A DNA stretch of 64,000 bases from Bacteroidia bacterium (GTDB lineage Bacteria; Bacteroidota; Bacteroidia; B-17B0; Aurantibacillaceae). This document shows positions 1-64,000 of this stretch, piece by piece; the first letter of the stretch is position 1, and each line of letters starts with the position of its first letter. The stretch lies in contig JAEUTO010000014.1 of NCBI GenBank assembly GCA_016787785.1, positions 62,001 through 126,000 on the forward strand. Direction: 5' to 3'. The notes below the pieces were generated by a model that was not told where the DNA came from, did not search any database, and saw only the letters and a list, made by a program, of their open reading frames with translations. The position numbers were made by a program, and so were the translations under genes.

Positions 1-1131
1 ATGTTGAGGCAATAACGGAGAATTATCTTCGAACCACTGCGCATTTTTACCAATAGTGGCAATACGTTTGCTGGCTTCAAAATCTTTAACAGACACAACA
101 GATTCGAACGAACCTTTTTTTCCTAATGGATCCTGGTAAACTTCAATAAAACCGTTAACAACATCCACAGCGCTTGCTGTATCATTCACCCAGGCAATAT
201 TGTATTCATCAAAATCAACTAAATTACCGCTTCTGTAAAATTTAACAAGCTTTTCAAGAGCGTTTTTTTGCGCATCATTTTCAGCAACGGTAGCAGCTTT
301 TTCTAACCAATAAACAATTTTCTCGATAGAGGCAGAATACATGCCGCCAACCTTCCAAATCTTTTCAACGATCTTGCCATTCTCCTTTACAAGCTTAGAG
401 TTTAAACCATACATTGGTTTTGTTGGGTTTGCTTTATCAACTTGTGCAGTATAAAACGCATCAGCTTCTTTTTGCGTAACGCCTTCGTAAAAATTAACTG
501 CAGATGATTTTACCAGGTCTGTTTTAGAATCCAGACTCACTTTTTTAGAAGCAATTTTTGGATCAAATATTTGTGTGGCAATAAAATTTAAGAAATTTGT
601 TTTTGTTTCACCACTCGAAAGTGGAAGCAAAGAAGCATCCAGTTCGTTAGCTTCTTCTAAAAAGAACTCTTTGGTGCATTCCGGCATTATCTTATCCATA
701 TTGTAATGGTGGTGAATACCGTTACTGAACCAAACACGCTTTGCATAAACAAGCAATTTTTGATATTGCTCTTCGTCGCCACCGGTCTTGTGATTAGCAA
801 CAATAGCTTCTAACGTTTTACGAATAGCTAAATTGTATTTGTAATTTTGATCGTAAATAATATCGCGGCCACTTAACGCAGCTTCATATAAATAATATAA
901 TAATGTTTTTGTTTGAAGTGGGATCTGATCAAAATCCTTCACGTTATATCTCAATACCCGCAGATCGGCAAATTGCTCGGTAACATATTCAAATTTCTCT
1001 TCGATAGCTGGCGTAATAGATTCAATAGTATCTTTTTTTGCCTTAGCTTCAAGAATGCTCATTTCATTATCTGAAGAGTGACAGGCGCTTAATACAAGAG
1101 AGAAGGCAGCAATTTTAAAATAGTTGTTCAT
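1..1131 (-). CDS. Dipeptidyl-peptidase III family (M49) lipoprotein, N-terminal part
   Basis: The reading frame runs off the left edge, so only the first 377 residues are seen. It starts at the ATG at 1131 and begins with a short hydrophobic leader ending in a lipobox (LSAC, Cys17), so a lipoprotein is expected. The body carries segments typical of bacterial dipeptidyl-peptidase III, such as ADLRVLRYNV, LSGRDIIYDQNYKYN and VWFSNGIHHHY (about residue 135), and WFEDNSPL near the edge. The zinc motif HELLGH of M49 enzymes lies beyond the window, so activity cannot be judged. Family members release dipeptides from peptide N-termini. It follows the HD protein gene by 82 bases on the same strand. 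Confidence 0.85.
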   Translation of the reverse strand, partial: MNNYFKIAAFSLVLSACHSSDNEMSILEAKAKKDTIESITPAIEEKFEYVTEQFADLRVLRYNVKDFDQIPLQTKTLLYYLYEAALSGRDIIYDQNYKYNLAIRKTLEAIVANHKTGGDEEQYQKLLVYAKRVWFSNGIHHHYNMDKIMPECTKEFFLEEANELDASLLPLSSGETKTNFLNFIATQIFDPKIASKKVSLDSKTDLVKSSAVNFYEGVTQKEADAFYTAQVDKANPTKPMYGLNSKLVKENGKIVEKIWKVGGMYSASIEKIVYWLEKAATVAENDAQKNALEKLVKFYRSGNLVDFDEYNIAWVNDTASAVDVVNGFIEVYQDPLGKKGSFESVVSVKDFEASKRIATIGKNAQWFEDNSPLLPQH

Positions 1132-1213
1132 AGTGTTTGAAATAGGGTGTAAGATTACATTTTATTTACATTTTTTGCAAAAAAATGTGCCTTAAGCCCT
1201 TAACACGAAAAAA

Positions 1214-2449
1214 CTAAAATTTCAGGTCTTTTGGATAGCAAATAAAGTGTTTGGTAACTGTTGTACTAAGGCTTTGGATGTTTAGCTGGTCGCTGGCTTC
1301 GGCCACATCTACCAGTTTACCGTTACTCATTAAAATATTAATATTAAACTTGGTGGCATTGTAAGCACTGTTATTCACAGTATCTGTAAATACAAAATAA
1401 GAGGCTTCTTTACGGCTAATTTTATATTGTTCGCACACTTTTTCAACCATTTTGTTTTTAAGAGAAGTAGCAATTGCGGTATTTTGAAGTTCTACTTTAT
1501 ATAATTTCCTGTCTAACAGGTTTGTGCATAATTTGCTTAAGATCTTATCTTCGTTATCTGTCCACACTTTAATTGAGGTCACAATATCATTATCATCCAG
1601 TTTTGAGAATTTATCTAATAGCAAACCGTCTTTTTCAAAATCTTTTTCTGTAAAATCGTTCTCTAAAAATAAAACAAGAGTAGGGGTGCCAAACAGTTTT
1701 TTTCCTAGTGCAGAGAGCTCTTTGGCGCGTTTTAGAATGTTTACCAGTAACGTTTCGGCACTTAACACGGTTTTGTGCAGGTACACTTGCCAGTACATTA
1801 AGCGGCGCGCAATTAAAAATTTCTCAATGCTGTAAATAGCTTTGTGTTCTACCACTAATTCATTATTTACAACATTCAGCATTTTAATGATCCTGTCGCT
1901 GCTAATAACACCTTCGCTCACACCCGTAAAAAAACTATCCCGCTTTAAATAATCCAATCGGTCCATATCCAGTTGTGAACTTACCAACTGGTGTAAAAAT
2001 TGTTTTTTGTATTTGTCGTTAAAGATCTTAATTGCTAAACTTAATTTGCCTTTAAATTCTTTATTGAGTTTATCCATAAATAAACTACTCAATGTTTCGT
2101 GGTTAACGCCTTTCACAATACTATGTTCTAAAGCGTGCGAAAAAGGCCCGTGACCAATATCATGCAATAAAATGGCTATTAGAACTGCTTTTTCCTCTTC
2201 ATCTGTAATTGTAATTTCTTTTTGGCGAAGCGTTAAAACAGCTTCCTGCATTAAATGCATGGCGCCAATAGCATGATGAAACCTTGTGTGCAGCGCTCCC
2301 GGATAAACTAAATTGGTTAAACCCAATTGCTTAATACGGCGTAAACGTTGAAAATAGGGATGGTTAAGCAGATCGTAAATTAACTCGTTAGGTATGGTAA
2401 CAAAACCATAAATAGGATCATTAATTATTTTACGTTTGTTTATTGGCAT
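1214..2449 (-). CDS. HD-domain phosphohydrolase (dNTPase-like, COG1078 type)
   Basis: This 411-residue protein has the HD-superfamily metal-site pattern: HTRFHHAIG at about residues 54-62, the HD pair H96-D97 in LLHDIGHGPFSH, and a later Asp in QLDMDRLDYLKRDS. Family relatives (YwfO/SAMHD1-like) hydrolyse deoxynucleoside triphosphates or related phosphate esters in the cytoplasm; the exact substrate here is not shown by the sequence. The opening ending in DPIYGF is the usual N-terminus of the family and supports the start at 2449. It diverges from porX across an 86-base AT-rich gap that must hold both promoters. Confidence 0.88.
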   Translation of the reverse strand: MPINKRKIINDPIYGFVTIPNELIYDLLNHPYFQRLRRIKQLGLTNLVYPGALHTRFHHAIGAMHLMQEAVLTLRQKEITITDEEEKAVLIAILLHDIGHGPFSHALEHSIVKGVNHETLSSLFMDKLNKEFKGKLSLAIKIFNDKYKKQFLHQLVSSQLDMDRLDYLKRDSFFTGVSEGVISSDRIIKMLNVVNNELVVEHKAIYSIEKFLIARRLMYWQVYLHKTVLSAETLLVNILKRAKELSALGKKLFGTPTLVLFLENDFTEKDFEKDGLLLDKFSKLDDNDIVTSIKVWTDNEDKILSKLCTNLLDRKLYKVELQNTAIATSLKNKMVEKVCEQYKISRKEASYFVFTDTVNNSAYNATKFNINILMSNGKLVDVAEASDQLNIQSLSTTVTKHFICYPKDLKF

Positions 2450-2535
2450 CAGGTTTGATAACTAATAATTAAAATTCGTTAATTTAAATAATACAGCTAA
2501 ATTTAATACGTTATTTGTAATAAACCGCTATTTAT

Positions 2536-4092
2536 ATGGACAAAATTAAAATTCTTTGGGCAGATGATGAGATAAATCTCTTAAAACCACATATATTATT
2601 TTTAAATGATAAAGGTTATGAAGTGATAACAGCCATGAGCGGAGATGAGGCCCTGGATATTGTAAAAGAAAATAAAGGACTACACGCTGTTTTGTTGGAT
2701 GAGAATATGCCCGGACTTTCTGGTCTGGATACTTTGCTAAAAATAAAACAGGTAAATAACGACCTGCCTGTGGTGATGATTACCAAAAGTGAGGAAGAGC
2801 ACATTATGAATGAGGCTATTGGGGGAAAAATTGCCGATTATCTTATTAAACCTGTAAACCCGAACCAAATATTATTATCGCTTAAAAAAGCGCTGGACAA
2901 TAAACGTTTGGTGAGCGAAAAAACAAATACCGATTACCGTAAAGAATTTGGGCAAATTGGTATGACCATTAATGACAACTTAACCTGGCAGGAGTGGATA
3001 GAGGTTTATAAAAAAATTATTTACTGGGAGTTGGAAATGGATAAGCTGCAGGACAAAAGCATGCTGGATGTTTTAAAAATGCAGAAGTCGGATGCCAATA
3101 CACAATTCTTTAAATTTGTTGAGAAAAATTACATTGGTTGGTTAAATGGAAAAACGCAAAACCCGCCAACAATGAGCCATACGCTCTTTAAAAATAAATT
3201 CGCAAAGGAATTGGTAAAAGACGAGCCTGTTTTTTTAATCGTAATTGATAATTTACGTTTAGATCAATGGAAAGTTATTCAACCTATCATCCAGGACTAT
3301 TATCATGTAGAAAGTGAAGAAGCATTTTTTAGCATTCTGCCTACAGCTACACAGTATTCTCGTAATGCTATTTTTAGTGGATTACTACCAAGCGAGATGG
3401 AAAAAATGTTTCCTAATTTTTGGTTGAATGATGAAGAAGAGGGTGGAAAGAACTTACATGAAGAAGCTTTTTTACAAGCGCAGTTAAAACGTTTAAATAA
3501 AGATATTAAAGTAAGTTACAATAAGATCACTAATTTTAATGCAGGAAAAAAATTAGCCGATAATTTGAGCAACCTCTTTCAAAATAAATTAAATGTGATC
3601 GTTTATAATTTTGTGGATATGCTAAGCCACGCCCGCACCGAGATGGAGGTTATACGCGAGCTGGCCGAGAACGAAACTTCTTACCGGAGTATTACTTATA
3701 GCTGGTTTGAACACTCTCCGTTGTTAGATATTATTAAACAACTTGCTGCCAAAAAAATAAAAGTGGTTATCACAACAGATCATGGTACGGTGCATGTTAA
3801 AGAGCCAACAAAGATCTTAGGAGATAAAAATGTGAACACCAATTTACGTTACAAACAAGGCAAGGCCTTAGAATATAATTATAAAGAAGTATTCGAGATC
3901 AAAAATCCTTCTGATGCTTTTTTACCGGTGCAACACCCCAGCTCTCGCTTTGTGTTTGCGAAAGAAGACAGGTTCTTTGCTTATCCTAATAATTTTAATC
4001 ACTACGTAAATTATTATAAAAACACGTTTCAGCATGGCGGCGTAAGTCTGGAAGAGATCATTATTCCGTACATAGTTTTAACGGCCAAATAA
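2536..4092 (+). CDS. porX: PorX, T9SS response regulator with PglZ domain
   Basis: The 518-residue protein has an N-terminal receiver domain (residues 1-125) with acidic pair D10-D11, phosphoacceptor D55 in LLDENMPG, and the conserved Lys in DYLIKPV. The rest is a PglZ/alkaline-phosphatase-like domain, with IDNLRLDQW near residue 237 and TTDHGTVHVKEP near residue 415 as likely metal-site segments. This fusion is the signature of PorX, the regulator of type IX secretion in Bacteroidota; characterised PorX is a zinc phosphodiesterase acting on cyclic oligonucleotides. No partner kinase PorY is seen nearby. tsaE follows 16 bases downstream, suggesting co-transcription. The many T9SS clients in this window fit an active system. 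Confidence 0.93.
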   Translation: MDKIKILWADDEINLLKPHILFLNDKGYEVITAMSGDEALDIVKENKGLHAVLLDENMPGLSGLDTLLKIKQVNNDLPVVMITKSEEEHIMNEAIGGKIADYLIKPVNPNQILLSLKKALDNKRLVSEKTNTDYRKEFGQIGMTINDNLTWQEWIEVYKKIIYWELEMDKLQDKSMLDVLKMQKSDANTQFFKFVEKNYIGWLNGKTQNPPTMSHTLFKNKFAKELVKDEPVFLIVIDNLRLDQWKVIQPIIQDYYHVESEEAFFSILPTATQYSRNAIFSGLLPSEMEKMFPNFWLNDEEEGGKNLHEEAFLQAQLKRLNKDIKVSYNKITNFNAGKKLADNLSNLFQNKLNVIVYNFVDMLSHARTEMEVIRELAENETSYRSITYSWFEHSPLLDIIKQLAAKKIKVVITTDHGTVHVKEPTKILGDKNVNTNLRYKQGKALEYNYKEVFEIKNPSDAFLPVQHPSSRFVFAKEDRFFAYPNNFNHYVNYYKNTFQHGGVSLEEIIIPYIVLTAK

Positions 4093-4108
4093 CCGTTATT
4101 TTTTTTTC

Positions 4109-4534
4109 ATGAACTCCACTTTAAACATAACGGTTGCTAATTTGAATGAATTGCCCGGACTTGCAGAACCGATCTTAAGACTTTATAATGATCCAAAGAT
4201 CATTTTGCTGGACGCCCCAATGGGTGCCGGTAAAACAACATTAATAAAAGAAATCTGCAGATCTTTGGGAAGCACTGATAATTTTAGCAGCCCCACATAT
4301 TCCATTGTTAACGAATACAACTACCCCGGGGGTAAGATCTATCATTTTGATCTTTACCGTTTAAAGGATAAAGAAGAACTTTTTGATCTTGGTATTGAGG
4401 AGTATCTTGATTCTGGACACTACTGTATTTTTGAGTGGCCTGAGTTGGTACTTGATATGATTAAGATCAGGTATAAGAAAATTGAGATAGAAGTGAACGA
4501 AAATATTCGTTATCTTCGCATCATCAATAAGTAA
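4109..4534 (+). CDS. tsaE: tRNA threonylcarbamoyladenosine biosynthesis ATPase TsaE
   Basis: This 141-residue protein has a Walker A motif (APMGAGKTT, about residues 36-44) followed by FSSPTYSIVNEY and the HFDLYRL segment, the standard order in TsaE/YjeE. TsaE works with TsaB and TsaD to attach threonylcarbamoyl to A37 of ANN-decoding tRNAs in the cytoplasm. Length is normal for the family. It sits between porX and an outer-membrane protein gene, with gaps of 16 and 5 bases, so the three are probably one transcript. Confidence 0.93.
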   Translation: MNSTLNITVANLNELPGLAEPILRLYNDPKIILLDAPMGAGKTTLIKEICRSLGSTDNFSSPTYSIVNEYNYPGGKIYHFDLYRLKDKEELFDLGIEEYLDSGHYCIFEWPELVLDMIKIRYKKIEIEVNENIRYLRIINK

Positions 4535-4539
4535 TTTTA

Positions 4540-5367
4540 ATGCGTTATTTTTATTTCCTGTTTCTTTTTTTAGGAACTTTTTTTGTTGGTTTTTCGCAAA
4601 CAGATTCGCTTAAAAAGAAAAACAAACAGTGGTATTTTTCATGGGGCTACACTCGTGCTGCTTATAGCAAAAGCACACTTCATTTTAAAAATAATTCAAA
4701 TAAATACAACGAGTTTACGGGTAAGAATGACAATTACGACTTTACGGTTTATGATGCTGTAGCGCACGATAGGCCTGATTTTGATCAGATATACGATATT
4801 ATAAATATTACCATTCCGCAATTTGTAACACGCCTGGGGTACAGTTTTAATAACAAATGGGGTATTGAGATAAATTACGATCACACTAAATATGTAGTAA
4901 CAGACTACCAGAAAGTGCGTGTAAAGGGTAGGGTAAACGAAAATTATTTTGATCAGGATACTATTTTAGACCCCTCTACTTTTGTGCATTTTGAACATAC
5001 AGATGGCGCCAATTTTTGGATGGTAAATGCCGTGAGAAGAGTAAGTCTTGTTAAGCCGAATAAGAATTTTGAAGCCTCGTGGGTATTAAAGCCCGGTGCA
5101 GGTATAGTTTTTCCCAGAACGGATGTTACCTTGTTCGGTGAGCGATTAAATAATAACTGGCACGTGGCAGGTTGGATCGTAGGATTTGAAAGCGGTTTAA
5201 GAATGGAATTTTTCAGACACGGCTTTTTTGAATTTGTTGGAAAAGGTTCTTTTGCTAATTACACAACCTGTTTAGTTTTAGGCAAAGGTAATGGCAAAGC
5301 AAGACATCATTTTTTTACCGGACAATTGACCGCTACCATCGGCATAAAAATAGATTCGAAGAAATAG
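4540..5367 (+). CDS. Exported protein, probable outer-membrane beta-barrel
   Basis: The 275-residue product opens with a cleavable signal peptide ending in VGFSQ. The mature part is rich in alternating aromatic and polar stretches such as GYSFNNKWGIEINYDH, as in small outer-membrane barrels, and its last residues alternate hydrophobic and polar positions. I do not recognise a named family. It starts 5 bases after tsaE, so it is likely co-transcribed with porX and tsaE. Function is unknown; barrel topology is inferred from pattern only. Confidence 0.65.
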   Translation: MRYFYFLFLFLGTFFVGFSQTDSLKKKNKQWYFSWGYTRAAYSKSTLHFKNNSNKYNEFTGKNDNYDFTVYDAVAHDRPDFDQIYDIINITIPQFVTRLGYSFNNKWGIEINYDHTKYVVTDYQKVRVKGRVNENYFDQDTILDPSTFVHFEHTDGANFWMVNAVRRVSLVKPNKNFEASWVLKPGAGIVFPRTDVTLFGERLNNNWHVAGWIVGFESGLRMEFFRHGFFEFVGKGSFANYTTCLVLGKGNGKARHHFFTGQLTATIGIKIDSKK

Positions 5368-5373
5368 TTTTTA

Positions 5374-5754
5374 TTAAACTTTAATAGGAACCATTATAAA
5401 GGTAAGATCTACCACTGACTGATAATCTTCGCCAGCCTCTAACATGTCATCATCATCATCTTCGTAAACCCAGTTAACAGTCACAGCGCTTCCACCTCTA
5501 TTAATTGATTCCAGCTTTTTAAAGATATCTAATATTCTTTTTGAGGAGCTTGTATTAAAATAACGCATATTAAAAGTAACACTGGTAGTAGGTTTTGGCG
5601 AAGCCGCATACTCTTCCAAAGCTGCTAATAGTGGTTTGTAAAAATCAACTGAATTTTCGGGGATAGAATTTCCTGAAACGTGTAACTCTCCCTTTGTAAG
5701 ATCGAATTTAATTGTTGGGTTTTTTTGTGTCCCTTCAATCGCGTAGTGGTCCAT
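5374..5754 (-). CDS. SiaC-like regulatory phosphoprotein (DUF1987)
   Basis: This 126-residue protein matches the DUF1987/SiaC family: IKFDLTKGELHVSGNSIPEN at residues 15-34, then YKPLL, then YFNTSSSK at 65-72. In Pseudomonas aeruginosa SiaC the switch residue is Thr68; the same position here is T68 inside NTSSSK. SiaC is phosphorylated by kinase SiaB, dephosphorylated by PP2C-type phosphatase SiaA, and binds a diguanylate cyclase when unphosphorylated. No SiaB-like kinase or GGDEF protein is seen in the window, so the target here is open. A run of five Asp residues near residue 98 is unusual. It converges with the gene before it across 6 bases. Confidence 0.85.
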   Translation of the reverse strand: MDHYAIEGTQKNPTIKFDLTKGELHVSGNSIPENSVDFYKPLLAALEEYAASPKPTTSVTFNMRYFNTSSSKRILDIFKKLESINRGGSAVTVNWVYEDDDDDMLEAGEDYQSVVDLTFIMVPIKV

Positions 5755-5808
5755 GCGTTATTACTTTTTAAATTTTAATGTACAATATTACGAATTCCGT
5801 AAGATTGT

Positions 5809-5915
5809 CCTTAGCCCGAGTTCATAGCCTTTATAAATTTCTAATGTCAGTTAGCTGTGAATTTGAAATTTACAAAGCTCCGTTTGAAGGAAAGCTATGA
5901 ACTCAAGTACTAAGG
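5809..5915. repeat. Intergenic long inverted repeat (hairpin region)
   Basis: The perfect arms GAGTTCATAGC (5818-5828) and GCTATGAACTC (5894-5904) are extended outward by CCTTAG (5809-5814) and CTAAGG (5910-5915) after a small internal loop. A second pairing lies inside, between CTTTATAAATTTC and GAAATTTACAAAG. The element fills the 220-base gap between the SiaC-like gene and the end of the envelope operon. No U-tract follows either arm, so a simple terminator is not clear. It could be a small RNA, a leader structure or a degraded mobile repeat. Confidence 0.6.
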
Positions 5916-5974
5916 CATGAACAAGATATAAAAAATTAATTAAAATAAATACATAAAGTTTTTCACAAAATCAG

Positions 5975-6622
5975 CTAACCTATTTTTATTTTTTTACCCA
6001 AATGTTTTGGTTTTGTGTTTAGAATGTAAAGGTCCAAAATGCATTTAGTTCGGGAGAAGAATTCCCTGAACTTTATTTTGGTACTTTGTTGTGTGGTTAC
6101 TTTAGTAGCGTTATATCCAAAGGCTTTTAAACCAATTTTATTTGCAATGTAAACTGCCCGCGCATTGTGAAACTCCTGCGAAATAACAATTACACTGTCT
6201 TGCCCAAAGATCTCTTTACACCTTACCATACTATCAAAAGTTCTTAAGCCGGCGTAATCTAAAACCATGCAGGAGTCGGGGATGCCAACTTTTAATAAAG
6301 CATCATGCATGTCTTTTGGTTCGTTGTATTCGTTTACCCGGTTATCGCCACTTAAAATTAAATAACTAACTTTTTTTGCATCGAATAATTTTTTAGCCGC
6401 TTGTATACGGTACGCAAAATATAAATTTTTAGTGCCATTTCTTAACAAACGCGAAGTGCCTAATACAATTCCCACTTTTGTTTTAGGTACAACTTTTACA
6501 GAATCAAATAATTGTGCCTTCGTTGCATTTGCAATGGTCATGTGGCATACAGAGCAGATAAGAATAATAGCTAACGATGCATAGAAGAGGATCTTAAATG
6601 ATTTTTTTAGTAAAAAGATCAT
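5975..6622 (-). CDS. SanA/YdcF family (DUF218) membrane-anchored protein
   Basis: The 215-residue product has one N-terminal membrane segment (about residues 8-30) and then a DUF218 domain: VGIVLGTSRLLRNG, AYRIQAAKKLF, YLILSGDN, DMHDALLKVGIPDS and VISQEFHNARAVYIA. E. coli SanA, a relative, affects the envelope barrier and vancomycin sensitivity; the reaction is not established. It is the last gene of a leftward cluster and starts 3 bases after the UbiA-like gene ends, so the two are translationally close. Confidence 0.85.
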   Translation of the reverse strand: MIFLLKKSFKILFYASLAIILICSVCHMTIANATKAQLFDSVKVVPKTKVGIVLGTSRLLRNGTKNLYFAYRIQAAKKLFDAKKVSYLILSGDNRVNEYNEPKDMHDALLKVGIPDSCMVLDYAGLRTFDSMVRCKEIFGQDSVIVISQEFHNARAVYIANKIGLKAFGYNATKVTTQQSTKIKFREFFSRTKCILDLYILNTKPKHLGKKIKIG

Positions 6623-6625
6623 GAT

Positions 6626-7492
6626 CTAGCTAAGTAATAAAAGATCGCTACAAACAAAAATGCAAAATACCACGCTTGCAACACCATTGGTAGTGCCAAA
6701 CGCCAGGTTAACTTTACTTAGATCGTTTGGTTTTACAATTACATGCTGGTAAATTAATAAACCAATAAAAGCAGCCATACCTATAACATATAACCAACCA
6801 AAATGGCCATAAAAGTAGATCCCTACAACTATTAATGCTGCTATTGCGTGAAAGACCTCTGATAGTCTTAAAGCGTTTTTGCGGCCAAGGTAAACAGGAA
6901 TGGATTTTAAATTTTCGCTTTTATCAAATTCATCATCTTGCAAAGCAAAAATAATGTCAAAACCACTAACCCAAAAAAACACCACACTACTTAATAATAC
7001 CGGTAACAAAGCAAATTCTTCGGTTAAGGCTATATATGCACCAATAGGAGCAAGAGAAAGGCCCACCCCTAAAATTAAATGACATAGGGCAGTAAATCGT
7101 TTGGTGTAACTATAACCTAATATTACCAATAAGGCTACAGGCGATAAATAGAAACATAATCTGTTTATTAAAAAGGAGCAGCCAACAAAACCAACACAGC
7201 AAATAACGGTAAATAATAAAGCAGATGTAGGTGAAATTTTCCCGGCAGGTATTTCGCGTACAACGGTTCTGGGGTTTTTACTATCAAACTTACGATCGAT
7301 ATAACGGTTAAAGGCCATAGCAGCACTGCGCGCAAATACCATACATAATATTACCAAAACAAATTTTTGCCAGGTAAAAAATGCCTTGTGCGAGCTAACC
7401 GCAAGCATAAAACCAATTAATGCAAAAGGCAATGCAAAAATAGTGTGACTGAATTTTATTAAAGAAAGATATTTATTTATCGTAGAGAACAT
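6626..7492 (-). CDS. UbiA-family polyprenyltransferase
   Basis: This is a 288-residue membrane protein with about nine hydrophobic helices and the two Asp-rich sites of UbiA enzymes: NRYIDRKFDSKNPRT near residue 63 and DIIFALQDDEFDKSENL near residue 175. UbiA proteins use magnesium to transfer a polyprenyl chain from its diphosphate to an aromatic ring. In Bacteroidota this branch is usually annotated as 4-hydroxybenzoate polyprenyltransferase-like and may serve menaquinone synthesis by the futalosine route (MqnP). Which route applies cannot be told here because no other quinone gene is present. Confidence 0.88.
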   Translation of the reverse strand: MFSTINKYLSLIKFSHTIFALPFALIGFMLAVSSHKAFFTWQKFVLVILCMVFARSAAMAFNRYIDRKFDSKNPRTVVREIPAGKISPTSALLFTVICCVGFVGCSFLINRLCFYLSPVALLVILGYSYTKRFTALCHLILGVGLSLAPIGAYIALTEEFALLPVLLSSVVFFWVSGFDIIFALQDDEFDKSENLKSIPVYLGRKNALRLSEVFHAIAALIVVGIYFYGHFGWLYVIGMAAFIGLLIYQHVIVKPNDLSKVNLAFGTTNGVASVVFCIFVCSDLLLLS

Positions 7493-7519
7493 TCGTATTT
7501 GATTCGTACTGATCAGTAG

Positions 7520-8941
7520 TTACTTTCCTCTGCCTTGTAACACAATTAAAACAGTGTGTACTAAAATTTTAAAATCCAATAGCAGACTCATATTTTCAAC
7601 ATATAAGATGTCAAATTTAAGTCGGTCTATCATTTGATCTACGTTTTCGGCATACCCAAATTTAACTTGTCCCCAACTGGTAATACCCGGGCGAATTTTT
7701 TGCAAGTGTTTGTAATGAGGCGCTTTTTCAACGATCTTATCAATATAAAATTGTCTTTCTGGACGTGGCCCAACAATACTCATATCACCAATTAAAACAT
7801 TTAAAAATTGTGGGATCTCATCCAAACGTACTTTTCTTAAGAACCGTCCTATTGGTGTAACACGCGGATCATCGGCGCTTGATAGAGCAGGCCCCATTTT
7901 TTCTGCATCCTGGTACATGGTGCGGAATTTAATAATGTAAAACGGTTTACCATGTATTCCAACACGTTCTTGTCTAAAGAACATTGGTCCTTTTGAGCCA
8001 AGTTTTACCAAGATGCCCAGAAGGAGGTATAACCAGCTAAATGCGATCAACACAAAAACGGAGATGATCACATCAATAAAACGTTTGACTGAAATTTGCC
8101 ACTCGGGAATTATTTGATTTTTTATTTCAATTAAAGGCGTGCCTAAAATCGTATTCATTTTTACATGCCCACTTAGTATATCGTACATATCGGGAATGAT
8201 CTTAATGATGATACCCATATCACTTAAATTGTTAACGATATTTTTTATGTATTCATGTTCCCAACTTTCGAGTGCAATAATTACTTCCTCAACTTTATAC
8301 TTTTCAATTATATCCTTAATATCTTCGTATTCGCCCAGGTGCGGCAATTCGTTCTTTAAAACATCAGAGTAACCGTTCTTTCCCTCTATGTGTACAAAAC
8401 CTACAAACGCATTGCCAATACCATACTTTAAGGCATTTATTTCTTTGAACATCTTAAGGGCCCGCTCGTTACTGCCAATTATTAACGTGTTAAAGCCAAA
8501 TTTTTTACTGTGAATTTTTCGATTGGTATACGACGATAAGAAGAAACGGCTCAGGGCCGTGAACCCAAAGTGCGCTGCAAAAAGCACAAAATATAATTTG
8601 TAATACAACTTATAAAAAGCAACATTATCATCTAACAACACCACAAAGAAGAGAACGGTTACCCCAACAATTGAGGTGCTTAGGATCTGTACGAACTCAT
8701 TGATCCTTGATTTTCTAAGAACGTTATTGTAGGAGCCATAGAGGTAATAAACCAGTACCCAAATAAGCGGCAAGATGATAACACTGATATAAAATTGCTT
8801 GTCGAAGATCTCTGCCGATAACGCACCGGTTTTAAGCGGATCAATTTGTGTTTTACGGTAAATATTAAATAATGTCCACGCCAGGCCCGCCGATAAAAAA
8901 TCGAGAAAGATGTAATAGAATGTGCGTAGGCGTAAACTCAT
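7520..8941 (-). CDS. Polyprenyl-phosphate sugar-1-phosphate transferase (WcaJ/WbaP-like)
   Basis: The 473-residue protein has four or five N-terminal membrane helices, a central nucleotide-binding-like domain (NTLIIGSNERALKMFKEI, about residue 150), a further helix, and a C-terminal bacterial sugar transferase domain from about residue 285. That domain shows PMFFRQERVG, FYIIKFRTM, RKVRLDEIPQFLNVL and GDMSIVGPRPE, all expected for the family. Such enzymes load the first sugar phosphate onto undecaprenyl phosphate to start exopolysaccharide or O-antigen synthesis. It abuts the lipoprotein gene with no gap. No other glycosyltransferases are near, so it may act as a stand-alone initiator. Confidence 0.92.
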   Translation of the reverse strand: MSLRLRTFYYIFLDFLSAGLAWTLFNIYRKTQIDPLKTGALSAEIFDKQFYISVIILPLIWVLVYYLYGSYNNVLRKSRINEFVQILSTSIVGVTVLFFVVLLDDNVAFYKLYYKLYFVLFAAHFGFTALSRFFLSSYTNRKIHSKKFGFNTLIIGSNERALKMFKEINALKYGIGNAFVGFVHIEGKNGYSDVLKNELPHLGEYEDIKDIIEKYKVEEVIIALESWEHEYIKNIVNNLSDMGIIIKIIPDMYDILSGHVKMNTILGTPLIEIKNQIIPEWQISVKRFIDVIISVFVLIAFSWLYLLLGILVKLGSKGPMFFRQERVGIHGKPFYIIKFRTMYQDAEKMGPALSSADDPRVTPIGRFLRKVRLDEIPQFLNVLIGDMSIVGPRPERQFYIDKIVEKAPHYKHLQKIRPGITSWGQVKFGYAENVDQMIDRLKFDILYVENMSLLLDFKILVHTVLIVLQGRGK

Positions 8942-9790
8942 TTATAAATAAACTACTTTAATATTATCGAGGAACATTTTTTGGTTTGGAATATCTGCGT
9001 TCTTCACCATTTTAAAATAAATTTTTTGTGCAGTTGCTGTTGGAGTTCTGTTAAGCGCATCTGCTAATTGAATATATATTTTGCTCCACGTTTCAGTTGG
9101 GCTAACAAAAAGGGTTGATTTGGCAGTTGTGCCCGAAATAACACCCACTTCAAAACGCTCATTACATTTGTAATTTATTTCAAGAAACACGTTGGCGGAT
9201 GCTAGCGGTAACGTGTGCGTAACAGAAGATTCCATCTGGGCTATGGCATTAGCAGACAATCCAGACATATCAATTAAAGCAGATTTACCCTCAAAAGATT
9301 CAGAAATTGGAGCAACCGACCAGGAAACGGCTGATCCAATTGAGTTAACAAGTGTGAAACCCGGTCCGTCAAAATCTTCCATCCATTCAAATTTTGTATT
9401 TGGGTTGTATTTAAAAGTTAAAGGTCTGTTAATTGTTTTCCCGCTTTCTACAAGCGTGTCAAGAGATATAAAATCGTAGAATATCCAGCTAATACGGGTA
9501 TCGCTAATACCGTTGTTCTTAATACCAGCAAGAATGTTGACCTTTACTTTTTCATTCTTGGTTATTATTGGCATTAAATTGCCGGTAGGATAGGCCCCCT
9601 GGAATTTCCCGTTAACATATAGCCAAAGATCTGTAATCTTATGACTACCAGAGCCTTGAGTGGTGCTAGTTGGAGCAACGGTAACAGCTTCGGGTTTAAT
9701 AAAGAACGCAGCTTCTGCAGCCACATATTTTTTACAGGAAGAGAGTAAAAACAGATTTATTAACAATACAAAAAATAAAAGTAACCTCAT
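8942..9790 (-). CDS. Lipoprotein of unknown function
   Basis: The 282-residue product has a lipoprotein signal with lipobox LLSSC (Cys19). The mature protein holds a segment with Gly/Ser linkers, then a likely beta-sandwich in the second half (WMEDFDGPGFTLVNSIGSAVSW onward) that resembles a carbohydrate-binding type jelly roll, inferred from pattern only. Its stop is directly followed by the start of the sugar transferase, and it lies downstream of the Gfo/Idh gene, so a role in the cell surface is likely but not shown. Confidence 0.65.
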   Translation of the reverse strand: MRLLLFFVLLINLFLLSSCKKYVAAEAAFFIKPEAVTVAPTSTTQGSGSHKITDLWLYVNGKFQGAYPTGNLMPIITKNEKVKVNILAGIKNNGISDTRISWIFYDFISLDTLVESGKTINRPLTFKYNPNTKFEWMEDFDGPGFTLVNSIGSAVSWSVAPISESFEGKSALIDMSGLSANAIAQMESSVTHTLPLASANVFLEINYKCNERFEVGVISGTTAKSTLFVSPTETWSKIYIQLADALNRTPTATAQKIYFKMVKNADIPNQKMFLDNIKVVYL

Positions 9791-9858
9791 GCCTTATCTT
9801 GATCCTCCAAAGTGATTAACCAAAAATATGAAATAAAACCATTCAAATAAAAACATTC

Positions 9859-10824
9859 TTACAATTTTAGTTTTTCTTCTATCTCTGAGGCCAGTTCCAG
9901 CGCCCTTAGCGACTCTTCGATACCAATAATTGCTTTTTTATTTGAATTGATACTCTTGTGTAACGCATTAAGTTCTTCGTTTATTGCATTTGTTGGTAAA
10001 ATTATTGGATGTTCAAAAATAACCTCTTTTTTTGGTAGTCCGTTGCCCGGGTCGATGATCAAATTGCGTGAATTTTGAGGAGCATTTTGTAGCTTAATTA
10101 CATCGGTAATTTTATCTAAAAGATTAATACTTACAAAGTGATCTTGCGTAAATACCCTGAATTTGCGGGTGCTCTTAAAAGCCATGCGGTTAGTTGTAAC
10201 ATTGGCAACACAACCATTCTCAAATTCGATGTGGGCATTAACAATATCGGGGGTTTTACTTACTAATTTGCACCCAGAAACAGAGATCCGTTTTACGTTA
10301 GCCTTCACAATACTTAATATCAATTCAATATCGTGCAACATTAGATCTAACACCACCGAAACATCTGTTCCGCGGTTATTGTATTGTGCTAGGCGATGTA
10401 CTTCAATAAATTTAGGATCAGTAAGATAGGGTTTTGCAGCAATAAAAGCAGGATTAAAAAGTTCAACATGACCTACCTGAAAACACACTGCGCTTTCGCT
10501 AATATAGTTTTGAAGTTGTTTTGCTTCTTTAATAGTTGTTGTAACCGGATTCTCAATAAATACATGCCGTCCGTTGATCATTGCAGTTTTTGCAATTTCA
10601 AAATGGGTGCTGCTTGGGGTAGCAATGTCTAAAACTTCGGCATTATCAATGGTTTCCTGTAAAGACGAGAAGGCTTTTACGTTGTATTGTGCAGCAAGAT
10701 CCTTACAAAGTTTGGTATTCGTATCGTATAGGCCAACGAGGTCCCAATTTGGATGATCGTTTAAAAGTTTTAAGTGAACTTTACCAATATAACCTAAACC
10801 AACAAGAGCAATTTTATTTATCAT
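9859..10824 (-). CDS. Gfo/Idh/MocA-family NAD(P)-dependent oxidoreductase
   Basis: The first 120 residues form a Rossmann fold with the motif IALVGLGYIGKVHLKLL. The family signature follows: EVLDIATPSSTHFEIAKTA, then HVFIENPVTTT, where the usual Lys of EKP is replaced by Asn (ENP). An upstream in-frame ATG at 10890 would add 22 residues with no homology, so I take the ATG at 10824 (MINKIALVG), giving about 321 residues. Family members oxidise or epimerise sugars, often nucleotide sugars; the neighbours suggest envelope glycans. The missing Lys may alter catalysis. Confidence 0.85.
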   Translation of the reverse strand: MINKIALVGLGYIGKVHLKLLNDHPNWDLVGLYDTNTKLCKDLAAQYNVKAFSSLQETIDNAEVLDIATPSSTHFEIAKTAMINGRHVFIENPVTTTIKEAKQLQNYISESAVCFQVGHVELFNPAFIAAKPYLTDPKFIEVHRLAQYNNRGTDVSVVLDLMLHDIELILSIVKANVKRISVSGCKLVSKTPDIVNAHIEFENGCVANVTTNRMAFKSTRKFRVFTQDHFVSINLLDKITDVIKLQNAPQNSRNLIIDPGNGLPKKEVIFEHPIILPTNAINEELNALHKSINSNKKAIIGIEESLRALELASEIEEKLKL

Positions 10825-10934
10825 AAGAGCTATCAAAACTACCGGTTTTAAAAAAGCAGATGTTAGTAATTTAATTTTAAATATTAACAATCGCTGTTCA
10901 ATAGCGCTAGCTTTACATTCTAACTAATTTTATT

Positions 10935-11618
10935 TTGTTTTATAACGTTTCTAAAGAGGATGAGTATTTGTTTAAAGGCAAGCGCAAGCGCCTGGTAGAG
11001 CAGTTACGTTTTAAGGGTATAAAGAGCGATAGGGTTCTTAATGCAATCGAAAAAATTCCACGCCATTTATTTTTTGATCCAACCACGGGTCGGCCGGCAT
11101 TGCTTGATCATGCCTATAGCGATAAAGCTTTGCCTATAGGAGCCGGGCAAACCATTTCGCATCCATATACAGTTGCTTTTCAAACAGAACAACTAGACCT
11201 TAAACAAGGCGAAAAGGTGCTTGAGATAGGCACCGGCTGTGGTTACCAAACAGCTGTGTTGTTGGAGATGGGAGCAAAAGTATATAGTATTGAAAGACAA
11301 AAAACGCTTTTTGATAAAACAAAATTATTCTTGCCTTATATTGGGTACAGCGGTGCTAAGTTGATATATGGTGATGGTTACAAAGGTTTGCCGCAATTTG
11401 CGCCTTTTGATAAAATAATAGTTACGGCCGGTGCGCCCTATATTCCGAACGATCTTTTAAGTCAGTTAAAAGTTGGCGGTATTATACTTATTCCTCTGGG
11501 CGAGGGCGATACACAGGAAATGATCTGGCTTAAAAAAGTGAGCGAGAGCAACTTCGATAAAAAGATACTGGGCAATTTTAAGTTCGTACCCTTACTGCAA
11601 AACAAATCAGGCAATTAA
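10935..11618 (+). CDS. pcm: Protein-L-isoaspartate O-methyltransferase
   Basis: The product carries the PCMT order of motifs: KRLVEQLRFKGI, IPRHLFF, the segment around AYSDKALPIGAGQTISHPY, then SAM motif I VLEIGTGCGYQTAVL and IIVTAGAPYIPNDLL. The enzyme uses S-adenosylmethionine to repair isoaspartyl residues in damaged proteins in the cytosol. There is no ATG at the N-terminus: the frame can start only at TTG (10935), ATT (10932) or TTG (10968, preceded by AGAGG). The start shown keeps the EDEY segment that homologues have. It diverges from the Gfo/Idh gene. Confidence 0.88.
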   Translation: MFYNVSKEDEYLFKGKRKRLVEQLRFKGIKSDRVLNAIEKIPRHLFFDPTTGRPALLDHAYSDKALPIGAGQTISHPYTVAFQTEQLDLKQGEKVLEIGTGCGYQTAVLLEMGAKVYSIERQKTLFDKTKLFLPYIGYSGAKLIYGDGYKGLPQFAPFDKIIVTAGAPYIPNDLLSQLKVGGIILIPLGEGDTQEMIWLKKVSESNFDKKILGNFKFVPLLQNKSGN

Positions 11619-11672
11619 CATTATTTTGTTGATAATCAGTTTATAGATAAAATAAGATTAAGCTAAACTATT

Positions 11673-11680
11673 TATCTTTG
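11673..11680 (+). promoter_or_regulatory. Bacteroidota -7 box upstream of the 11721 gene
   Basis: TATCTTTG matches the -7 consensus TAnnTTTG and lies 40 bases before the ATG. No clear TTTG -33 element is found at the usual distance. Confidence 0.5.
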
Positions 11681-11720
11681 TGTTAGTTTTTATTTAAACA
11701 ATAAACTTAAAAAAACAACT

Positions 11721-12674
11721 ATGAAAAAATCGATCGCACTAGTTGCACTAGCATTTGGGGTAACCAACGCTTTTGCACAAGATTTAACCTCAAAAAAGGG
11801 TGAGCCTATTTTACCTGAGGCAGGAGACTGGGGTATAGCAGTAGACGCTACGCCATTCTTAAATTATGCCGGTAACATGTTTGGAAAAACAACAAGTAAC
11901 GTTGCTCCAACCTGGAACTTTTTAACAACAGCACAAACCATTACTGGTAGATATTTTAAAGATGCAAAAACTGTTTACCGTGGATCTGTAAGGATTGGTG
12001 TTAACAGTAACAAAACCCGTAAAATGGTTGACGATAGGTTAGCTGCAGCAGCTCTTTCTCCAACTGCTAACGGTTACCCTGCTGCAACAGCACAAAAAGA
12101 AAATGTATGGAAACATTCTAATAACGTAATTGGTTTAGCTGCTGGTATGGAAATGCGCAAAGGCAAAACTCGTTTACAAGGTTATTATGGTGGAGAACTT
12201 GGTGTTTATGTAAACATGACTAAAGATAAATTTGAATATGGTAACACTTTAGCTGCTACAAATGCTGCTTCAACAAGTGTTAACGTTGATCCTACAGATG
12301 ATGCTTTTGCCGGTTCTGGTAACATTGGTACTCCGGGTATTAACGGTTTAATTGGTTCTGCACGCGCTACTGAAATTAAAAACGGAACTGTATTCTCTTT
12401 TGGTCTTCGTGGATTTATTGGTGCTGAATATTTTGTTTTACCTAAAATGAGTATTGGTGGCGAATTTGGTTGGGGATTAGGTCTTTCTTCAACTGGAAAA
12501 ACTAAAACAACTTGGGAATCAGTTGGTGACAACGGTAACCCGGCAAATACTACTCAATCAGTTGGTACTACTGAAATCGAAGGTTCTAAAAATGGTGGTT
12601 TCTCATTAGATACTGATGGAAAAAATTCAGTTTGGGGCCCAACAGGTACTTTACGTTTAAATTTATATTTCTAA
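11721..12674 (+). CDS. Outer-membrane beta-barrel protein
   Basis: The 317-residue product has a signal peptide cleaved after NAFAQ. The mature chain contains repeated amphipathic strands (RGSVRIGVNSN, RLQGYYGGELGVYVNM, SIGGEFGWGLGL) and ends in a strand closing on Phe (TGTLRLNLYF), the usual end of an outer-membrane barrel. No named family is recognised. It is flanked by its own -7 promoter box and a strong terminator, so it is probably a single-gene unit. Confidence 0.75.
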   Translation: MKKSIALVALAFGVTNAFAQDLTSKKGEPILPEAGDWGIAVDATPFLNYAGNMFGKTTSNVAPTWNFLTTAQTITGRYFKDAKTVYRGSVRIGVNSNKTRKMVDDRLAAAALSPTANGYPAATAQKENVWKHSNNVIGLAAGMEMRKGKTRLQGYYGGELGVYVNMTKDKFEYGNTLAATNAASTSVNVDPTDDAFAGSGNIGTPGINGLIGSARATEIKNGTVFSFGLRGFIGAEYFVLPKMSIGGEFGWGLGLSSTGKTKTTWESVGDNGNPANTTQSVGTTEIEGSKNGGFSLDTDGKNSVWGPTGTLRLNLYF

Positions 12675-12698
12675 ATAATAGCTTCTTCTTTTTTAAAA

Positions 12699-12726
12699 CC
12701 CTTCTCAGAAATGAGAGGGGTTTTTT
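12699..12726 (+). terminator. Rho-independent terminator
   Basis: An 8-bp stem (CCCTTCTC with GAGAGGGG, one G-U pair) with a 6-base loop is followed by six T. It lies 25 bases after the outer-membrane barrel gene. Confidence 0.85.
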
Positions 12727-12911
12727 GTTTAGGTGCAATTTCGATTACTAAATATTTAGATAGATACTACATGTAGAATTAACCAAACAAATGTTAATTA
12801 TCCAATTGTGAATGAATTGTTAATAAATCAACCCCAACCTTTTCTTATCTTCACGGTCTTAAATAGCCTGTGATCTGACTGTTTAAGCGAGTAAAACTAT
12901 TGTTTGGCCGA

Positions 12912-12940
12912 GTTATTTTGATATTTAGTACTAAAATAAC
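12912..12940. repeat. Small dyad upstream of the 13014 gene
   Basis: GTTATTTT (12912-12919) pairs with AAAATAAC (12933-12940), with an inner palindrome TTTAGTACTAAA (12924-12935). It lies in the 339-base gap between the barrel gene and the first T9SS adhesin gene. Apart from this dyad and the terminator nothing else is recognised in the gap. It could be an operator or part of the leader. Confidence 0.35.
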
Positions 12941-13013
12941 CAACGCTTAAAAGCTAGTTTACGTAATTAAGATAGATCAAAAAACCAAAAAACAAAAACC
13001 AAAAAACAAACAA

Positions 13014-15842
13014 ATGAAAAAAATTTACAAATCAATTAAATTTTTTGTCGTGCTATTAAGCTTAGTTTCGATAAAAATGAATGCGCAGAATTGCATTCAG
13101 CTAAGTCAGTACCCTTCGGGAACTGTTGCTATTGCTGGAACTGGTACAACAACTGTTACTTCTTGTAATTATGGTGGAGAGTTTTCTGTTAATAATTTTA
13201 CAGCTGTAGGTTCATATACTGTAAATGCAACAGGTGGAACAGGTAATTATGTGACTGTGACCAATTCAGCAAATATCGTTGTTCTTTCGGGAGCAGTTCC
13301 GTTAGCTGTTACAATACCTTCTGTGGGTATTTATCGAATTCACCTCTCTACCAATGCCGCTTGTGGCACCGATGCTACTTGTCACACTGTTACTGTGGCG
13401 CGGGTTTTACCTCCGTGTATTTCTACCGTACAATATCCTTCAGTAACGACTACGATTGCCAATTCTGGAACAACTCCTATTACTACATGTAATTACGGTG
13501 GAGAATATTCTGTGAATAGCTTCACAGCTACAGGTACTTACACGGTTAACTCAACTGGTGGTACAGGAAATTACATTACTGTTACAAATAACGCTAACGT
13601 TGTTTTATTATCTGGACCAGCTCCATTATCAGTTGCAATACCTTCTGTTGGTATTTATCGTATTCACATTTCAACCGGTCCTGCTTGTGGAACAGATGCT
13701 ACTTGTCATACGGTAAATGTTACAGGTCCTGCTCCTGCAGGTTGCTCTGGTGCACCAGCTGCTGCTAACAGCGTTGCTACACCAACCGCAATTTGCTCTG
13801 GTGCAAACAGTACGTTAAGTTTATCAACTACATATACTGCCGGTGGTATTGCTTATCAGTGGTCGTCAGCTTCGGCATTAGCCGGTCCTTACACTGCTAT
13901 TACAGGAGCAACACTTTCTACTTATGCTGCTACAGCAGTTACAGTTACTACTTTTTACCGTGCGGTAATTACATGTACCAACGGCCCTGCTAGCACTACT
14001 GCAACAGCGGTTCAACTTCTAGTTAATCCAAATCCAACAGTATCGGCTGTGGCTTCTTCAACTTCTATTTGTTTTCCTACAACAAGTACAGTTAACTTAA
14101 CAGCTTCGGGTGCTACATCTTATACTTGGTCACCTGCCGCTTCATTAAGCTCTTCAGTTGGTGCTGCAGTTGTAGCTTCTCCAACAGCTAACACTATTTA
14201 TTCTATCGTTGGTAGTTTCACAACAGGTTGTTCAGGAAATGGAACTGTTGTAGTATCTGCTAATCCAAATCCTTCTTTAACTGCAACAAGTGCAACTGTT
14301 TGTGCTAGTAACAGTGTGGCTATTAGCGTAGCATCTCCTTCATTTGCATATTGCCAACCGGCCTACTCAACTGGGTCAGGTTTTGGTGATTATATTGGAG
14401 GTGTTCAATTATCTACAATAACAAACACTACTACTGGTTTAGCTACTCCGTTTTATACCCTTTATCCTTCTTCTGCTAATACAACTGCAACTTTAACAGC
14501 AGGAAGTACTTATACCTTATTTTTAAATCCTGGAACTTATGTTGGAACAAATGTTCTTGCAGCGTGGATTGATTATAATAAAAATGGTGCTTTGAATGAC
14601 CTTAGTGAGAAACTTGGCGAAGTTACTGTGACTTCTGCATACCCGGCATTTGGTACTGTAGTATTTACAGTTCCTGCAGGAGCGTTTAATGGTCTTACTC
14701 GTTTCCGTGTTCGTGAAGTTTTTGCTACCACAAATATTGATCCTTGTGCAGGTTATACTTATGGTGAAACAGAAGATTATTTTATTACCATAGCTGGTGG
14801 TGCAGAACAGTATAACTGGTCGCCTGCAACCTTTTTAGGTTCAACTACTGGTTCTACAGTGGTTAGTACTCCAGCCATTAGCACTAATTATACTGTTTCT
14901 ACAGTAGTAAACGGTTGCACAGGATCTGCTACATCTTCAGTAACTGCTAACACTACATCTGTATCAATTACAGGTGCTTCATCAGTTTGTGCTGGTGGAA
15001 CAGTTAATTTAACTGCAAGTGGTGCCAATACTTATACTTGGAATACATCAGCAAATACCGCAAGTATTTCTGCAAGTCCTTCAGTAAATACTACTTATAC
15101 AGCAGCTGGTACTGGTACTAATGGTTGCGTAGGTTCTGCTACTCAAGCAATTGTTGTTAATGCTAATCCAACAATTACAGTTGCTGGTGGTGTAATTTGC
15201 TCTGGTAGCTCATTTACATTAAGCCCATCTGGTGCTTCTACTTATTCTTTCTCAACTGGTCCGGTTGTTTCGCCTTCAGTAACTTCTAGTTATTCAGTAA
15301 CTGGAACAAATTCTTTAGGTTGTACTTCTGCTAATGCAGCTGTTGCATCTGTAACAGTTAACACTACTCCAGCTGTAACAGCTGTTAGTTCAACCAGCTT
15401 ATTATGTGTTGGCCAAACAGCAAGTTTAACTGCTAGCGGTGCTTCAACTTATACATGGAATACTACAGCTAATACTACTGTAATCGCTGTTTCTCCAACA
15501 GTAACTACTTCTTATACTGTTACAGGTTCTACAAATGGTTGCTCTAATACATTTACAATTTCGCAAGCAGTTTCTCCTTGTACAGGAATTAATGCTAATA
15601 CTGCTTCTGTAAATGGTGTTTTAGTTTATCCAAATCCTAACACAGGTATTTTCACAATTGAATTAAACAATGGTTCAGTTAAAAATATCGAAGTAATGGA
15701 TCTTACAGGTAGAGTTATTTTATCTTCTTCATCTGTAAACGATAAAGTTGATTTTAACATCAGTACTTTAGCAAACGGTGTTTATTATGTTAGAATTCAA
15801 TCTAATAATACTGTTGAAGTATTGAAGATCGTTAAAGAATAA
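13014..15842 (+). CDS. T9SS-secreted multidomain surface protein with GEVED domain
   Basis: The 942-residue product begins with a signal peptide ending in KMNAQ. Two closely similar units of about 103 residues follow (about 27-130 and 132-235), each with CNYGGE, TGGTGNY and IPSVGIYRIH. Then come Ig/PKD-like Thr/Ser-rich repeats. In the middle is a GEVED domain (about residues 440-590) with AAWIDYNKNGALND and YGETEDYF. The last 75 residues are a type A T9SS sorting domain (VYPNPNTGIF to IVKE). Such proteins are exported through the T9SS and fixed to or released from the surface; adhesion is the likely role. Codons lean strongly to A/T endings, which suggests high expression. Confidence 0.85.
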   Translation: MKKIYKSIKFFVVLLSLVSIKMNAQNCIQLSQYPSGTVAIAGTGTTTVTSCNYGGEFSVNNFTAVGSYTVNATGGTGNYVTVTNSANIVVLSGAVPLAVTIPSVGIYRIHLSTNAACGTDATCHTVTVARVLPPCISTVQYPSVTTTIANSGTTPITTCNYGGEYSVNSFTATGTYTVNSTGGTGNYITVTNNANVVLLSGPAPLSVAIPSVGIYRIHISTGPACGTDATCHTVNVTGPAPAGCSGAPAAANSVATPTAICSGANSTLSLSTTYTAGGIAYQWSSASALAGPYTAITGATLSTYAATAVTVTTFYRAVITCTNGPASTTATAVQLLVNPNPTVSAVASSTSICFPTTSTVNLTASGATSYTWSPAASLSSSVGAAVVASPTANTIYSIVGSFTTGCSGNGTVVVSANPNPSLTATSATVCASNSVAISVASPSFAYCQPAYSTGSGFGDYIGGVQLSTITNTTTGLATPFYTLYPSSANTTATLTAGSTYTLFLNPGTYVGTNVLAAWIDYNKNGALNDLSEKLGEVTVTSAYPAFGTVVFTVPAGAFNGLTRFRVREVFATTNIDPCAGYTYGETEDYFITIAGGAEQYNWSPATFLGSTTGSTVVSTPAISTNYTVSTVVNGCTGSATSSVTANTTSVSITGASSVCAGGTVNLTASGANTYTWNTSANTASISASPSVNTTYTAAGTGTNGCVGSATQAIVVNANPTITVAGGVICSGSSFTLSPSGASTYSFSTGPVVSPSVTSSYSVTGTNSLGCTSANAAVASVTVNTTPAVTAVSSTSLLCVGQTASLTASGASTYTWNTTANTTVIAVSPTVTTSYTVTGSTNGCSNTFTISQAVSPCTGINANTASVNGVLVYPNPNTGIFTIELNNGSVKNIEVMDLTGRVILSSSSVNDKVDFNISTLANGVYYVRIQSNNTVEVLKIVKE

Positions 15843-15865
15843 TTTATTTTTTTAAGATTAATTTT

Positions 15866-15900
15866 AAAAGCCCTCTGTCAACACTGACAGGGGGCTTTTA
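15866..15900 (+). terminator. Rho-independent terminator
   Basis: A stem of about 15 bp (AAAAGCCCTCTGTCA with TGACAGGGGGCTTTT, one U-G pair) closes a short loop and ends in T, 24 bases after the 942-residue gene. Confidence 0.9.
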
Positions 15901-15976
15901 GTTTATTAAGACTCTGTTTTTAATAAAACGTTATTTAAGTAGTTTAAAAATTATTTAGCTTTATAAAAAAAACAAT

Positions 15977-17584
15977 ATGAAAAAAAATTACAAATTTATT
16001 TTAGCATGCTTATTAAGCATCAACGCTTTTATTTCCCAAGCACAAGCCCCGGTTCCGGATATTATTCATTATAAATTTAACGGTACGGGGTCTTTAGTAA
16101 CTAACTACGCTAGCACACCGCCTGTGGGTGCAGCCACCGGAACATTATTAGGTGCATTAACTCAAACCGGCTCTATTGGCTGTATTGGCGCCGGAGTTGG
16201 TTCTGGTGTTGCTGCAAGTACAGATTATTTAAATACCGGGTGGGTTACAAGTTTACCTTCAACAGGCTGGTCAATTTCATTTTGGTCTTCAAACGTAACG
16301 CCTACCACTACATTGTATTACATCTTTGGTGATGCAACTGCAGGATCTTTCCGTTGCTTTACAAATGGGGTAGCAGGACCTAATAATTGGATATTAAGAG
16401 GTTCAGGAATTACAGATGTTATTATTTCAGGTGCTGCAACAACAACTGCCAACATGGTTACTTATGTTTATAACCAAACAAATTCCGTTATAACTGGATA
16501 TATAAATGGTGTTCAAACTGTAAGTGTTGCTCAAACCGGCACCCCTGCTATTACCAGTACCACAGGGCCTTTTAAAGTTATTGGTTATGCAACTAATGTT
16601 GGTTTGAATGCCGGAGGTTTATTAGGCGATTTTAGGGTTTATGGTTCTGCATTAACCTCTACTGCCGTTTTAGCTATTTATAATGAGACTATAGCTACGC
16701 CAACAATTTCAATTGCCGGCCCAACTTCAATCTGTGCTAATCAATCGGCAACGCTTACCGCCAATGGCTTTGCCTCTTACTTATGGAATACAAGTTCAAC
16801 TAATACAACTATTATAGTTACCCCAAGCGTAACTACCAGCTACACGGTTGTTGGTGGTACCGGCAGTTGCACCAATACTGCAATATCAACAATTACGGTT
16901 AACTCAAACCCTACAATTACCGTTGCCAGCGGTGTGGTTTGCGCCGGTAGTTCGTTTACATTAAGCCCTTCGGGAGCTTCAACGTATACCTACTTACCAG
17001 CCGGTCCCGTGGTTTCGCCAACAGCAACAGCTACTTATTCAATTATCGGTACAAATACTTTAGGTTGTGGTTCAAACACGGTTGCGACTGTAACAGTAAA
17101 TTCTTTACCAACTGTTAGTGCTGCGAGTTCAACCAGCTTATTATGTGTTGGACAAACAGCTAGTTTAACGGCTAGCGGTGCTTCAACTTATACATGGAAT
17201 ACAACTGCTAATTCAACAGTAATTGCAGTTTCTCCAACTGTAACAACTTCCTATACTGTTACAGGAAGTGGTTCTAATGGCTGCACTAATACATTCACTA
17301 TTTCACAAGCAGTTTCTCCTTGCACAGGAATTAACGCCAAAACCGCTTCTGTAAATGATATTTTGGTTTATCCAAATCCTAACACAGGTGTATTTACAAT
17401 TGAGCTAAATAATGGTTCAGTTAAAAATATCGAAGTAATGGATCTTACAGGTAGAGTTATTTTATCTTCTTCATCAGTAAATGATAAAGTTGATTTTAAT
17501 ATCAATACTTTAGCAAACGGTGTTTATTATGTTAGAATTCAATCTAATAATACTGTTGACGTGATCAAGATCGTTAAAGAATAA
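15977..17584 (+). CDS. T9SS-secreted LamG-like surface protein
   Basis: The 535-residue product has a signal peptide ending in ISQAQA. Residues about 30-230 look like a concanavalin/LamG-type lectin fold (DIIHYKFNGTGS, GWSISFWSSN, VTGYINGVQ-type strands, LLGDFRVYGSAL). Two Ig/PKD-like repeats follow, then a type A T9SS sorting domain. From about residue 310 onward the protein is nearly the same as the end of the preceding gene product, and part of the DNA is identical, while the first half uses more G/C codon endings. This points to domain shuffling or gene conversion. Confidence 0.82.
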   Translation: MKKNYKFILACLLSINAFISQAQAPVPDIIHYKFNGTGSLVTNYASTPPVGAATGTLLGALTQTGSIGCIGAGVGSGVAASTDYLNTGWVTSLPSTGWSISFWSSNVTPTTTLYYIFGDATAGSFRCFTNGVAGPNNWILRGSGITDVIISGAATTTANMVTYVYNQTNSVITGYINGVQTVSVAQTGTPAITSTTGPFKVIGYATNVGLNAGGLLGDFRVYGSALTSTAVLAIYNETIATPTISIAGPTSICANQSATLTANGFASYLWNTSSTNTTIIVTPSVTTSYTVVGGTGSCTNTAISTITVNSNPTITVASGVVCAGSSFTLSPSGASTYTYLPAGPVVSPTATATYSIIGTNTLGCGSNTVATVTVNSLPTVSAASSTSLLCVGQTASLTASGASTYTWNTTANSTVIAVSPTVTTSYTVTGSGSNGCTNTFTISQAVSPCTGINAKTASVNDILVYPNPNTGVFTIELNNGSVKNIEVMDLTGRVILSSSSVNDKVDFNINTLANGVYYVRIQSNNTVDVIKIVKE

Positions 17585-17603
17585 TCTTAAATTATTTTAT
17601 AAT

Positions 17604-17636
17604 AAAAGCCTCCTGATATTTTCAGGGGGCTTTTTT
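17604..17636 (+). terminator. Rho-independent terminator
   Basis: A 13-bp stem (AAAAGCCTCCTGA with TCAGGGGGCTTTT) closes a short loop followed by a T run, 20 bases after the LamG-like gene. Confidence 0.9.
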
Positions 17637-17638
17637 AT

Positions 17639-17667
17639 TTTGTAACAAAACAAAAATGCTAAATTTG
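17639..17667 (+). promoter_or_regulatory. sodA promoter (Bacteroidota type)
   Basis: TTTG (17639-17642), a 17-base spacer and TAAATTTG (17660-17667) match the Bacteroidota -33/-7 consensus. The ATG of sodA lies 32 bases past the -7 box. Confidence 0.65.
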
Positions 17668-17699
17668 TGTTATAACTATATAACTTAAAACAAAAACTT

Positions 17700-18311
17700 A
17701 TGGCTTTCGAATTACCAAAATTAAACTACCCTAATAACGCTTTAGAGCCGAATATTGATGCAAGAACGATGGAGATCCACCACGACAAACATCACCAGGC
17801 TTACGTAACTAATTTAAACAACGCTATTGCAGGAACAGAGATGGAAAAAATGAGCATCGAAGATATTTGCAAGAATATCTCAAAATATCCAATGGCTGTA
17901 AGAAATAACGGTGGAGGACATTACAACCATAGCTTGTTTTGGGAGGTAATGGGACCAAAGGCAGGTGGCGTTCCAACAAACGAAGTAGGTAAAGCTATTG
18001 AAGCAGAATTAGGCGGCTTTGAAAAATTTAAAGCAGACTTTAGCCAGGCAGGTATTACCCGTTTTGGTAGCGGCTGGGCTTGGTTATGCGTAAAAGCCGA
18101 CGGTAAATTATGCGTTTGCAGCACACCCAACCAGGACAATCCATTAATGGATATTGCTGAGTGTAAAGGCACGCCAATTTTAGGAATGGATGTTTGGGAA
18201 CATGCATATTATTTGGATTACCAAAACCGCAGACCTGATTACGTTGCGGCATTTTTTAATGTAATTAATTGGACCAAGGTGAATGAGCTTTATTTAAAAG
18301 CGAAAAAATAA
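17700..18311 (+). CDS. sodA: Superoxide dismutase, Mn-type
   Basis: The 203-residue product has all four metal ligands of Fe/Mn superoxide dismutases: H27 in [11 protein letters not shown]77 in [11 protein letters not shown], and D164 and H168 in [18 protein letters not shown]. Gly at the GGGH site together with Gln145 in PNQDNPLM is the Mn-type arrangement; Fe-type enzymes carry the outer-sphere Gln in the N-terminal part. It has no signal peptide, so it acts in the cytoplasm, turning superoxide into peroxide and oxygen. It has its own promoter and terminator. Confidence 0.95.
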
Positions 18312-18333
18312 TTTTGAACTCTTTATAATATGG

Positions 18334-18360
18334 AAGCCTTCAGGAAACTGAGGGCTTTTT
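18334..18360 (+). terminator. Rho-independent terminator after sodA
   Basis: The stem AAGCCTTCAG with CTGAGGGCTT closes a GAAA-type tetraloop and runs into six T. Confidence 0.88.
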
Positions 18361-18363
18361 TGT

Positions 18364-18371
18364 TATCTTTG
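18364..18371 (+). promoter_or_regulatory. -7 box upstream of the 18398 gene
   Basis: TATCTTTG matches TAnnTTTG and sits directly behind the sodA terminator, 26 bases before the next ATG. No -33 match is found. Confidence 0.5.
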
Positions 18372-18397
18372 ATAGAGAAGCTATTTAAAAAAGTCAA

Positions 18398-19318
18398 ATG
18401 AAAATAAGATTTAGGTTTGTTTTTTTGTTTTTGAGTTTAATTATAAAATTAGCTTCACAAACTGTTTTCCTTCCAAACATTGGTACTAAATGGCATTATT
18501 CTTTTGGAAATTTCACGAACGGCAATACCACAAATCGAAAAATCGAATACATATCGGATAGTATTAGTTCATCAACAGGCGAAAGAATACAAAAATTGTT
18601 AGCTGCAAAAGTAACTGCAAATGATAACAGTGCAATTAACAGAAAGGTATTTATTAAACAACGCAATGATAGTGTTTGGTTTTTGCATTATGCGACAAAT
18701 AATTCATGGCAATTATTATTTGACTATAACGCTACAGCAGCACAAAGTTGGACCTATTCAATAATGAGTGGTAATTTTGTTAATACGCATACAGTAATTG
18801 TAAATTCTGTTAGCACAATAAATTTGAATAGCCAAAACCTTAAAAAGTTAAATGTGACCTGTAAATATGGACCGCAAACTTATACAACTACAATTTTGGA
18901 AAGAATTGGAGCAATGGTGTTCTTATTCAATTCAGTCGATTATAACCCCGCATATATAATTGATGGTGCCTATGTAAAAGACCTTTTATGTTATGAAGAC
19001 AGTACATTTGGTCTTAAACAGTTTACCGCTAATTCTTGTGATTATTCTTATTATGTGGGTTTAAATGAAACAATCGCTTCAAAACCTGAATTCAATGTGT
19101 ATCCTAATCCTAGCACTTCAATTTTAAATATTCAGATAAATGATCAAATTTCTGAATTAGTTAAAGGTGTGAAAATCAAAGATGTGTCTGGTAGAGTGGT
19201 TTTAACATCACTTTCAACGAATCAAATAGACATTAAAGGACTGAATAGTGGGATCTATTTTATTAGCCTTTACGATAAAGAAAAACTTATAGTTACTAAA
19301 AAGATAGTAAAAGAGTAA
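18398..19318 (+). CDS. T9SS-secreted protein of unknown function
   Basis: The 306-residue product has a signal peptide ending near KLASQ and a type A T9SS sorting domain at the C-terminus (FNVYPNPSTSILNIQ through IVKE). The middle (GTKWHYSFGNFTNGN, VWFLHYATNNSW) has no fold I recognise, but it resembles the 54565-55542 product in layout. The stop codon touches the end of proC, which converges from the other strand. Secretion is well supported; the function is unknown. Confidence 0.78.
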   Translation: MKIRFRFVFLFLSLIIKLASQTVFLPNIGTKWHYSFGNFTNGNTTNRKIEYISDSISSSTGERIQKLLAAKVTANDNSAINRKVFIKQRNDSVWFLHYATNNSWQLLFDYNATAAQSWTYSIMSGNFVNTHTVIVNSVSTINLNSQNLKKLNVTCKYGPQTYTTTILERIGAMVFLFNSVDYNPAYIIDGAYVKDLLCYEDSTFGLKQFTANSCDYSYYVGLNETIASKPEFNVYPNPSTSILNIQINDQISELVKGVKIKDVSGRVVLTSLSTNQIDIKGLNSGIYFISLYDKEKLIVTKKIVKE

Positions 19319-20113
19319 TTACGGATTCATCTTTTTATAAGCCTCGGTAATTCCTTTAATTACAGAAGAACTTAATCCGTGATGTTCCATTTGATTTAAG
19401 CCGGTAATGGTAACGCCTTTTGGTGTGGTTACTTTATCAATTTCAGCTTCCGGGTGAGAATTGTTTTGAATTAAAAGATCTGCCGCACCTTTTACAGTTT
19501 TTGCAGCAATTAAGCTGGCTGTAACAGCGTCGAATCCAATTTCAATACCAGCCTGTATGTTAGCGCGAATGTAGCGCATAGCGAAGGCGGTGCCGCATGC
19601 ACCCAAAATAGTAGAGGCATCCATTAATTTTTCGTCAATAGTAATGGTCTTACCCAAGGCATTAAATAAACTCTCAACGGTCTTAATAGTTGTTGCGCTT
19701 GCATTTTTGTAAGAGATGCACGTCATACTTTGGCGAATAGCAATGGCCGTATTGGGCATAGCTCTGAAAACCGTAATATTCTTGCCAAGATGACTTCCTA
19801 ACTCTTCGATACTCACTCCTGAAATAACCGAGATGATAATTTGTTTTGCGTTGAGATTCTTCGAAATTTCTTTGGCTACCTCTTTTGCCTGGAAAGGCTT
19901 TACGCATAATAAAACAATATCCGCTTTTTTAACCGCAGCTTTATTATCTGATGAAATAGTTACACCTTGTTTTTTTAAAGCATCTAATGTTGCTGTGTTT
20001 CTTTTAGTAACAGTAATTTGTTTTGCTTTTGTAAAGCCTGAACTTATTAAACCTTCGGCAATTGCTTTGCCTAAATTACCACCACCAATTATTGCAATAG
20101 AGTTTACGCTCAT
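19319..20113 (-). CDS. proC: Pyrroline-5-carboxylate reductase
   Basis: The 264-residue product has an N-terminal Rossmann fold (SIAIIGGGNLGKAIAEGLI), the VLLCVKPFQ segment, FRAMPNTAIAIRQSMT, and the C-terminal dimer helices with LGACGTAFAMRYIRA and TTPKGVTITGLNQME, the standard ProC signature. It reduces pyrroline-5-carboxylate to proline with NAD(P)H in the cytoplasm. Its ATG overlaps the alaS stop by 4 bases (ATGA), so the two are translationally coupled. Confidence 0.95.
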   Translation of the reverse strand: MSVNSIAIIGGGNLGKAIAEGLISSGFTKAKQITVTKRNTATLDALKKQGVTISSDNKAAVKKADIVLLCVKPFQAKEVAKEISKNLNAKQIIISVISGVSIEELGSHLGKNITVFRAMPNTAIAIRQSMTCISYKNASATTIKTVESLFNALGKTITIDEKLMDASTILGACGTAFAMRYIRANIQAGIEIGFDAVTASLIAAKTVKGAADLLIQNNSHPEAEIDKVTTPKGVTITGLNQMEHHGLSSSVIKGITEAYKKMNP

Positions 20114-22776
20114 ACTATTTTTTTTGCCTTATCCAAAGCACTTTGTAATCCTTCTAATTTAGAACCGCCAGCCTGCGCATAGAAAGGCTGCCCGCCGCCA
20201 CCGCCATTAATTTCTTTTGCTAATTCGCGAACAATATTTCCTGCGTTCAGGTTTTTGCTTTTCACCAATTCATCATTAATAATAACCGAAATGCTCGGTT
20301 TGCCTTTTACTTCTGCAGTAATTACACAGAGTAGGTTAGGCACTTCGTTCTTCATTTCAAAAAGCATGTTCTTAATTTCTTCGGCACTATCAAACTTAAT
20401 ATTTTGTGCAATAAAATTAATGTCACCTTTTTTCTCAACGGTCTTTATTAATTCTTTTTTTATTTCCTGTACTTTTTCTTTTAAAAGTATCTGTAATTGT
20501 TTTTGCAGGTCGTTATTTTCTTCTACTAAATTGGTCAAACTCTTCACCACGTCTTTAGAACCTTTTAATAAAGTTCGCATTTCATTTACTAATTGTGTTT
20601 GTCCGTCAAAATATTCTTCTGCTTTAATAGATGAGATGGCTTCGATCCTGCGAATCCCCGCAGCCACTGCGCCCTCGCTCATGATCTTAAAATAACCAAT
20701 TTGCCCGGTTGCTTTTACATGCGTACCTCCACAAAGCTCAATAGAATATTTTTTATCAATAGTAACTACTCTTACAACATCACCATATTTTTCGCCAAAC
20801 AAAGCCATAGCGCCTGTTTTTTTTGCGTCTTCAATGGTCATAAGATCGGTTTGTACAGATATGTTCTCGCGAATTTTTGTGTTCACCAGTTTTTCTATTT
20901 GATGGATCTCTTCATCTGTAATTTTCGAGAAATGCGAAAAGTCAAAACGTAAATGTTCGTCATTTACCAAACTTCCTTTTTGCTCAACGTGAGTACCTAA
21001 CACAAGGCGCAGTGCTGCATGAAGCAGGTGAGTGGCTGAGTGATTATTGGATGTATATAAACGCTTGTCTTTATCTACTTTTGAAGTATAACTTGCAGTT
21101 AATTTCTCTGGTAATTTATCAGTGTAATGTATGATCACACCGTTCTCTTTTTTAGTGTCGGTAATATGCACCGTTTCATTTATATTTTCCAGTACCCCTG
21201 AATCACCAACTTGTCCGCCACTTTCAGCGTAAAAAGGCGTTTTGTTTAACACCAAATGGTATTGTTCCTTATTTTTTGCTTTTACTTTGCGGTAACGAAT
21301 AATACTCGAATCCGCTTCCAATTCTGTATAACCAACAAAGTCAGTTTCTTTTTCTGTATTCTCAATTAATTTTTTATTTTCTTCAACATAGATCCAGTCA
21401 TCAGTATCTACAGATGTTGCAGCTCGCGAGCGGTCTTTTTGTTCTTGTAAGTATTTATCAAAGCCTTTTTCGTCAATACTCAAATCATAACCTCGCGCGA
21501 TCAACGATGTTAAGTCAACAGGGAAACCAAAGGTGTCATACAATTCAAAAACAACTTTACCATCAATTACTTTTCTATCGGCAGCGTTGGTATCTATACA
21601 AACCTGGTCAATACGCTTTAAACCAACTTCTAGTGTTTTATAAAAAGAAATTTCTTCTTCGCGAATTACTTTTTCAATTAATATCTTTTGATTGTGTAAT
21701 TCAGGAAAGGCTTCGCCCATTTGATTCGCTAAGGTTGGCACGATGCGAAACATAAAGGGTTCTTTTAAGTTCAATGTTTGGTAACCGTAACGAATAGCGC
21801 GACGCAAGATCCTGCGTATTACGTAACCTGCGCCGGTGTTACCCGGTAACTGACCATCAGCAATACTAAAAGAAATTGTACGAATGTGATCGGCAATAAC
21901 ACGCATGGCAATATTAATTAATTGCTGTTTTTTGTGTTTTTCTTCTTCGTGTACGTTATATTTTAAACCACTTAACTCTTCAATCTTATGAATTAAAGGC
22001 GTAAAAACATCAGTATCATAATTACTCTGTTTATCCTGTAATACACGCACCAAGCGTTCAAAGCCCATTCCCGTGTCTACATGTTGTTTTGGAAGTTTTA
22101 CTAAAGAGCCATCGGCCTTTCTTTCAAACTCCATAAATACATTGTTCCAGATCTCTATTACCTGAGGGTCGTCATTGTTCACTAATTTTGCACCTGGAGT
22201 TTTCTTTCGCTCTTCATCAGATCTTCCGTCATAATGAATTTCAGAACATGGTCCGCAAGGTCCCATGTCGCCCATTTCCCAAAAATTATCTTTTTTGTTT
22301 CCATTCAATATTCTTTCTGCCGGAACAAATTGTTTCCAGGTATCGTAGGCTTCCTGATCAAAGGCTAAACCTTCTTCTTTGCTGCCTTCAAATACCGTAA
22401 CGTATAAACGGTCTTTATCAATTTTGTATACTTCTGTTAGTAATTCCCAGGCCCAGTTAATAGCATCTTTTTTAAAATAATCGCCAAAACTCCAGTTACC
22501 AAGCATTTCAAACATGGTATGATGATAGGTATCAACACCAACTTCTTCAAGATCGTTATGCTTTCCGCTTACGCGCAGGCATTTTTGAGTATCGGCAATT
22601 CGGGGATATTTTATAGGCGCATTTCCTAAAAAAATATCTTTAAAGGGTGCCATACCACTGTTGTTAAACATAAGGGTAGGATCGCCTTTTACCACCATTG
22701 GCGCGCTTTGCACGATCTGGTGACCTTTGCTTTTGAAAAAATCTAAAAATGTTTGGCGAACTTTACTGGATTCCAT
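20110..22776 (-). CDS. alaS: Alanine-tRNA ligase
   Basis: This 888-residue class II aminoacyl-tRNA synthetase is full length. It begins MESSKVRQTFLDFFKSKGH and carries DPTLMFNNSGM near residue 31, the editing-domain metal motif HSATHLLHAAL, the later CGGTHV, and the C-Ala glycine-rich stretch GGGGGQPFYAQAGG. It charges tRNA-Ala and clears mischarged Ser and Gly. It diverges from the M23 peptidase gene across 136 bases, an arrangement common in Bacteroidota. Confidence 0.97.
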   Translation of the reverse strand: MESSKVRQTFLDFFKSKGHQIVQSAPMVVKGDPTLMFNNSGMAPFKDIFLGNAPIKYPRIADTQKCLRVSGKHNDLEEVGVDTYHHTMFEMLGNWSFGDYFKKDAINWAWELLTEVYKIDKDRLYVTVFEGSKEEGLAFDQEAYDTWKQFVPAERILNGNKKDNFWEMGDMGPCGPCSEIHYDGRSDEERKKTPGAKLVNNDDPQVIEIWNNVFMEFERKADGSLVKLPKQHVDTGMGFERLVRVLQDKQSNYDTDVFTPLIHKIEELSGLKYNVHEEEKHKKQQLINIAMRVIADHIRTISFSIADGQLPGNTGAGYVIRRILRRAIRYGYQTLNLKEPFMFRIVPTLANQMGEAFPELHNQKILIEKVIREEEISFYKTLEVGLKRIDQVCIDTNAADRKVIDGKVVFELYDTFGFPVDLTSLIARGYDLSIDEKGFDKYLQEQKDRSRAATSVDTDDWIYVEENKKLIENTEKETDFVGYTELEADSSIIRYRKVKAKNKEQYHLVLNKTPFYAESGGQVGDSGVLENINETVHITDTKKENGVIIHYTDKLPEKLTASYTSKVDKDKRLYTSNNHSATHLLHAALRLVLGTHVEQKGSLVNDEHLRFDFSHFSKITDEEIHQIEKLVNTKIRENISVQTDLMTIEDAKKTGAMALFGEKYGDVVRVVTIDKKYSIELCGGTHVKATGQIGYFKIMSEGAVAAGIRRIEAISSIKAEEYFDGQTQLVNEMRTLLKGSKDVVKSLTNLVEENNDLQKQLQILLKEKVQEIKKELIKTVEKKGDINFIAQNIKFDSAEEIKNMLFEMKNEVPNLLCVITAEVKGKPSISVIINDELVKSKNLNAGNIVRELAKEINGGGGGQPFYAQAGGSKLEGLQSALDKAKKIV

Positions 22777-22912
22777 ATGCTTTTAAAATGAGAGGCGAAG
22801 ATAAGAAAATTGGGGCTTTTGCGAAATTAATCTTATACAGGAATTTACATTTTTTAAGGAAAAAATTGCCCCGTTTTACCTATGAAATTCCTATATTTAA
22901 TGTTTTCTTAAA

Positions 22913-23887
22913 ATGTCGAAAGTAAGATATAAGTTCAACACCAAATCGCTCACCTACGAGAAAGTACGCGTTACTTTTAAGCAGCGCTTTTGGCGGTTTT
23001 TATCTTATGTTGCTACAGGCTTGGTGTTTGCAACCATTACCATTCTAGTGTCCCGTCAGGTTTTACCTTCTCCTACCGAGAAGAAGAAGGACCGTGAATT
23101 AGAGGCAGTACTGCTGCAATACGAATTACTGGAGAACAAAATGGCTAAGATAGAACGCGTACTTCAGGACCTTGAAGACCGTGATGACAATATTTACCGT
23201 ACTATTTTTGAGGCCGATCCTCTTCCTAAAAGCGTTCGCTATGCGGGTTTTGGTGGATCTGATAAATATTCGGCTTTTGATAATTATGATAATGGCGAGA
23301 TATTGAAAGCAACCACAGAACGTATGGATAGGATAGCGAAACAACTTTACATTCAATCGCGCTCGTTTGACGAGGTAGTTCAATTGGCCAAGAGTAAGGA
23401 AAAATTAATGGTTTCTATTCCTGCCATTATGCCCATCAATCAAAAAGACCTTACACATGCTGTTACCAGCGGTTTTGGCTGGAGAACACACCCCATTTAT
23501 AAAACACAGGAGTTTCATCCGGGGATGGATTTTGCTGCGCAACAAGGCACGCCAATATATTCAACAGGAGATGGTGTTGTTGAGATCGCCGATAATTTAG
23601 CACAGGGTTATGGTAATCATGTGGTGATCAATCATGGTTTCGGCTATCAAACGCTTTACGGACACATGAGCCGCATAGCTGCAAGGGTAGGACAGAAAGT
23701 AACCCGCGGCCAGTTAATAGGCTATGTTGGCAGCACTGGCTTAAGCACTGCGCCACACGTGCATTACGAAGTGATCAAAAATCAGGAAAAAGTAAATCCT
23801 ATAAACTTCTACTTTAACGATCTTTCTCCGGAGCAATACCAAATGATGGTTGAGCTTTCTAAAAAATCCTCTCAGTCGTTTGACTAA
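22913..23887 (+). CDS. M23 family membrane-anchored metallopeptidase
   Basis: The 324-residue product has one membrane segment at about residues 27-48, a coiled coil at about 55-95, and a C-terminal LytM domain with HPGMDFAAQQGTPIYSTGDG, GNHVVINHG, YGHMS and the HxH of APHVHYEV, so all zinc ligands are present. Such enzymes cut peptidoglycan cross-links or activate amidases in the periplasm. The permease starts 4 bases after its stop, suggesting co-transcription. Confidence 0.9.
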   Translation: MSKVRYKFNTKSLTYEKVRVTFKQRFWRFLSYVATGLVFATITILVSRQVLPSPTEKKKDRELEAVLLQYELLENKMAKIERVLQDLEDRDDNIYRTIFEADPLPKSVRYAGFGGSDKYSAFDNYDNGEILKATTERMDRIAKQLYIQSRSFDEVVQLAKSKEKLMVSIPAIMPINQKDLTHAVTSGFGWRTHPIYKTQEFHPGMDFAAQQGTPIYSTGDGVVEIADNLAQGYGNHVVINHGFGYQTLYGHMSRIAARVGQKVTRGQLIGYVGSTGLSTAPHVHYEVIKNQEKVNPINFYFNDLSPEQYQMMVELSKKSSQSFD

Positions 23888-23891
23888 TCAT

Positions 23892-25223
23892 ATGAGCACT
23901 CACAAAATAGGATTTAATACCGCTGTTTCCATTGTTATTGCCAATATGATAGGCACTGGAGTGTTTACCAGTCTTGGTTTTCAGGTGTTGGGTATTGAAA
24001 GTGGTTTTGCTATTATTATGCTGTGGGTAGTTGGTGGCATTTTAGCGTTATGCGGTGCATTGACTTATGGTGAGATCGGCGCCGCATTTCCCGAAAGTGG
24101 TGGAGAGTACAATTATCTTTCAAAATTATATCACCCCGCTGTTGGTTTTATTAGTGGTTGGGTAAGTGTAACCGTTGGTTTTGCGGCGCCTATTGCCGCT
24201 GCTGCTGTAGCCCTTGGCAGTTATGTAAATAAAGTTTATGGAGCCGTAAATCCTGTTTTATTGGCGCTGAGTGTAATTGCAATTATAACAGTTATACATT
24301 CTATTAATTTAAAAGCAGGAAGTTTGTTCCAGCGTATTTTTACAATTGTTAAGGTGGTTTGCATTTTAATGTTTGTTGGTTTTGGTTTGTTTCATGTGCC
24401 TCAACACACTGTAAATTTTAGCGCTAATGCGAATGCCTGGAATGATATTTTTTCAAAAGGTTTTGCTATTTCTTTGATCTACGTAACCTACGCATACAGC
24501 GGCTGGAATGCGGCATCCTACATTTCCGGCGAAATGAAAAATGCGCAACGTAATTTGCCAAGAGCACTTTTTGTGGGCACCTTAGTAGTAATGGTTATTT
24601 ACACACTTTTAAATTACGTGTTCTTATACTCTGTTCCAATTCCCGAATTAAAGGGTGTTTTAGAGGTTGGTTATTTAAGCGCCAACAAAATTTTTGGGGT
24701 GCAGGTGGGGCAATTTATGAGTTTGATAATTGCATTTTTATTGATCTCTACCATTAGTGCCATGATATTGGCCGGCCCGCGCGTTATGAAAAGTATGGGT
24801 ACTGATATTAAGGGATTAAAATTCTTTGCTACCTCCAATAAAAACAATGTGCCTTATGTAGCCATTATCTTTCAGTCGGTTATTGCAATTGTACTGGTGT
24901 TAACCTCTTCGTTCCAATCTTTAATTACTTATGTTGGTTTTACCCTAAACCTTTTTACCTTTTTAACAGTAATGGGTATTTTTATTCTACGTTATAAACA
25001 CAAGCATCTTGTAACTTCTTATAAAACGTTTTTATACCCTGTAACGCCTTTATTATTTTTAGGTATACTACTTTTCATCTTATCCTATATAATGGTGGAG
25101 AAACCGGTAGAGTCGTTATACGGATTAGGAACGGTAGTATTGGGTTTGCTTATTTATTTTTTAACCAATAAAAAAGATAATAATACTGTCGAAAAAATAC
25201 CTGTCGAAATTCAGTCATCTTAA
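23892..25223 (+). CDS. APC-family amino-acid permease
   Basis: This membrane protein of about 443 residues has about twelve helices and starts with the APC-type first helix (ANMIGTGVFTSLGFQ), followed by GEIGAAFPESGGEYNYLS and a conserved YAYSGWNAASYISGEMKNAQRNLP segment. These point to the amino acid-polyamine-organocation superfamily; the substrate is not told by sequence. A longer start at 23850 would overlap the M23 gene and adds no membrane helix, so the ATG at 23892 is chosen. Its 3' end probably overlaps the start of the serine hydrolase gene. Confidence 0.9.
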   Translation: MSTHKIGFNTAVSIVIANMIGTGVFTSLGFQVLGIESGFAIIMLWVVGGILALCGALTYGEIGAAFPESGGEYNYLSKLYHPAVGFISGWVSVTVGFAAPIAAAAVALGSYVNKVYGAVNPVLLALSVIAIITVIHSINLKAGSLFQRIFTIVKVVCILMFVGFGLFHVPQHTVNFSANANAWNDIFSKGFAISLIYVTYAYSGWNAASYISGEMKNAQRNLPRALFVGTLVVMVIYTLLNYVFLYSVPIPELKGVLEVGYLSANKIFGVQVGQFMSLIIAFLLISTISAMILAGPRVMKSMGTDIKGLKFFATSNKNNVPYVAIIFQSVIAIVLVLTSSFQSLITYVGFTLNLFTFLTVMGIFILRYKHKHLVTSYKTFLYPVTPLLFLGILLFILSYIMVEKPVESLYGLGTVVLGLLIYFLTNKKDNNTVEKIPVEIQSS

Positions 25224-26463
25224 ACTGAATTTACTTTTTGTTCTTTTTGCTACATTAAGTTTAACGAGCCGTGCCCAAACATCTCCTTTTTTAGACAGTC
25301 TTTTAAAAGCAAGCCTGCCGCAATTTGCAAACGTACTAGAGAACCCCAACAAATATAAATTACAGGTAATTTATTCGCGCATTAACCGTAACGAAAATAA
25401 TAAACCAACGTTCCGCGATTTTAAATTTCATGTGAACAAAAATTATTTTTATCCGGCAAGCACCGTAAAATTACCAATTAGCACCCTGGCCTTAATTAAA
25501 CTTGAAGAGCTGGATGTGAAAGGATTGAATCGCTCCACGGCAATGATCACCGACAGTGCTTATTATTGCCAAAAGAAGATCCACTCAGATACCACGTCGC
25601 CAAGCCGCAAACCAACACTTGAGAATTATATTAAAAAGATGTTTTTGGTTAGTGATAATTATTCCTGTGCGCGCGTTTACGAATTTGTTGGACACGATTA
25701 CGCACACAAAAAATTAAGCGACCTGGGTTTTAAAAATGTACGCCTATTCAACCGTTTAGATGGTTCCTGTCCCGGAGATACAGCAAAAGTAACGCCGCCC
25801 ATTTATTTTTTGAGTGAGAACAATGATACCATTTACCAACAACCCCTTACATTATTTAAAGATAAATTAATTCACCCTATTCCTAATTCAAAAGTGGGGT
25901 GGGCGCATACCGATGGGCGTGGAAAGCGCATAGCAGGACCAAAAGATTTTTCAACACACAATTATTTAACGCCAAATGATCTGCATAACTTAATGAAGAA
26001 AATTGTGTTCAACGAATTTTTTTCTGAGAAAGAAAAATTACCTATTAGTAACGACAATAGAAAGTTCATGTTAAAACAACTGGGTATGTACCCAAAAGAA
26101 AGCGAATATCCAAAATACGACAAGAAGATCTTTTACGATACGTACAAAAAATATTTCCTGTATGCCAGTGCTGTAGCAACTGTAAAACAAGACAGCATTC
26201 GTATGTTCAATATTGTGGGCAGGGCTTATGGTTTTTTAATTGACTGTGCTTACATTATAGACTACAAAAATAAAATTGAGTATTTGCTTACCGCTTCTAT
26301 TTACGTAAACGAAAAAAACGTAGTAGGTAATGGTAAGTACGAATATGACCTAATTGGTTTACCTTTTTTAAGAGATCTAAGCTGGAGCATTTACAATTTT
26401 GAGAAAATAAGGCCCAAAGAACACTTGCCCGATCTCACCGAGTTTAAACTTTTCGAGCACTAA
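25186..26463 (+). CDS. Exported serine hydrolase, class A beta-lactamase-related
   Basis: A GTG at 25432 would give 343 residues with the nucleophile motif only ten residues in and no leader. The same frame stays open upstream to 25165 and encodes a signal peptide (LNLLFVLFATLSLTSRAQ). The only plausible starts are CTG at 25186 (used here, about 425 residues) or ATA at 25177-25183, overlapping the permease gene. The protein shows SxxK in PASTVKLP and SDN in LVSDNYS, as in penicillin-recognising serine enzymes. A clear KTG is missing; HTDGRG may take its place. Real beta-lactamase activity is therefore doubtful. It is likely periplasmic. Confidence 0.72.
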   Translation: MSKKYLSKFSHLKLNLLFVLFATLSLTSRAQTSPFLDSLLKASLPQFANVLENPNKYKLQVIYSRINRNENNKPTFRDFKFHVNKNYFYPASTVKLPISTLALIKLEELDVKGLNRSTAMITDSAYYCQKKIHSDTTSPSRKPTLENYIKKMFLVSDNYSCARVYEFVGHDYAHKKLSDLGFKNVRLFNRLDGSCPGDTAKVTPPIYFLSENNDTIYQQPLTLFKDKLIHPIPNSKVGWAHTDGRGKRIAGPKDFSTHNYLTPNDLHNLMKKIVFNEFFSEKEKLPISNDNRKFMLKQLGMYPKESEYPKYDKKIFYDTYKKYFLYASAVATVKQDSIRMFNIVGRAYGFLIDCAYIIDYKNKIEYLLTASIYVNEKNVVGNGKYEYDLIGLPFLRDLSWSIYNFEKIRPKEHLPDLTEFKLFEH

Positions 26464-26465
26464 TT

Positions 26466-26510
26466 TAGTAGGTAATATTACCTACTAAAAGGTAGGTAAT
26501 ATTACTTATT
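26466..26510. repeat. Tandem AT-rich palindromes
   Basis: A perfect 22-base palindrome (26466-26487) has core GTAGGTAATATTACCTAC. After a spacer of four bases a second, imperfect copy (GTAGGTAATATTAC, 26492-26505) follows. It lies between the serine hydrolase stop and the repeat-rich HisKA gene. There is no T run, so it is more like a double operator than a terminator. Confidence 0.6.
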
Positions 26511-26636
26511 CTGCATCGTTTCACCCGATTGCTTTCGCGGTTTGAATTAAGTGTCATATATTTAAATATTATACACCTAATACGCATGCAAATTGTTGAT
26601 TTTAATGGATCTTTTATTTCAATAAAATAGTTTTAT

Positions 26637-27380
26637 ATGAATAAAATTAAAAAAACAGTGCCGCAGGTTGATAAAGACCTCGAAGGTAAAAACGAGGATC
26701 TTGACAAATGTTCGAAGAACTTAATTGTTTCAAACCAGGAAATTAGTATACAGCATATTCAAAATGAAAAGCAGGCTGAAGAATTAATACTGGCATATAA
26801 AAAAATAGAATTACAGGATCATGAAAAAGAGGAACGTGCGGATGAACTTTTTACAGCTAATAATGAACTTATTTACCAGAAACATGAAAAAGAAAAACGT
26901 GCTGTAGAGCTTGAGATCGCCAACAAAGAACTTGCATATCAATTTGATGAAAAAGCTAAACGGGCAGATGAACTGGCAATTGCAAATAAAGAATTGTTGT
27001 ATCAATCAATTGAGAAGGGAAAGCGGGCAGATGAATTGTTGGTAGCGAATAAAGAGCTTGTTTTTCAAAATGTGGAAAAGGAAAAGCGCGCTAACGAATT
27101 ATTTATCGCAAATAAAGAATTAAAAAAAAAGGAAGCACAATTGAAAGAACATATACGTTGTTTGGAAGAAATGATGTTTGTTATTTCACATAAAGTACGC
27201 CAGCCGGTTGTAAATATTCTTGGACTTGCTAATTTGATAGACCTTGAAGCAAGCTGTAAAATTGAATTGAACCAGATCATGGTCTTTATAAAGCAATCGG
27301 CATTATCATTAGATACTTTTACAAAAGAGCTTACAACGATGATAGATGATATATCGCAAAATGGTTGCGATAAAAAATAA
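26637..27380 (+). CDS. Coiled-coil repeat protein with HisKA-like domain, no ATPase domain
   Basis: The 247-residue protein is mostly a 21-residue repeat of the form ANKELxYQxxEKxKRADELxI: one degenerate copy and five clear ones between about residues 32 and 157. Because 21 is three heptads, a long parallel coiled coil is expected. A HisKA-like segment follows (MFVISHKVRQPVVNILGLA, about residue 180), with an H-box histidine in SHKVRQP. The gene stops about 60 residues later with no HATPase domain. The same repeat is found in the two kinases at 41397-46371. It may serve as a dimerisation or phosphotransfer partner, or be a truncated kinase. There is no signal peptide or membrane helix. Confidence 0.7.
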   Translation: MNKIKKTVPQVDKDLEGKNEDLDKCSKNLIVSNQEISIQHIQNEKQAEELILAYKKIELQDHEKEERADELFTANNELIYQKHEKEKRAVELEIANKELAYQFDEKAKRADELAIANKELLYQSIEKGKRADELLVANKELVFQNVEKEKRANELFIANKELKKKEAQLKEHIRCLEEMMFVISHKVRQPVVNILGLANLIDLEASCKIELNQIMVFIKQSALSLDTFTKELTTMIDDISQNGCDKK

Positions 27381-27383
27381 TTT

Positions 27384-28499
27384 CTATTGCTTAATTTTTA
27401 CCTCGTTAATTCTACTAATGCACTCAGCATTGCCAGGCTTAAGTACAAGCGCTTTGTTAAAATTTATTAGTGCCTCTTTGTTTCGCTTATTTTCCTTATA
27501 AGCTAAGCCTAACCAATAAAACGCCTGGTAAGAATTTGGATAAAAAAGTGTATTTGCTTTGAAAATATTTATTGCCGAAACGTATTCTGATTTTCGAAGA
27601 TGATTTACGCCAATATCCTTTATCCAAACTTCAAATTCTTCATACACGTTTGTAATTTTATCTATTTTTGGTAGCAGCGAGTCTGTGATCTGTTTTACAA
27701 TAATTGAATCTGATGCGATCTTTTTCTGCTTAAAGCGGAATGAATGACTTACAAGCGGATCTATCTCATTTTTCAAATTATAAAAATGGAAGGCTTTTTT
27801 CCGGTCCCTTTCGAATACCAAAGCATTACCGTAATGCGTAGCATTATAATAAGGGCTTCGCATTTTTGTTAGGAAAAAACCATGTTTTTCAAATCTTTCT
27901 AACTCAATATCCATTGTGGTTAAAACATGGATACCATAGTCCGGACAGGTTTGTACATCCTCAGGAAACGAAAAGCCATCCAGTATAAATAATTTACCTT
28001 TTTGTTTTAATTTTGTTTCAATATCGTTAAGCATTTTATCTTTTTCATCAAAATCATGAAAGGAGTTGATGATCATTATTTTATCAAATTTATTTTCGGG
28101 TAACTTGCTTTCTTTTGTAGTGCCCATCACACGAACAAACTTATTTGTTTGCTTAGAAAGACGGCGTTTTGAATAATATTTTGCAGTACTATTGATTTTT
28201 TTCTCGGAGCAGCTCTTTGAATCGATGTCCTGTGCATAAAAGGTAACACTATCACATATAGTAGACAATACTCCAAGGTTATATCCTTCAGCGGCGCCTA
28301 TTTCAGTAATGATATCACCATTCTTAATTTCCATAAAATCAATCAACTGTTTTTTGGTTTCAAACATATCTACAAAAAAATTCATACGGTCTACAGACAA
28401 ATTAAACTCTGCTTTTGTGAATTCACCGCGGTATTTCTGGCTGTAATTGCCAGTTATAAAAATGCAGCAGAATAAAATCATTATAAAATACTTTTTCAT
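27384..28499 (-). CDS. Exported class I SAM methyltransferase with TPR tail
   Basis: A start at 28613 would add 38 residues without homology and overlap the sigma factor gene; the ATG at 28499 gives a clear signal peptide (MKKYFIMILFCCIFITGNYS) and 371 residues. The next part is a methyltransferase fold: DIITEIGAAEGYNLGVL as SAM motif I, FYAQDID, DKIMIINSFHDF and LKQKGKLFILDGF. The last 80 or so residues form TPR helices (AFYWLGLAYKENKRNKEALI). A signal peptide on a SAM enzyme is odd because the cofactor is cytoplasmic; anchoring at the membrane or loss of function are possible. Confidence 0.75.
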   Translation of the reverse strand: MKKYFIMILFCCIFITGNYSQKYRGEFTKAEFNLSVDRMNFFVDMFETKKQLIDFMEIKNGDIITEIGAAEGYNLGVLSTICDSVTFYAQDIDSKSCSEKKINSTAKYYSKRRLSKQTNKFVRVMGTTKESKLPENKFDKIMIINSFHDFDEKDKMLNDIETKLKQKGKLFILDGFSFPEDVQTCPDYGIHVLTTMDIELERFEKHGFFLTKMRSPYYNATHYGNALVFERDRKKAFHFYNLKNEIDPLVSHSFRFKQKKIASDSIIVKQITDSLLPKIDKITNVYEEFEVWIKDIGVNHLRKSEYVSAINIFKANTLFYPNSYQAFYWLGLAYKENKRNKEALINFNKALVLKPGNAECISRINEVKIKQ

Positions 28500-28551
28500 A
28501 AAATGAACCTGGGGGCTGGTGATTAAATATACATTTTTTAATCGTTTTTTG

Positions 28552-28559
28552 TATGTTTG
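28552..28559 (+). promoter_or_regulatory. -7 box directly upstream of the sigma factor gene
   Basis: TATGTTTG matches TAnnTTTG exactly and lies only 7 bases before the ATG at 28567. If used, it would give a nearly leaderless mRNA. Confidence 0.5.
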
Positions 28560-28566
28560 TAATACC

Positions 28567-29133
28567 ATGTCGCAAAAGATCTGCACTGAAGCTGAATTTA
28601 ACGAACTGTTCAACCTTTATTACGAAGAGTTGTGTCGTATTGTTATGCCAGTTGTTAAGGACTCGGATGTGGCAGAAGATGTAGTGCAGGATGTGTTTGT
28701 AAAGATGTGGACGAGGCGCGAGGAGTTGGTGGTTAACACCACGTTTAAAGCCTATTTATATAAAGCAGTTGTTTTTAGGGCGCTTGATCATTTACGTAAA
28801 CAAAAGAACGCCCAAAAAGCTTCAGATGAATTAAAAATTGTTTATCCGCAATCGCATAACGATGTTGAAAGTGGTATTGAAGAAAAAGAACTTACTGAAG
28901 CAATAAATGTTGGTCTGGATATGATGTCGGAGAATATGCGCATGATCTTTCAATTAAGCAGGTTTAGTGGTTTAAAGAACCGCGAAATTGCCGAGCAGTT
29001 GGATATTTCTATTAAAACGGTGGAAGCCAATATGGGTAAGGCTTTGAAGCTAATGCACGAGCATTTAAAACCCTTCTTAAAAACAAGCGCTCATACAATT
29101 GTATTTTGGTTATTACATGGATATTTTAAATAA
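28567..29133 (+). CDS. ECF-type RNA polymerase sigma-70 factor (FecI-like)
   Basis: The 188-residue protein (ATG at 28567; an earlier start at 28519 lacks homology and overlaps the divergent gene) has sigma region 2 (LYYEELCRIVMPVV, DVAEDVVQDVFVKMW) and region 4 (LSRFSGLKNREIAEQLDIS, IKTVEANMGKALKLM). This is the Bacteroidota-type ECF sigma that pairs with a FecR-like anti-sigma. The anti-sigma and a TonB receptor follow, so it probably directs transcription of the receptor in response to a ligand outside the cell. Confidence 0.92.
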   Translation: MSQKICTEAEFNELFNLYYEELCRIVMPVVKDSDVAEDVVQDVFVKMWTRREELVVNTTFKAYLYKAVVFRALDHLRKQKNAQKASDELKIVYPQSHNDVESGIEEKELTEAINVGLDMMSENMRMIFQLSRFSGLKNREIAEQLDISIKTVEANMGKALKLMHEHLKPFLKTSAHTIVFWLLHGYFK

Positions 29134-29241
29134 AGGATAGGGTAAATGGAAGTTGGCACGACATATAGTAGAAATGAGACATGTAAAAGGACACATTATC
29201 AGGTTACACCAACGAATTGGTAATTTAGTTTTAGATATAAT

Positions 29242-30225
29242 ATGCAAGATTGGGAGTTAATAGCAAAGTACATTAAAGGTGAAGCCACGCAAGAGGAGAG
29301 GGTAACTGTGGAGCAGTGGCTAAGGTCCGATAATGCAAATGCTATTTTATTGGAGGAGATAAAAGCTACCTGGGAAACTTCAGGAAAGCTAAATACGCAT
29401 ATTAAAATTAACAAAGCAAAAGCCTGGAATTCTATTCAGGAAAAAATAAAAGAAGAAGGAAAAGTAATACCTATTACCCGCAAAGCCCCAACCTACAATA
29501 CCTGGATATTAAGAGTAGCCGCTATATTGATAGTTGGTTTATTTGCTACCTGGCTGGCTTTAAAAACGGGCAATACACCGGAATTGATCTATGTTCAAAC
29601 TTCGGGTGAGGCAAGAACCATTGTTTTACCGGATAGCTCTGTTGTTGTTTTAAATGAGAACAGTAAATTTTCTTATCCAAAAGAATTTGCAGCCAATGAG
29701 CGAAAGGTTGAATTAGAGGGCGAAGCCTTTTTTGAAGTTACAAAGGATCCTGAAAAACCTTTTATTATTGAAAACAGAAGTTTTGATGTAAAAGTGCTGG
29801 GTACTTCTTTTAACGTATTGGCTTATGAAAAAGATAATAACGCTGCAGTAACCGTGGTTACCGGTAAAGTAGCTTTTACAGATAAAAAAGGTGGTTCGGT
29901 ACTTTTAGTTAAAGACGAAGTGGGTACTTTAAATAAAACGGACCACCAACTTTTTAAGTCGACCAATGCAAACTCTAATTTTCTTGCATGGAAGACCAAA
30001 AAACTGGAGTTTACCAATACCAATTTTACAGAAGTTTGTGCCACACTCAAAAAGTATTTTGCGGTTGATATTATTGTAAAAGATAAGAATATTCTCAATT
30101 GCACCTTTACGGGTTATTTCGAAAACCCAAAACTACCCGATATTTTAAAAGTATTGGAGAAAACCTTAAATTTAAAGACTGTTGTTAATGATAAGAGCGT
30201 AGAGATCACAGGTAAGGGATGTTAA
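29242..30225 (+). CDS. FecR-family anti-sigma factor
   Basis: The 327-residue protein has an N-terminal cytoplasmic part (WELIAKYIKGEATQEERVTV), one membrane segment at about residues 90-108 (ILRVAAILIVGLFATWLAL), a periplasmic FecR domain (TIVLPDSSVVVLNENSKFSYP, FEVTKDPEKPFI, VKVLGTSFNV) and a DUF4974-like end (LEFTNTNFTEVCATLKKYFAV). It holds the sigma factor until the receptor signals. It lies between the sigma gene and the receptor, with 7 bases to the latter. Confidence 0.93.
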   Translation: MQDWELIAKYIKGEATQEERVTVEQWLRSDNANAILLEEIKATWETSGKLNTHIKINKAKAWNSIQEKIKEEGKVIPITRKAPTYNTWILRVAAILIVGLFATWLALKTGNTPELIYVQTSGEARTIVLPDSSVVVLNENSKFSYPKEFAANERKVELEGEAFFEVTKDPEKPFIIENRSFDVKVLGTSFNVLAYEKDNNAAVTVVTGKVAFTDKKGGSVLLVKDEVGTLNKTDHQLFKSTNANSNFLAWKTKKLEFTNTNFTEVCATLKKYFAVDIIVKDKNILNCTFTGYFENPKLPDILKVLEKTLNLKTVVNDKSVEITGKGC

Positions 30226-30232
30226 TTTTTAT

Positions 30233-32686
30233 ATGAAGCTTTTTGCTGCCATTGTTATTTTGATGCTAAGCAATGTTGTTTTAGCTCAGGATAATTTATT
30301 GGACAAAAAGATCAACCTCTCGGCAAACAACATTCAATTAGAAAAAGTCTTAGATCAACTTAGCGCCCTAAGCAGTACCCGTTTCACTTACGGAAACACG
30401 ATCGATCTGAAGCAAAAAGTAAGTTTTAATTTTTCTGATATTACTTTTAGAGAAGCCCTCAATAAAATTTTCGATCCACTAAAAATAAGCTGGGAAGTTA
30501 TTGGCGATCAGATAGCTTTGGCACCCGGAAAAAAGTTGACTTTTAAGGTCTCCGGAACCCTTAAGGATAGCGCTGATAGGAGCGGGATCGAATTCGCAAC
30601 TGTTTACCTTAAAGGAGAAACCTTTAATGCTTCCAGCGATTTTAATGGCAGGTTTTATTTGGATCATATTCCGCAAGGCACGTACACTTTAGTTGTAAAC
30701 GCGTTTGGTTACAAAGTTAAAGAACATGTTATTGAAATAAACGATCAACCTGTTACAGTTTCATTTGAACTTAGTCAACAAGCCATTACCCTTTCCGAAA
30801 CAATTGTTACCACAGATAATATCATCGAAAAGGTTTCTGTATCTGAAATGGAGATCAAACATGTGCAAATCGACGCCGTTAAAGGTATCTCCAATGATCC
30901 TATGAAATCCCTTACGGCTTTGCCCGGTGTATTAACAAAAACCGACCTTTATGGCTCTTCCGAAATTCATGTCAGAGGCGGCGAATCTTCTGAAAATCTT
31001 TTTTTAATTGACAACATTAAATTGCCCTTGCCTTTTCACTTTAGTGGGCAATCTGTTTTTAACCCCGAAATGTTAGATAAGGCCGAGGTATTGACAGGTG
31101 GTTATGCCGCTAATTACGGCAATGCCATGTCATCGGTTTTTAATTTAACTACTAAGAGTGGCGATGCAGAGCGCTTTAGTGGCAACGTTGATCTAAATAC
31201 ATCCAACCCTTCATACCTTATACAGGGGCCACTTAAAAAAAATAAGCTCGCTTTTATTGTTGGCTTAAGATCCATCCTAAGTCTTTTATCACCCGTTGAA
31301 AAACGGGCAGATCTTACTTCAAAAATTACCTACACCGTAAATGCAAAAACAAAAATAAATTTTACTACGTTGAATGTTAATGATTATACAGATACAAGCT
31401 TTCAAAAGATCCTTCCAAAAGCAAATGCTTTAAGTAAGATCAATGCTCAAAATTTTCAGGTGCAAAGTGTTATTTCCGATAAAAGTTACAGCAAGACCTC
31501 TTTTTTACATTCGGGCTGGCGCTTAAATATCGATCCGGAACAATATGGTTTTCGCCACATCAATTATAACAGCTATACCCTGCGTGAGGACTTAACTTTT
31601 TATCCAAGACCCGATACAAAATTTAAAATGGGTATAGAAAGTAGTTTGGAAGACGAACGATCAAACATTACAGAGTTTTATAAAACAACTGATATTCCAA
31701 TTACAGATACTGCGGCATTGATATATAGTCGCAAAGTAAATACAACGAATATTTTATCCTCCGCCTATTTAATTTACGACGCACCCGTTTTTAAAAGAAT
31801 AAAATTAAATGCGGGTTTGCGTGTAGATCATAATCAATTAGCAAATACATTTGATCTTTCGCCACGCATAACTTTGGGTTATGACTTAACAAGGAGTACT
31901 GTTCTTTCGGCCAGTTGGGGGATTTTTAAGCAATCGCCAACAACTTATCAGCTAATTCAGAATAAACATTTAATATCCAATTATAGTGAGCATACAATTG
32001 TTTCTGTAAAACAAAAATTAACGCCCATTATTTCTGCCAGGGTAGAAGGTTATTATAAAAAATACACTAAGCTTGTCATATTTGATACCTCATTTGCTTA
32101 TTCTAACAAAGGGTATGGAGATGCAAAAGGAATAGAATTTTTTTTAATGAAAGAAACAGGCCGCACAAATGGTTGGATATCCTATTCCATAGCGCGATCA
32201 GATAAGAAAAGGAGTCTGCAGGATAAAGTATATCCTTATTATTTTGATCAGCGCCAATCGTTGAATATCGTGTTATGCGTTACGCGAAAAGAATCCAAGC
32301 GCAAATGGTTCCTTCCGCATTCGTATAGTTTTGATTTTAGATATGCTACCGGCGAACCTTATACACCTATAACAGGCGTTGATTCTTTGGCAGGCAAATA
32401 TGAGTTTATTACAGGTAATGTTAATTCTGCCAGAAACCCCGATTACAACACTTTGAACATAAAATGCCAGTGGCACGACAGAGCTTTTGGTAAGAGAAAA
32501 CGCCATATGGTGCAATTTTACCTTAATTTTTGGAACATTTATGGCTATTCTAATCTGGCAGAACGCATCTATAAAGTAGACCCAATAACGGGTTCGCTAA
32601 CGGTTACAAACTCATACCGTAAGTTTTTGGACCTTAATATTGGCTTAAAACTCAATTTTAACTATTACAACCGGCCAAAACAGTAA
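30233..32686 (+). CDS. TonB-dependent receptor with STN signalling domain
   Basis: The 817-residue protein has a signal peptide (ending VVLAQ), an STN domain (about residues 24-95: ANNIQLEKVLDQLSAL, FSDITFREALNKIF), a carboxypeptidase-like regulatory domain (about 103-185: FATVYLKGETFNASSDFNG), a plug (SLTALPGVL, EIHVRGGESSENLFLIDN) and a beta-barrel. The STN domain is what contacts a FecR anti-sigma, so this is a transducer-type receptor. No SusD-like partner follows, which argues for a siderophore, metal chelate or peptide rather than a glycan. The ligand is unknown. Confidence 0.92.
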   Translation: MKLFAAIVILMLSNVVLAQDNLLDKKINLSANNIQLEKVLDQLSALSSTRFTYGNTIDLKQKVSFNFSDITFREALNKIFDPLKISWEVIGDQIALAPGKKLTFKVSGTLKDSADRSGIEFATVYLKGETFNASSDFNGRFYLDHIPQGTYTLVVNAFGYKVKEHVIEINDQPVTVSFELSQQAITLSETIVTTDNIIEKVSVSEMEIKHVQIDAVKGISNDPMKSLTALPGVLTKTDLYGSSEIHVRGGESSENLFLIDNIKLPLPFHFSGQSVFNPEMLDKAEVLTGGYAANYGNAMSSVFNLTTKSGDAERFSGNVDLNTSNPSYLIQGPLKKNKLAFIVGLRSILSLLSPVEKRADLTSKITYTVNAKTKINFTTLNVNDYTDTSFQKILPKANALSKINAQNFQVQSVISDKSYSKTSFLHSGWRLNIDPEQYGFRHINYNSYTLREDLTFYPRPDTKFKMGIESSLEDERSNITEFYKTTDIPITDTAALIYSRKVNTTNILSSAYLIYDAPVFKRIKLNAGLRVDHNQLANTFDLSPRITLGYDLTRSTVLSASWGIFKQSPTTYQLIQNKHLISNYSEHTIVSVKQKLTPIISARVEGYYKKYTKLVIFDTSFAYSNKGYGDAKGIEFFLMKETGRTNGWISYSIARSDKKRSLQDKVYPYYFDQRQSLNIVLCVTRKESKRKWFLPHSYSFDFRYATGEPYTPITGVDSLAGKYEFITGNVNSARNPDYNTLNIKCQWHDRAFGKRKRHMVQFYLNFWNIYGYSNLAERIYKVDPITGSLTVTNSYRKFLDLNIGLKLNFNYYNRPKQ

Positions 32687-32772
32687 TTTTTTAAGTTTTA
32701 GGGTAGGGTATCTTCTTTTTCAACCGACATATAGGTATAAAAGCAAATACTAAACAACAAAAAACACATATT

Positions 32773-33582
32773 ATGAAAAAAGCAATTTTACTTTTAGTTA
32801 TGGGCGTAACAGGATTAGGCCTTACTGCGCAGGAAAATAATACATGGCGCCTTGGTGTGCAATGGGGTGGGCACGACAATCAATCAAAATACGTTGGAGG
32901 TTCGCCAAATGCCAACGCCCGTTTTCACCAGAACGAATTTGGTGGCGGTACATTTGATCTTGTTGCAAGATATGATCTTAACCAGCATTGGATGGCAACA
33001 ACAGGTTTTGGCTTTAATAGCTTTGGTTTTAATTTTGCATTGGCAGAGAATTATAACCTTGTAACATTAAAAGATCGTTACTCTGCAATACAATCGTCTT
33101 ATACAGGCGTTGAAATTCCTTTTTTGGTTTATTATAAATTTAATTTGAATTGTAAAAATAACCGTTGGTTAATTGGCGGTGGTTTTGCTGCTAATTTTAC
33201 AGAAGGTAAAACAGTTTCAAAGAACTTTGTAGCAAATAACGATGGCGTTACAAGCTCAGATTATTTAAATTCTGTTTCCACTTCAAATAACGGTGGCCAT
33301 GCTATGTTACGTTTTGCAGTAGGCCGCGAAAAAGTATTTAAAAGAGGTAGCATGCTAAACGCAAGCCTGGTATTTAACGCCGGCTTAGACGAAATAGCAC
33401 ATGCAACCGTAAATTATACAGTAGATAACCAAAACTATACACATAGCTTTAGCAATAAAGGAAATTACGTTGGTTTAAGATTAACGTATTACTTTAGAAC
33501 CAATGCTTTTAAAACAAAAACTAAAACACCAACAAGAAATGTTACAAAAGCTACACCAGTAACTGGACCCATAACAAGATAA
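32773..33582 (+). CDS. Outer-membrane beta-barrel protein
   Basis: The 269-residue product has a signal peptide ending GLTAQ and an eight-strand-like barrel pattern (FDLVARYDLNQHWMATTGFGF, IPFLVYYKFNLN, VGLRLTYYF). A basic tail of about 25 residues rich in Thr and Lys follows the last strand, which is unusual for a barrel. It lies 86 bases after the TonB receptor and 22 bases before the first of four T9SS cargo genes, so it could belong to either unit. Confidence 0.7.
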   Translation: MKKAILLLVMGVTGLGLTAQENNTWRLGVQWGGHDNQSKYVGGSPNANARFHQNEFGGGTFDLVARYDLNQHWMATTGFGFNSFGFNFALAENYNLVTLKDRYSAIQSSYTGVEIPFLVYYKFNLNCKNNRWLIGGGFAANFTEGKTVSKNFVANNDGVTSSDYLNSVSTSNNGGHAMLRFAVGREKVFKRGSMLNASLVFNAGLDEIAHATVNYTVDNQNYTHSFSNKGNYVGLRLTYYFRTNAFKTKTKTPTRNVTKATPVTGPITR

Positions 33583-33604
33583 TTTTATAAAATTAGTCAG
33601 CCGG

Positions 33605-34915
33605 ATGAAAAAGCTTATTTTATTTTTCTGCATCTGTTTGAGTTGTGTTTTAAAGTCTCAACCTAACTGGCCACTAACAAAAAGTAACACCACTTTGCAG
33701 GTAGCAATTCCTGCAGAGTTTGGTGTGCCGGTTATGCAACCGCTAAGCGTTGATGGCTGGGAAGATGGGATCTTTATTTCGCGCAACGGTTTAAATTTAT
33801 ATAGCATTTATGTTCCGGCTGATGCGTTATCGTGGACCACGAATGGTGCGCCCTGCATTTTTACACCTTACCAGAAAGGACCAACTTACGGTATGGACCT
33901 TGCCACTTCGCCAACAACAGCTTGCCCTATGTGGTTGCATGGTGATATTCTAATTTCATCCAGAACATCCACTTCTGTTCCTTTTCCGGGCTGGACACTC
34001 TCCAACTTAAGCGGACCCATATTTAGCGAAGGTGCCCCACAATTTTCAATGCTAAATTCAACGGTATCTGATCTTGTTGTTTATACAAGTAACCAGCAAC
34101 CACCTTACAATACAGATATTTATTTAATAAAAAATTCTACGATCAACCCCTCGGCTACAGGTACGATATTACCGGCACCTGTAACGCAAACAACAACCGA
34201 AGATAACCCACATCTTGAAAGACTAAGTGCTAATCAATTGGTCTTGTTTTTTGATTCGCCAGACAGAGTGGGCGGTGTTGGCGGATTAGATCTTTGGTAT
34301 GCTTTGAGTAATGATAATGGCATTACATGGAATGCACCCCAACAGGTTAGTTCATTAAATACGTCACTTAATGAACATCAACCGCACTTATACAAAGATA
34401 ATTTTAACCAATGGTGGATGTATTATACAACACCCGATGTTTCTGGTAAATATGCTATTTACAGATCGCAACAAACCATTGCAAATAACTGGAATAGTTG
34501 GGGACCTAAGCAATTAGTTGTTGGGCCGGGAAATACAGCGGGCATTGGCGAACCAACCTTAACACAAAACGGCGACCTTTCGTTTGTGGTTGTTTATCAG
34601 GATGCGAACGGAACGCCAACCGATAAATTTGACGCCGATCCATGGTTCTTGCCCCATGCAATTATAACCTCTGTTAATAAAAATAATTTAACCCATGAAT
34701 TTTCTGTTTACCCAAATCCATTTGTAGATCAAATAACTATTAACACAAACAGGGCCGAAAAATTTCAGGTCTACAACACGTGTGGGGTTGTTGTAAAAGA
34801 AATTGAGATTACGCAAAGCTCTGTTATTGACCTTTCTGATCTTTTGGAAGGTATTTATTTTATTAGCTCCGAAAATAATTCTATACCAAAAAAGATCATT
34901 AAAATAAAAGGATGA
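33605..34915 (+). CDS. T9SS-secreted beta-propeller-like protein
   Basis: The 436-residue product has a signal peptide (ending VLKSQ) and a C-terminal T9SS sorting domain (FSVYPNPFVDQITIN to IIKIKG). The middle resembles a five-bladed or PD40-type propeller, with TEDNPHLERLSANQLVLFF, SNDNGITWNAPQQVSS and EHQPHLYKDNFNQWWMYY. This layout resembles sialidase or GH43-like folds, but I see no catalytic set I can name. Its stop overlaps the ATG of the next gene by 4 bases, so the two are coupled. Confidence 0.75.
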   Translation: MKKLILFFCICLSCVLKSQPNWPLTKSNTTLQVAIPAEFGVPVMQPLSVDGWEDGIFISRNGLNLYSIYVPADALSWTTNGAPCIFTPYQKGPTYGMDLATSPTTACPMWLHGDILISSRTSTSVPFPGWTLSNLSGPIFSEGAPQFSMLNSTVSDLVVYTSNQQPPYNTDIYLIKNSTINPSATGTILPAPVTQTTTEDNPHLERLSANQLVLFFDSPDRVGGVGGLDLWYALSNDNGITWNAPQQVSSLNTSLNEHQPHLYKDNFNQWWMYYTTPDVSGKYAIYRSQQTIANNWNSWGPKQLVVGPGNTAGIGEPTLTQNGDLSFVVVYQDANGTPTDKFDADPWFLPHAIITSVNKNNLTHEFSVYPNPFVDQITINTNRAEKFQVYNTCGVVVKEIEITQSSVIDLSDLLEGIYFISSENNSIPKKIIKIKG

Positions 34916-37107
34916 AAAAATTTTATTTTTTAATATTATTTATAAAAACAATTTGTTTTTCAGCTCAAACATGGAATTCAATAGGGCCTAATGGCGGCTA
35001 TTTTAAAGATTTCGCCATCCATCCTACAAATCCTCAAATTGTTTTTGCAGGAAGTGATGATAGCGGAGGGATCTGGAAGAGCACGGATGGCGGGCAAAAT
35101 TGGACATTAGTAAGTTCGTTATTTCCAAATATTACAGGCTGGAAGATCGTTTTTGATAAAATTAATCCAAACAAAATTTACGCCTGTGATATGTATGGCA
35201 GATATGGACTGATAAAATCAATCGATGGCGGCAACACCTGGCAATTAAAAAACACCGGTTTAAATACACGTTACGATAAAATGGTAACTGGTATTGTACA
35301 TGCACACAATAAACCAGATACGTTATTAATATCTACTGGTTATGAACCGGGAGGAACACCTCCTCGCCCGGGAAATGGCGTTTTTAGAAGTTTTAATGGT
35401 GGCAACACATGGTCTGCTGCAGGCTTGCAAGGTACTACTACGCCTTGTATCGCTTCAAACGGACCGGGTGGCGCTATATTAGTTGGAACAATTGGTAATG
35501 GCTTAAAAGTTTCAAGTAATTTTGGCCAAACATGGATAAACCATCCGCAAATTCCCCCAAACGCCAATGTGTTAGAAATTGAAACAGATAGTAATATTGT
35601 AATGGTGTCTGCCCTTTTAGATGGTGTGTTCTTAAGTACTGATTACGGTAATAATTTTACAAATATTGGAATGCTCAATGAAGTGAATTTTGATATTAAT
35701 ATTTTCAAAAAAACACCAACTATTGAATTATTTTCAAGCGCTTTCTCAGGTTTGAAAAAGTATAGCTCTTCCACCGGTAATTGGACAGCTGTTAACCATC
35801 CTGAGTTAAATACGCAATTAGCCATGGGCATTGGCTCAAGAGGCAACACGCTTTATGTAAGTAATTTTTCAAACGCTAATATTCTAAAGTCAACCGATGG
35901 GGGTGTTACCTGGAATTTTATTTCAAATTCTCCTAAAGCCATAGAGGTGGGTGGTTTATATATTGATCCGGCCAACGCAAATCATATTATTACCTCTGTG
36001 CTGGGAACATATAATTTAAATGGGTTATTAGGCAAAGAGTGTATTTTAGAAACGGTTAACGGTGGAACTTCATGGACAAGGAAAGGTCCTGTTGCTCATG
36101 GCAGAGGAATTGCAAAAGATCCTAACAATCCAACTACTTTCTATTTGGGAACTTATGCTAAGGGATTGTATAAGACAACAGATGCTTTTACAACATTTAC
36201 TAACGTTAGGAGTGGGAACAGAGTTATTTTAGATGTAGTTGTTAATCCAAACAACAATCAGGAAGTGTTGATAAGTGAGATTGATAACTCGAATTCATCT
36301 ATTGCAATTTTAAAAAGTATCAACGGAGGTTTAACGTTTAACGTTACGTCAACATTAGTGGCAACAAAATTAGATTTCGATCCGGTTACACCTTCTGTTG
36401 TTTATGCGAGCACCTATTCTGGTTTATACAAAAGCACCGATGCAGGAAATACCTGGAATATTTTAACGCTTACAAATGTGCCTTTGTCAACTGTTAAATC
36501 ATTTTCTAATCATATTTATGCGGCGCATTTAAACGGCACATTGTTTAAAGTAAATGGCACTTCAACGGTTAATATTACCGGTCCATGGCCCAACAACTCT
36601 CAAATCAATAATGTTATAGAGAATAATGGAAAGCTAATTATTGGCATTAATGGTGCAGAAAAAGATACTACATTAAACTTATTCGGATCTACTTATTTAA
36701 GTGTTGACAGCGGCAGCACATGGACAAACATAACAGGAAATATGCCTTGCACACATGTTTACGCGATGAATGGGTTACAACTGGTTAACAATGATTTATA
36801 TGTTGCAACCTACGGCGGTGGAGTATATAAATCTCCTGGACTTATAACGAGTATTAAAGAACAGAAAAATCTTCAGCAAATAAATATTTATCCTAATCCG
36901 GCAGTAGATTTCTTAAAGGTTGATTTAGAAAATATAAAAAGTGAAACGATTGAATGTTTTGTACAAAATTATTTTGGTCAAATTGTATTGGAAACAAAAG
37001 TTAGTAAAGCTAATCCTGAAATTGACATTTCTATGTTAAGCTCTGGCTTTTATATTGTTAGTTTTGCAAATACAGATATAGCGTCAAAAAAAATAATAAA
37101 GAAATAA
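34912..37107 (+). CDS. T9SS-secreted BNR/sortilin-type beta-propeller protein
   Basis: The 731-residue product has a signal peptide ending FSAQ, many Asp-box-like repeats (KSTDGGQNW, KSIDGGNTW, RSFNGGNTW, KSTDAGNTW) and a T9SS sorting domain (INIYPNPAVDFLKVD to IIKK). Repeats of the form GGxTW are typical of sortilin/VPS10 and GH74-type propellers. No GH74 catalytic Asp pair can be assigned with confidence, so binding or an unknown hydrolase role are both possible. It is a paralogue of the 38330-40558 product. Confidence 0.8.
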   Translation: MKKFYFLILFIKTICFSAQTWNSIGPNGGYFKDFAIHPTNPQIVFAGSDDSGGIWKSTDGGQNWTLVSSLFPNITGWKIVFDKINPNKIYACDMYGRYGLIKSIDGGNTWQLKNTGLNTRYDKMVTGIVHAHNKPDTLLISTGYEPGGTPPRPGNGVFRSFNGGNTWSAAGLQGTTTPCIASNGPGGAILVGTIGNGLKVSSNFGQTWINHPQIPPNANVLEIETDSNIVMVSALLDGVFLSTDYGNNFTNIGMLNEVNFDINIFKKTPTIELFSSAFSGLKKYSSSTGNWTAVNHPELNTQLAMGIGSRGNTLYVSNFSNANILKSTDGGVTWNFISNSPKAIEVGGLYIDPANANHIITSVLGTYNLNGLLGKECILETVNGGTSWTRKGPVAHGRGIAKDPNNPTTFYLGTYAKGLYKTTDAFTTFTNVRSGNRVILDVVVNPNNNQEVLISEIDNSNSSIAILKSINGGLTFNVTSTLVATKLDFDPVTPSVVYASTYSGLYKSTDAGNTWNILTLTNVPLSTVKSFSNHIYAAHLNGTLFKVNGTSTVNITGPWPNNSQINNVIENNGKLIIGINGAEKDTTLNLFGSTYLSVDSGSTWTNITGNMPCTHVYAMNGLQLVNNDLYVATYGGGVYKSPGLITSIKEQKNLQQINIYPNPAVDFLKVDLENIKSETIECFVQNYFGQIVLETKVSKANPEIDISMLSSGFYIVSFANTDIASKKIIKK

Positions 37108-37119
37108 ATAGATTATCCC

Positions 37120-38322
37120 ATGAAGCCAAAGTTTGTAATATTTTTTTTGTTTGCAAATTTCTCGGGATTGTTTTCGCAGGAATTTATTTACTATTGTTCG
37201 AGACCAACATCAACCACCACTACCTGGCAGGTGTATAGGAAGAATTTAACAACATCTGTAACCCAAACCATCACCAACGATCCAAATTATAATTACTGGC
37301 GAGCTGAACCTTCACCTGATAATTCTAAACTATTAATTGTAAGAAGCCCTGCAAATGTTTCACCCGATCAGGAAAATTATATTGACTGTGATATTTTAAA
37401 GTGTAACCCAGATGGAACCGGCATGCAAGTGATCCTGGCCAACAATCAATATGGTTGGCATGGTTTTGGTAATCCGCGTGTTCATCCAATGGGTAACAGA
37501 ATTTTATTACTCGTGCAACCTACATCGATCGCGCAATGGAATCTTTTTACTGTAGATATGTTTGGTAACAACCCACAGCAAATTACAACAACCGGCGCCA
37601 TAGACGCTTGCTGGTCGCCATTGGGAAATAAGATCGTTTTTGTAAGTCTGGTAGGGCCCAGTCTTTTAAACCTTGAGGTATTTAAAGCAAATTATAGCTA
37701 TGCAAATAACCAGGTTTCAAACATAGTGCAGTTGACCAATGATACCACCCGCAATCACGACCCATGTTTTTCTCCCAATGGAGACAAGATCGCTTTTTGT
37801 GCAGGTAATGCCAATCTTACAGATGCGAATATTGTAACCATTGATACGAGCGGAAATAACAGAACAGATGTCGTGAACGATAATGGTACGCACGGGGGAA
37901 ATGTAAACTGGGGCACAAATAATAAGATCTATTACCACAGTATTTATGTGAGTACGTTTACAAATTTTATGGCAGATGATTTTAACTGTAATACAAACTC
38001 GGTTGAATCTATTTTTACTTCGCCATCCATTCATTATCTGCATCCGTTTTATATAAACCAAACAATTACCGGAGTAAAAGAGCAACTGGTAGATAGAAAT
38101 AGTATTTCGGTCTTTCCTGTTCCTGCAACTGAATCTATTACAGTAAAATTTAAAGATGGATCGAGTAATAATATCAGTATAACAGATGTTAATGGAAAGC
38201 ATATTATTGATCACGAGATAAGTGGCTCTGGTAATATCAATATTGGCAACCTTGATTCCGGTATTTACTTTATTGTTTCGAGAACAGGTGAGTTTGCACC
38301 TCAAAAATTTATTAAATCTTAA
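37120..38322 (+). CDS. T9SS-secreted TolB/PD40-like beta-propeller protein
   Basis: The 400-residue product has a signal peptide ending GLFSQ, PD40-type blades (WRAEPSPDNSKLLIV, NPRVHPMGNRILLL, DACWSPLGNKIVFVS, HDPCFSPNGDKIAFCAG) and a T9SS sorting domain (ISVFPVPATESITV to FIKS). PD40 propellers usually bind proteins or peptidoglycan-linked partners. It lies 12 bases after the previous gene and 7 before the next, inside a four-gene cargo operon. Confidence 0.8.
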   Translation: MKPKFVIFFLFANFSGLFSQEFIYYCSRPTSTTTTWQVYRKNLTTSVTQTITNDPNYNYWRAEPSPDNSKLLIVRSPANVSPDQENYIDCDILKCNPDGTGMQVILANNQYGWHGFGNPRVHPMGNRILLLVQPTSIAQWNLFTVDMFGNNPQQITTTGAIDACWSPLGNKIVFVSLVGPSLLNLEVFKANYSYANNQVSNIVQLTNDTTRNHDPCFSPNGDKIAFCAGNANLTDANIVTIDTSGNNRTDVVNDNGTHGGNVNWGTNNKIYYHSIYVSTFTNFMADDFNCNTNSVESIFTSPSIHYLHPFYINQTITGVKEQLVDRNSISVFPVPATESITVKFKDGSSNNISITDVNGKHIIDHEISGSGNINIGNLDSGIYFIVSRTGEFAPQKFIKS

Positions 38323-38329
38323 TTAGAAT

Positions 38330-40558
38330 ATGAAAACACTTTTTATCTCCTTGATTTATTTATTTGTGAGCACTGTTGCTAATGCTCAAATCTGGCAATC
38401 TGTTGGCCCTGAGGGTGGGTGGGTAGACCATATTGCTTATCATCCCACACAGGCAAATGTAATGTTTAGCAGCGGCGATACCCATGGCGGCGTATATAAA
38501 AGTACAGATGGAGGCACCACCTGGAATAATTTAAGTGGCTATGGCTGTTATAATGCCTGGTGCTTTGAAGTGAATCCAATTTGCCCTGACACCATTTATG
38601 CAGGAAGCATGATGAATGAAAGTGACAGTGTTGCCATCCGCGTTTCAACAGATGGCGGTGTTACATGGCAAACAACTTTAAAGTGGCCATCCATTTCGCA
38701 GATCATTGTTCATCCAACTAACCCTAATATCATTTTTGCTGCTGCTGGTTACTGGCCCGGATATCAAGGCGACACGCACGGTGAAGGAATTTGGAAAAGT
38801 ACTGATGGCGGTTTTACGTGGAATAAGATCATTACAGGTGTAATTGATAACATGAGTGTGCAGTCTATTGCATTTAATCCATCAAATGCAAATGCTATGT
38901 ATGCTGGTGTTTGGGGTGTGTTTGGAAATGGAAAGGGAATGTATGCCAGTTTGGATGGTGGTAACACATGGTTTGCTGCGGGCCTTGCTAATAAAGATGT
39001 TTGGAAGGTTGCAGTGTGTTCGAACTCAACAAATATTATTTATGCGGCCACGCAGGATAGTGTTTACCGTAGCACCAATTTTGGTAGCAACTGGACCACT
39101 ATGAATATTTCGAGTAACGCTGTTTTAGGCTTGTATTTTGGGATTTCAGTTTCAAAAAGTAATAATAACATTGTTTATGTAGGCTCCTTAGATAAAGGCA
39201 TGTTTAAAACAACCAATGGCGGAGCAACCTGGAGTGCCGCTTTAAATACTGGTTTACCTGCAACAAGGGTTTGGGAGGTAGCAACACATCCAACAAATTC
39301 TAACGAAGTTTTTTTAGGACAGCAGGGTGTTGGTATCTGGAAAAGTACGAATGGAGCAGGGCAGTGGCAAAACTCAAGTACAGGTTTTAAATGTACTTAT
39401 GTTACTGATCTTCATTATAACCCTTCCGGACTTTACGGCGCTTTGTATAATGAAGCCGGAAATAATTATGCAAGTGTTAAAAAGCTAAACGGAACAAACT
39501 GGAATTCAATCGGATTAAATGACCTTTGGATCGGAAAAATAACTTCTGTGCCGAGTGCAACAAATATCCTGTTCGCTTCAAAAGTCGACTATGGTTTTTT
39601 TCTACCTATTCCCGATAATAAATTATTGAAGTCTACAAACGGCGGATCTACATGGGTAACCGTAGGGAATGGTTTGGATACAACGGCTGACGCTAAAGCA
39701 ATTAAAATAGATCCTTCAAATACTAATGTTGTGTATGTTGGTAATGCAAAAGGTTTTTTTAAAAGTACCAATGGTGGTACAACTTTTAGTTTAACAGGCT
39801 TAAATAATTTAAACGTTACTTCTATCTGCATTTCTTCTGCATCAGCTAATGTTATTTATGCCGGTACATGGAGTGGAGTTTATACCAGCACTAATTCTGG
39901 TTTATCATGGACAGCGCTACCAACTTTTTCAAATGCCATATTTTCTTTGATTCAACTTCCAACAAATCCTCAAATTCTTTTTGCAGGAACTTATGCTGCA
40001 GGCATATTAAAAAGTACAGATGGTGGTCTGTCGTGGAACTACGTGAGTACTAATCTTGCTGGAAAGATCATACAATGTTTAATTGCCGACCCTATAAACC
40101 CAAATGTTATTTATGCTGGTGGTGATATGGGGGTTTATTCAAGCAACAGCCAGGGAAATGCAGGCACATGGGTGGATTTTTCGTTGGGTATGAATAGTCA
40201 TAAAGCAAAGATAATGAGTATGGATTTTGATCTGAGTAACGGCAATCTCTACGCCGGAACGCTCGGATATGGTGTATTCTCAAGGAATGTATTTATTCCA
40301 ACCTCTATTGAAAACAACACAAACAGTCATATTCTTTCAGTTTTTCCAAATCCTGCTACCGACGTACTAACTATTCAAATGCCGAATACAACATCCGGTA
40401 TGATCTATATTACTGATGTGCTTGGTAAAAGAGTAGAGGAGCTTAATTTTTCTGAACAAATAAATATCTCTAATTTAAATAACGGCATTTATTTTGTTAC
40501 GCTGGTTGATAAAGACAGGGGCAATCCTTACACCGCAAAAATAATTGTAAATAAATAA
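38330..40558 (+). CDS. T9SS-secreted BNR/sortilin-type beta-propeller protein
   Basis: The 742-residue product has a signal peptide (ending VANAQ) and over eight Asp-box repeats (KSTDGGTTW, VSTDGGVTW, KSTDGGFTW, ASLDGGNTW, KSTNGGTTF), then a T9SS sorting domain (LSVFPNPATDVLTIQM to IIVNK). Layout and motifs match the 34912-37107 product, so the two are paralogues with the PD40 gene between them. Secretion is well supported; the ligand or substrate is unknown. Confidence 0.8.
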   Translation: MKTLFISLIYLFVSTVANAQIWQSVGPEGGWVDHIAYHPTQANVMFSSGDTHGGVYKSTDGGTTWNNLSGYGCYNAWCFEVNPICPDTIYAGSMMNESDSVAIRVSTDGGVTWQTTLKWPSISQIIVHPTNPNIIFAAAGYWPGYQGDTHGEGIWKSTDGGFTWNKIITGVIDNMSVQSIAFNPSNANAMYAGVWGVFGNGKGMYASLDGGNTWFAAGLANKDVWKVAVCSNSTNIIYAATQDSVYRSTNFGSNWTTMNISSNAVLGLYFGISVSKSNNNIVYVGSLDKGMFKTTNGGATWSAALNTGLPATRVWEVATHPTNSNEVFLGQQGVGIWKSTNGAGQWQNSSTGFKCTYVTDLHYNPSGLYGALYNEAGNNYASVKKLNGTNWNSIGLNDLWIGKITSVPSATNILFASKVDYGFFLPIPDNKLLKSTNGGSTWVTVGNGLDTTADAKAIKIDPSNTNVVYVGNAKGFFKSTNGGTTFSLTGLNNLNVTSICISSASANVIYAGTWSGVYTSTNSGLSWTALPTFSNAIFSLIQLPTNPQILFAGTYAAGILKSTDGGLSWNYVSTNLAGKIIQCLIADPINPNVIYAGGDMGVYSSNSQGNAGTWVDFSLGMNSHKAKIMSMDFDLSNGNLYAGTLGYGVFSRNVFIPTSIENNTNSHILSVFPNPATDVLTIQMPNTTSGMIYITDVLGKRVEELNFSEQINISNLNNGIYFVTLVDKDRGNPYTAKIIVNK

Positions 40559-40560
40559 AA

Positions 40561-40803
40561 CTAACCCCGCCTTTTCCTTTTTGGTATAGGTTGTTCGGTT
40601 TCTTTTTTCGTTTTATCAGCTTCTGTATCTATTTCGGTGGTGTCCGGATCAACTTCTAATTTTGATTTTTGATCACTTTTCTTTTTTACAGTTTTATCAG
40701 AATCCAGATCAATTCCTGTTTTATCTGTATCGGTTTCCGGGCTTGTAAAGTCGGCCGAACGTTTACTTGTCTTTTCTTCGTCATTCTTTTTTCTCTTTTT
40801 CAT
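40561..40803 (-). CDS. Small highly charged low-complexity protein
   Basis: This 80-residue frame begins MKKRKKNDEEK and ends KRKRRG, with an Asp/Thr/Lys-rich middle where ETDTDKT, DLDSDKT, DPDTTE and EADKT recur. It has no hydrophobic core, signal peptide or membrane segment, so it is probably disordered. No family is recognised. It converges with the T9SS cargo operon across 2 bases. It has a proper ATG and an AT-rich upstream gap, so I accept it as a possible gene. Confidence 0.5.
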   Translation of the reverse strand: MKKRKKNDEEKTSKRSADFTSPETDTDKTGIDLDSDKTVKKKSDQKSKLEVDPDTTEIDTEADKTKKETEQPIPKRKRRG

Positions 40804-40893
40804 AAATAGTTAATTTATCCATTATAATTATGAGAATATTATGCCATGTTTATGAACCGTATTCAGAGTTAAATCTGGTATTAACATAGAATC

Positions 40894-40901
40894 TAAATTT
40901 G
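40894..40901 (+). promoter_or_regulatory. Possible -7 box upstream of the DoxX gene
   Basis: TAAATTTG matches TAnnTTTG, 86 bases before the ATG. A weaker match, TACCTTTA at 40951, is closer. Which one is used cannot be told. Confidence 0.3.
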
Positions 40902-40987
40902 TTTGGGGAATATCTTGCCTGCAGTAAACGGAGGTATTGTGTTAATTTGCTACCTTTATGTCCATATAACCTAAATTAAAGCTAAAC

Positions 40988-41404
40988 ATGGAAGACTACA
41001 AATTTCAGATCGCAGAATTGCTCATTCGACTTTTTGCAGGAATACTATTTCTCTTTCAGGGTTACGACAAACTTTTTAAAGTAAAAATGAAAGGCGTGAT
41101 TTTTTCTTTTACACCAGATAGTGATCGCCAAAACATCCCGAGAGGACTAGTTGCAATAATTGCATATTACACCAGTATTACTGAATTTGCCGGTGGTATA
41201 TTTTTAATACTGGGATTGTTCACTAATTTTACCTTGTACGCTTTAGGCCTTGACCTTATATTAGTTTGTTTTGCGTTTACTTATATGCAGCCTATGTGGG
41301 ATATGAAACACGTTTTTCCAAGATTTTTATTGATCGTGTTACTATTGTTGTTACCTGCAAGCTATAATAAATTTAGCCTGGATGCCTTTTTGAATTTTAA
41401 GTAG
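40988..41404 (+). CDS. DoxX-family membrane protein
   Basis: The 138-residue protein has four membrane helices and the DoxX pattern: LLIRLFAGILFLFQGYDKLFKV at the start, AYYTSITEFAGGIFLILGLFTN in the middle and a last helix LLIVLLLLLPASYNKFSLDA. DoxX-like proteins are small inner-membrane proteins, some linked to quinone or redox functions; the role here is open. Its 3' end overlaps the convergent kinase gene by 8 bases. Confidence 0.85.
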   Translation: MEDYKFQIAELLIRLFAGILFLFQGYDKLFKVKMKGVIFSFTPDSDRQNIPRGLVAIIAYYTSITEFAGGIFLILGLFTNFTLYALGLDLILVCFAFTYMQPMWDMKHVFPRFLLIVLLLLLPASYNKFSLDAFLNFK

Positions 41405-42785
41405 TGGTTTCTGTAGGAATATAAATGTCAAATGTTACCCCCTTGCTCACTACACCGGTAGCAACAATAATACCATTATGATTTTCTACAATTCTTTTAC
41501 AAATTGCAAGCCCCATGCCGGTGCCCGCGTATTGCTCTTTGCTATGTAGTCGCTGAAACACCTCAAAGATCCTTTCGTTGTACTGACCATCAAAGCCAAT
41601 ACCATTGTCGATGTAGGTAATATGGCAATAAGAAATTTTAGGTAACAATTTATCGTTATTGAATTTGCTACCCTCTTTTATTTTGGTTTTAATAATTATA
41701 TAGGGGGGTATATCTGGAAGTGAGAATTTAAGCGAATTACTGATAAGATTATTCATCAATTGACGAAAAGGAAAAGGAATAATATTCATTTCACTTAAAT
41801 TTTCACTTTCAATAATTGCTTTTTTTTCGAGTATAAGTTCTTCAAGATCTCGTTTTGCTTCATCTATTATTACGCCCAAATGTATCTTTTCAAAATTGCG
41901 CTCTGTACTTTTTGCCCGCGAATACATAAGCAGATCTTCGATAAGTTCCTGCATGCGTTTGGCCGTGTTCTGCATTTTTTCAAAATAGCCTTTACCACTC
42001 TCTGAAAGATTTTTTTCTTCTTCTTTAAGAATAATGGTTGCAAAATTCTGGATCTTGCGCAGCGGTTCCTGTAGATCGTGGCTGGACACGTAGGTAAAGG
42101 CAGTAAGATCTTTATTTGCTATAATTAGTTCAGCGGCGCGTTTTTCTTTTTCATCATTTTGAAAAGCTAATTCTTTATTGGCAATTATTAATTCGGCAGC
42201 TTTTTTTTCTTTTGCAGCGTTTTGATAAGCTAGTTCTTTGTTGGCAATTGCCAGTTCAGCTGCTCTTTTTTCTTTTTCTTTATTTTGAAAGGCCAGCTCT
42301 TTATTTGCAATTATTAGTTCAGCGGCGCGTTTTTCTTTTTCTTCGTTTTGAAAGGCCAGCTCTTCGTTAGCAATAACCAATTCGGCAGCACGTTTTTCTT
42401 TTACTTTGTTTTGAAAAGCGAGTTCCTTATTGGCAATGGTTAATTCCTGGGCCCTTTTTTCTTTTTCATCATTCTGGTAAGCTAGTTCAATATTTGCAAT
42501 ACTTAACTCAGCCGCTCTTTTTTCTTTCTCGTTATTTTGATAGGCCAGCTCATCATTTGCGATACTTAGCTCTGCTGCTCTTTTTTCTTTCTCATCATTT
42601 TGAAATGCCAGCTCTTTGTTGGCGATTATTAACTCTGCAGCTCTTTTTTCTTTTTCTTCGTTTTGAAAAGCCAGTTCAATGTTGGCAATACTTAACTCTG
42701 CAGCTCGTTTCTCTTTTTCGTTATTTTGAAAAACAAGTTCTTTATTTGCTAATGTTAATTCGTCTGATTTTGTATTTTTAGTCAT
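41397..42785 (-). CDS. Histidine kinase with ten 21-residue coiled-coil repeats
   Basis: From the ATG at 42785 (a 42833 start would run into the gene before it) the 462-residue protein has ten uninterrupted repeats of the form ANKELAFQNDEKEKRAAELII (residues 13-222), then HisKA with H-box SSHDLQEPLRKIQNFA, and an HATPase domain with NLISNSLKF (N box), DNGIGFDGQ (G1) and GTGMGLAICKRIVENH (G2). There is no membrane segment or PAS domain, so the coiled coil itself is the input region. It starts 7 bases after the CheB-CheR kinase ends and probably forms an operon with it and the response regulator. Confidence 0.9.
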   Translation of the reverse strand: MTKNTKSDELTLANKELVFQNNEKEKRAAELSIANIELAFQNEEKEKRAAELIIANKELAFQNDEKEKRAAELSIANDELAYQNNEKEKRAAELSIANIELAYQNDEKEKRAQELTIANKELAFQNKVKEKRAAELVIANEELAFQNEEKEKRAAELIIANKELAFQNKEKEKRAAELAIANKELAYQNAAKEKKAAELIIANKELAFQNDEKEKRAAELIIANKDLTAFTYVSSHDLQEPLRKIQNFATIILKEEEKNLSESGKGYFEKMQNTAKRMQELIEDLLMYSRAKSTERNFEKIHLGVIIDEAKRDLEELILEKKAIIESENLSEMNIIPFPFRQLMNNLISNSLKFSLPDIPPYIIIKTKIKEGSKFNNDKLLPKISYCHITYIDNGIGFDGQYNERIFEVFQRLHSKEQYAGTGMGLAICKRIVENHNGIIVATGVVSKGVTFDIYIPTETTT

Positions 42786-42792
42786 ATTTTTC

Positions 42793-45700
42793 TTACTCCA
42801 TAGGAATGTAAATGTCAAACCTAGCACCAGCACCTAATTCGCCTTGTGCGGTAATAATTCCTTTATGATTTTCAACAATACGTTTGCAAATGGCAAGGCC
42901 AATACCTGTTCCGTGATAAGCCTCTTTGCTGTGTAAACGTTGAAATACTTCAAAGATCTTTTCATTGTATTCTGGTTCAAATCCAATGCAATTATCGGTT
43001 AATATAATATGGCAATATTTTTTATCGGGTACCAGGTATTTATTATTTAATTTACTTCCTGTTGCTATTTGGCTGGTTAATTTTATAAGTGGCGGCACAT
43101 CTTTCTTTGCGAATTTTAAAGAATTTCCAACCAAGTTATGCAACAGCTGACGAAATTGAAAAGGGATAACTCTCAGGGTATCAAGGTTAACCTCTATAAT
43201 TGCTTTTTTTTCTGATATTACGATCTCAAGATCTTTTTCAAGTTCATGTACGATTTTATTCAGATCGGTCAATTCAAATACAAGCTCAGAGTTTTTGGTA
43301 CGTGAATAGGTTAGAAGATCTTCTATTAATTCTTGCATACGCATAGCGGTATTGGTCATTCTTTTTAAATAGCCTTTTCCGGATTCGCTTAAGTTTTTTT
43401 CTTCTTCATTGATGATAATAGACGCAAAATTTTGAATTTTACGTAAAGGCTCTTGCAGGTCGTGGCTTGAGATATAGGTGAAAGCGGTTAAGTCTTTATT
43501 TGCTACACTTAATTCTTCTGTACGTTTTTCTTTCTCCGCATTTTGAAAAGCCAGCTCTTCATTGGCTATAATTAACTCCGCAGATCTTTTTTCTTTCTCA
43601 CTATTTTGAAAGATAAGTTTTTTATTTAAGGCCTCCAGCTCAATGTTCTTTTGCTCTAATTCTTTTGTCCTATCTCTTACAGCGGTGAGTAATTCTAATT
43701 TGTCTCGTTTGTGTATTCGGATATTTTCTTCATTCACTCCATCTGATTTTCTCTGGAGCATAGAACGTTCTGTAATATCATTTATAGCAAGCAGAATTAA
43801 TTTTTCTCGATGTGTTTTTTGAATGATACGGCTGGCGTTAAGCAACATTACTTTTTCGCCTAAACCCGGAAATACGTGTGTAACTTCAAAGTTGGAGAAA
43901 TGGGAATTTTTGGCCAATATATTATTTAACAGCTCATGTAGTTTTGGAATATCCCACTGTTTATTACCTAATTCAAATAGTGGCGAACCCTCGGTTTCTT
44001 CTTTATTTACGAGAAATTTTTTGTAAAACGATCTGTTGGCGGATTTTACCTTCAGCTCTCCATCTAATATGAGCATGGGCTCATGTATAGTAGCAAATAT
44101 TGTTTGCGAGTAATTATAAGATTCGTTTAAAAGTTCGTTATGTTTTTTTAGATCCTTATTGGTGGATATTAACTCTTCGTTGCTGGCTTCAATTTCCTCT
44201 TTTGTACTTTCAAGTTCTTCGTTCAGTGTCTGAAATTCTTCGTTGCTAGAAACGATCTCTTCGTTTGCGGTTTGTAATTCTTCATAAGCCGTTTCCTGCG
44301 ATTCAATAACAGCTTGAATTTCTGTCCGGGCTGTGCTTAATTCCGTGTTCAATTTTTCTATCTTACGATCTCTTTGCGCGTTGCCAAGGTCGAGCAACGC
44401 ACTTTTTGTGCCTTTTTTTACTTCGATATACTTTTCAATTTGTTCTTGTAATGTAAAGACGATCATCAATAAGGGTTCATCCCATTCAATTTTTAACGGA
44501 CAAACTTCTAACGACATTGTTCTGAAGCGTGAATCTGCTTTTATTTCGATATCGGCTTTACGTACCGGCTGTTTTGTTTTTATAGCTTTTCTAATGGCAT
44601 TAAGCAACTCGAAAGAAAACTCCGGCCTTGTCATTTTTAAAATGTTCAATGTGGCTTTGCCAGAAGGATGTTGAAGAAATAAAGCGGTTGAACCTCTGAA
44701 TTGAAGGATCTCCATATCTTTGTTAATAATTGCGCAGGCGGGCATGTGATCCGATAAAAGCACGGCATCAATAACGCTGTCTAATTTTACCGAATCAACG
44801 GTTTTATTTTTTAGCACCGCTTGTTTGACCTTCTTTTCAATTACAGTTTGTTTTACGAAACGTGGCAGTAGCTCAGGAACTTTTCTTATCCCTGAATTTT
44901 TTTTGCGGGAAAAGATCTTGAATTTATTATTTAACTGAACAAAGTGCGATGATGCTGAGCCAATTGTTTCCGATTTACCAAGCATTAAATAGCCCTTTTC
45001 GTTTAGCGAAAAATGTAAGGTTGTAAGTACTTTTTTTTGTGCTGCGTAATCAAAATAAATAAGCAGGTTTCTGCAGCTGATAAAGTCCATGCGTGAAAAA
45101 GGAGGGTCGCGTAGAATATTGTGCGATGTGCCAAATATGCACATATCGCGAAGCTCCTGAATTATTCTAAATTTTCCATTTGCTTTTACAAAAAAACGAT
45201 CTGTTCGTGTTGCAGAAACAGCTTTAAGTTCATTCCTGGTATATTCTCCGCTTCGTGCTCCCTGTATTGCCGTTTCGCTTAGATCGGAGGCAAAGATCTG
45301 TACAGGTATTTTATACTTCTGCTTGTCTTGGAGCTCCGAAATAAGCATAGCTATTGAATATGCTTCCTGGCCGGTAGAACATGCCGCCACCCATATTCTA
45401 AGTGTTTCTCCCTTTTTTTTGTCTTTTAATAATTTTGGCAGTAAAATAGTTTTTAAATATTTAAACGTTTCTGTATCTCTAAAAAAGCCGGTAACATTAA
45501 TTGGCAGATCAGAATATAATAGCTCGGCCTCCTTTTTATTACTGCTAAGTAATTTTACGTATTGTTTGGTTGTTTTTATGTTTGTTTTAAGGATCCTGCT
45601 CTCGATCCGGCGCTTAATAGTTGAGATCTTGTAATGCCCAAAATCAACGTTGTGATTTTTATGCAGTATCGCAAAAATTGTATTTAGGTCGGGGTCATGA

Positions 45701-46371
45701 TTACGGATGGGATCCGGGTCAGTTACTGATCTGCTATCACCATGTAATGATGTTTTTTTACTTAGTTCTATTAATTCAAAAGCAATATCCTTTGGTGCGA
45801 GTATATGATCAACCACCCCTTCGTTAATGGCAGATTCCGGCATGCTACTGTATTTTGCTGTTTCATCCTGAGCAAAGGTTATGCCGCCGGCGTCTTTAAT
45901 AGCTTTTAGTCCTTTGGTGCCATCGTGCGCGTTGCCGGAAAGAATAATACCAATAACATTTTTTTTATGTGTTAAGGCAAGCGAAGAAAAAAGAACATCA
46001 ATAGATGAATTAGCAGATACATTTTTTGGACGCGGTATTAATTGTATATGACCATCCGTTACTTTAATGTCTTTATTATGGGGGATCACATAAACATTAT
46101 TTACCTGCATTTTTTCCATGTTATCTATCTTCTGCACTTTCATTTTAGTAGCTTTTGATAAAAGTGGAGTAAGCAAGCTTTTATGGTCGCGGTTAAGATG
46201 CTGAACGTAGATATATGCCATACCTGTATCGGACGGCAAATTCTTGAACAGATCTGAAACAGCTTCCAGTCCACCGGCAGAAGCCCCAATGGCAACAATG
46301 GTAAATTTTTTCTTTGAGTTTATTGTTTTTGTTACCGCTTTTTTGTTAGTGGCTTTTAAAGGTTTTTTCAT
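42793..46371 (-). CDS. CheB-CheR-PAS hybrid histidine kinase
   Basis: This is a 1192-residue fusion. A CheB methylesterase domain (about 22-205) has S31 in GASAGGLEAV, H58 in YVQHLNRDH and Asp in SGNAHDGTKG. A CheR methyltransferase (about 220-490) has TGFFRDTETF and WVAACSTGQEAYSIA. Then come a long coiled coil (about 650-760), a PAS domain (about 765-880), two copies of the 21-residue repeat, HisKA (SSHDLQEPLRKIQNFA, about 985) and HATPase (NLVGNSLKF, GTGIGLAICKRIVENH). There is no receiver on CheB and no chemoreceptor nearby. The architecture is known in soil and water bacteria, but its target is not established. Confidence 0.92.
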   Translation of the reverse strand: MKKPLKATNKKAVTKTINSKKKFTIVAIGASAGGLEAVSDLFKNLPSDTGMAYIYVQHLNRDHKSLLTPLLSKATKMKVQKIDNMEKMQVNNVYVIPHNKDIKVTDGHIQLIPRPKNVSANSSIDVLFSSLALTHKKNVIGIILSGNAHDGTKGLKAIKDAGGITFAQDETAKYSSMPESAINEGVVDHILAPKDIAFELIELSKKTSLHGDSRSVTDPDPIRNHDPDLNTIFAILHKNHNVDFGHYKISTIKRRIESRILKTNIKTTKQYVKLLSSNKKEAELLYSDLPINVTGFFRDTETFKYLKTILLPKLLKDKKKGETLRIWVAACSTGQEAYSIAMLISELQDKQKYKIPVQIFASDLSETAIQGARSGEYTRNELKAVSATRTDRFFVKANGKFRIIQELRDMCIFGTSHNILRDPPFSRMDFISCRNLLIYFDYAAQKKVLTTLHFSLNEKGYLMLGKSETIGSASSHFVQLNNKFKIFSRKKNSGIRKVPELLPRFVKQTVIEKKVKQAVLKNKTVDSVKLDSVIDAVLLSDHMPACAIINKDMEILQFRGSTALFLQHPSGKATLNILKMTRPEFSFELLNAIRKAIKTKQPVRKADIEIKADSRFRTMSLEVCPLKIEWDEPLLMIVFTLQEQIEKYIEVKKGTKSALLDLGNAQRDRKIEKLNTELSTARTEIQAVIESQETAYEELQTANEEIVSSNEEFQTLNEELESTKEEIEASNEELISTNKDLKKHNELLNESYNYSQTIFATIHEPMLILDGELKVKSANRSFYKKFLVNKEETEGSPLFELGNKQWDIPKLHELLNNILAKNSHFSNFEVTHVFPGLGEKVMLLNASRIIQKTHREKLILLAINDITERSMLQRKSDGVNEENIRIHKRDKLELLTAVRDRTKELEQKNIELEALNKKLIFQNSEKEKRSAELIIANEELAFQNAEKEKRTEELSVANKDLTAFTYISSHDLQEPLRKIQNFASIIINEEEKNLSESGKGYLKRMTNTAMRMQELIEDLLTYSRTKNSELVFELTDLNKIVHELEKDLEIVISEKKAIIEVNLDTLRVIPFQFRQLLHNLVGNSLKFAKKDVPPLIKLTSQIATGSKLNNKYLVPDKKYCHIILTDNCIGFEPEYNEKIFEVFQRLHSKEAYHGTGIGLAICKRIVENHKGIITAQGELGAGARFDIYIPME

Positions 46372-46405
46372 TTTTTAATTTTTAAAAGCGGGGACGATCG
46401 TTTGT

Positions 46406-46855
46406 TTAGAAAGCCATTAAGCTTAGAATGAATTTATTTCTGGGCGGACGGGTAAATTTTTTATCCTGTATCATTGTAAGAACATCCAGCAGGGTTTTTT
46501 CCAGCTCTGCCAGGCCGCTTTTGCGGATATAATAATGTGCACCATTCTTATAAAGCACATCTGCAACATCCTCATGAAGCGAAGTAGAGTAAATGATAAC
46601 AGGAAGATCCTTCAGTAAAGGATTTCGTTTTATTTCTTCCAAACATTCAGAGCCATTTTTACGGGGCATGTTAAGATCCAGAAAAAGAACATCCGGTAAT
46701 TGCGTTGAGTTTTCTGCAAGGTAAACCATTAACTTTGCGCCATCCTCTACAGTATTGAGATCAGAGCTGATAGGTAATACTTTTAGAGCTTTATCAAAGA
46801 AAAAACGGTCATCCGTATCATCATCAGCAAGCAATAGATGCAATTTTTTAGGCAT
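46406..46855 (-). CDS. Stand-alone response regulator (Rcp1-like)
   Basis: The 149-residue protein is a single receiver domain: acidic residues D11-D13, phosphoacceptor D60 in LFLDLNMPRKNG, IIYSTS and YYIRKSG with the conserved Lys. There is no output domain, so it signals through protein contacts. It is the first gene of a leftward operon with the CheB-CheR kinase (34 bases downstream) and the second kinase, which are its likely partners. Confidence 0.93.
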   Translation of the reverse strand: MPKKLHLLLADDDTDDRFFFDKALKVLPISSDLNTVEDGAKLMVYLAENSTQLPDVLFLDLNMPRKNGSECLEEIKRNPLLKDLPVIIYSTSLHEDVADVLYKNGAHYYIRKSGLAELEKTLLDVLTMIQDKKFTRPPRNKFILSLMAF

Positions 46856-47253
46856 TTTTTAAATTTTAAAAAATAATATTTTTTGGATATTATCCCGGGT
46901 TAATTAAAAAATCAGAGGATATAAAGCATATCAATTTGATACAGGGAATATCGTAATCAGGTAATAGTGAAAGGTAGCCTTAATAAACCGATAAAAAAAT
47001 TAAAATCCCCTAAAAGGGAAAGAAATGTTACAGATCTAAATATATCCCGATTTGGGGAAGTATTGCCTTACTATAGTTTTAATATCCCATCCTTTTTTTA
47101 TTTGCTTCACAATTACTGCTGCAATTTTTTTTTGAAAAGGAAGTTAATCCTTTGTTGCTATTGGTTTGCGGCTATGCTGACCAAGTTAATGTTTCTGTCC
47201 TTGAGGAAAATCCGTTCGCGCAGGCTTCGCTATCGCTCTTAGTGGGGGTGTAA
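46856..47253. other. 398-base gap without a convincing gene
   Basis: This is AT-rich DNA upstream of the response regulator, where its promoter should lie, and downstream of the 47254-48027 gene. A 91-codon frame from a GTG on the plus strand (46967-47242) has no coding character. A GC-richer patch at about 47206-47240 (GTTCGCGCAGGCTTCGC) stands out and may be a remnant of a dispersed repeat. I see no other structure. Confidence 0.4.
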
Positions 47254-48027
47254 CTACCAACCGGTAACTAATAAATTCCTTGCAGCCTTTTCGCTACACT
47301 TTTGATATGAAGAGTAGGTGAGGGCTGCCTTGCTTCTTACCTGTTCGTTAGTGCCGCTGTTTACGTAAACACTTAAGGCATTGTGTAGTGTGTAGGCTTC
47401 TGGACACATTAAACCGGTTGTCCAAACCACGGGGTTAGCTTTAGCGGCTTGTAAATGCGGTTTAAAATACGATCTACTGTAACAGGCTAAAATAATGCAG
47501 TCACGTATTTTGTTATCACTGCTTGCAAAAGATTCTGTTAAGTCAAAATCCATTAAGCCGTCATGACCAGTGTATGCAAGCATTGACGCATTGCTGTAAA
47601 GACCAATGGAAACATTATTTACTTGAATAGAATCTTTTAATTTGCCTGAACAGGCACATAAGTATTCTTTGGTGCATTGTTTAATGTATTTACCATCGTA
47701 AGCATCGGCCACTAAATAATAATTTTTGGTAACGTGTTTAAATACCAGGCGTTCTAATTTTATAGAATCTACTTTTACGGTTTTTAATAATTTCCATTCT
47801 GCACTTTTTTTAAAGAAACTGCGCACACCATAACCACAACCCCAGTACAAATTATTATTAAGATCTTGTCCATTACCAATTTTGGCAGGCACCGGCACAA
47901 TGCCCTGGTACTTGTTATCGCAAAGCGCCACAAAAACGTGAATGGTTTTAAAAGTGGTAACAGGTTTCTTCAAGTCAAAACCTAAAAAACAAAGTGGAAC
48001 TAAAATAAATAGCATTTTACTAAACAT
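47254..48027 (-). CDS. Exported protein with possible caspase-fold His/Cys dyad
   Basis: The 257-residue product has a short signal peptide. The mature part begins HVFVALCDNKYQGIVPVP, then NLYWGCGYGVRSFF. Later two segments look like the catalytic strands of clan CD (caspase/gingipain-like) peptidases: MLAYTGHDGLMDF with H155, and CIILACYSRSYF with C182. Between and after lie VVWTTGLMCPEAYTLHNAL. Clan CD enzymes place His after one hydrophobic strand (HG) and Cys after the next (AC), which fits. This is inference from motif spacing only; I cannot name the family. Confidence 0.65.
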   Translation of the reverse strand: MFSKMLFILVPLCFLGFDLKKPVTTFKTIHVFVALCDNKYQGIVPVPAKIGNGQDLNNNLYWGCGYGVRSFFKKSAEWKLLKTVKVDSIKLERLVFKHVTKNYYLVADAYDGKYIKQCTKEYLCACSGKLKDSIQVNNVSIGLYSNASMLAYTGHDGLMDFDLTESFASSDNKIRDCIILACYSRSYFKPHLQAAKANPVVWTTGLMCPEAYTLHNALSVYVNSGTNEQVRSKAALTYSSYQKCSEKAARNLLVTGW

Positions 48028-48029
48028 GT

Positions 48030-48356
48030 TTATTTACTTTTTATATAATTCGCAGGTGTAACACCTTTACCTGTTACTTCTGTCAATACATTATAACTAT
48101 AAACAAATTTTCGGTTACTAAAAAACGCATCGTAATAGTTGTTAAATAAAGTTACGTTAATTTTTGCACCCGCTTTAATTTTTTTCAAAACAATTTGTAC
48201 TTCGGGGTAACCAACGGGATAAACGGTTAAACCAAGTATTCGTTTATCATCTATCTTAATATGAGTCTTTTCAAAAGGAATTTTAAAGCTATTACGGTTT
48301 ATATCATTTTTGGTGGAAGAAATACTTTGTGCGCCTTCAATCTCAATAATATCTCC
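48030..48356 (-). pseudogene. In-frame continuation of the preceding gene beyond a TAG stop
   Basis: Directly after the TAG at 48357-48359 the same frame stays open for 108 codons to a TAA at 48030. It reads as normal protein (GDIIEIEGAQ, ILGLTVYPVGYPEVQIVL, KIKAGAKINVTLFNNYYDAF, TEVTGKGVTPANYIKSK). There is no start codon near its beginning. The simplest view is that a single change in a sense codon split a gene of about 348 residues. Readthrough or a sequencing error are alternatives. Confidence 0.7.
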
Positions 48357-49076
48357 CTATTCAGTATAAAAAGAAATAGTGATCTCATTGGTTAGATCAG
48401 TTTCTGTAAAATTAAATTTTGGTTCTATAAGTTGTTTATTGTTTTTTGTACTTAAATAAAGTGTGTCGTTTTTTTCAATACATGAACCTTCGTATGTAGA
48501 ATCTTTTTGGTCAGGACACCAGGTTTTATCATGCGTCAAAATATAACTAAAGGTGTTGTCTTCGTTTATTCGTAACAGGCCTTCTTTGCAGATAGCGCTT
48601 AGTTTATCACCTTCCGCATTTAAAGGCAAATAGGTGCCGATTAAATGTTCCGGGATCATATCATCTATAAACATTACTTCGCTATAATACAATCTGTAAC
48701 CGTAGTTACCTTCGAATAAAAGCAGGTCGTATTCAAATTTGCCACTGGTAATGTAGTTGATGTCTTTTTTCTCTTTTGGATGATCCATCCAGGTTCCACA
48801 AAAAGGATAGACGCGGGCCGGATAGTTAAACTCTTTATGCCTGTTATGAATATAACCATCTGCGGTTCCGGGTAAACTTCCTTGCGCAAAATTAAATAAG
48901 AAATTTTCAGTGATCATAACGGTTTCGTCCTTTTTTATAAAACCGTAATAATTGCCCCCAATTATTAACGAGTCGACGTTATATCCCGTTCTGTTATTTA
49001 TTTTTATTTGAAGGTTCTGTGCGCTTAAAGCAAGACCGGTAAAGATGATCGCGTAGAAATAAACTACTTTTTTCAT
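48357..49076 (-). CDS. Exported protein of unknown function, probably truncated by TAG
   Basis: The ATG at 49076 gives a signal peptide (VVYFYAIIFTGLALSAQ) and 239 residues; a 49229 start would add 51 unrelated residues. The body has no known fold: LIIGGNYYGFIKKDETVMI, then a lipocalin-like stretch (EHLIGTYLPLNAEGDKL, DNTFSYILTHD, DTLYLSTKNN). The protein ends at an in-frame TAG, and the same frame continues as apparent coding sequence to 48030, so this is likely the front part of a broken or recoded gene. TAG ends other genes here, so it is not generally read as sense. Confidence 0.65.
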   Translation of the reverse strand: MKKVVYFYAIIFTGLALSAQNLQIKINNRTGYNVDSLIIGGNYYGFIKKDETVMITENFLFNFAQGSLPGTADGYIHNRHKEFNYPARVYPFCGTWMDHPKEKKDINYITSGKFEYDLLLFEGNYGYRLYYSEVMFIDDMIPEHLIGTYLPLNAEGDKLSAICKEGLLRINEDNTFSYILTHDKTWCPDQKDSTYEGSCIEKNDTLYLSTKNNKQLIEPKFNFTETDLTNEITISFYTE

Positions 49077-49182
49077 ATAACTAAACTTTCCTAAAGCTAA
49101 TTGTAATCCTGATTTCTTAAAGCGCAACTCAACAGCTGTTGAGTTTACTTTTATAAGTGGTAAGTTTTTAGTTCCTAAATCC

Positions 49183-49740
49183 TTACAGGACGCGCTTTTG
49201 CTTTGCACTTTCTGAAATGGTTTTCTCAAGCCTCGAGAGTTGTGTTTTTTCCTGTTTGGCGGTCATTATCCAATGTATCATTACTTTTTGATACGAAGGC
49301 GCTTGTGTTGTAAAAAATTCCCAGGCTTTTTTATTGGTCTTAAATTTTTTCTCGTACGTTGGCGACAATTTTTTCGTCTTGTTTTCGTGAGAATAGATCT
49401 TAGACTTGTTTTCTGCAAGTAATTTAAATGCGGCCACTCCTTCGGGTTTCATTAACCCTTTTTTTGTAAGCTCTTCTATTTTCTTAACATTTATAGCACT
49501 CCAAATACTTTTTGGTTTCCTTGGTGTAAAGCGAATGCAATAACTTTCCTCGTTTATGCTTCTACGAACTCCATCTATCCAACCAAAACACAAGGCTTCA
49601 TCTACAGACTGCGGCCAACTGATACTTGGTTTGCCGGAACTAACTTTATAAAAGCCAACTAATAGTTCTTTTTCTTTTTTATGGTTCTTGTTTAACCATT
49701 TTCTAAAGTCTGATGGTTTTGGAAAGAAAGTCGGTTTCAT
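49183..49740 (-). CDS. YdeI/OmpD-associated family protein
   Basis: The 185-residue cytoplasmic protein has the YdeI pattern: FPKPSDFRKWLNKNHKKEKELLVGFYK, then WPQSVDEALCFGWIDGVRR, YCIRFTPRKPKSIWSAIN and a C-terminal helical domain. Relatives are labelled bacteriocin-protection or OmpD-associated proteins, but the molecular role is not settled. It has no operon partner of clear function. Confidence 0.85.
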   Translation of the reverse strand: MKPTFFPKPSDFRKWLNKNHKKEKELLVGFYKVSSGKPSISWPQSVDEALCFGWIDGVRRSINEESYCIRFTPRKPKSIWSAINVKKIEELTKKGLMKPEGVAAFKLLAENKSKIYSHENKTKKLSPTYEKKFKTNKKAWEFFTTQAPSYQKVMIHWIMTAKQEKTQLSRLEKTISESAKQKRVL

Positions 49741-49750
49741 TAAAGAAAAC

Positions 49751-50080
49751 TTATTTTTTTAATAGCTTAATTACAAAAAGTAAAAAGCCCGTTGCAAAAA
49801 GTATAGTAAATATGATGGAGATAAAATGTAATATGTTATACATGATCCCAATACTGCTAATGTTTATACCAGTGCTAAATCTCGCTAAATAATCCATAAT
49901 GCTATCCAGCAAAACTAGTTTTACCATCAAACCCAAATCGCCAATTAGCATTAATTGTGTTCCAGGGCTTTTTGCATTACGCTGCAATTTAATAATTGCG
50001 ATCAACATCAATACAAGCGGAAGCAGAGATAGCAATTTATAGATTATAATATGTGCTATTAATGCAAAGTAATTGTTCAT
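49751..50080 (-). CDS. Small integral membrane protein
   Basis: From the ATG at 50080 (MNNYFALIAHIIIYK) the 109-residue protein has three hydrophobic helices and no soluble domain. A start at 50131 would overlap the dipeptidase gene and add a non-hydrophobic stretch. No family is recognised. It may be co-transcribed with the upstream dipeptidase gene, which ends 22 bases before this ATG. Confidence 0.6.
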   Translation of the reverse strand: MNNYFALIAHIIIYKLLSLLPLVLMLIAIIKLQRNAKSPGTQLMLIGDLGLMVKLVLLDSIMDYLARFSTGINISSIGIMYNILHFISIIFTILFATGFLLFVIKLLKK

Positions 50081-50102
50081 AGTTTTTTTTAAAAAAGTAT
50101 AA

Positions 50103-51086
50103 TTAGCTCCAGTTTCTTTTAATAAAATCAATTACATTTTTATGGCTCATGTTTTCTAAAAAACCTTTAGGCACTTTGTCTTCCAAATGTTTTAAGAGAG
50201 CAGGGTAGCAGCTTGCATCTTCTTTGTCTTTATGATAATAAGGCACACGTTTTGGATCTGGCTCGCTGGCGAAAAAATAATCGGCACCAAAACACATGGT
50301 ATTTTCTCCACCAATTTTAATGCCATGAAGCACGTGATCGTAAAAGACATTCGGCTCATCGTTATTTAAAAAGGCACGTAAAAAATTTAAACCAATAATG
50401 CCTTTGCGTTTAATAATTTCTTTTGCAAGATCGTCGGGCAAATTACGCGGATGATCAAAAATGGCGCGGAAGTTAGAATGACTTGCAATTAAAGGAATAT
50501 CTAAATTGTATTTTGCTATATGTTCCAGTTGTCCGTAAGCCAAAGCATCGCTGGTGTGCGATAGATCGAGCGCAATCTTTTTTCCGCTCATATAATCAAG
50601 CAGCTTTTTTCCATCGTCTTTTAAGCCTGCTTTGGTATAATTACCCCCGCCAAAACGGTTCTCGCCATGATGTGTGAAGCTAATGTATATAACACGCTCC
50701 ACATTGCTTATGATCTTTTCTAATTTTTTAAAGGCATTTTCAATTGGTTCGTCTTCTTCGCAAAAGCCGGATGCATTTTCTATAGAGACAACCATGCCGG
50801 TCTTATCTGAATTTAATGCGCTATTTAAAGATGCAATATCTTTTACAAGGCAAACATTTTCTTTATGTGTTGTTTGTAGCTTTTTAAAGATCTCGCTTTC
50901 TTTTAAACCTGTTTCAGAACTTCCTTTTTCGGTGCCCGTATAAATGGCCATTACCTGAAGCTTTACATTACCCGCTTTTAATGCATTAAAGTTGCAGCCT
51001 ATTTTAGGAAAAAAGGGATCTGCGCCCGGCACATACTCTAAGTAAGATAGCAGGTCGCAGTGCATATCAACAATTGGATATTTCAT
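50103..51086 (-). CDS. M19 (renal-type) membrane dipeptidase family protein
   Basis: The 327-residue protein begins YPIVDMHCDLL, with the HxD zinc pair. It continues with a Glu in VVSIENASGF, YISFTHHGENRFGGG, ALDLSHTSD and PLIASHSNFRAIFDHPRNLPDD, the ordered metal ligands of M19. These are zinc enzymes that split dipeptides, some acting on D-amino-acid or cell-wall dipeptides. There is no signal peptide, so it is likely cytoplasmic here. Confidence 0.92.
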   Translation of the reverse strand: MKYPIVDMHCDLLSYLEYVPGADPFFPKIGCNFNALKAGNVKLQVMAIYTGTEKGSSETGLKESEIFKKLQTTHKENVCLVKDIASLNSALNSDKTGMVVSIENASGFCEEDEPIENAFKKLEKIISNVERVIYISFTHHGENRFGGGNYTKAGLKDDGKKLLDYMSGKKIALDLSHTSDALAYGQLEHIAKYNLDIPLIASHSNFRAIFDHPRNLPDDLAKEIIKRKGIIGLNFLRAFLNNDEPNVFYDHVLHGIKIGGENTMCFGADYFFASEPDPKRVPYYHKDKEDASCYPALLKHLEDKVPKGFLENMSHKNVIDFIKRNWS

Positions 51087-51268
51087 ATCTGTTTTCTAAA
51101 CGTTTAGATAAAGATAGCATTTATAGGATAACATATTTTATAATGTTAAAATTTTGTTTAATTTCGAAACTGCTCCCAATTTAAATCAGTCTATCACTAG
51201 TGTTAAGTATTCTCAGCCCAGAAATTAAGCGCTGATTTTGTTTATGTTATTGATGGAAACAACCAATT

Positions 51269-53413
51269 ATGAAAAAACGTATTAGTTTATTTACTATAGC
51301 CTTTTTGCTTAGCGCAGGTGTGTCTTTTTCTCAATCAGCAAAGATCGATTCTCTAAAAACACGCCTTTCGCAAAACCTGCACGATACCGAAAGAGTAAAA
51401 ACACTTGTTAAACTTTCAATTTATGTTGAGAAGACAAATTTAGACACTGCCTTCATGATCGCTAACCAGGCATTGGCAATTATTAAGAAATGCAAGGTCG
51501 ACGAAATAAATTTAAAGAAGTTTACGGCTTCTGTTTATGCAAAACTTGGCAATAATTATTTCCTGAAAGGTGATTTTTCAAATGCTTTAAAATATTTTAA
51601 AGATCAAAAAAAATTAAACGAAGAAATTTTAAAAGTACAACCACAGCGGGCAGACGTAGCAAAAAGTAATGCCATGTGTATTTCAAATATTGGAAACGTA
51701 TTCTACCGCCAGGCCGATTACCCTAATGCGCTGGATTATTATTTCAGATCACTCAAGTACCTTGAGGAATCAAATGACAAATCTGCCACTAGTAGTTGTT
51801 TTATGAATATTGGGATCGTCTATTCGATTTTAGAAGATTATCCAAAAGCCTTGCATTATTATTTCAAAGCCGAAAAAATTGCCGAAGAACTAGGTCGTAA
51901 AAAGACATTAATGCTTACTAAAAGTAATATCGGAAGTATTTATAATTCTATGCAAAATTATCCAAAAGCACTTGATTACCTTTCTAGCTCTCTAAAAATA
52001 GCCGAAGAAATGGGGGATAAACAATCAATGGGCAGTGCGCTATACAATATTGGCAGTACATATGATGCCATGGAAGAATATGCTAAAGCCCTTGATCACT
52101 ATTCCCGATCGTTAAAATTGGCTGAAGAGATGGGCGATCAAATGAGTGCTGCTTTTAACCTGAGCAATATTGGGACGGCGTACACAGACCTAAAAAAATA
52201 CAAAGAGGCCGAAGTATATTTGCTGCGGGCGCTTGCATTAGACAGTGCTCTTGGCGCTTTCGAGCGTACAAAAGACGACGAGAAGAATTTAAGTGACCTA
52301 TACGTAATAACGAACCGCCCCGGCCTGGCTTTATCACATTACAAAAAATACATCGTTGCGCGCGATAGTATAAATAACGACGAGGCACAGAAAAAAATGG
52401 CGCGTACAGAAATTAATTATGAATACGAGAAAAAAGAAGTTAAAGCTAAAGCCGAACAGGAAAAGAAAGACGCAATAGCAAATGAAGAAAAGCAAAAACA
52501 AAAGATCATTCTTTGGTCCGTACTTGGTGGATTGTTGCTTGTTATTGTTTTTGCAATTGTAATGGTACAACGCTTTAGGGTGACGCAGCAACAGAAAAAA
52601 GTAATTGAAGCGCAAAAGAAAATAACCGACGAGCAAAAACACCAGATAGAAGAAAAACACAAAGAAATTACCGACAGTATTAATTACGCTGAACGTATTC
52701 AACGCAGCTTTTTAGCAACAAAAGAATTGCTGGACGAAAATCTGAACGACTATTTTGTGCTCTTTCAACCTAAGGATGTAGTAAGCGGTGATTTTTACTG
52801 GGCTTCCAAAATGCATAATGATCAATTTATTTTAGCTACTGCAGATAGCACAGGGCACGGGGTTCCGGGAGCTATTATGAGTTTGCTTAATATTACAAGT
52901 TTAGAAAAAGCAATTGAACAACATATAGAACCTGCACTGATCTTAAATGCAACGCGCAAAACCATTATAGAGCGATTAAAAAAAGATGGCAGCCCCGATG
53001 GCGGAAAAGATGGTATGGATTGTAGTTTGATAAGTTTGGATTTTAAAAACAATATGCTAACCTATGCCGCAGCTAATAACCCGGTATGGATAGTGAGAGG
53101 ACAAGAGTTGCTCGAGTTTTCACCGGATAAAATGCCGGTTGGAAAACACGATAAAGATGGAACGGCATTTACACAACATACGATCACATTACAAAAAAAT
53201 GATGTTGTATATACATTAACGGATGGCTTACCTGATCAGTTTGGCGGACCAAAAGGAAAGAAGTTCATGTACAAGCGTTTAAAAGAATTATTGATCTCTA
53301 TAACACATTTGCCTATGGTAGAGCAAAAAGAACAACTTGCTATGGCTTTAAATGAGTGGAAGGGCGATTTGGAACAGGTAGATGATGTATGCGTTATTGG
53401 TGTAAGAATATAA
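51269..53413 (+). CDS. TPR-SpoIIE serine/threonine phosphatase
   Basis: The 714-residue protein has a signal peptide or anchor (ending VSFSQ), about seven TPR repeats (residues 90-330, e.g. YPKALDYLSSSLKIAEEMG), a coiled coil, one membrane helix (about 412-432, IILWSVLGGLLLVIVFAIVM), a signalling helix, and a C-terminal PP2C/SpoIIE domain (about 500-714) with PKDVVSGDFYW, ADSTGHGVPGAIMS, DGMDCSLISLD and VYTLTDGLPDQFGG. The Asp residues for metal binding are present. TPRs lie outside and the phosphatase inside, so it likely passes an envelope signal to a phosphoprotein in the cytoplasm. A SiaC-like candidate lies at 5374. Confidence 0.9.
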   Translation: MKKRISLFTIAFLLSAGVSFSQSAKIDSLKTRLSQNLHDTERVKTLVKLSIYVEKTNLDTAFMIANQALAIIKKCKVDEINLKKFTASVYAKLGNNYFLKGDFSNALKYFKDQKKLNEEILKVQPQRADVAKSNAMCISNIGNVFYRQADYPNALDYYFRSLKYLEESNDKSATSSCFMNIGIVYSILEDYPKALHYYFKAEKIAEELGRKKTLMLTKSNIGSIYNSMQNYPKALDYLSSSLKIAEEMGDKQSMGSALYNIGSTYDAMEEYAKALDHYSRSLKLAEEMGDQMSAAFNLSNIGTAYTDLKKYKEAEVYLLRALALDSALGAFERTKDDEKNLSDLYVITNRPGLALSHYKKYIVARDSINNDEAQKKMARTEINYEYEKKEVKAKAEQEKKDAIANEEKQKQKIILWSVLGGLLLVIVFAIVMVQRFRVTQQQKKVIEAQKKITDEQKHQIEEKHKEITDSINYAERIQRSFLATKELLDENLNDYFVLFQPKDVVSGDFYWASKMHNDQFILATADSTGHGVPGAIMSLLNITSLEKAIEQHIEPALILNATRKTIIERLKKDGSPDGGKDGMDCSLISLDFKNNMLTYAAANNPVWIVRGQELLEFSPDKMPVGKHDKDGTAFTQHTITLQKNDVVYTLTDGLPDQFGGPKGKKFMYKRLKELLISITHLPMVEQKEQLAMALNEWKGDLEQVDDVCVIGVRI

Positions 53414-53470
53414 AGCACAGGAATTGGTCAGTAAATTTTAATTGAACAGAACGAAATTCTCTTACAAAAA

Positions 53471-53626
53471 TTAAATTAAAGATTTTTTAAAAGCATCAAT
53501 TATATAAGTGTTGCTTTGATACATGATGGTTTCGTTTACTAAAAGATCCAGTTGATTTTTTTCGTTGGCCGGAAGCATAACGATGCCTGAAGTTTTTAAA
53601 AAGGACCTTCTGTTAATTGGATCCAT
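53471..53626 (-). CDS. Small frame with twin-arginine signal motif, probable gene remnant
   Basis: This 51-codon frame begins MDPINRRSFLKTSGIVML, a textbook Tat motif (RRSFLK) with only the first residues of the hydrophobic region. It then passes straight into LLVNETIMYQSNTYIIDAFKKSLI and stops. A working Tat substrate needs a longer hydrophobic stretch and a folded domain. It looks like the fused ends of a larger exported protein after an internal deletion. It lies 15 bases after the beta-lactamase stop, on the same strand. Confidence 0.5.
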   Translation of the reverse strand: MDPINRRSFLKTSGIVMLPANEKNQLDLLVNETIMYQSNTYIIDAFKKSLI

Positions 53627-53641
53627 GTGCGTTTTATTTAT

Positions 53642-54544
53642 TTAATTTTTCTTGCTTGAAAAATAGTCCCAGCACATTTTTGAAATATCTGAAATTATTT
53701 TTTCGTTCGTAGTTTCATTCTCTGTAGAGTTAGTTACAAAGACAGAAATATAGAAGTAATTTCCGTTAGGTAAGAACACAATACCAATATCATTCACCGC
53801 AGCCGTTAAGCCCTCTTTATTTGAGCCGGATGTTCCTGTTTTATGCGCAACAACAGTATTTGCCGGCAGCTGACCTTTTATCCTGGCCATACCGGTGGAT
53901 GTTTCTTTCATTATTTTCCAGAGAAAGTCATAACTTTTCTGACTTAAGCGTTTTGTCTTGTTATTGTAAAATTGCATTAACACCTCATTGGTTGCTTTTG
54001 GCGTTGTCCAGTTCTCAAACTGCTTGTCCCAGCTTTTTTGCTGTAATTCTTCGTTGATCTTAATAGAAATATCTTTAAAATTAGTTTTTACAAAATAGTC
54101 TTCAACTACTTTAGGGCCACCGATCAATTTTAATAAAAGATCGCAACCAACATTGTCGCTCTCAGAAACCGTGTATTTCAATATTTCTGACATTGTCAAA
54201 GTACCGCCATTAGGATATTTATTTCGAATAGGCGAGTAGAGATCGGGAAGCATATCTTTCTTTTCGATCTTTATTTTTTGATCCAATGAAAATTTTCCTT
54301 TATCAATTTCTGATAGAATGGCGATGGCTATATGAAATTTAAATACACTTTGCATCGGGAAATGCATGGTACCGTTTATGGATAAAGTGTCTTTTCCGTT
54401 GCTTCCCATAATGGCTATGCCTACAGTAGCTTTTTTAGTTGAAAGTCCTTGTTGTATCTTTTGCTTTAATGAATCTGTTTGTGCATTAACGCCGCTGTTA
54501 AGGAATAAAAAGAATATTGCCGTTAAACGAAAGATGGCGATCAT
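53642..54544 (-). CDS. Class A beta-lactamase, A2-like (PER/CfxA side)
   Basis: The 300-residue protein has a signal peptide (ending GVNAQ) and the full class A set: S66-K69 (SVFK), S129-D130-N131 in VSESDN, a Glu of the omega loop at E165 in INEELQQ, and K235-T236-G237 in AHKTGTSG. The segment FENWTTPKATNEVLMQFY after the omega loop is like the A2 branch found in Bacteroidota (CfxA, CepA, PER, VEB). It should hydrolyse beta-lactams in the periplasm; spectrum cannot be told. No mobile element is seen next to it, so it is probably a resident gene. Confidence 0.92.
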   Translation of the reverse strand: MIAIFRLTAIFFLFLNSGVNAQTDSLKQKIQQGLSTKKATVGIAIMGSNGKDTLSINGTMHFPMQSVFKFHIAIAILSEIDKGKFSLDQKIKIEKKDMLPDLYSPIRNKYPNGGTLTMSEILKYTVSESDNVGCDLLLKLIGGPKVVEDYFVKTNFKDISIKINEELQQKSWDKQFENWTTPKATNEVLMQFYNNKTKRLSQKSYDFLWKIMKETSTGMARIKGQLPANTVVAHKTGTSGSNKEGLTAAVNDIGIVFLPNGNYFYISVFVTNSTENETTNEKIISDISKMCWDYFSSKKN

Positions 54545-54564
54545 ATAAAAATAATTTCGAAAAA

Positions 54565-55542
54565 TTACTCCTTAATGAACCGTGAAGAATAGACGGTATT
54601 ATTGGATCTCATTTTTAGAAAATAAATTCCCGGCAGCAAACTTTCAACACTTAGCGGTCCCTGAACAGTTTCTCTTTGCATCACTAATTTACCAAGTGCA
54701 TCGTAAATTGAAAGTGAGTTGACTTCTATATTTTCGAATGTTATGGAATTGTTCACCGGGTTTGGGTATACAGAAATAATAGCTGGTTTAAATTCAGGTA
54801 GTGCACTTATTGTACCACAAGCCGCTGCTGACGCAGTAGCAAATGTGGTATAGTTTGTAATACTTACAGCGTCTGACGGTTTAGAAAAACATTTCAATTC
54901 CGATTTTGACTCAAAATCTGCAAAGATAGAATTCCATGCGCCAAGTGTACTGCCAATACCTTCCACAACATAAACAACCCCTGACGAAAGCTGCAGAACC
55001 GAATTGTTTACCACTTTAAAACGTTTGTGATATTTTGTTGCAAATAGAAATGAATCTATAGCGAGTATTTTGAATTTAGTTGGCCCTCCTGGAAGTCCTG
55101 AATTAGTAACTGATTTCCAAACAAGGCTATCGCCAACATTTTTGTTTAAGAAATCATAAACTATATTAGTGGTTGTTGGCGTATAGTTAGCTGTTAAAGT
55201 TGTAGTGAAGTAAACTTTCTTGTTTAAACTATCGTTCAAAACATATCCAACAAAGGCATTTGTAAAATTGCCCGGAACTATTCCATCGTTACAAGGGGTA
55301 GAGCAGGCTACACGGCTATACGCTGCTGATTCGTACAATTTCAACCAGGTATTGCCGTTATTTAATTCGAAGCCGTGGAATTGAAAGCTTGCAAATTCAT
55401 TAACATAACAGCAGGTGCCGCTCGAGATTCTCCAATAATTTTGGGAATTCCAAACTGTTGTTGAGTCAACCGGTTGGTATTTTTGAGAGTAAGAAACTCC
55501 AAAAATTAAAAATGTAAAACAGGCAAGTAAAATTTTTCTCAT
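54565..55542 (-). CDS. T9SS-secreted protein of unknown function
   Basis: The 325-residue product has a signal peptide ending VSYSQ and a type A T9SS sorting domain (ISVYPNPVNNSITFEN to FIKE). The middle holds several Cys (TCCY, ACSTPCN, KCF, AACG) that may form disulphides, and WRISSGTCCYVNEFASF. The layout is like that of the 18398 gene product. It ends 20 bases after the beta-lactamase start on the same strand, so the two may share a transcript. Confidence 0.78.
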   Translation of the reverse strand: MRKILLACFTFLIFGVSYSQKYQPVDSTTVWNSQNYWRISSGTCCYVNEFASFQFHGFELNNGNTWLKLYESAAYSRVACSTPCNDGIVPGNFTNAFVGYVLNDSLNKKVYFTTTLTANYTPTTTNIVYDFLNKNVGDSLVWKSVTNSGLPGGPTKFKILAIDSFLFATKYHKRFKVVNNSVLQLSSGVVYVVEGIGSTLGAWNSIFADFESKSELKCFSKPSDAVSITNYTTFATASAAACGTISALPEFKPAIISVYPNPVNNSITFENIEVNSLSIYDALGKLVMQRETVQGPLSVESLLPGIYFLKMRSNNTVYSSRFIKE

Positions 55543-55579
55543 AGTTAAATTTACAAAATTAAATTTAAACCGGGAAATT

Positions 55580-56167
55580 CTATTCTTTCGGAATCAACAG
55601 ATTACCATGCCCTTTACGCAGTTTATACCTTTTCTTTGTTTTGCGGTGAATTTTATGCAAATTAACTTCTGTGCCAATCGTTACTATTCCATCACCGCCA
55701 AGATCGGCAAATGGCGCAATAACACCCAAATTATACTGAAATATTAACCCGGCTGTCATGTACCATATTTCTCTGCCGCCTTTTAAATAAGGAATTTGCA
55801 CGAAATCTTTACCGGGGAAGATAAAAAACTTAACGCCTCCATACATATTCAAACTAAATCTTTTTGTTCCTATAAGACGCGATTGCACAATAAAACCGAG
55901 TGTAATGACCTTTTTCAACGGTCGGTACATCATCTCCACCATCATACGTGTATTTCTGTATTTATCGGGATATTTTTCTTCGTCTTCATTCCATTCTTCC
56001 GACCATTTAAAGCGAGGCGAAATATATCTAAGGTTTAAACTTGCTGTATCTGCAAAGAAATTATTTGAGCTCGCACCAACTTCAAAGGTCCATGGCCCTT
56101 TTACTTCTATCTGGCCAAATTGTAATAAGGCCAAATGGCATATTAATAATAGAAGTACTGATCTCAT
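55580..56167 (-). CDS. Exported protein, probable outer-membrane barrel
   Basis: The 195-residue product has a signal peptide (ending LLQFGQ) and alternating strands (VITLGFIVQSRLIG, FSLNMYGGVKFFIF, MTAGLIFQYNLGVIAPFADLG). The last 25 residues are strongly basic (HKIHRKTKKRYKLRKGHG). No family is recognised; the barrel is inferred. Confidence 0.6.
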   Translation of the reverse strand: MRSVLLLLICHLALLQFGQIEVKGPWTFEVGASSNNFFADTASLNLRYISPRFKWSEEWNEDEEKYPDKYRNTRMMVEMMYRPLKKVITLGFIVQSRLIGTKRFSLNMYGGVKFFIFPGKDFVQIPYLKGGREIWYMTAGLIFQYNLGVIAPFADLGGDGIVTIGTEVNLHKIHRKTKKRYKLRKGHGNLLIPKE

Positions 56168-56235
56168 TAAGTATTAGGTGAGGGTTGGAGGGATAACGGC
56201 AAACAGGGGCCTTTATTGCTTTTTGTTACTCGGAA

Positions 56236-56583
56236 CTATTTCTTTTTCTTAGAAGCTTTTGCTTTTGAATTAAAACCTAAACAAAGTTCTATCCAATATT
56301 CAAAGTCTTTTTTTGACTTAGATCCCGAAGGCTCTACGTAACAATAGCCTTTTATTTCTTTTCCTTTCATGATCATGGGCATATAACCATTCTTTTCTGC
56401 AACTTCTTCTTGTAGTGTAGGGTCAAAACGACACATGATGTTATCGTCGCTTACATTTACGCACATTTTTTGGTTCACCATAAAAACCAATCCCTTAAAC
56501 ATTTCTTTTTCTTCAATTTTTAATTTTGGAAAATTAGAGAGATACTCTCTTATCCGGTTTGCCAATTGTGTGTCGTAAGCCAT
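56236..56583 (-). CDS. TfoX N-terminal domain family protein
   Basis: The 115-residue protein matches the TfoX/Sxy N-terminal fold: LANRIREYLSNF, EKEMFKGLVFMVNQKMCVNV, DNIMCRFDPTLQEEV, KGYCYVEPSG and a C-terminal helix, then a Lys-rich tail. In gamma-proteobacteria TfoX domains act in competence control; stand-alone copies elsewhere have no settled role. The ATG overlaps the stop of the gene before it by one base (TAATG). Confidence 0.85.
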   Translation of the reverse strand: MAYDTQLANRIREYLSNFPKLKIEEKEMFKGLVFMVNQKMCVNVSDDNIMCRFDPTLQEEVAEKNGYMPMIMKGKEIKGYCYVEPSGSKSKKDFEYWIELCLGFNSKAKASKKKK

Positions 56584-56966
56584 TATTTATTCTTTACTTT
56601 TTTATAGACCTCATTTGAATCGCACACCATTTTATTGCCAGCGATAGAAAAAGCAATAAGCCCGCGGTTCTTTATTAAATATTTTTGACTGCATTCACTT
56701 TTTTTCCAGCGATCGTTCATCATCCTGTGTTCTCTATCAGTAAAGATAAGCGTGTCTTTATTGATCTTCCATGTGCCCTGCGACTCCAACATACCATCGC
56801 AGCCTCCAAAGAACTGGGTTAAGAAGGTACCGTTTGCTCTTAAAAAAATAGTGCCATTATCCAAACCATTCTTATTTATCCGTTTATAGGTTTCAAGATC
56901 CTTTGGATCCTGAATAGAGAAGGAGGAAAGGACTAAAATAAAAAATAGCGGAATTATCTTTTTCAT
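56583..56966 (-). CDS. Small exported lipocalin-like protein
   Basis: The 127-residue product has a signal peptide (IIPLFFILVLSSFS) and a beta-rich body with FLRANGTFLTQFFGGCDGMLESQGTWKI, a pattern common to small lipocalin-like domains, and two Cys that may bridge. No named family is recognised. It is coupled to the TfoX-like gene through TAATG. Confidence 0.55.
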   Translation of the reverse strand: MKKIIPLFFILVLSSFSIQDPKDLETYKRINKNGLDNGTIFLRANGTFLTQFFGGCDGMLESQGTWKINKDTLIFTDREHRMMNDRWKKSECSQKYLIKNRGLIAFSIAGNKMVCDSNEVYKKVKNK

Positions 56967-56979
56967 TTAACTATACAAG

Positions 56980-57540
56980 TTACACTTTAAATGTTAAGTA
57001 CATTAGGGGTAAGATTGAAAGGAAGATGATCGCCGAATGAATAAAATCGGCCACGCTTATTTTTCTTTGAAATTCTTCCCTATAGCTACCGAGTTTATCG
57101 CCTTTTTGTATTGGAATTGGCTCTTGTTTTAAAAAATATTTAAATACATATCTTGTAGAATAAATAAAAATATAAACCAAAAAGGGTAAGCGATATATTT
57201 TGACGTCTTTTTTGATTATTTCAAATGATGATATATCTAAATACGTTGCGAATGAGAAAAGAAACCATAAAAATGTAAAGCCGAAAATTAAATAATTTAT
57301 GTTTTTAAATTTTAATCTTTTGCGATAAGAAGACACTATTAATGTAATTGGTTGTACAAGAATAAGAATTGCAATTAAATTGGTATCTGTTTCGCTCGGT
57401 CGTTGTACAAATATGAAAATAGTACATAATAATAAAAGCAAATTAGGAACAAATATCACAAGCATATCCTTAAGATCAAGCTGGTGCTTTTCCGGTTTTA
57501 TAAAATCCTCTTCGTTATATCTTTTTTTAAATTTTTTCAC
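56980..57540 (-). CDS. Membrane protein of unknown function
   Basis: Starting from a GTG at 57540 (VKKFKKRYNEEDFIKPEKH) the 186-residue protein has five hydrophobic helices. An ATG at 57684 also exists, but its first 40 residues (Ala/Val-rich) are the out-of-frame reading of the neighbour's glycine-rich 3' end, so it is rejected. The gene follows the glycine-tailed protein gene by 28 bases. The two may act together, but no function is recognised. Confidence 0.6.
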   Translation of the reverse strand: MKKFKKRYNEEDFIKPEKHQLDLKDMLVIFVPNLLLLLCTIFIFVQRPSETDTNLIAILILVQPITLIVSSYRKRLKFKNINYLIFGFTFLWFLFSFATYLDISSFEIIKKDVKIYRLPFLVYIFIYSTRYVFKYFLKQEPIPIQKGDKLGSYREEFQRKISVADFIHSAIIFLSILPLMYLTFKV

Positions 57541-57568
57541 TGCTAATATAAATATACAAATCTTGAAA

Positions 57569-58309
57569 TTACCACGAACCTCCCGAGCCACCACCGCCCG
57601 ACATGCCACCGCCAAAACCACTGAAGCCACCACCACCAGAATAGCCGCCTCCGCTATAGCCACCGCCAAAGCCAAAGGTTCCATAAGTAATGCCGTTGCC
57701 GAAACTTATTATCTCAAATGCGCCCGAGAGCTCGTCAAGGTTGGGAACTTTTAGCCCGAGTTTTTTTACTACTTCATCGTCTAACAAAATAATACCGTTA
57801 CCAAGATATTTTAAATGCGAATCTAACACAGCTTTGTTATTTACCAATGTATCTACATCTTCCTCTATAAGATCAATAACGTTCTTGTAATATCTTCTTA
57901 CTTCTCTTCCTTTAGAGTTTAAGAAGTATTTAAATGTACAAAGACCCAATTTTGTTACATCCTTGTAAACATAATCGTATTTAAACTTGCGAATGTCTTT
58001 ATCTAATAGCTCAAGTACCTTATTTTTTATTTCGTGAATTCGTAATTCGTCTTTTGTTTTTAAAATATCAATTACAAATTGTTCTGCCACCGTGTAGGTA
58101 TTTGTTTCTTTGTATTCATCTCCTAATTTAAAAAAGATCCGTGGGCGTTTTCGTTTATCATGCTTTGTAAGGTTTATGGCCCTGTAATAGATCTCAATGT
58201 GACCTTCTATAACCAGATGCTGAAATGTGTACTTCAACATCTCAACACCGTCAGCCCGCATAGGACTGTACAAATAATAAAATTCTTGTGGTTTAACGGA
58301 GGGTTCCAA
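57569..58309 (-). CDS. Protein with glycine-rich GGSW tail (TIGR04222/DUF2207-like end)
   Basis: The 246-residue protein has a helical body (MKYTF-like region after EMLKYTFQHLVIEGHIEIYYRA, a possible winged-helix repeat) and ends in a 40-residue tail of Gly, Ser and aromatic residues closing GGGGSGGSW. Such tails are seen in TPM, DUF2207 and TIGR04222 membrane proteins. Here no membrane helix is present in the chain, while the next gene encodes a membrane protein, so the usual single protein may be split in two. Confidence 0.6.
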   Translation of the reverse strand: MEPSVKPQEFYYLYSPMRADGVEMLKYTFQHLVIEGHIEIYYRAINLTKHDKRKRPRIFFKLGDEYKETNTYTVAEQFVIDILKTKDELRIHEIKNKVLELLDKDIRKFKYDYVYKDVTKLGLCTFKYFLNSKGREVRRYYKNVIDLIEEDVDTLVNNKAVLDSHLKYLGNGIILLDDEVVKKLGLKVPNLDELSGAFEIISFGNGITYGTFGFGGGYSGGGYSGGGGFSGFGGGMSGGGGSGGSW

Positions 58310-58343
58310 TTGCTTTTTATTGAATGGAGATTTTTTTAACGCT

Positions 58344-59081
58344 TTAGTAATCTTTGATCTTAAAGTTTAGCGGAAGATTAAAAAACGAATTTACCTTATT
58401 TCCATCTACCATCGCGGGCCGCCATTGAGGCATACTTTTAACAACCCGCATAGCTTCCGCATCAATTTCGGGAGAAACACCTTTTAAAACTTCAACATGC
58501 TGAATATGACCTTCGGTATCAACTATAAATCGTACAAACACTTTTCCTTCAACCCCATTTTTTCTGGCGACCGCTGGGTATTTTACATTTGTACTTAGGT
58601 ATTTTATTAATTGGTTTATGCCCCCTGGAAATTCTGCTGCTATTTCATAATCATAATGTGCGGCTGCCGTGCCATCAAAATTATAAAGCCGGCCCCTAAC
58701 CAGTTTGCCCATATTAAAGTAATCATCTCTTTTAAGATTGCCGTTTGGCCAATATGTAATTAACGAATCGTTTAACTTATTCTCTTTATACAGTACTTTT
58801 TCTTTTAACTGTCCATTTTCATACCAGCTTTTAGAGTAACCATATTTTATTTGTTGTTTGTAATTTGAGAAATTAATTTCACTTTTAATTGCCCCATTCA
58901 TGTAGTAAGACTTCTCAACCACCGTATTTGTAAAGGTTTTGTCGGTATATATTTTTTTATAGCACTCGGCTATGCTTGAATCTTTTGTTTCTTTGTCATA
59001 AGCATCAAAGTAAATTTTATCCTGGCTCATTAACGAACCAACACAAACAAAAAATATAAAAATTGAAATTAGTTTTTTCAT
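58344..59081 (-). CDS. MORN-repeat protein with TonB C-terminal domain
   Basis: The 245-residue protein has an N-terminal hydrophobic stretch (LISIFIFFVCVGSLMS) that looks like a signal peptide, then MORN_2-type repeats (YYMNGAIKSEINF, SWYENGQLKEKVLY, YWPNGNLKRDDYF). A TonB C-terminal domain follows from about residue 150 (FPGGINQLIKYL, NVKYPAVARKNGVEGKVFVRFIV, MPQWRPAMVDG). True TonB needs an uncleaved anchor that meets ExbB/ExbD, so energy transduction is doubtful; a periplasmic binding role is possible. Confidence 0.85.
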   Translation of the reverse strand: MKKLISIFIFFVCVGSLMSQDKIYFDAYDKETKDSSIAECYKKIYTDKTFTNTVVEKSYYMNGAIKSEINFSNYKQQIKYGYSKSWYENGQLKEKVLYKENKLNDSLITYWPNGNLKRDDYFNMGKLVRGRLYNFDGTAAAHYDYEIAAEFPGGINQLIKYLSTNVKYPAVARKNGVEGKVFVRFIVDTEGHIQHVEVLKGVSPEIDAEAMRVVKSMPQWRPAMVDGNKVNSFFNLPLNFKIKDY

Positions 59082-59098
59082 GGCTGTGCGTTTAGTTT

Positions 59099-59350
59099 TT
59101 AAAAATGATCATCCTCTTTATCTTCTTTTTTATTTTTAAATATCAAACCAAAAGCTGCAATAAGAATTCCACAAAATATCATGCCTTTACCATCAATAGT
59201 GCCTGTACCGTAAGGCCTACCGTATTTTCCCATAGTAACCCCAGAGGAGGCCATATCTTTTTTTACAAAATAAACACCCGCAATAATGATGATAAAGCCT
59301 AAAACTAAAAGAAGTAGCATTATTGGATTGGGGCTTTTTTGTTTTTCCAT
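59099..59350 (-). CDS. Small two-helix membrane protein
   Basis: The 83-residue protein has two hydrophobic helices (IMLLLLVLGFIIIIAGVYFV and MIFCGILIAAFGLIF) and a charged C-terminus (KEDKEDDHF). No family is recognised. It lies 17 bases before the MORN-TonB gene and 22 after the next membrane protein gene, all on the minus strand. Confidence 0.55.
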   Translation of the reverse strand: MEKQKSPNPIMLLLLVLGFIIIIAGVYFVKKDMASSGVTMGKYGRPYGTGTIDGKGMIFCGILIAAFGLIFKNKKEDKEDDHF

Positions 59351-59372
59351 TTATTAAAAATAAACATTCTTT

Positions 59373-59888
59373 TTAAATAAGGTCTGGTAAATCCGGTATA
59401 CTGGGTGTATTTAGCTCTCCATTAAGCAAATTGGCCTCACTATGTGAAATAAAAAGAAGTGTTTTGCTTAAAGGCACAAACTCAATAGTTAAAGGTTTTG
59501 TTGCATCTATCTTTAAGCTTAGATCTTCATCAATATCAAACTTTAATTTAGAAGGTTTTAAAACAAGAAGAATCACCGAACCCTTTTTTTTCTTGATCTG
59601 ATAATCGGATGTTTCGAAACGTAATTTCTTGTCTCTTTTAAGATCTATATATTTAAAAATGTTTTTCCATACAACAAACATAAACGGTATAAACAAAACT
59701 CCCGTAATAAAGAGACCTCTTTGTACAGCTCCATTCACGGGTCTTTTGCTAAACAAAAACATAATTAGGGGAACGATACCGACAAGTATAACTAGTAATA
59801 GACAGAACAGGAATGACAAAATCAAAGAAAAGCCTATACTTCCTTTAATTTCATTTTTATCCTCCGGACTCAAAATACTTTCTTTCAT
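59373..59888 (-). CDS. Membrane protein of unknown function
   Basis: The 171-residue protein has two hydrophobic helices at about residues 17-45 and 58-80, then a soluble beta-rich part (LRFETSDYQIKKKKGSVILLVL). No family is recognised. A copy of a GGATTACAAATCC repeat lies just upstream. Confidence 0.55.
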   Translation of the reverse strand: MKESILSPEDKNEIKGSIGFSLILSFLFCLLLVILVGIVPLIMFLFSKRPVNGAVQRGLFITGVLFIPFMFVVWKNIFKYIDLKRDKKLRFETSDYQIKKKKGSVILLVLKPSKLKFDIDEDLSLKIDATKPLTIEFVPLSKTLLFISHSEANLLNGELNTPSIPDLPDLI

Positions 59889-59906
59889 ATTAATATAAAT
59901 TGATGG

Positions 59907-59928
59907 ATTACAAATCCTGCGGAGCGTT
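59907..59928. repeat. Dispersed repeat copy 1 (GGATTACAAATCC type)
   Basis: GGATTACAAATCCTGCGG followed by AGCG. The core is a GGATT/AATCC inverted repeat. The same element, differing at two positions, is at 60549-60570 in the same orientation. Confidence 0.65.
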
Positions 59929-59931
59929 TTT

Positions 59932-60480
59932 TTAGTTTGCCGAAAATTGCTGTTTATTTAATTGCTCATTGTCAAAAACAGAAGTTATAAATTCCCGAAT
60001 TTTATCAAGATCGTTTTTAGTCAACAATATTGTTGTTTGATAGATTTCTTCAGGAAGATTGGTTTCCGGATCATATGAAATAAAATGCAGGCGTCCGCAT
60101 TGTTTTTCATTTAACACTTGTACAAATTCATAAGTCGTTGCAAGTTGAAAATGTGGAATTGTCTTTGAATTTGTTTGGACAATACCGTAGTCGTTAAATG
60201 ACGTTAGTGTTTTTGTGTTTATAGTAATATGTTCTTTTCCGTAAAAATTCCAAAACCAATAACGCCAAGGTAAGTAAATAAATGCACCAAACATAAGCAC
60301 CACAGGAATGAGCATTTTGCCTGTTTCAGCCGGTTCAAGTGTTGACATGAACCAGATATAAAAAGTAACTAATCCAATATTTAAAAGAGTTAAAGCAACT
60401 TTACCAATAGGATTAGCTTGAATTTTTGCCGTGACATATACGTTAATTCCATCAGTTTGTATTTCGGCGGTGTTTGTCAT
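59932..60480 (-). CDS. Membrane protein of unknown function, flanked by repeats
   Basis: From the ATG at 60480 (MTNTAEIQTDGINVYV) the protein has 182 residues; an earlier ATG at 60522 would add 14. It has two hydrophobic helices (VALTLLNIGLVTFYIWFM and MLIPVVLMFGAFIYLPW) and a PH-like soluble part (ITINTKTLTSFNDYGIVQT). No family is recognised. Both sides carry a copy of the same short repeat in direct orientation. Confidence 0.55.
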   Translation of the reverse strand: MTNTAEIQTDGINVYVTAKIQANPIGKVALTLLNIGLVTFYIWFMSTLEPAETGKMLIPVVLMFGAFIYLPWRYWFWNFYGKEHITINTKTLTSFNDYGIVQTNSKTIPHFQLATTYEFVQVLNEKQCGRLHFISYDPETNLPEEIYQTTILLTKNDLDKIREFITSVFDNEQLNKQQFSAN

Positions 60481-60548
60481 AAACGTGTTAATTAAAGATA
60501 CAAATGCTTTATGGTTTTGCAAAAAATCAATTTATATGGCTAAACGCA

Positions 60549-60570
60549 GGATTACAAATCCTACGGTGCG
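60549..60570. repeat. Dispersed repeat copy 2 (GGATTACAAATCC type)
   Basis: GGATTACAAATCCTACGG followed by TGCG. It overlaps the last codons and the TAG stop of the 60561-61391 gene, so the repeat supplies the end of that protein. Confidence 0.65.
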
Positions 60571-61391
60571 GGGTAGTGCATTTTCTCGTATTCGTCAACT
60601 TTATTGAAATACCGTTCTATTATACTCAAATTTCTGTTCTGCCAAGTTATTCGCTCGTGAGCGTCTGATGGAAATTCCTCATAAATGCTCTCTGTTATTT
60701 TATAAATATGTCGTGAATTACCTTTATTGTCGTGGCTTTGAATTACGAATTCTGTTTTTCGTTCAGCTATGCTGTTATATAATATTATCAAATATTTAAG
60801 TTTATGTCTGGCGTCAAAATACGGAATAGCGATTTTATAAGTATCTGAATTAATATTCTTATCGGTCTGCAGACGACCTCGTCCTAAATTCGTTTTACTC
60901 TTCTTCTTCTTCTTCTTGTTATTGTCAATCGGAAAAAGTGTATGAACAACCCTAGTGTTTTTATACAAAATTAATCTGTATTTCCCCTTTAATGAACAAG
61001 TACTGTCAAATACTCCGTCGTAAATATCGAATAAGTCAGGTCTTTTGTTTTTCTCAGATTTGTTAAGGTCAGAATAAATTGAATCGGCTACTCTCGGATA
61101 GTCGACTATTGGTACAATTTTCGAACTAAATCTTGTAGGTTGGTCGACTTTTTCATCGACAAAAAATAATTCTTCTGAAAAGAAATCGTGTCGTGCGTGA
61201 ATGTGGTCAAAACCTGTGTAGATATTTCCTTTAACAAAAATCAGTCTGTTTATTTTCGAAATCTTCAGAATACTTGTCAACTCCATTCCTACAAAGAATG
61301 GCTCAATGTCTTTAGGGTAAACAATATTAAGAGAAGCAGACTTTAAAATGATGCTTTCAATTTCATCTCTATTTAAGAGTCTTTCTGTCAT
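60561..61391 (-). CDS. Cytoplasmic protein of unknown function
   Basis: The 276-residue protein has no signal peptide or membrane segment. It contains a Lys-rich stretch (KKKKKK) coded by a six-unit AAG/CTT run at 60900-60917, a possible slippage site. No family is recognised. The final residues (HYPAP) and the stop lie inside a dispersed repeat, so the original end may have been replaced. Confidence 0.6.
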   Translation of the reverse strand: MTERLLNRDEIESIILKSASLNIVYPKDIEPFFVGMELTSILKISKINRLIFVKGNIYTGFDHIHARHDFFSEELFFVDEKVDQPTRFSSKIVPIVDYPRVADSIYSDLNKSEKNKRPDLFDIYDGVFDSTCSLKGKYRLILYKNTRVVHTLFPIDNNKKKKKKSKTNLGRGRLQTDKNINSDTYKIAIPYFDARHKLKYLIILYNSIAERKTEFVIQSHDNKGNSRHIYKITESIYEEFPSDAHERITWQNRNLSIIERYFNKVDEYEKMHYPAP

Positions 61392-61429
61392 TGATGCATT
61401 ACCCCTAACTAATGTATAAGCGCTAATAC

Positions 61430-62803
61430 TTAATTCCCCATCTTCGCTACAGCTTCAATAATATCGTGTTTGGTAATAATATGCATGTTGCCGCCAAGGT
61501 CGCGCATTAACACAGCGTTATTGTCTTTGGTAATTAGTTTACTTACTTCTTCTATGGTTGCTTTTTCGCCAACAATAGGGAAGGGGGCCTGCATCACCGA
61601 TTTTACGGTGTAACTTTTTACATCGTTGTTCTCCATTAATTTCCCAAAAATATAATTGTCGTTTATAGAGCCCACGTATTCGCCTTTATCGGTTACCGGT
61701 ATTTGCGAGATAGAGAATTTACTTAAGGTTGCTAATGCTTCTTGCACGGTTGCATTTACATCTACGGTTAATAATTTCTGGTTCTTATGGTTGGCAACCA
61801 GATCAATTGCTTTTGGTTTTGTTACTTCTAAAAAGTGACGGTCGCGCATCCAGTCATCGTTAAACATTTTGCCCATGTAACGGGTACCATGATCGTGGAA
61901 GATAACCACTACTACGTCACCTTTTTTAAACATGTCTTTCATTTGCATTAGGCCCGCCATAGCAGAGCCCGCGCTGTTACCAACAAAAATACCTTCTTCT
62001 TTTGGGATGCGGCGCGTCATAACAGCTGCATCTTTATCGGTCACTTTTTCAAAATGGTCAATAATTTTAAAATCAACGTTGGCTGGTAAAAAATCTTCAC
62101 CAATACCTTCGGTGATGTAAGGGTAAATTTCATTCTTGTCAAAAATGCCGGTCTCTTTGTATTTTTTAAATACCGAGCCGTAGGTATCAATTCCTAAAAT
62201 TTTAATGTTAGGATTTTTTTCTTTTAAATATTTTCCGGTACCGCAAATGGTGCCGCCGGTACCAACACCCACTACTAAGTGTGTAATTTTTCCGTCTGTT
62301 TGGTCCCAAATTTCCGGACCTGTTTGTTCGTAATGCGCTTGTGAGTTGCTTAAGTTATCGTATTGGTTGGGTTTCCAGGCATTAGGGATCTCGTTCACCA
62401 AACGTGAGGAAACAGAGTAGTACGAGCGTGGGTCTTCCGGCTCAACATCTGTTGGACAAACAATAACCTCTGCACCAAAAGCACGCAGGGCATCTACTTT
62501 TTCTTTACTTTGTTTATCGGTTGTAGTGAAGATACATTTGTAACCTTTAATTACTGCGCCAATAGCAAGGCCCATACCGGTGTTACCGCTGGTGCCTTCA
62601 ATAATGGTTCCACCCGGTTTAAGGCGACCATCTTTCTCAGCGTCTTCGATCATTTTAATGGCCATGCGATCTTTAATAGAGTTGCCGGGGTTAAAGGTTT
62701 CAACCTTTGCGTAAACATCGCAAGGCAGGTCTTTCGTGATCTTATTTATTTTTACCATTGGCGTGTTGCCAATTGTTTCGAGTATGGTTTTGCAAACTTT
62801 CAT
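61430..62803 (-). CDS. Cystathionine beta-synthase-like PLP enzyme with CBS pair
   Basis: From the ATG at 62803 the 457-residue protein has a fold-type II PLP domain: ILETIGNTPMVKIN, PGNSIKDRMA with the Schiff-base Lys, EGTSGNTGMGLA for phosphate binding and GVGTGGTICGTGKYLKE. A pair of CBS domains follows from about residue 335 (VDVNATVQEALATLSKFSISQIPV and PFPIVGEKATIEEVSKLI). It condenses serine or an activated serine with homocysteine or sulphide. A 62872 start is rejected because its extra residues are the translation of a repeat hairpin. Confidence 0.92.
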   Translation of the reverse strand: MKVCKTILETIGNTPMVKINKITKDLPCDVYAKVETFNPGNSIKDRMAIKMIEDAEKDGRLKPGGTIIEGTSGNTGMGLAIGAVIKGYKCIFTTTDKQSKEKVDALRAFGAEVIVCPTDVEPEDPRSYYSVSSRLVNEIPNAWKPNQYDNLSNSQAHYEQTGPEIWDQTDGKITHLVVGVGTGGTICGTGKYLKEKNPNIKILGIDTYGSVFKKYKETGIFDKNEIYPYITEGIGEDFLPANVDFKIIDHFEKVTDKDAAVMTRRIPKEEGIFVGNSAGSAMAGLMQMKDMFKKGDVVVVIFHDHGTRYMGKMFNDDWMRDRHFLEVTKPKAIDLVANHKNQKLLTVDVNATVQEALATLSKFSISQIPVTDKGEYVGSINDNYIFGKLMENNDVKSYTVKSVMQAPFPIVGEKATIEEVSKLITKDNNAVLMRDLGGNMHIITKHDIIEAVAKMGN

Positions 62804-62820
62804 AGTTTCTGTTTTAATTC

Positions 62821-62867
62821 GCTTCGACAAGCTCAGCGGCCTTTCCGGTGGCTGAGGCTCTCGAAGC
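62821..62867. repeat. REP-like GC-rich hairpin
   Basis: GCTTCGACAAGCTCAGC pairs imperfectly with GGCTGAGGCTCTCGAAGC around a short loop, giving a 47-base hairpin that is GC-rich against AT-rich flanks. The CTTCGACAAGCTCAG core is a widespread dispersed motif in Bacteroidota genomes. It sits between the asparaginase and cystathionine beta-synthase-like genes. Confidence 0.7.
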
Positions 62868-62878
62868 CACATTATTAA

Positions 62879-63919
62879 TTATATCGTTAATTCACCTCTT
62901 AAATTACTAAGAAGCTGTTTTTTTATTTGTGCGTTCGTTAATTTTTGTCCCAATAAGAACATCAGTTTTGTAATGGCGCTTTCAAAGGTCATATCGGCTC
63001 CGCCAATAACCCCAATTTTTTTGAGGTGCGAGCTGGTTTCGTACATGCCCTGTATTACTTTACCTTCAAGGCATTGCGTAATGTTTAAAATAATAATGCC
63101 TTTATCAATTGCTTTTTTTAATTCGTTGGTAAACCAGTCTTGCGTAGTAGAATTACCCGCACCAAAGGTTTCTAAAATAATAGCTTTAATGCCCGGCGTA
63201 TTTATAATGGCCGAAGTTATTTTTTTACTAATACCCGGAAATAACTTTAGTACCGCAATATCATTATCTAAATGCGTGTGCACCTTTAGTGCTTTGGCGT
63301 TGGCTTTTAGTATGGCGCTGTTGTTGTATTTAATATCCACACCGGCTTCTGCAAGGGCAGGGTAGTTGGGCGACTTAAATGCGTCAAAGTGCGACGAGTT
63401 GTATTTAAAAGTACGGTTACCGCGGTAGAGTTTGTATTCAAAATAAATACACACCTCGTTCACAACAGGTTTGCCTTTTATTTTTGACCCCGCAATTTCA
63501 ATAGCGGTAATTAAATTCTCTTTACCATCGGTGCGAATAATACCAATTGGTAATTGCGAACCGGTTAAAATTACAGGTTTGTTTAAATTCTCGAGCATAA
63601 AGCTGAGGGCACTGGCCGTAAAGCTCATGGTATCGGAACCGTGCAGGATCACAAAACCATCGTACTTAGCATAATTGTCTTTGATGATCTTTGCCAACTC
63701 TGTCCATACAGCGGGGTGCATGTTAGAAGAGTCTATCGGTTTTTGAAAAGCGATAGATGAAAGTGCGATATCAAATTTATTTAATTCAGGAATTTGATTG
63801 GTAAGCGTTTTAAAATCGAAGGGTCTAAGTTCTCCGGTAACTACATCCTGCATCATACCAATGGTGCCACCGGTATAAATTAAAAGTACAGAAGATCTTT
63901 TTTGGTTTGATTTTTTCAT
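62879..63919 (-). CDS. ansA: Type I (cytoplasmic) L-asparaginase
   Basis: The 346-residue protein has the asparaginase signatures: LLIYTGGTIGMMQD near the start with the nucleophilic Thr, and FVILHGSDTMSFTASAL with the second Thr-Asp pair, then PVILTGSQLPIG. There is no signal peptide, which fits the cytoplasmic type I enzyme. It hydrolyses asparagine to aspartate and ammonia. It precedes the cystathionine beta-synthase-like gene on the same strand, separated by the REP-like hairpin. Confidence 0.94.
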   Translation of the reverse strand: MKKSNQKRSSVLLIYTGGTIGMMQDVVTGELRPFDFKTLTNQIPELNKFDIALSSIAFQKPIDSSNMHPAVWTELAKIIKDNYAKYDGFVILHGSDTMSFTASALSFMLENLNKPVILTGSQLPIGIIRTDGKENLITAIEIAGSKIKGKPVVNEVCIYFEYKLYRGNRTFKYNSSHFDAFKSPNYPALAEAGVDIKYNNSAILKANAKALKVHTHLDNDIAVLKLFPGISKKITSAIINTPGIKAIILETFGAGNSTTQDWFTNELKKAIDKGIIILNITQCLEGKVIQGMYETSSHLKKIGVIGGADMTFESAITKLMFLLGQKLTNAQIKKQLLSNLRGELTI

Positions 63920-63973
63920 AAGGAGATCAGGAATGAAGGGAACCAGTATGGGCTCCCTTTTCCTGTGTCTTAA

Positions 63974-64000
63974 TTAAAATGGCAGATCATCATTATCACC
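63974..64000 (-). CDS. ssb: Single-stranded DNA-binding protein, last eight codons
   Basis: The minus strand at the right edge ends in GDNDDLPF followed by TAA. This matches the acidic C-terminal tip (DDDLPF) by which SSB binds its partner proteins. The rest of the gene is outside the window, so this rests on the tip alone. Confidence 0.75.
   Translation of the reverse strand, partial: GDNDDLPF

Follow-up and report, generated by a model that had tools for sequence, protein, structure and literature searches.

Organization of the locus

The window, the whole 64,000 nucleotide stretch of Bacteroidia contig that was analyzed, carries an interrupted gene on its minus strand. Translation of 48030-49076 from the ATG at 49076 gives 239 codons, a TAG, 108 further codons in the same frame, and a TAA. 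The upstream part (48360-49076) encodes 239 residues. They open with a hydrophobic start that resembles a signal peptide by eye, followed by an N-terminal region at about residues 20-135 and, after it, a middle region. The gene product is apparently exported, judging by eye from the appearance of its N-terminus, MKKVVYFYAIIFTGLALSAQ. The in-frame TAG (48357-48359, minus strand) is codon 240 and lies two-thirds along the gene. Beyond it, 108 codons (48033-48356, minus strand) represent the former C-terminus, and the TAA (48030-48032, minus strand) is the original gene end. A 290-codon ORF listed at 48357-49229 is the same frame with an upstream TTG start and nothing more; all four full-length relatives described below begin with an ATG that aligns with the one at 49076.

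A sequence-only reading of this DNA had proposed one gene split by a single TAG, with 108 codons of normal-looking protein continuing to a TAA and no start codon at the junction. The translation agrees with the continuation. Neither ATG nor GTG occurs among the 108 in-frame codons, and TTG is found only at codons 57 and 91, though rarer start codons such as ATT do occur in frame there. From base composition alone, a stop-free run of 108 codons has a chance probability of about 4e-4. The downstream part indeed looks like normal protein, with a codon usage score of 0.238 per codon in the gene frame versus 0.028 or less in the remaining five frames, and with 53-88% identity to the C-termini of the relatives.

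An intact gene of 257 amino acids (47254-48027, minus strand) starts 2 bases past the TAA, and its product is 92% identical to that of genome G020. The family of this neighbor was found in 20/87 genomes (own included) and has no Pfam or NCBIfam match. It contains GHDG and ACY motifs, which we take to resemble those of clan CD (caspase-like) proteases. Its structure model, made from three rows, had a mean pLDDT of 38.9, too low for a fold search. The upstream neighbor (49183-49740, minus strand) encodes a YdeI/OmpD-associated (OmdA, PF13376) domain.

Uninterrupted relatives

The read-through protein was searched against 150 genomes, its own included, and generated matches in 13/150 (own included). 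Among the 149 other genomes, 4 contained an uninterrupted full-length relative, G020 with 82% identity, G018 with 62%, G034 with 54%, and G025 with 45%. The sequence-only reading had suggested a search for an intact homologue of about 348 residues; those found have 347, 330, 346 and 351 residues. A profile search of 87 genomes of the bacterial family (own included, 86 others) returned the same four full-length relatives. By that search the full-length gene is patchy, being present in 4/39 other genomes of the same genus. No second copy of the gene was found in its own genome, where a DNA search gave only short matches elsewhere. In G020 and G018 the OmdA gene likewise lies upstream of the relative, and both neighbors are in the same order, while G034 and G025 have other neighbors.

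At the TAG position all four relatives carry a sense codon (Thr in G020, G018, and G025, Asn in G034), and in the alignment their own ends almost coincide with the TAA. The TAG was seen in one genome. Each of the relatives' codons is two or three bases away from TAG, so the stop has no one-step origin from any codon seen. When the downstream 108 residues alone were searched against 87 genomes (own included), their matches in the four relatives were only the ends of longer open frames (352, 335, 353 and 358 codons), and in 0/4 full-length relatives was this part a separate gene. A weak fifth match, in G079 (E 7.2e-4, within a 514-codon open frame), was rejected as a relative. Homologues that end at the TAG position with the downstream part absent or separate, the outcome that would have spoken against a split gene, were not seen among the four full-length relatives.

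Conservation of the C-terminal third is about that of the middle region and exceeds that of the N-terminal region. Identities for the C-terminal third, middle region, and N-terminal region are 88%, 87% and 74% to G020, 86%, 77% and 30% to G018, 71%, 67% and 28% to G034, and 53%, 57% and 24% to G025. Because intact relatives exist, carry a sense codon where the TAG stands, and do not encode the downstream part separately, the two pieces are one gene split by a nonsense codon in this sequence, as first proposed.

Protein family and structure

Searches of the split protein against Pfam and NCBIfam found nothing above the curated cut-offs and at best matches far below them. With the split protein nothing was found among PDB sequences, and with the profile the PDB gave two matches with E values of 0.37 and 0.84. 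Seven of the other 8 matched genomes contain the N-terminal region alone, in open frames of 127-160 codons, and G033 has the middle and C-terminal regions without the N-terminal region, twice (L006-L014 for both groups). As read from these sequences, the family is modular and lacks a Pfam match. The intact G020 relative was modeled (as L015) with three other rows, two of them missing a few N-terminal residues, which yielded a mean pLDDT of 40. This model is too low in confidence for a fold search and places the TAG site, with low confidence, between two strands. The cut at the TAG may therefore run through a fold, as far as so weak a model indicates.

Constraint beyond the stop codon

The part beyond the TAG has a dN/dS of 0.128 (95% bootstrap 0.058-0.256) against G020 and 0.155 (bootstrap 0.065-0.304) against G018. 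For the same part, G020 and G018, both of which are intact, give 0.126 (bootstrap 0.034-0.333). Relaxed constraint beyond the stop was thus not seen, as the dN/dS level is the same as that between intact relatives. In the downstream part dS to the nearest relative is about 0.5. Neutral simulation with an equal amount of change (5000 runs) generated a mean of 28.1 amino acid changes and a minimum of 18, compared with 13 observed. Since there are fewer amino acid changes than expected under neutrality, the bulk of the downstream divergence probably dates from a time when the region was still translated.

Two other features of the sequence were less telling. Within 24 bases at the TAG there are 9 differences to G020, a number reached by 4.2% of the windows of that size in the gene and so not exceptional. 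The absence of further stops downstream is 29% likely under neutrality and is uninformative. A downstream part that is still constrained means that the stop is recent, or an error, or leaky, and these data do not separate the three. Unrelaxed constraint is what one expects if the stop is recent, which limits any claim of a pseudogene to a recent event. As a point of method, low dN/dS past a stop seen in one genome only does not count as evidence of readthrough.

Decoding of TAG in this genome

TAG serves as a normal stop elsewhere in the window, as the sequence-only reading had stated. It ends 11/55 ORFs taken as likely genes there, including 6626-7492, and 35/209 ATG frames of at least 250 residues in 424 kb of contig, the window included. 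The prfA (RF1) model had a match over its cut-off; a second match to the same model, below the cut-off, is probably RF2. A CTA anticodon was found in 0 of the 50 tRNA matches listed (48 named by ARAGORN, 2 read by eye), a list that is not exhaustive, as 150/341 first-look candidates were scored and ARAGORN named a few further tRNAs beside the 50. Of the two matches given no full anticodon by ARAGORN, one has the loop CTTTTAG, read by eye as containing the anticodon TTT and no CTA. The other has a degenerate loop, by eye also without CTA. RNA folding of 106 bases around and after the TAG gave a z score of +0.64, and 148/200 shuffles fold at least as well. As far as tested, a changed genetic code at TAG is not supported.

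A separate observation concerns the large tRNA cluster of contig C13, in which a tRNA-like sequence (L066, 6018-6087) has an irregular anticodon loop and no identity from ARAGORN.

Survey for other split genes

A heuristic survey covered 424 kb of the contig for frames of at least 100 residues with an in-frame, coding-like follower of at least 50 codons; this scheme misses shorter followers and followers whose codon usage is poor. It yielded 25 frame pairs. In 23/25 an ATG lies among the first 22 codons of the follower, and these pairs were taken as adjacent genes, not individually checked. Only the locus at 48030-49076 has a follower that lacks both ATG and GTG. The second-ranked pair (L101 position 7079, TAA, 226 codons with codon 93 as the first ATG) resembles thrS-infC. 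By eye, thrS- and infC-like genes occupy 6402-9031 on the minus strand of L101 in one frame with a TAA between them. infC starts with ATT, and because of this non-ATG start the pair was dropped as a case of a split gene.

Origin of the stop codon

The sequence-only reading had left three causes open, namely a fresh nonsense mutation, a sequencing error, and programmed readthrough. The last found no support, and the first two are not separated by these data. We consider it probable that a nonsense mutation has recently struck a patchily distributed accessory gene of this Bacteroidota lineage. The gene, whose apparently exported product would run to about 348 residues when intact, would have acquired a TAG at codon 240, where ribosomes would stop, presumably with RF1. 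The product, if stable, would have 239 residues; its signal-like start, N-terminal region, and middle region would be retained, and the conserved C-terminal third would be missing. With neither ATG nor GTG after the TAG, the 108 downstream codons would go untranslated. The stop would be young relative to the split from the nearest relative, hence the downstream part would still look like a gene. We infer that the base at the TAG is real in the organism and that function is lost in the truncated product. Since the gene is patchy in the genus, such a loss is plausibly tolerated.

That the TAG was miscalled in sequencing or assembly, with the gene intact in the living cell, is unlikely but deserves more weight than the remaining alternatives. 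PMC11017572 reports many pseudogenes with internal stops to be assembly artefacts and takes internal stops as a mark of base miscalls. The constraint downstream is indistinguishable from that between intact relatives, and the locus is isolated in the contig survey, as a single error would be. Against an error, the same frame is open on either side of the TAG, and a single insertion or deletion therefore does not account for it. A single miscall would also need a true codon unlike those in the four relatives, and one case in 424 kb is no sign of a stop-ridden assembly, although the survey sees only some kinds of split. Neither the case against an error nor that against a leaky stop is decisive.

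Leaky or programmed readthrough, in which mostly the short form and some full-length protein would be made through the TAG, is very unlikely. It would account for a downstream dN/dS of 0.13, and PMC7918605 makes the case that many bacterial in-frame stops persist with low dN/dS and may be read through. The TAG is, however, present in 0/4 relatives. RF1 is present, the tRNA list, incomplete as it is, holds no CTA anticodon, the RNA at the TAG folds no better than its shuffles, and the survey turned up no other gene split by TAG whose continuation lacks both ATG and GTG. The specific version in which a main 239-residue form is accompanied by a little full-length protein, so that low dN/dS reflects use and not the youth of the stop, we regard as very improbable too. 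Least credible of all, and extremely unlikely, is a naturally shorter protein whose stop is ancestral or selected and past which lies either a gene of its own or an untranslated remnant. The stand-alone N-terminal frames of 127-160 codons elsewhere would fit this idea, as they show that domain content changes in the family. Yet none of the four full-length relatives ends here or encodes the downstream part separately, this part has no ATG or GTG start, and the G020 model, with its mean pLDDT of 40, puts the site between two strands and not at a clear domain boundary.

The favored nonsense mutation does not differ in kind from known bacterial pseudogenes of this type, which likewise have one in-frame stop, intact relatives, and a patchy distribution in the genus. 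Here the neighbors are the same in two relatives, and the downstream part is still gene-like and so far free of decay. Conserved in-frame stops suspected of readthrough resemble this case in having low dN/dS beyond the stop, here a TAG. The large-scale study of such stops focused on stops in orthologues of two or more species and argued for frequent readthrough from in-frame stops in the orthologues of several species together with low dN/dS (PMC7918605). The TAG described here occurs in one genome and in 0/4 relatives, and without sharing among orthologues it lacks what that argument, as given there, relies on. Stop codon reassignment and pyrrolysine-type amber decoding are alike in placing a TAG inside an open frame. 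They differ from this single case, in which no CTA tRNA was found among those listed, RF1 is present, and TAG ends many genes. For annotation, both pieces belong in a single interrupted gene rather than in an entry for a short protein with nothing after it; beyond annotation the importance of the stop is little.

Mosaic pattern of the gene

DNA identity between G018 and G020 was followed along the region that corresponds to 48030-49740 (compared with L002 and L003). It reaches 85-93% in most of the upstream OmdA gene and drops to 49-74% for the greater part of the first two-thirds of the split gene. From a point about 40 bases ahead of the TAG position it is 89-95% up to the gene end, and most of the gene for the 257-residue neighbor shows 85-95%. 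On this pattern of identities the gene seems to be a mosaic, with a 5' part that was swapped or evolves much faster. A mosaic gene without a Pfam or NCBIfam match is possibly worth a separate look.
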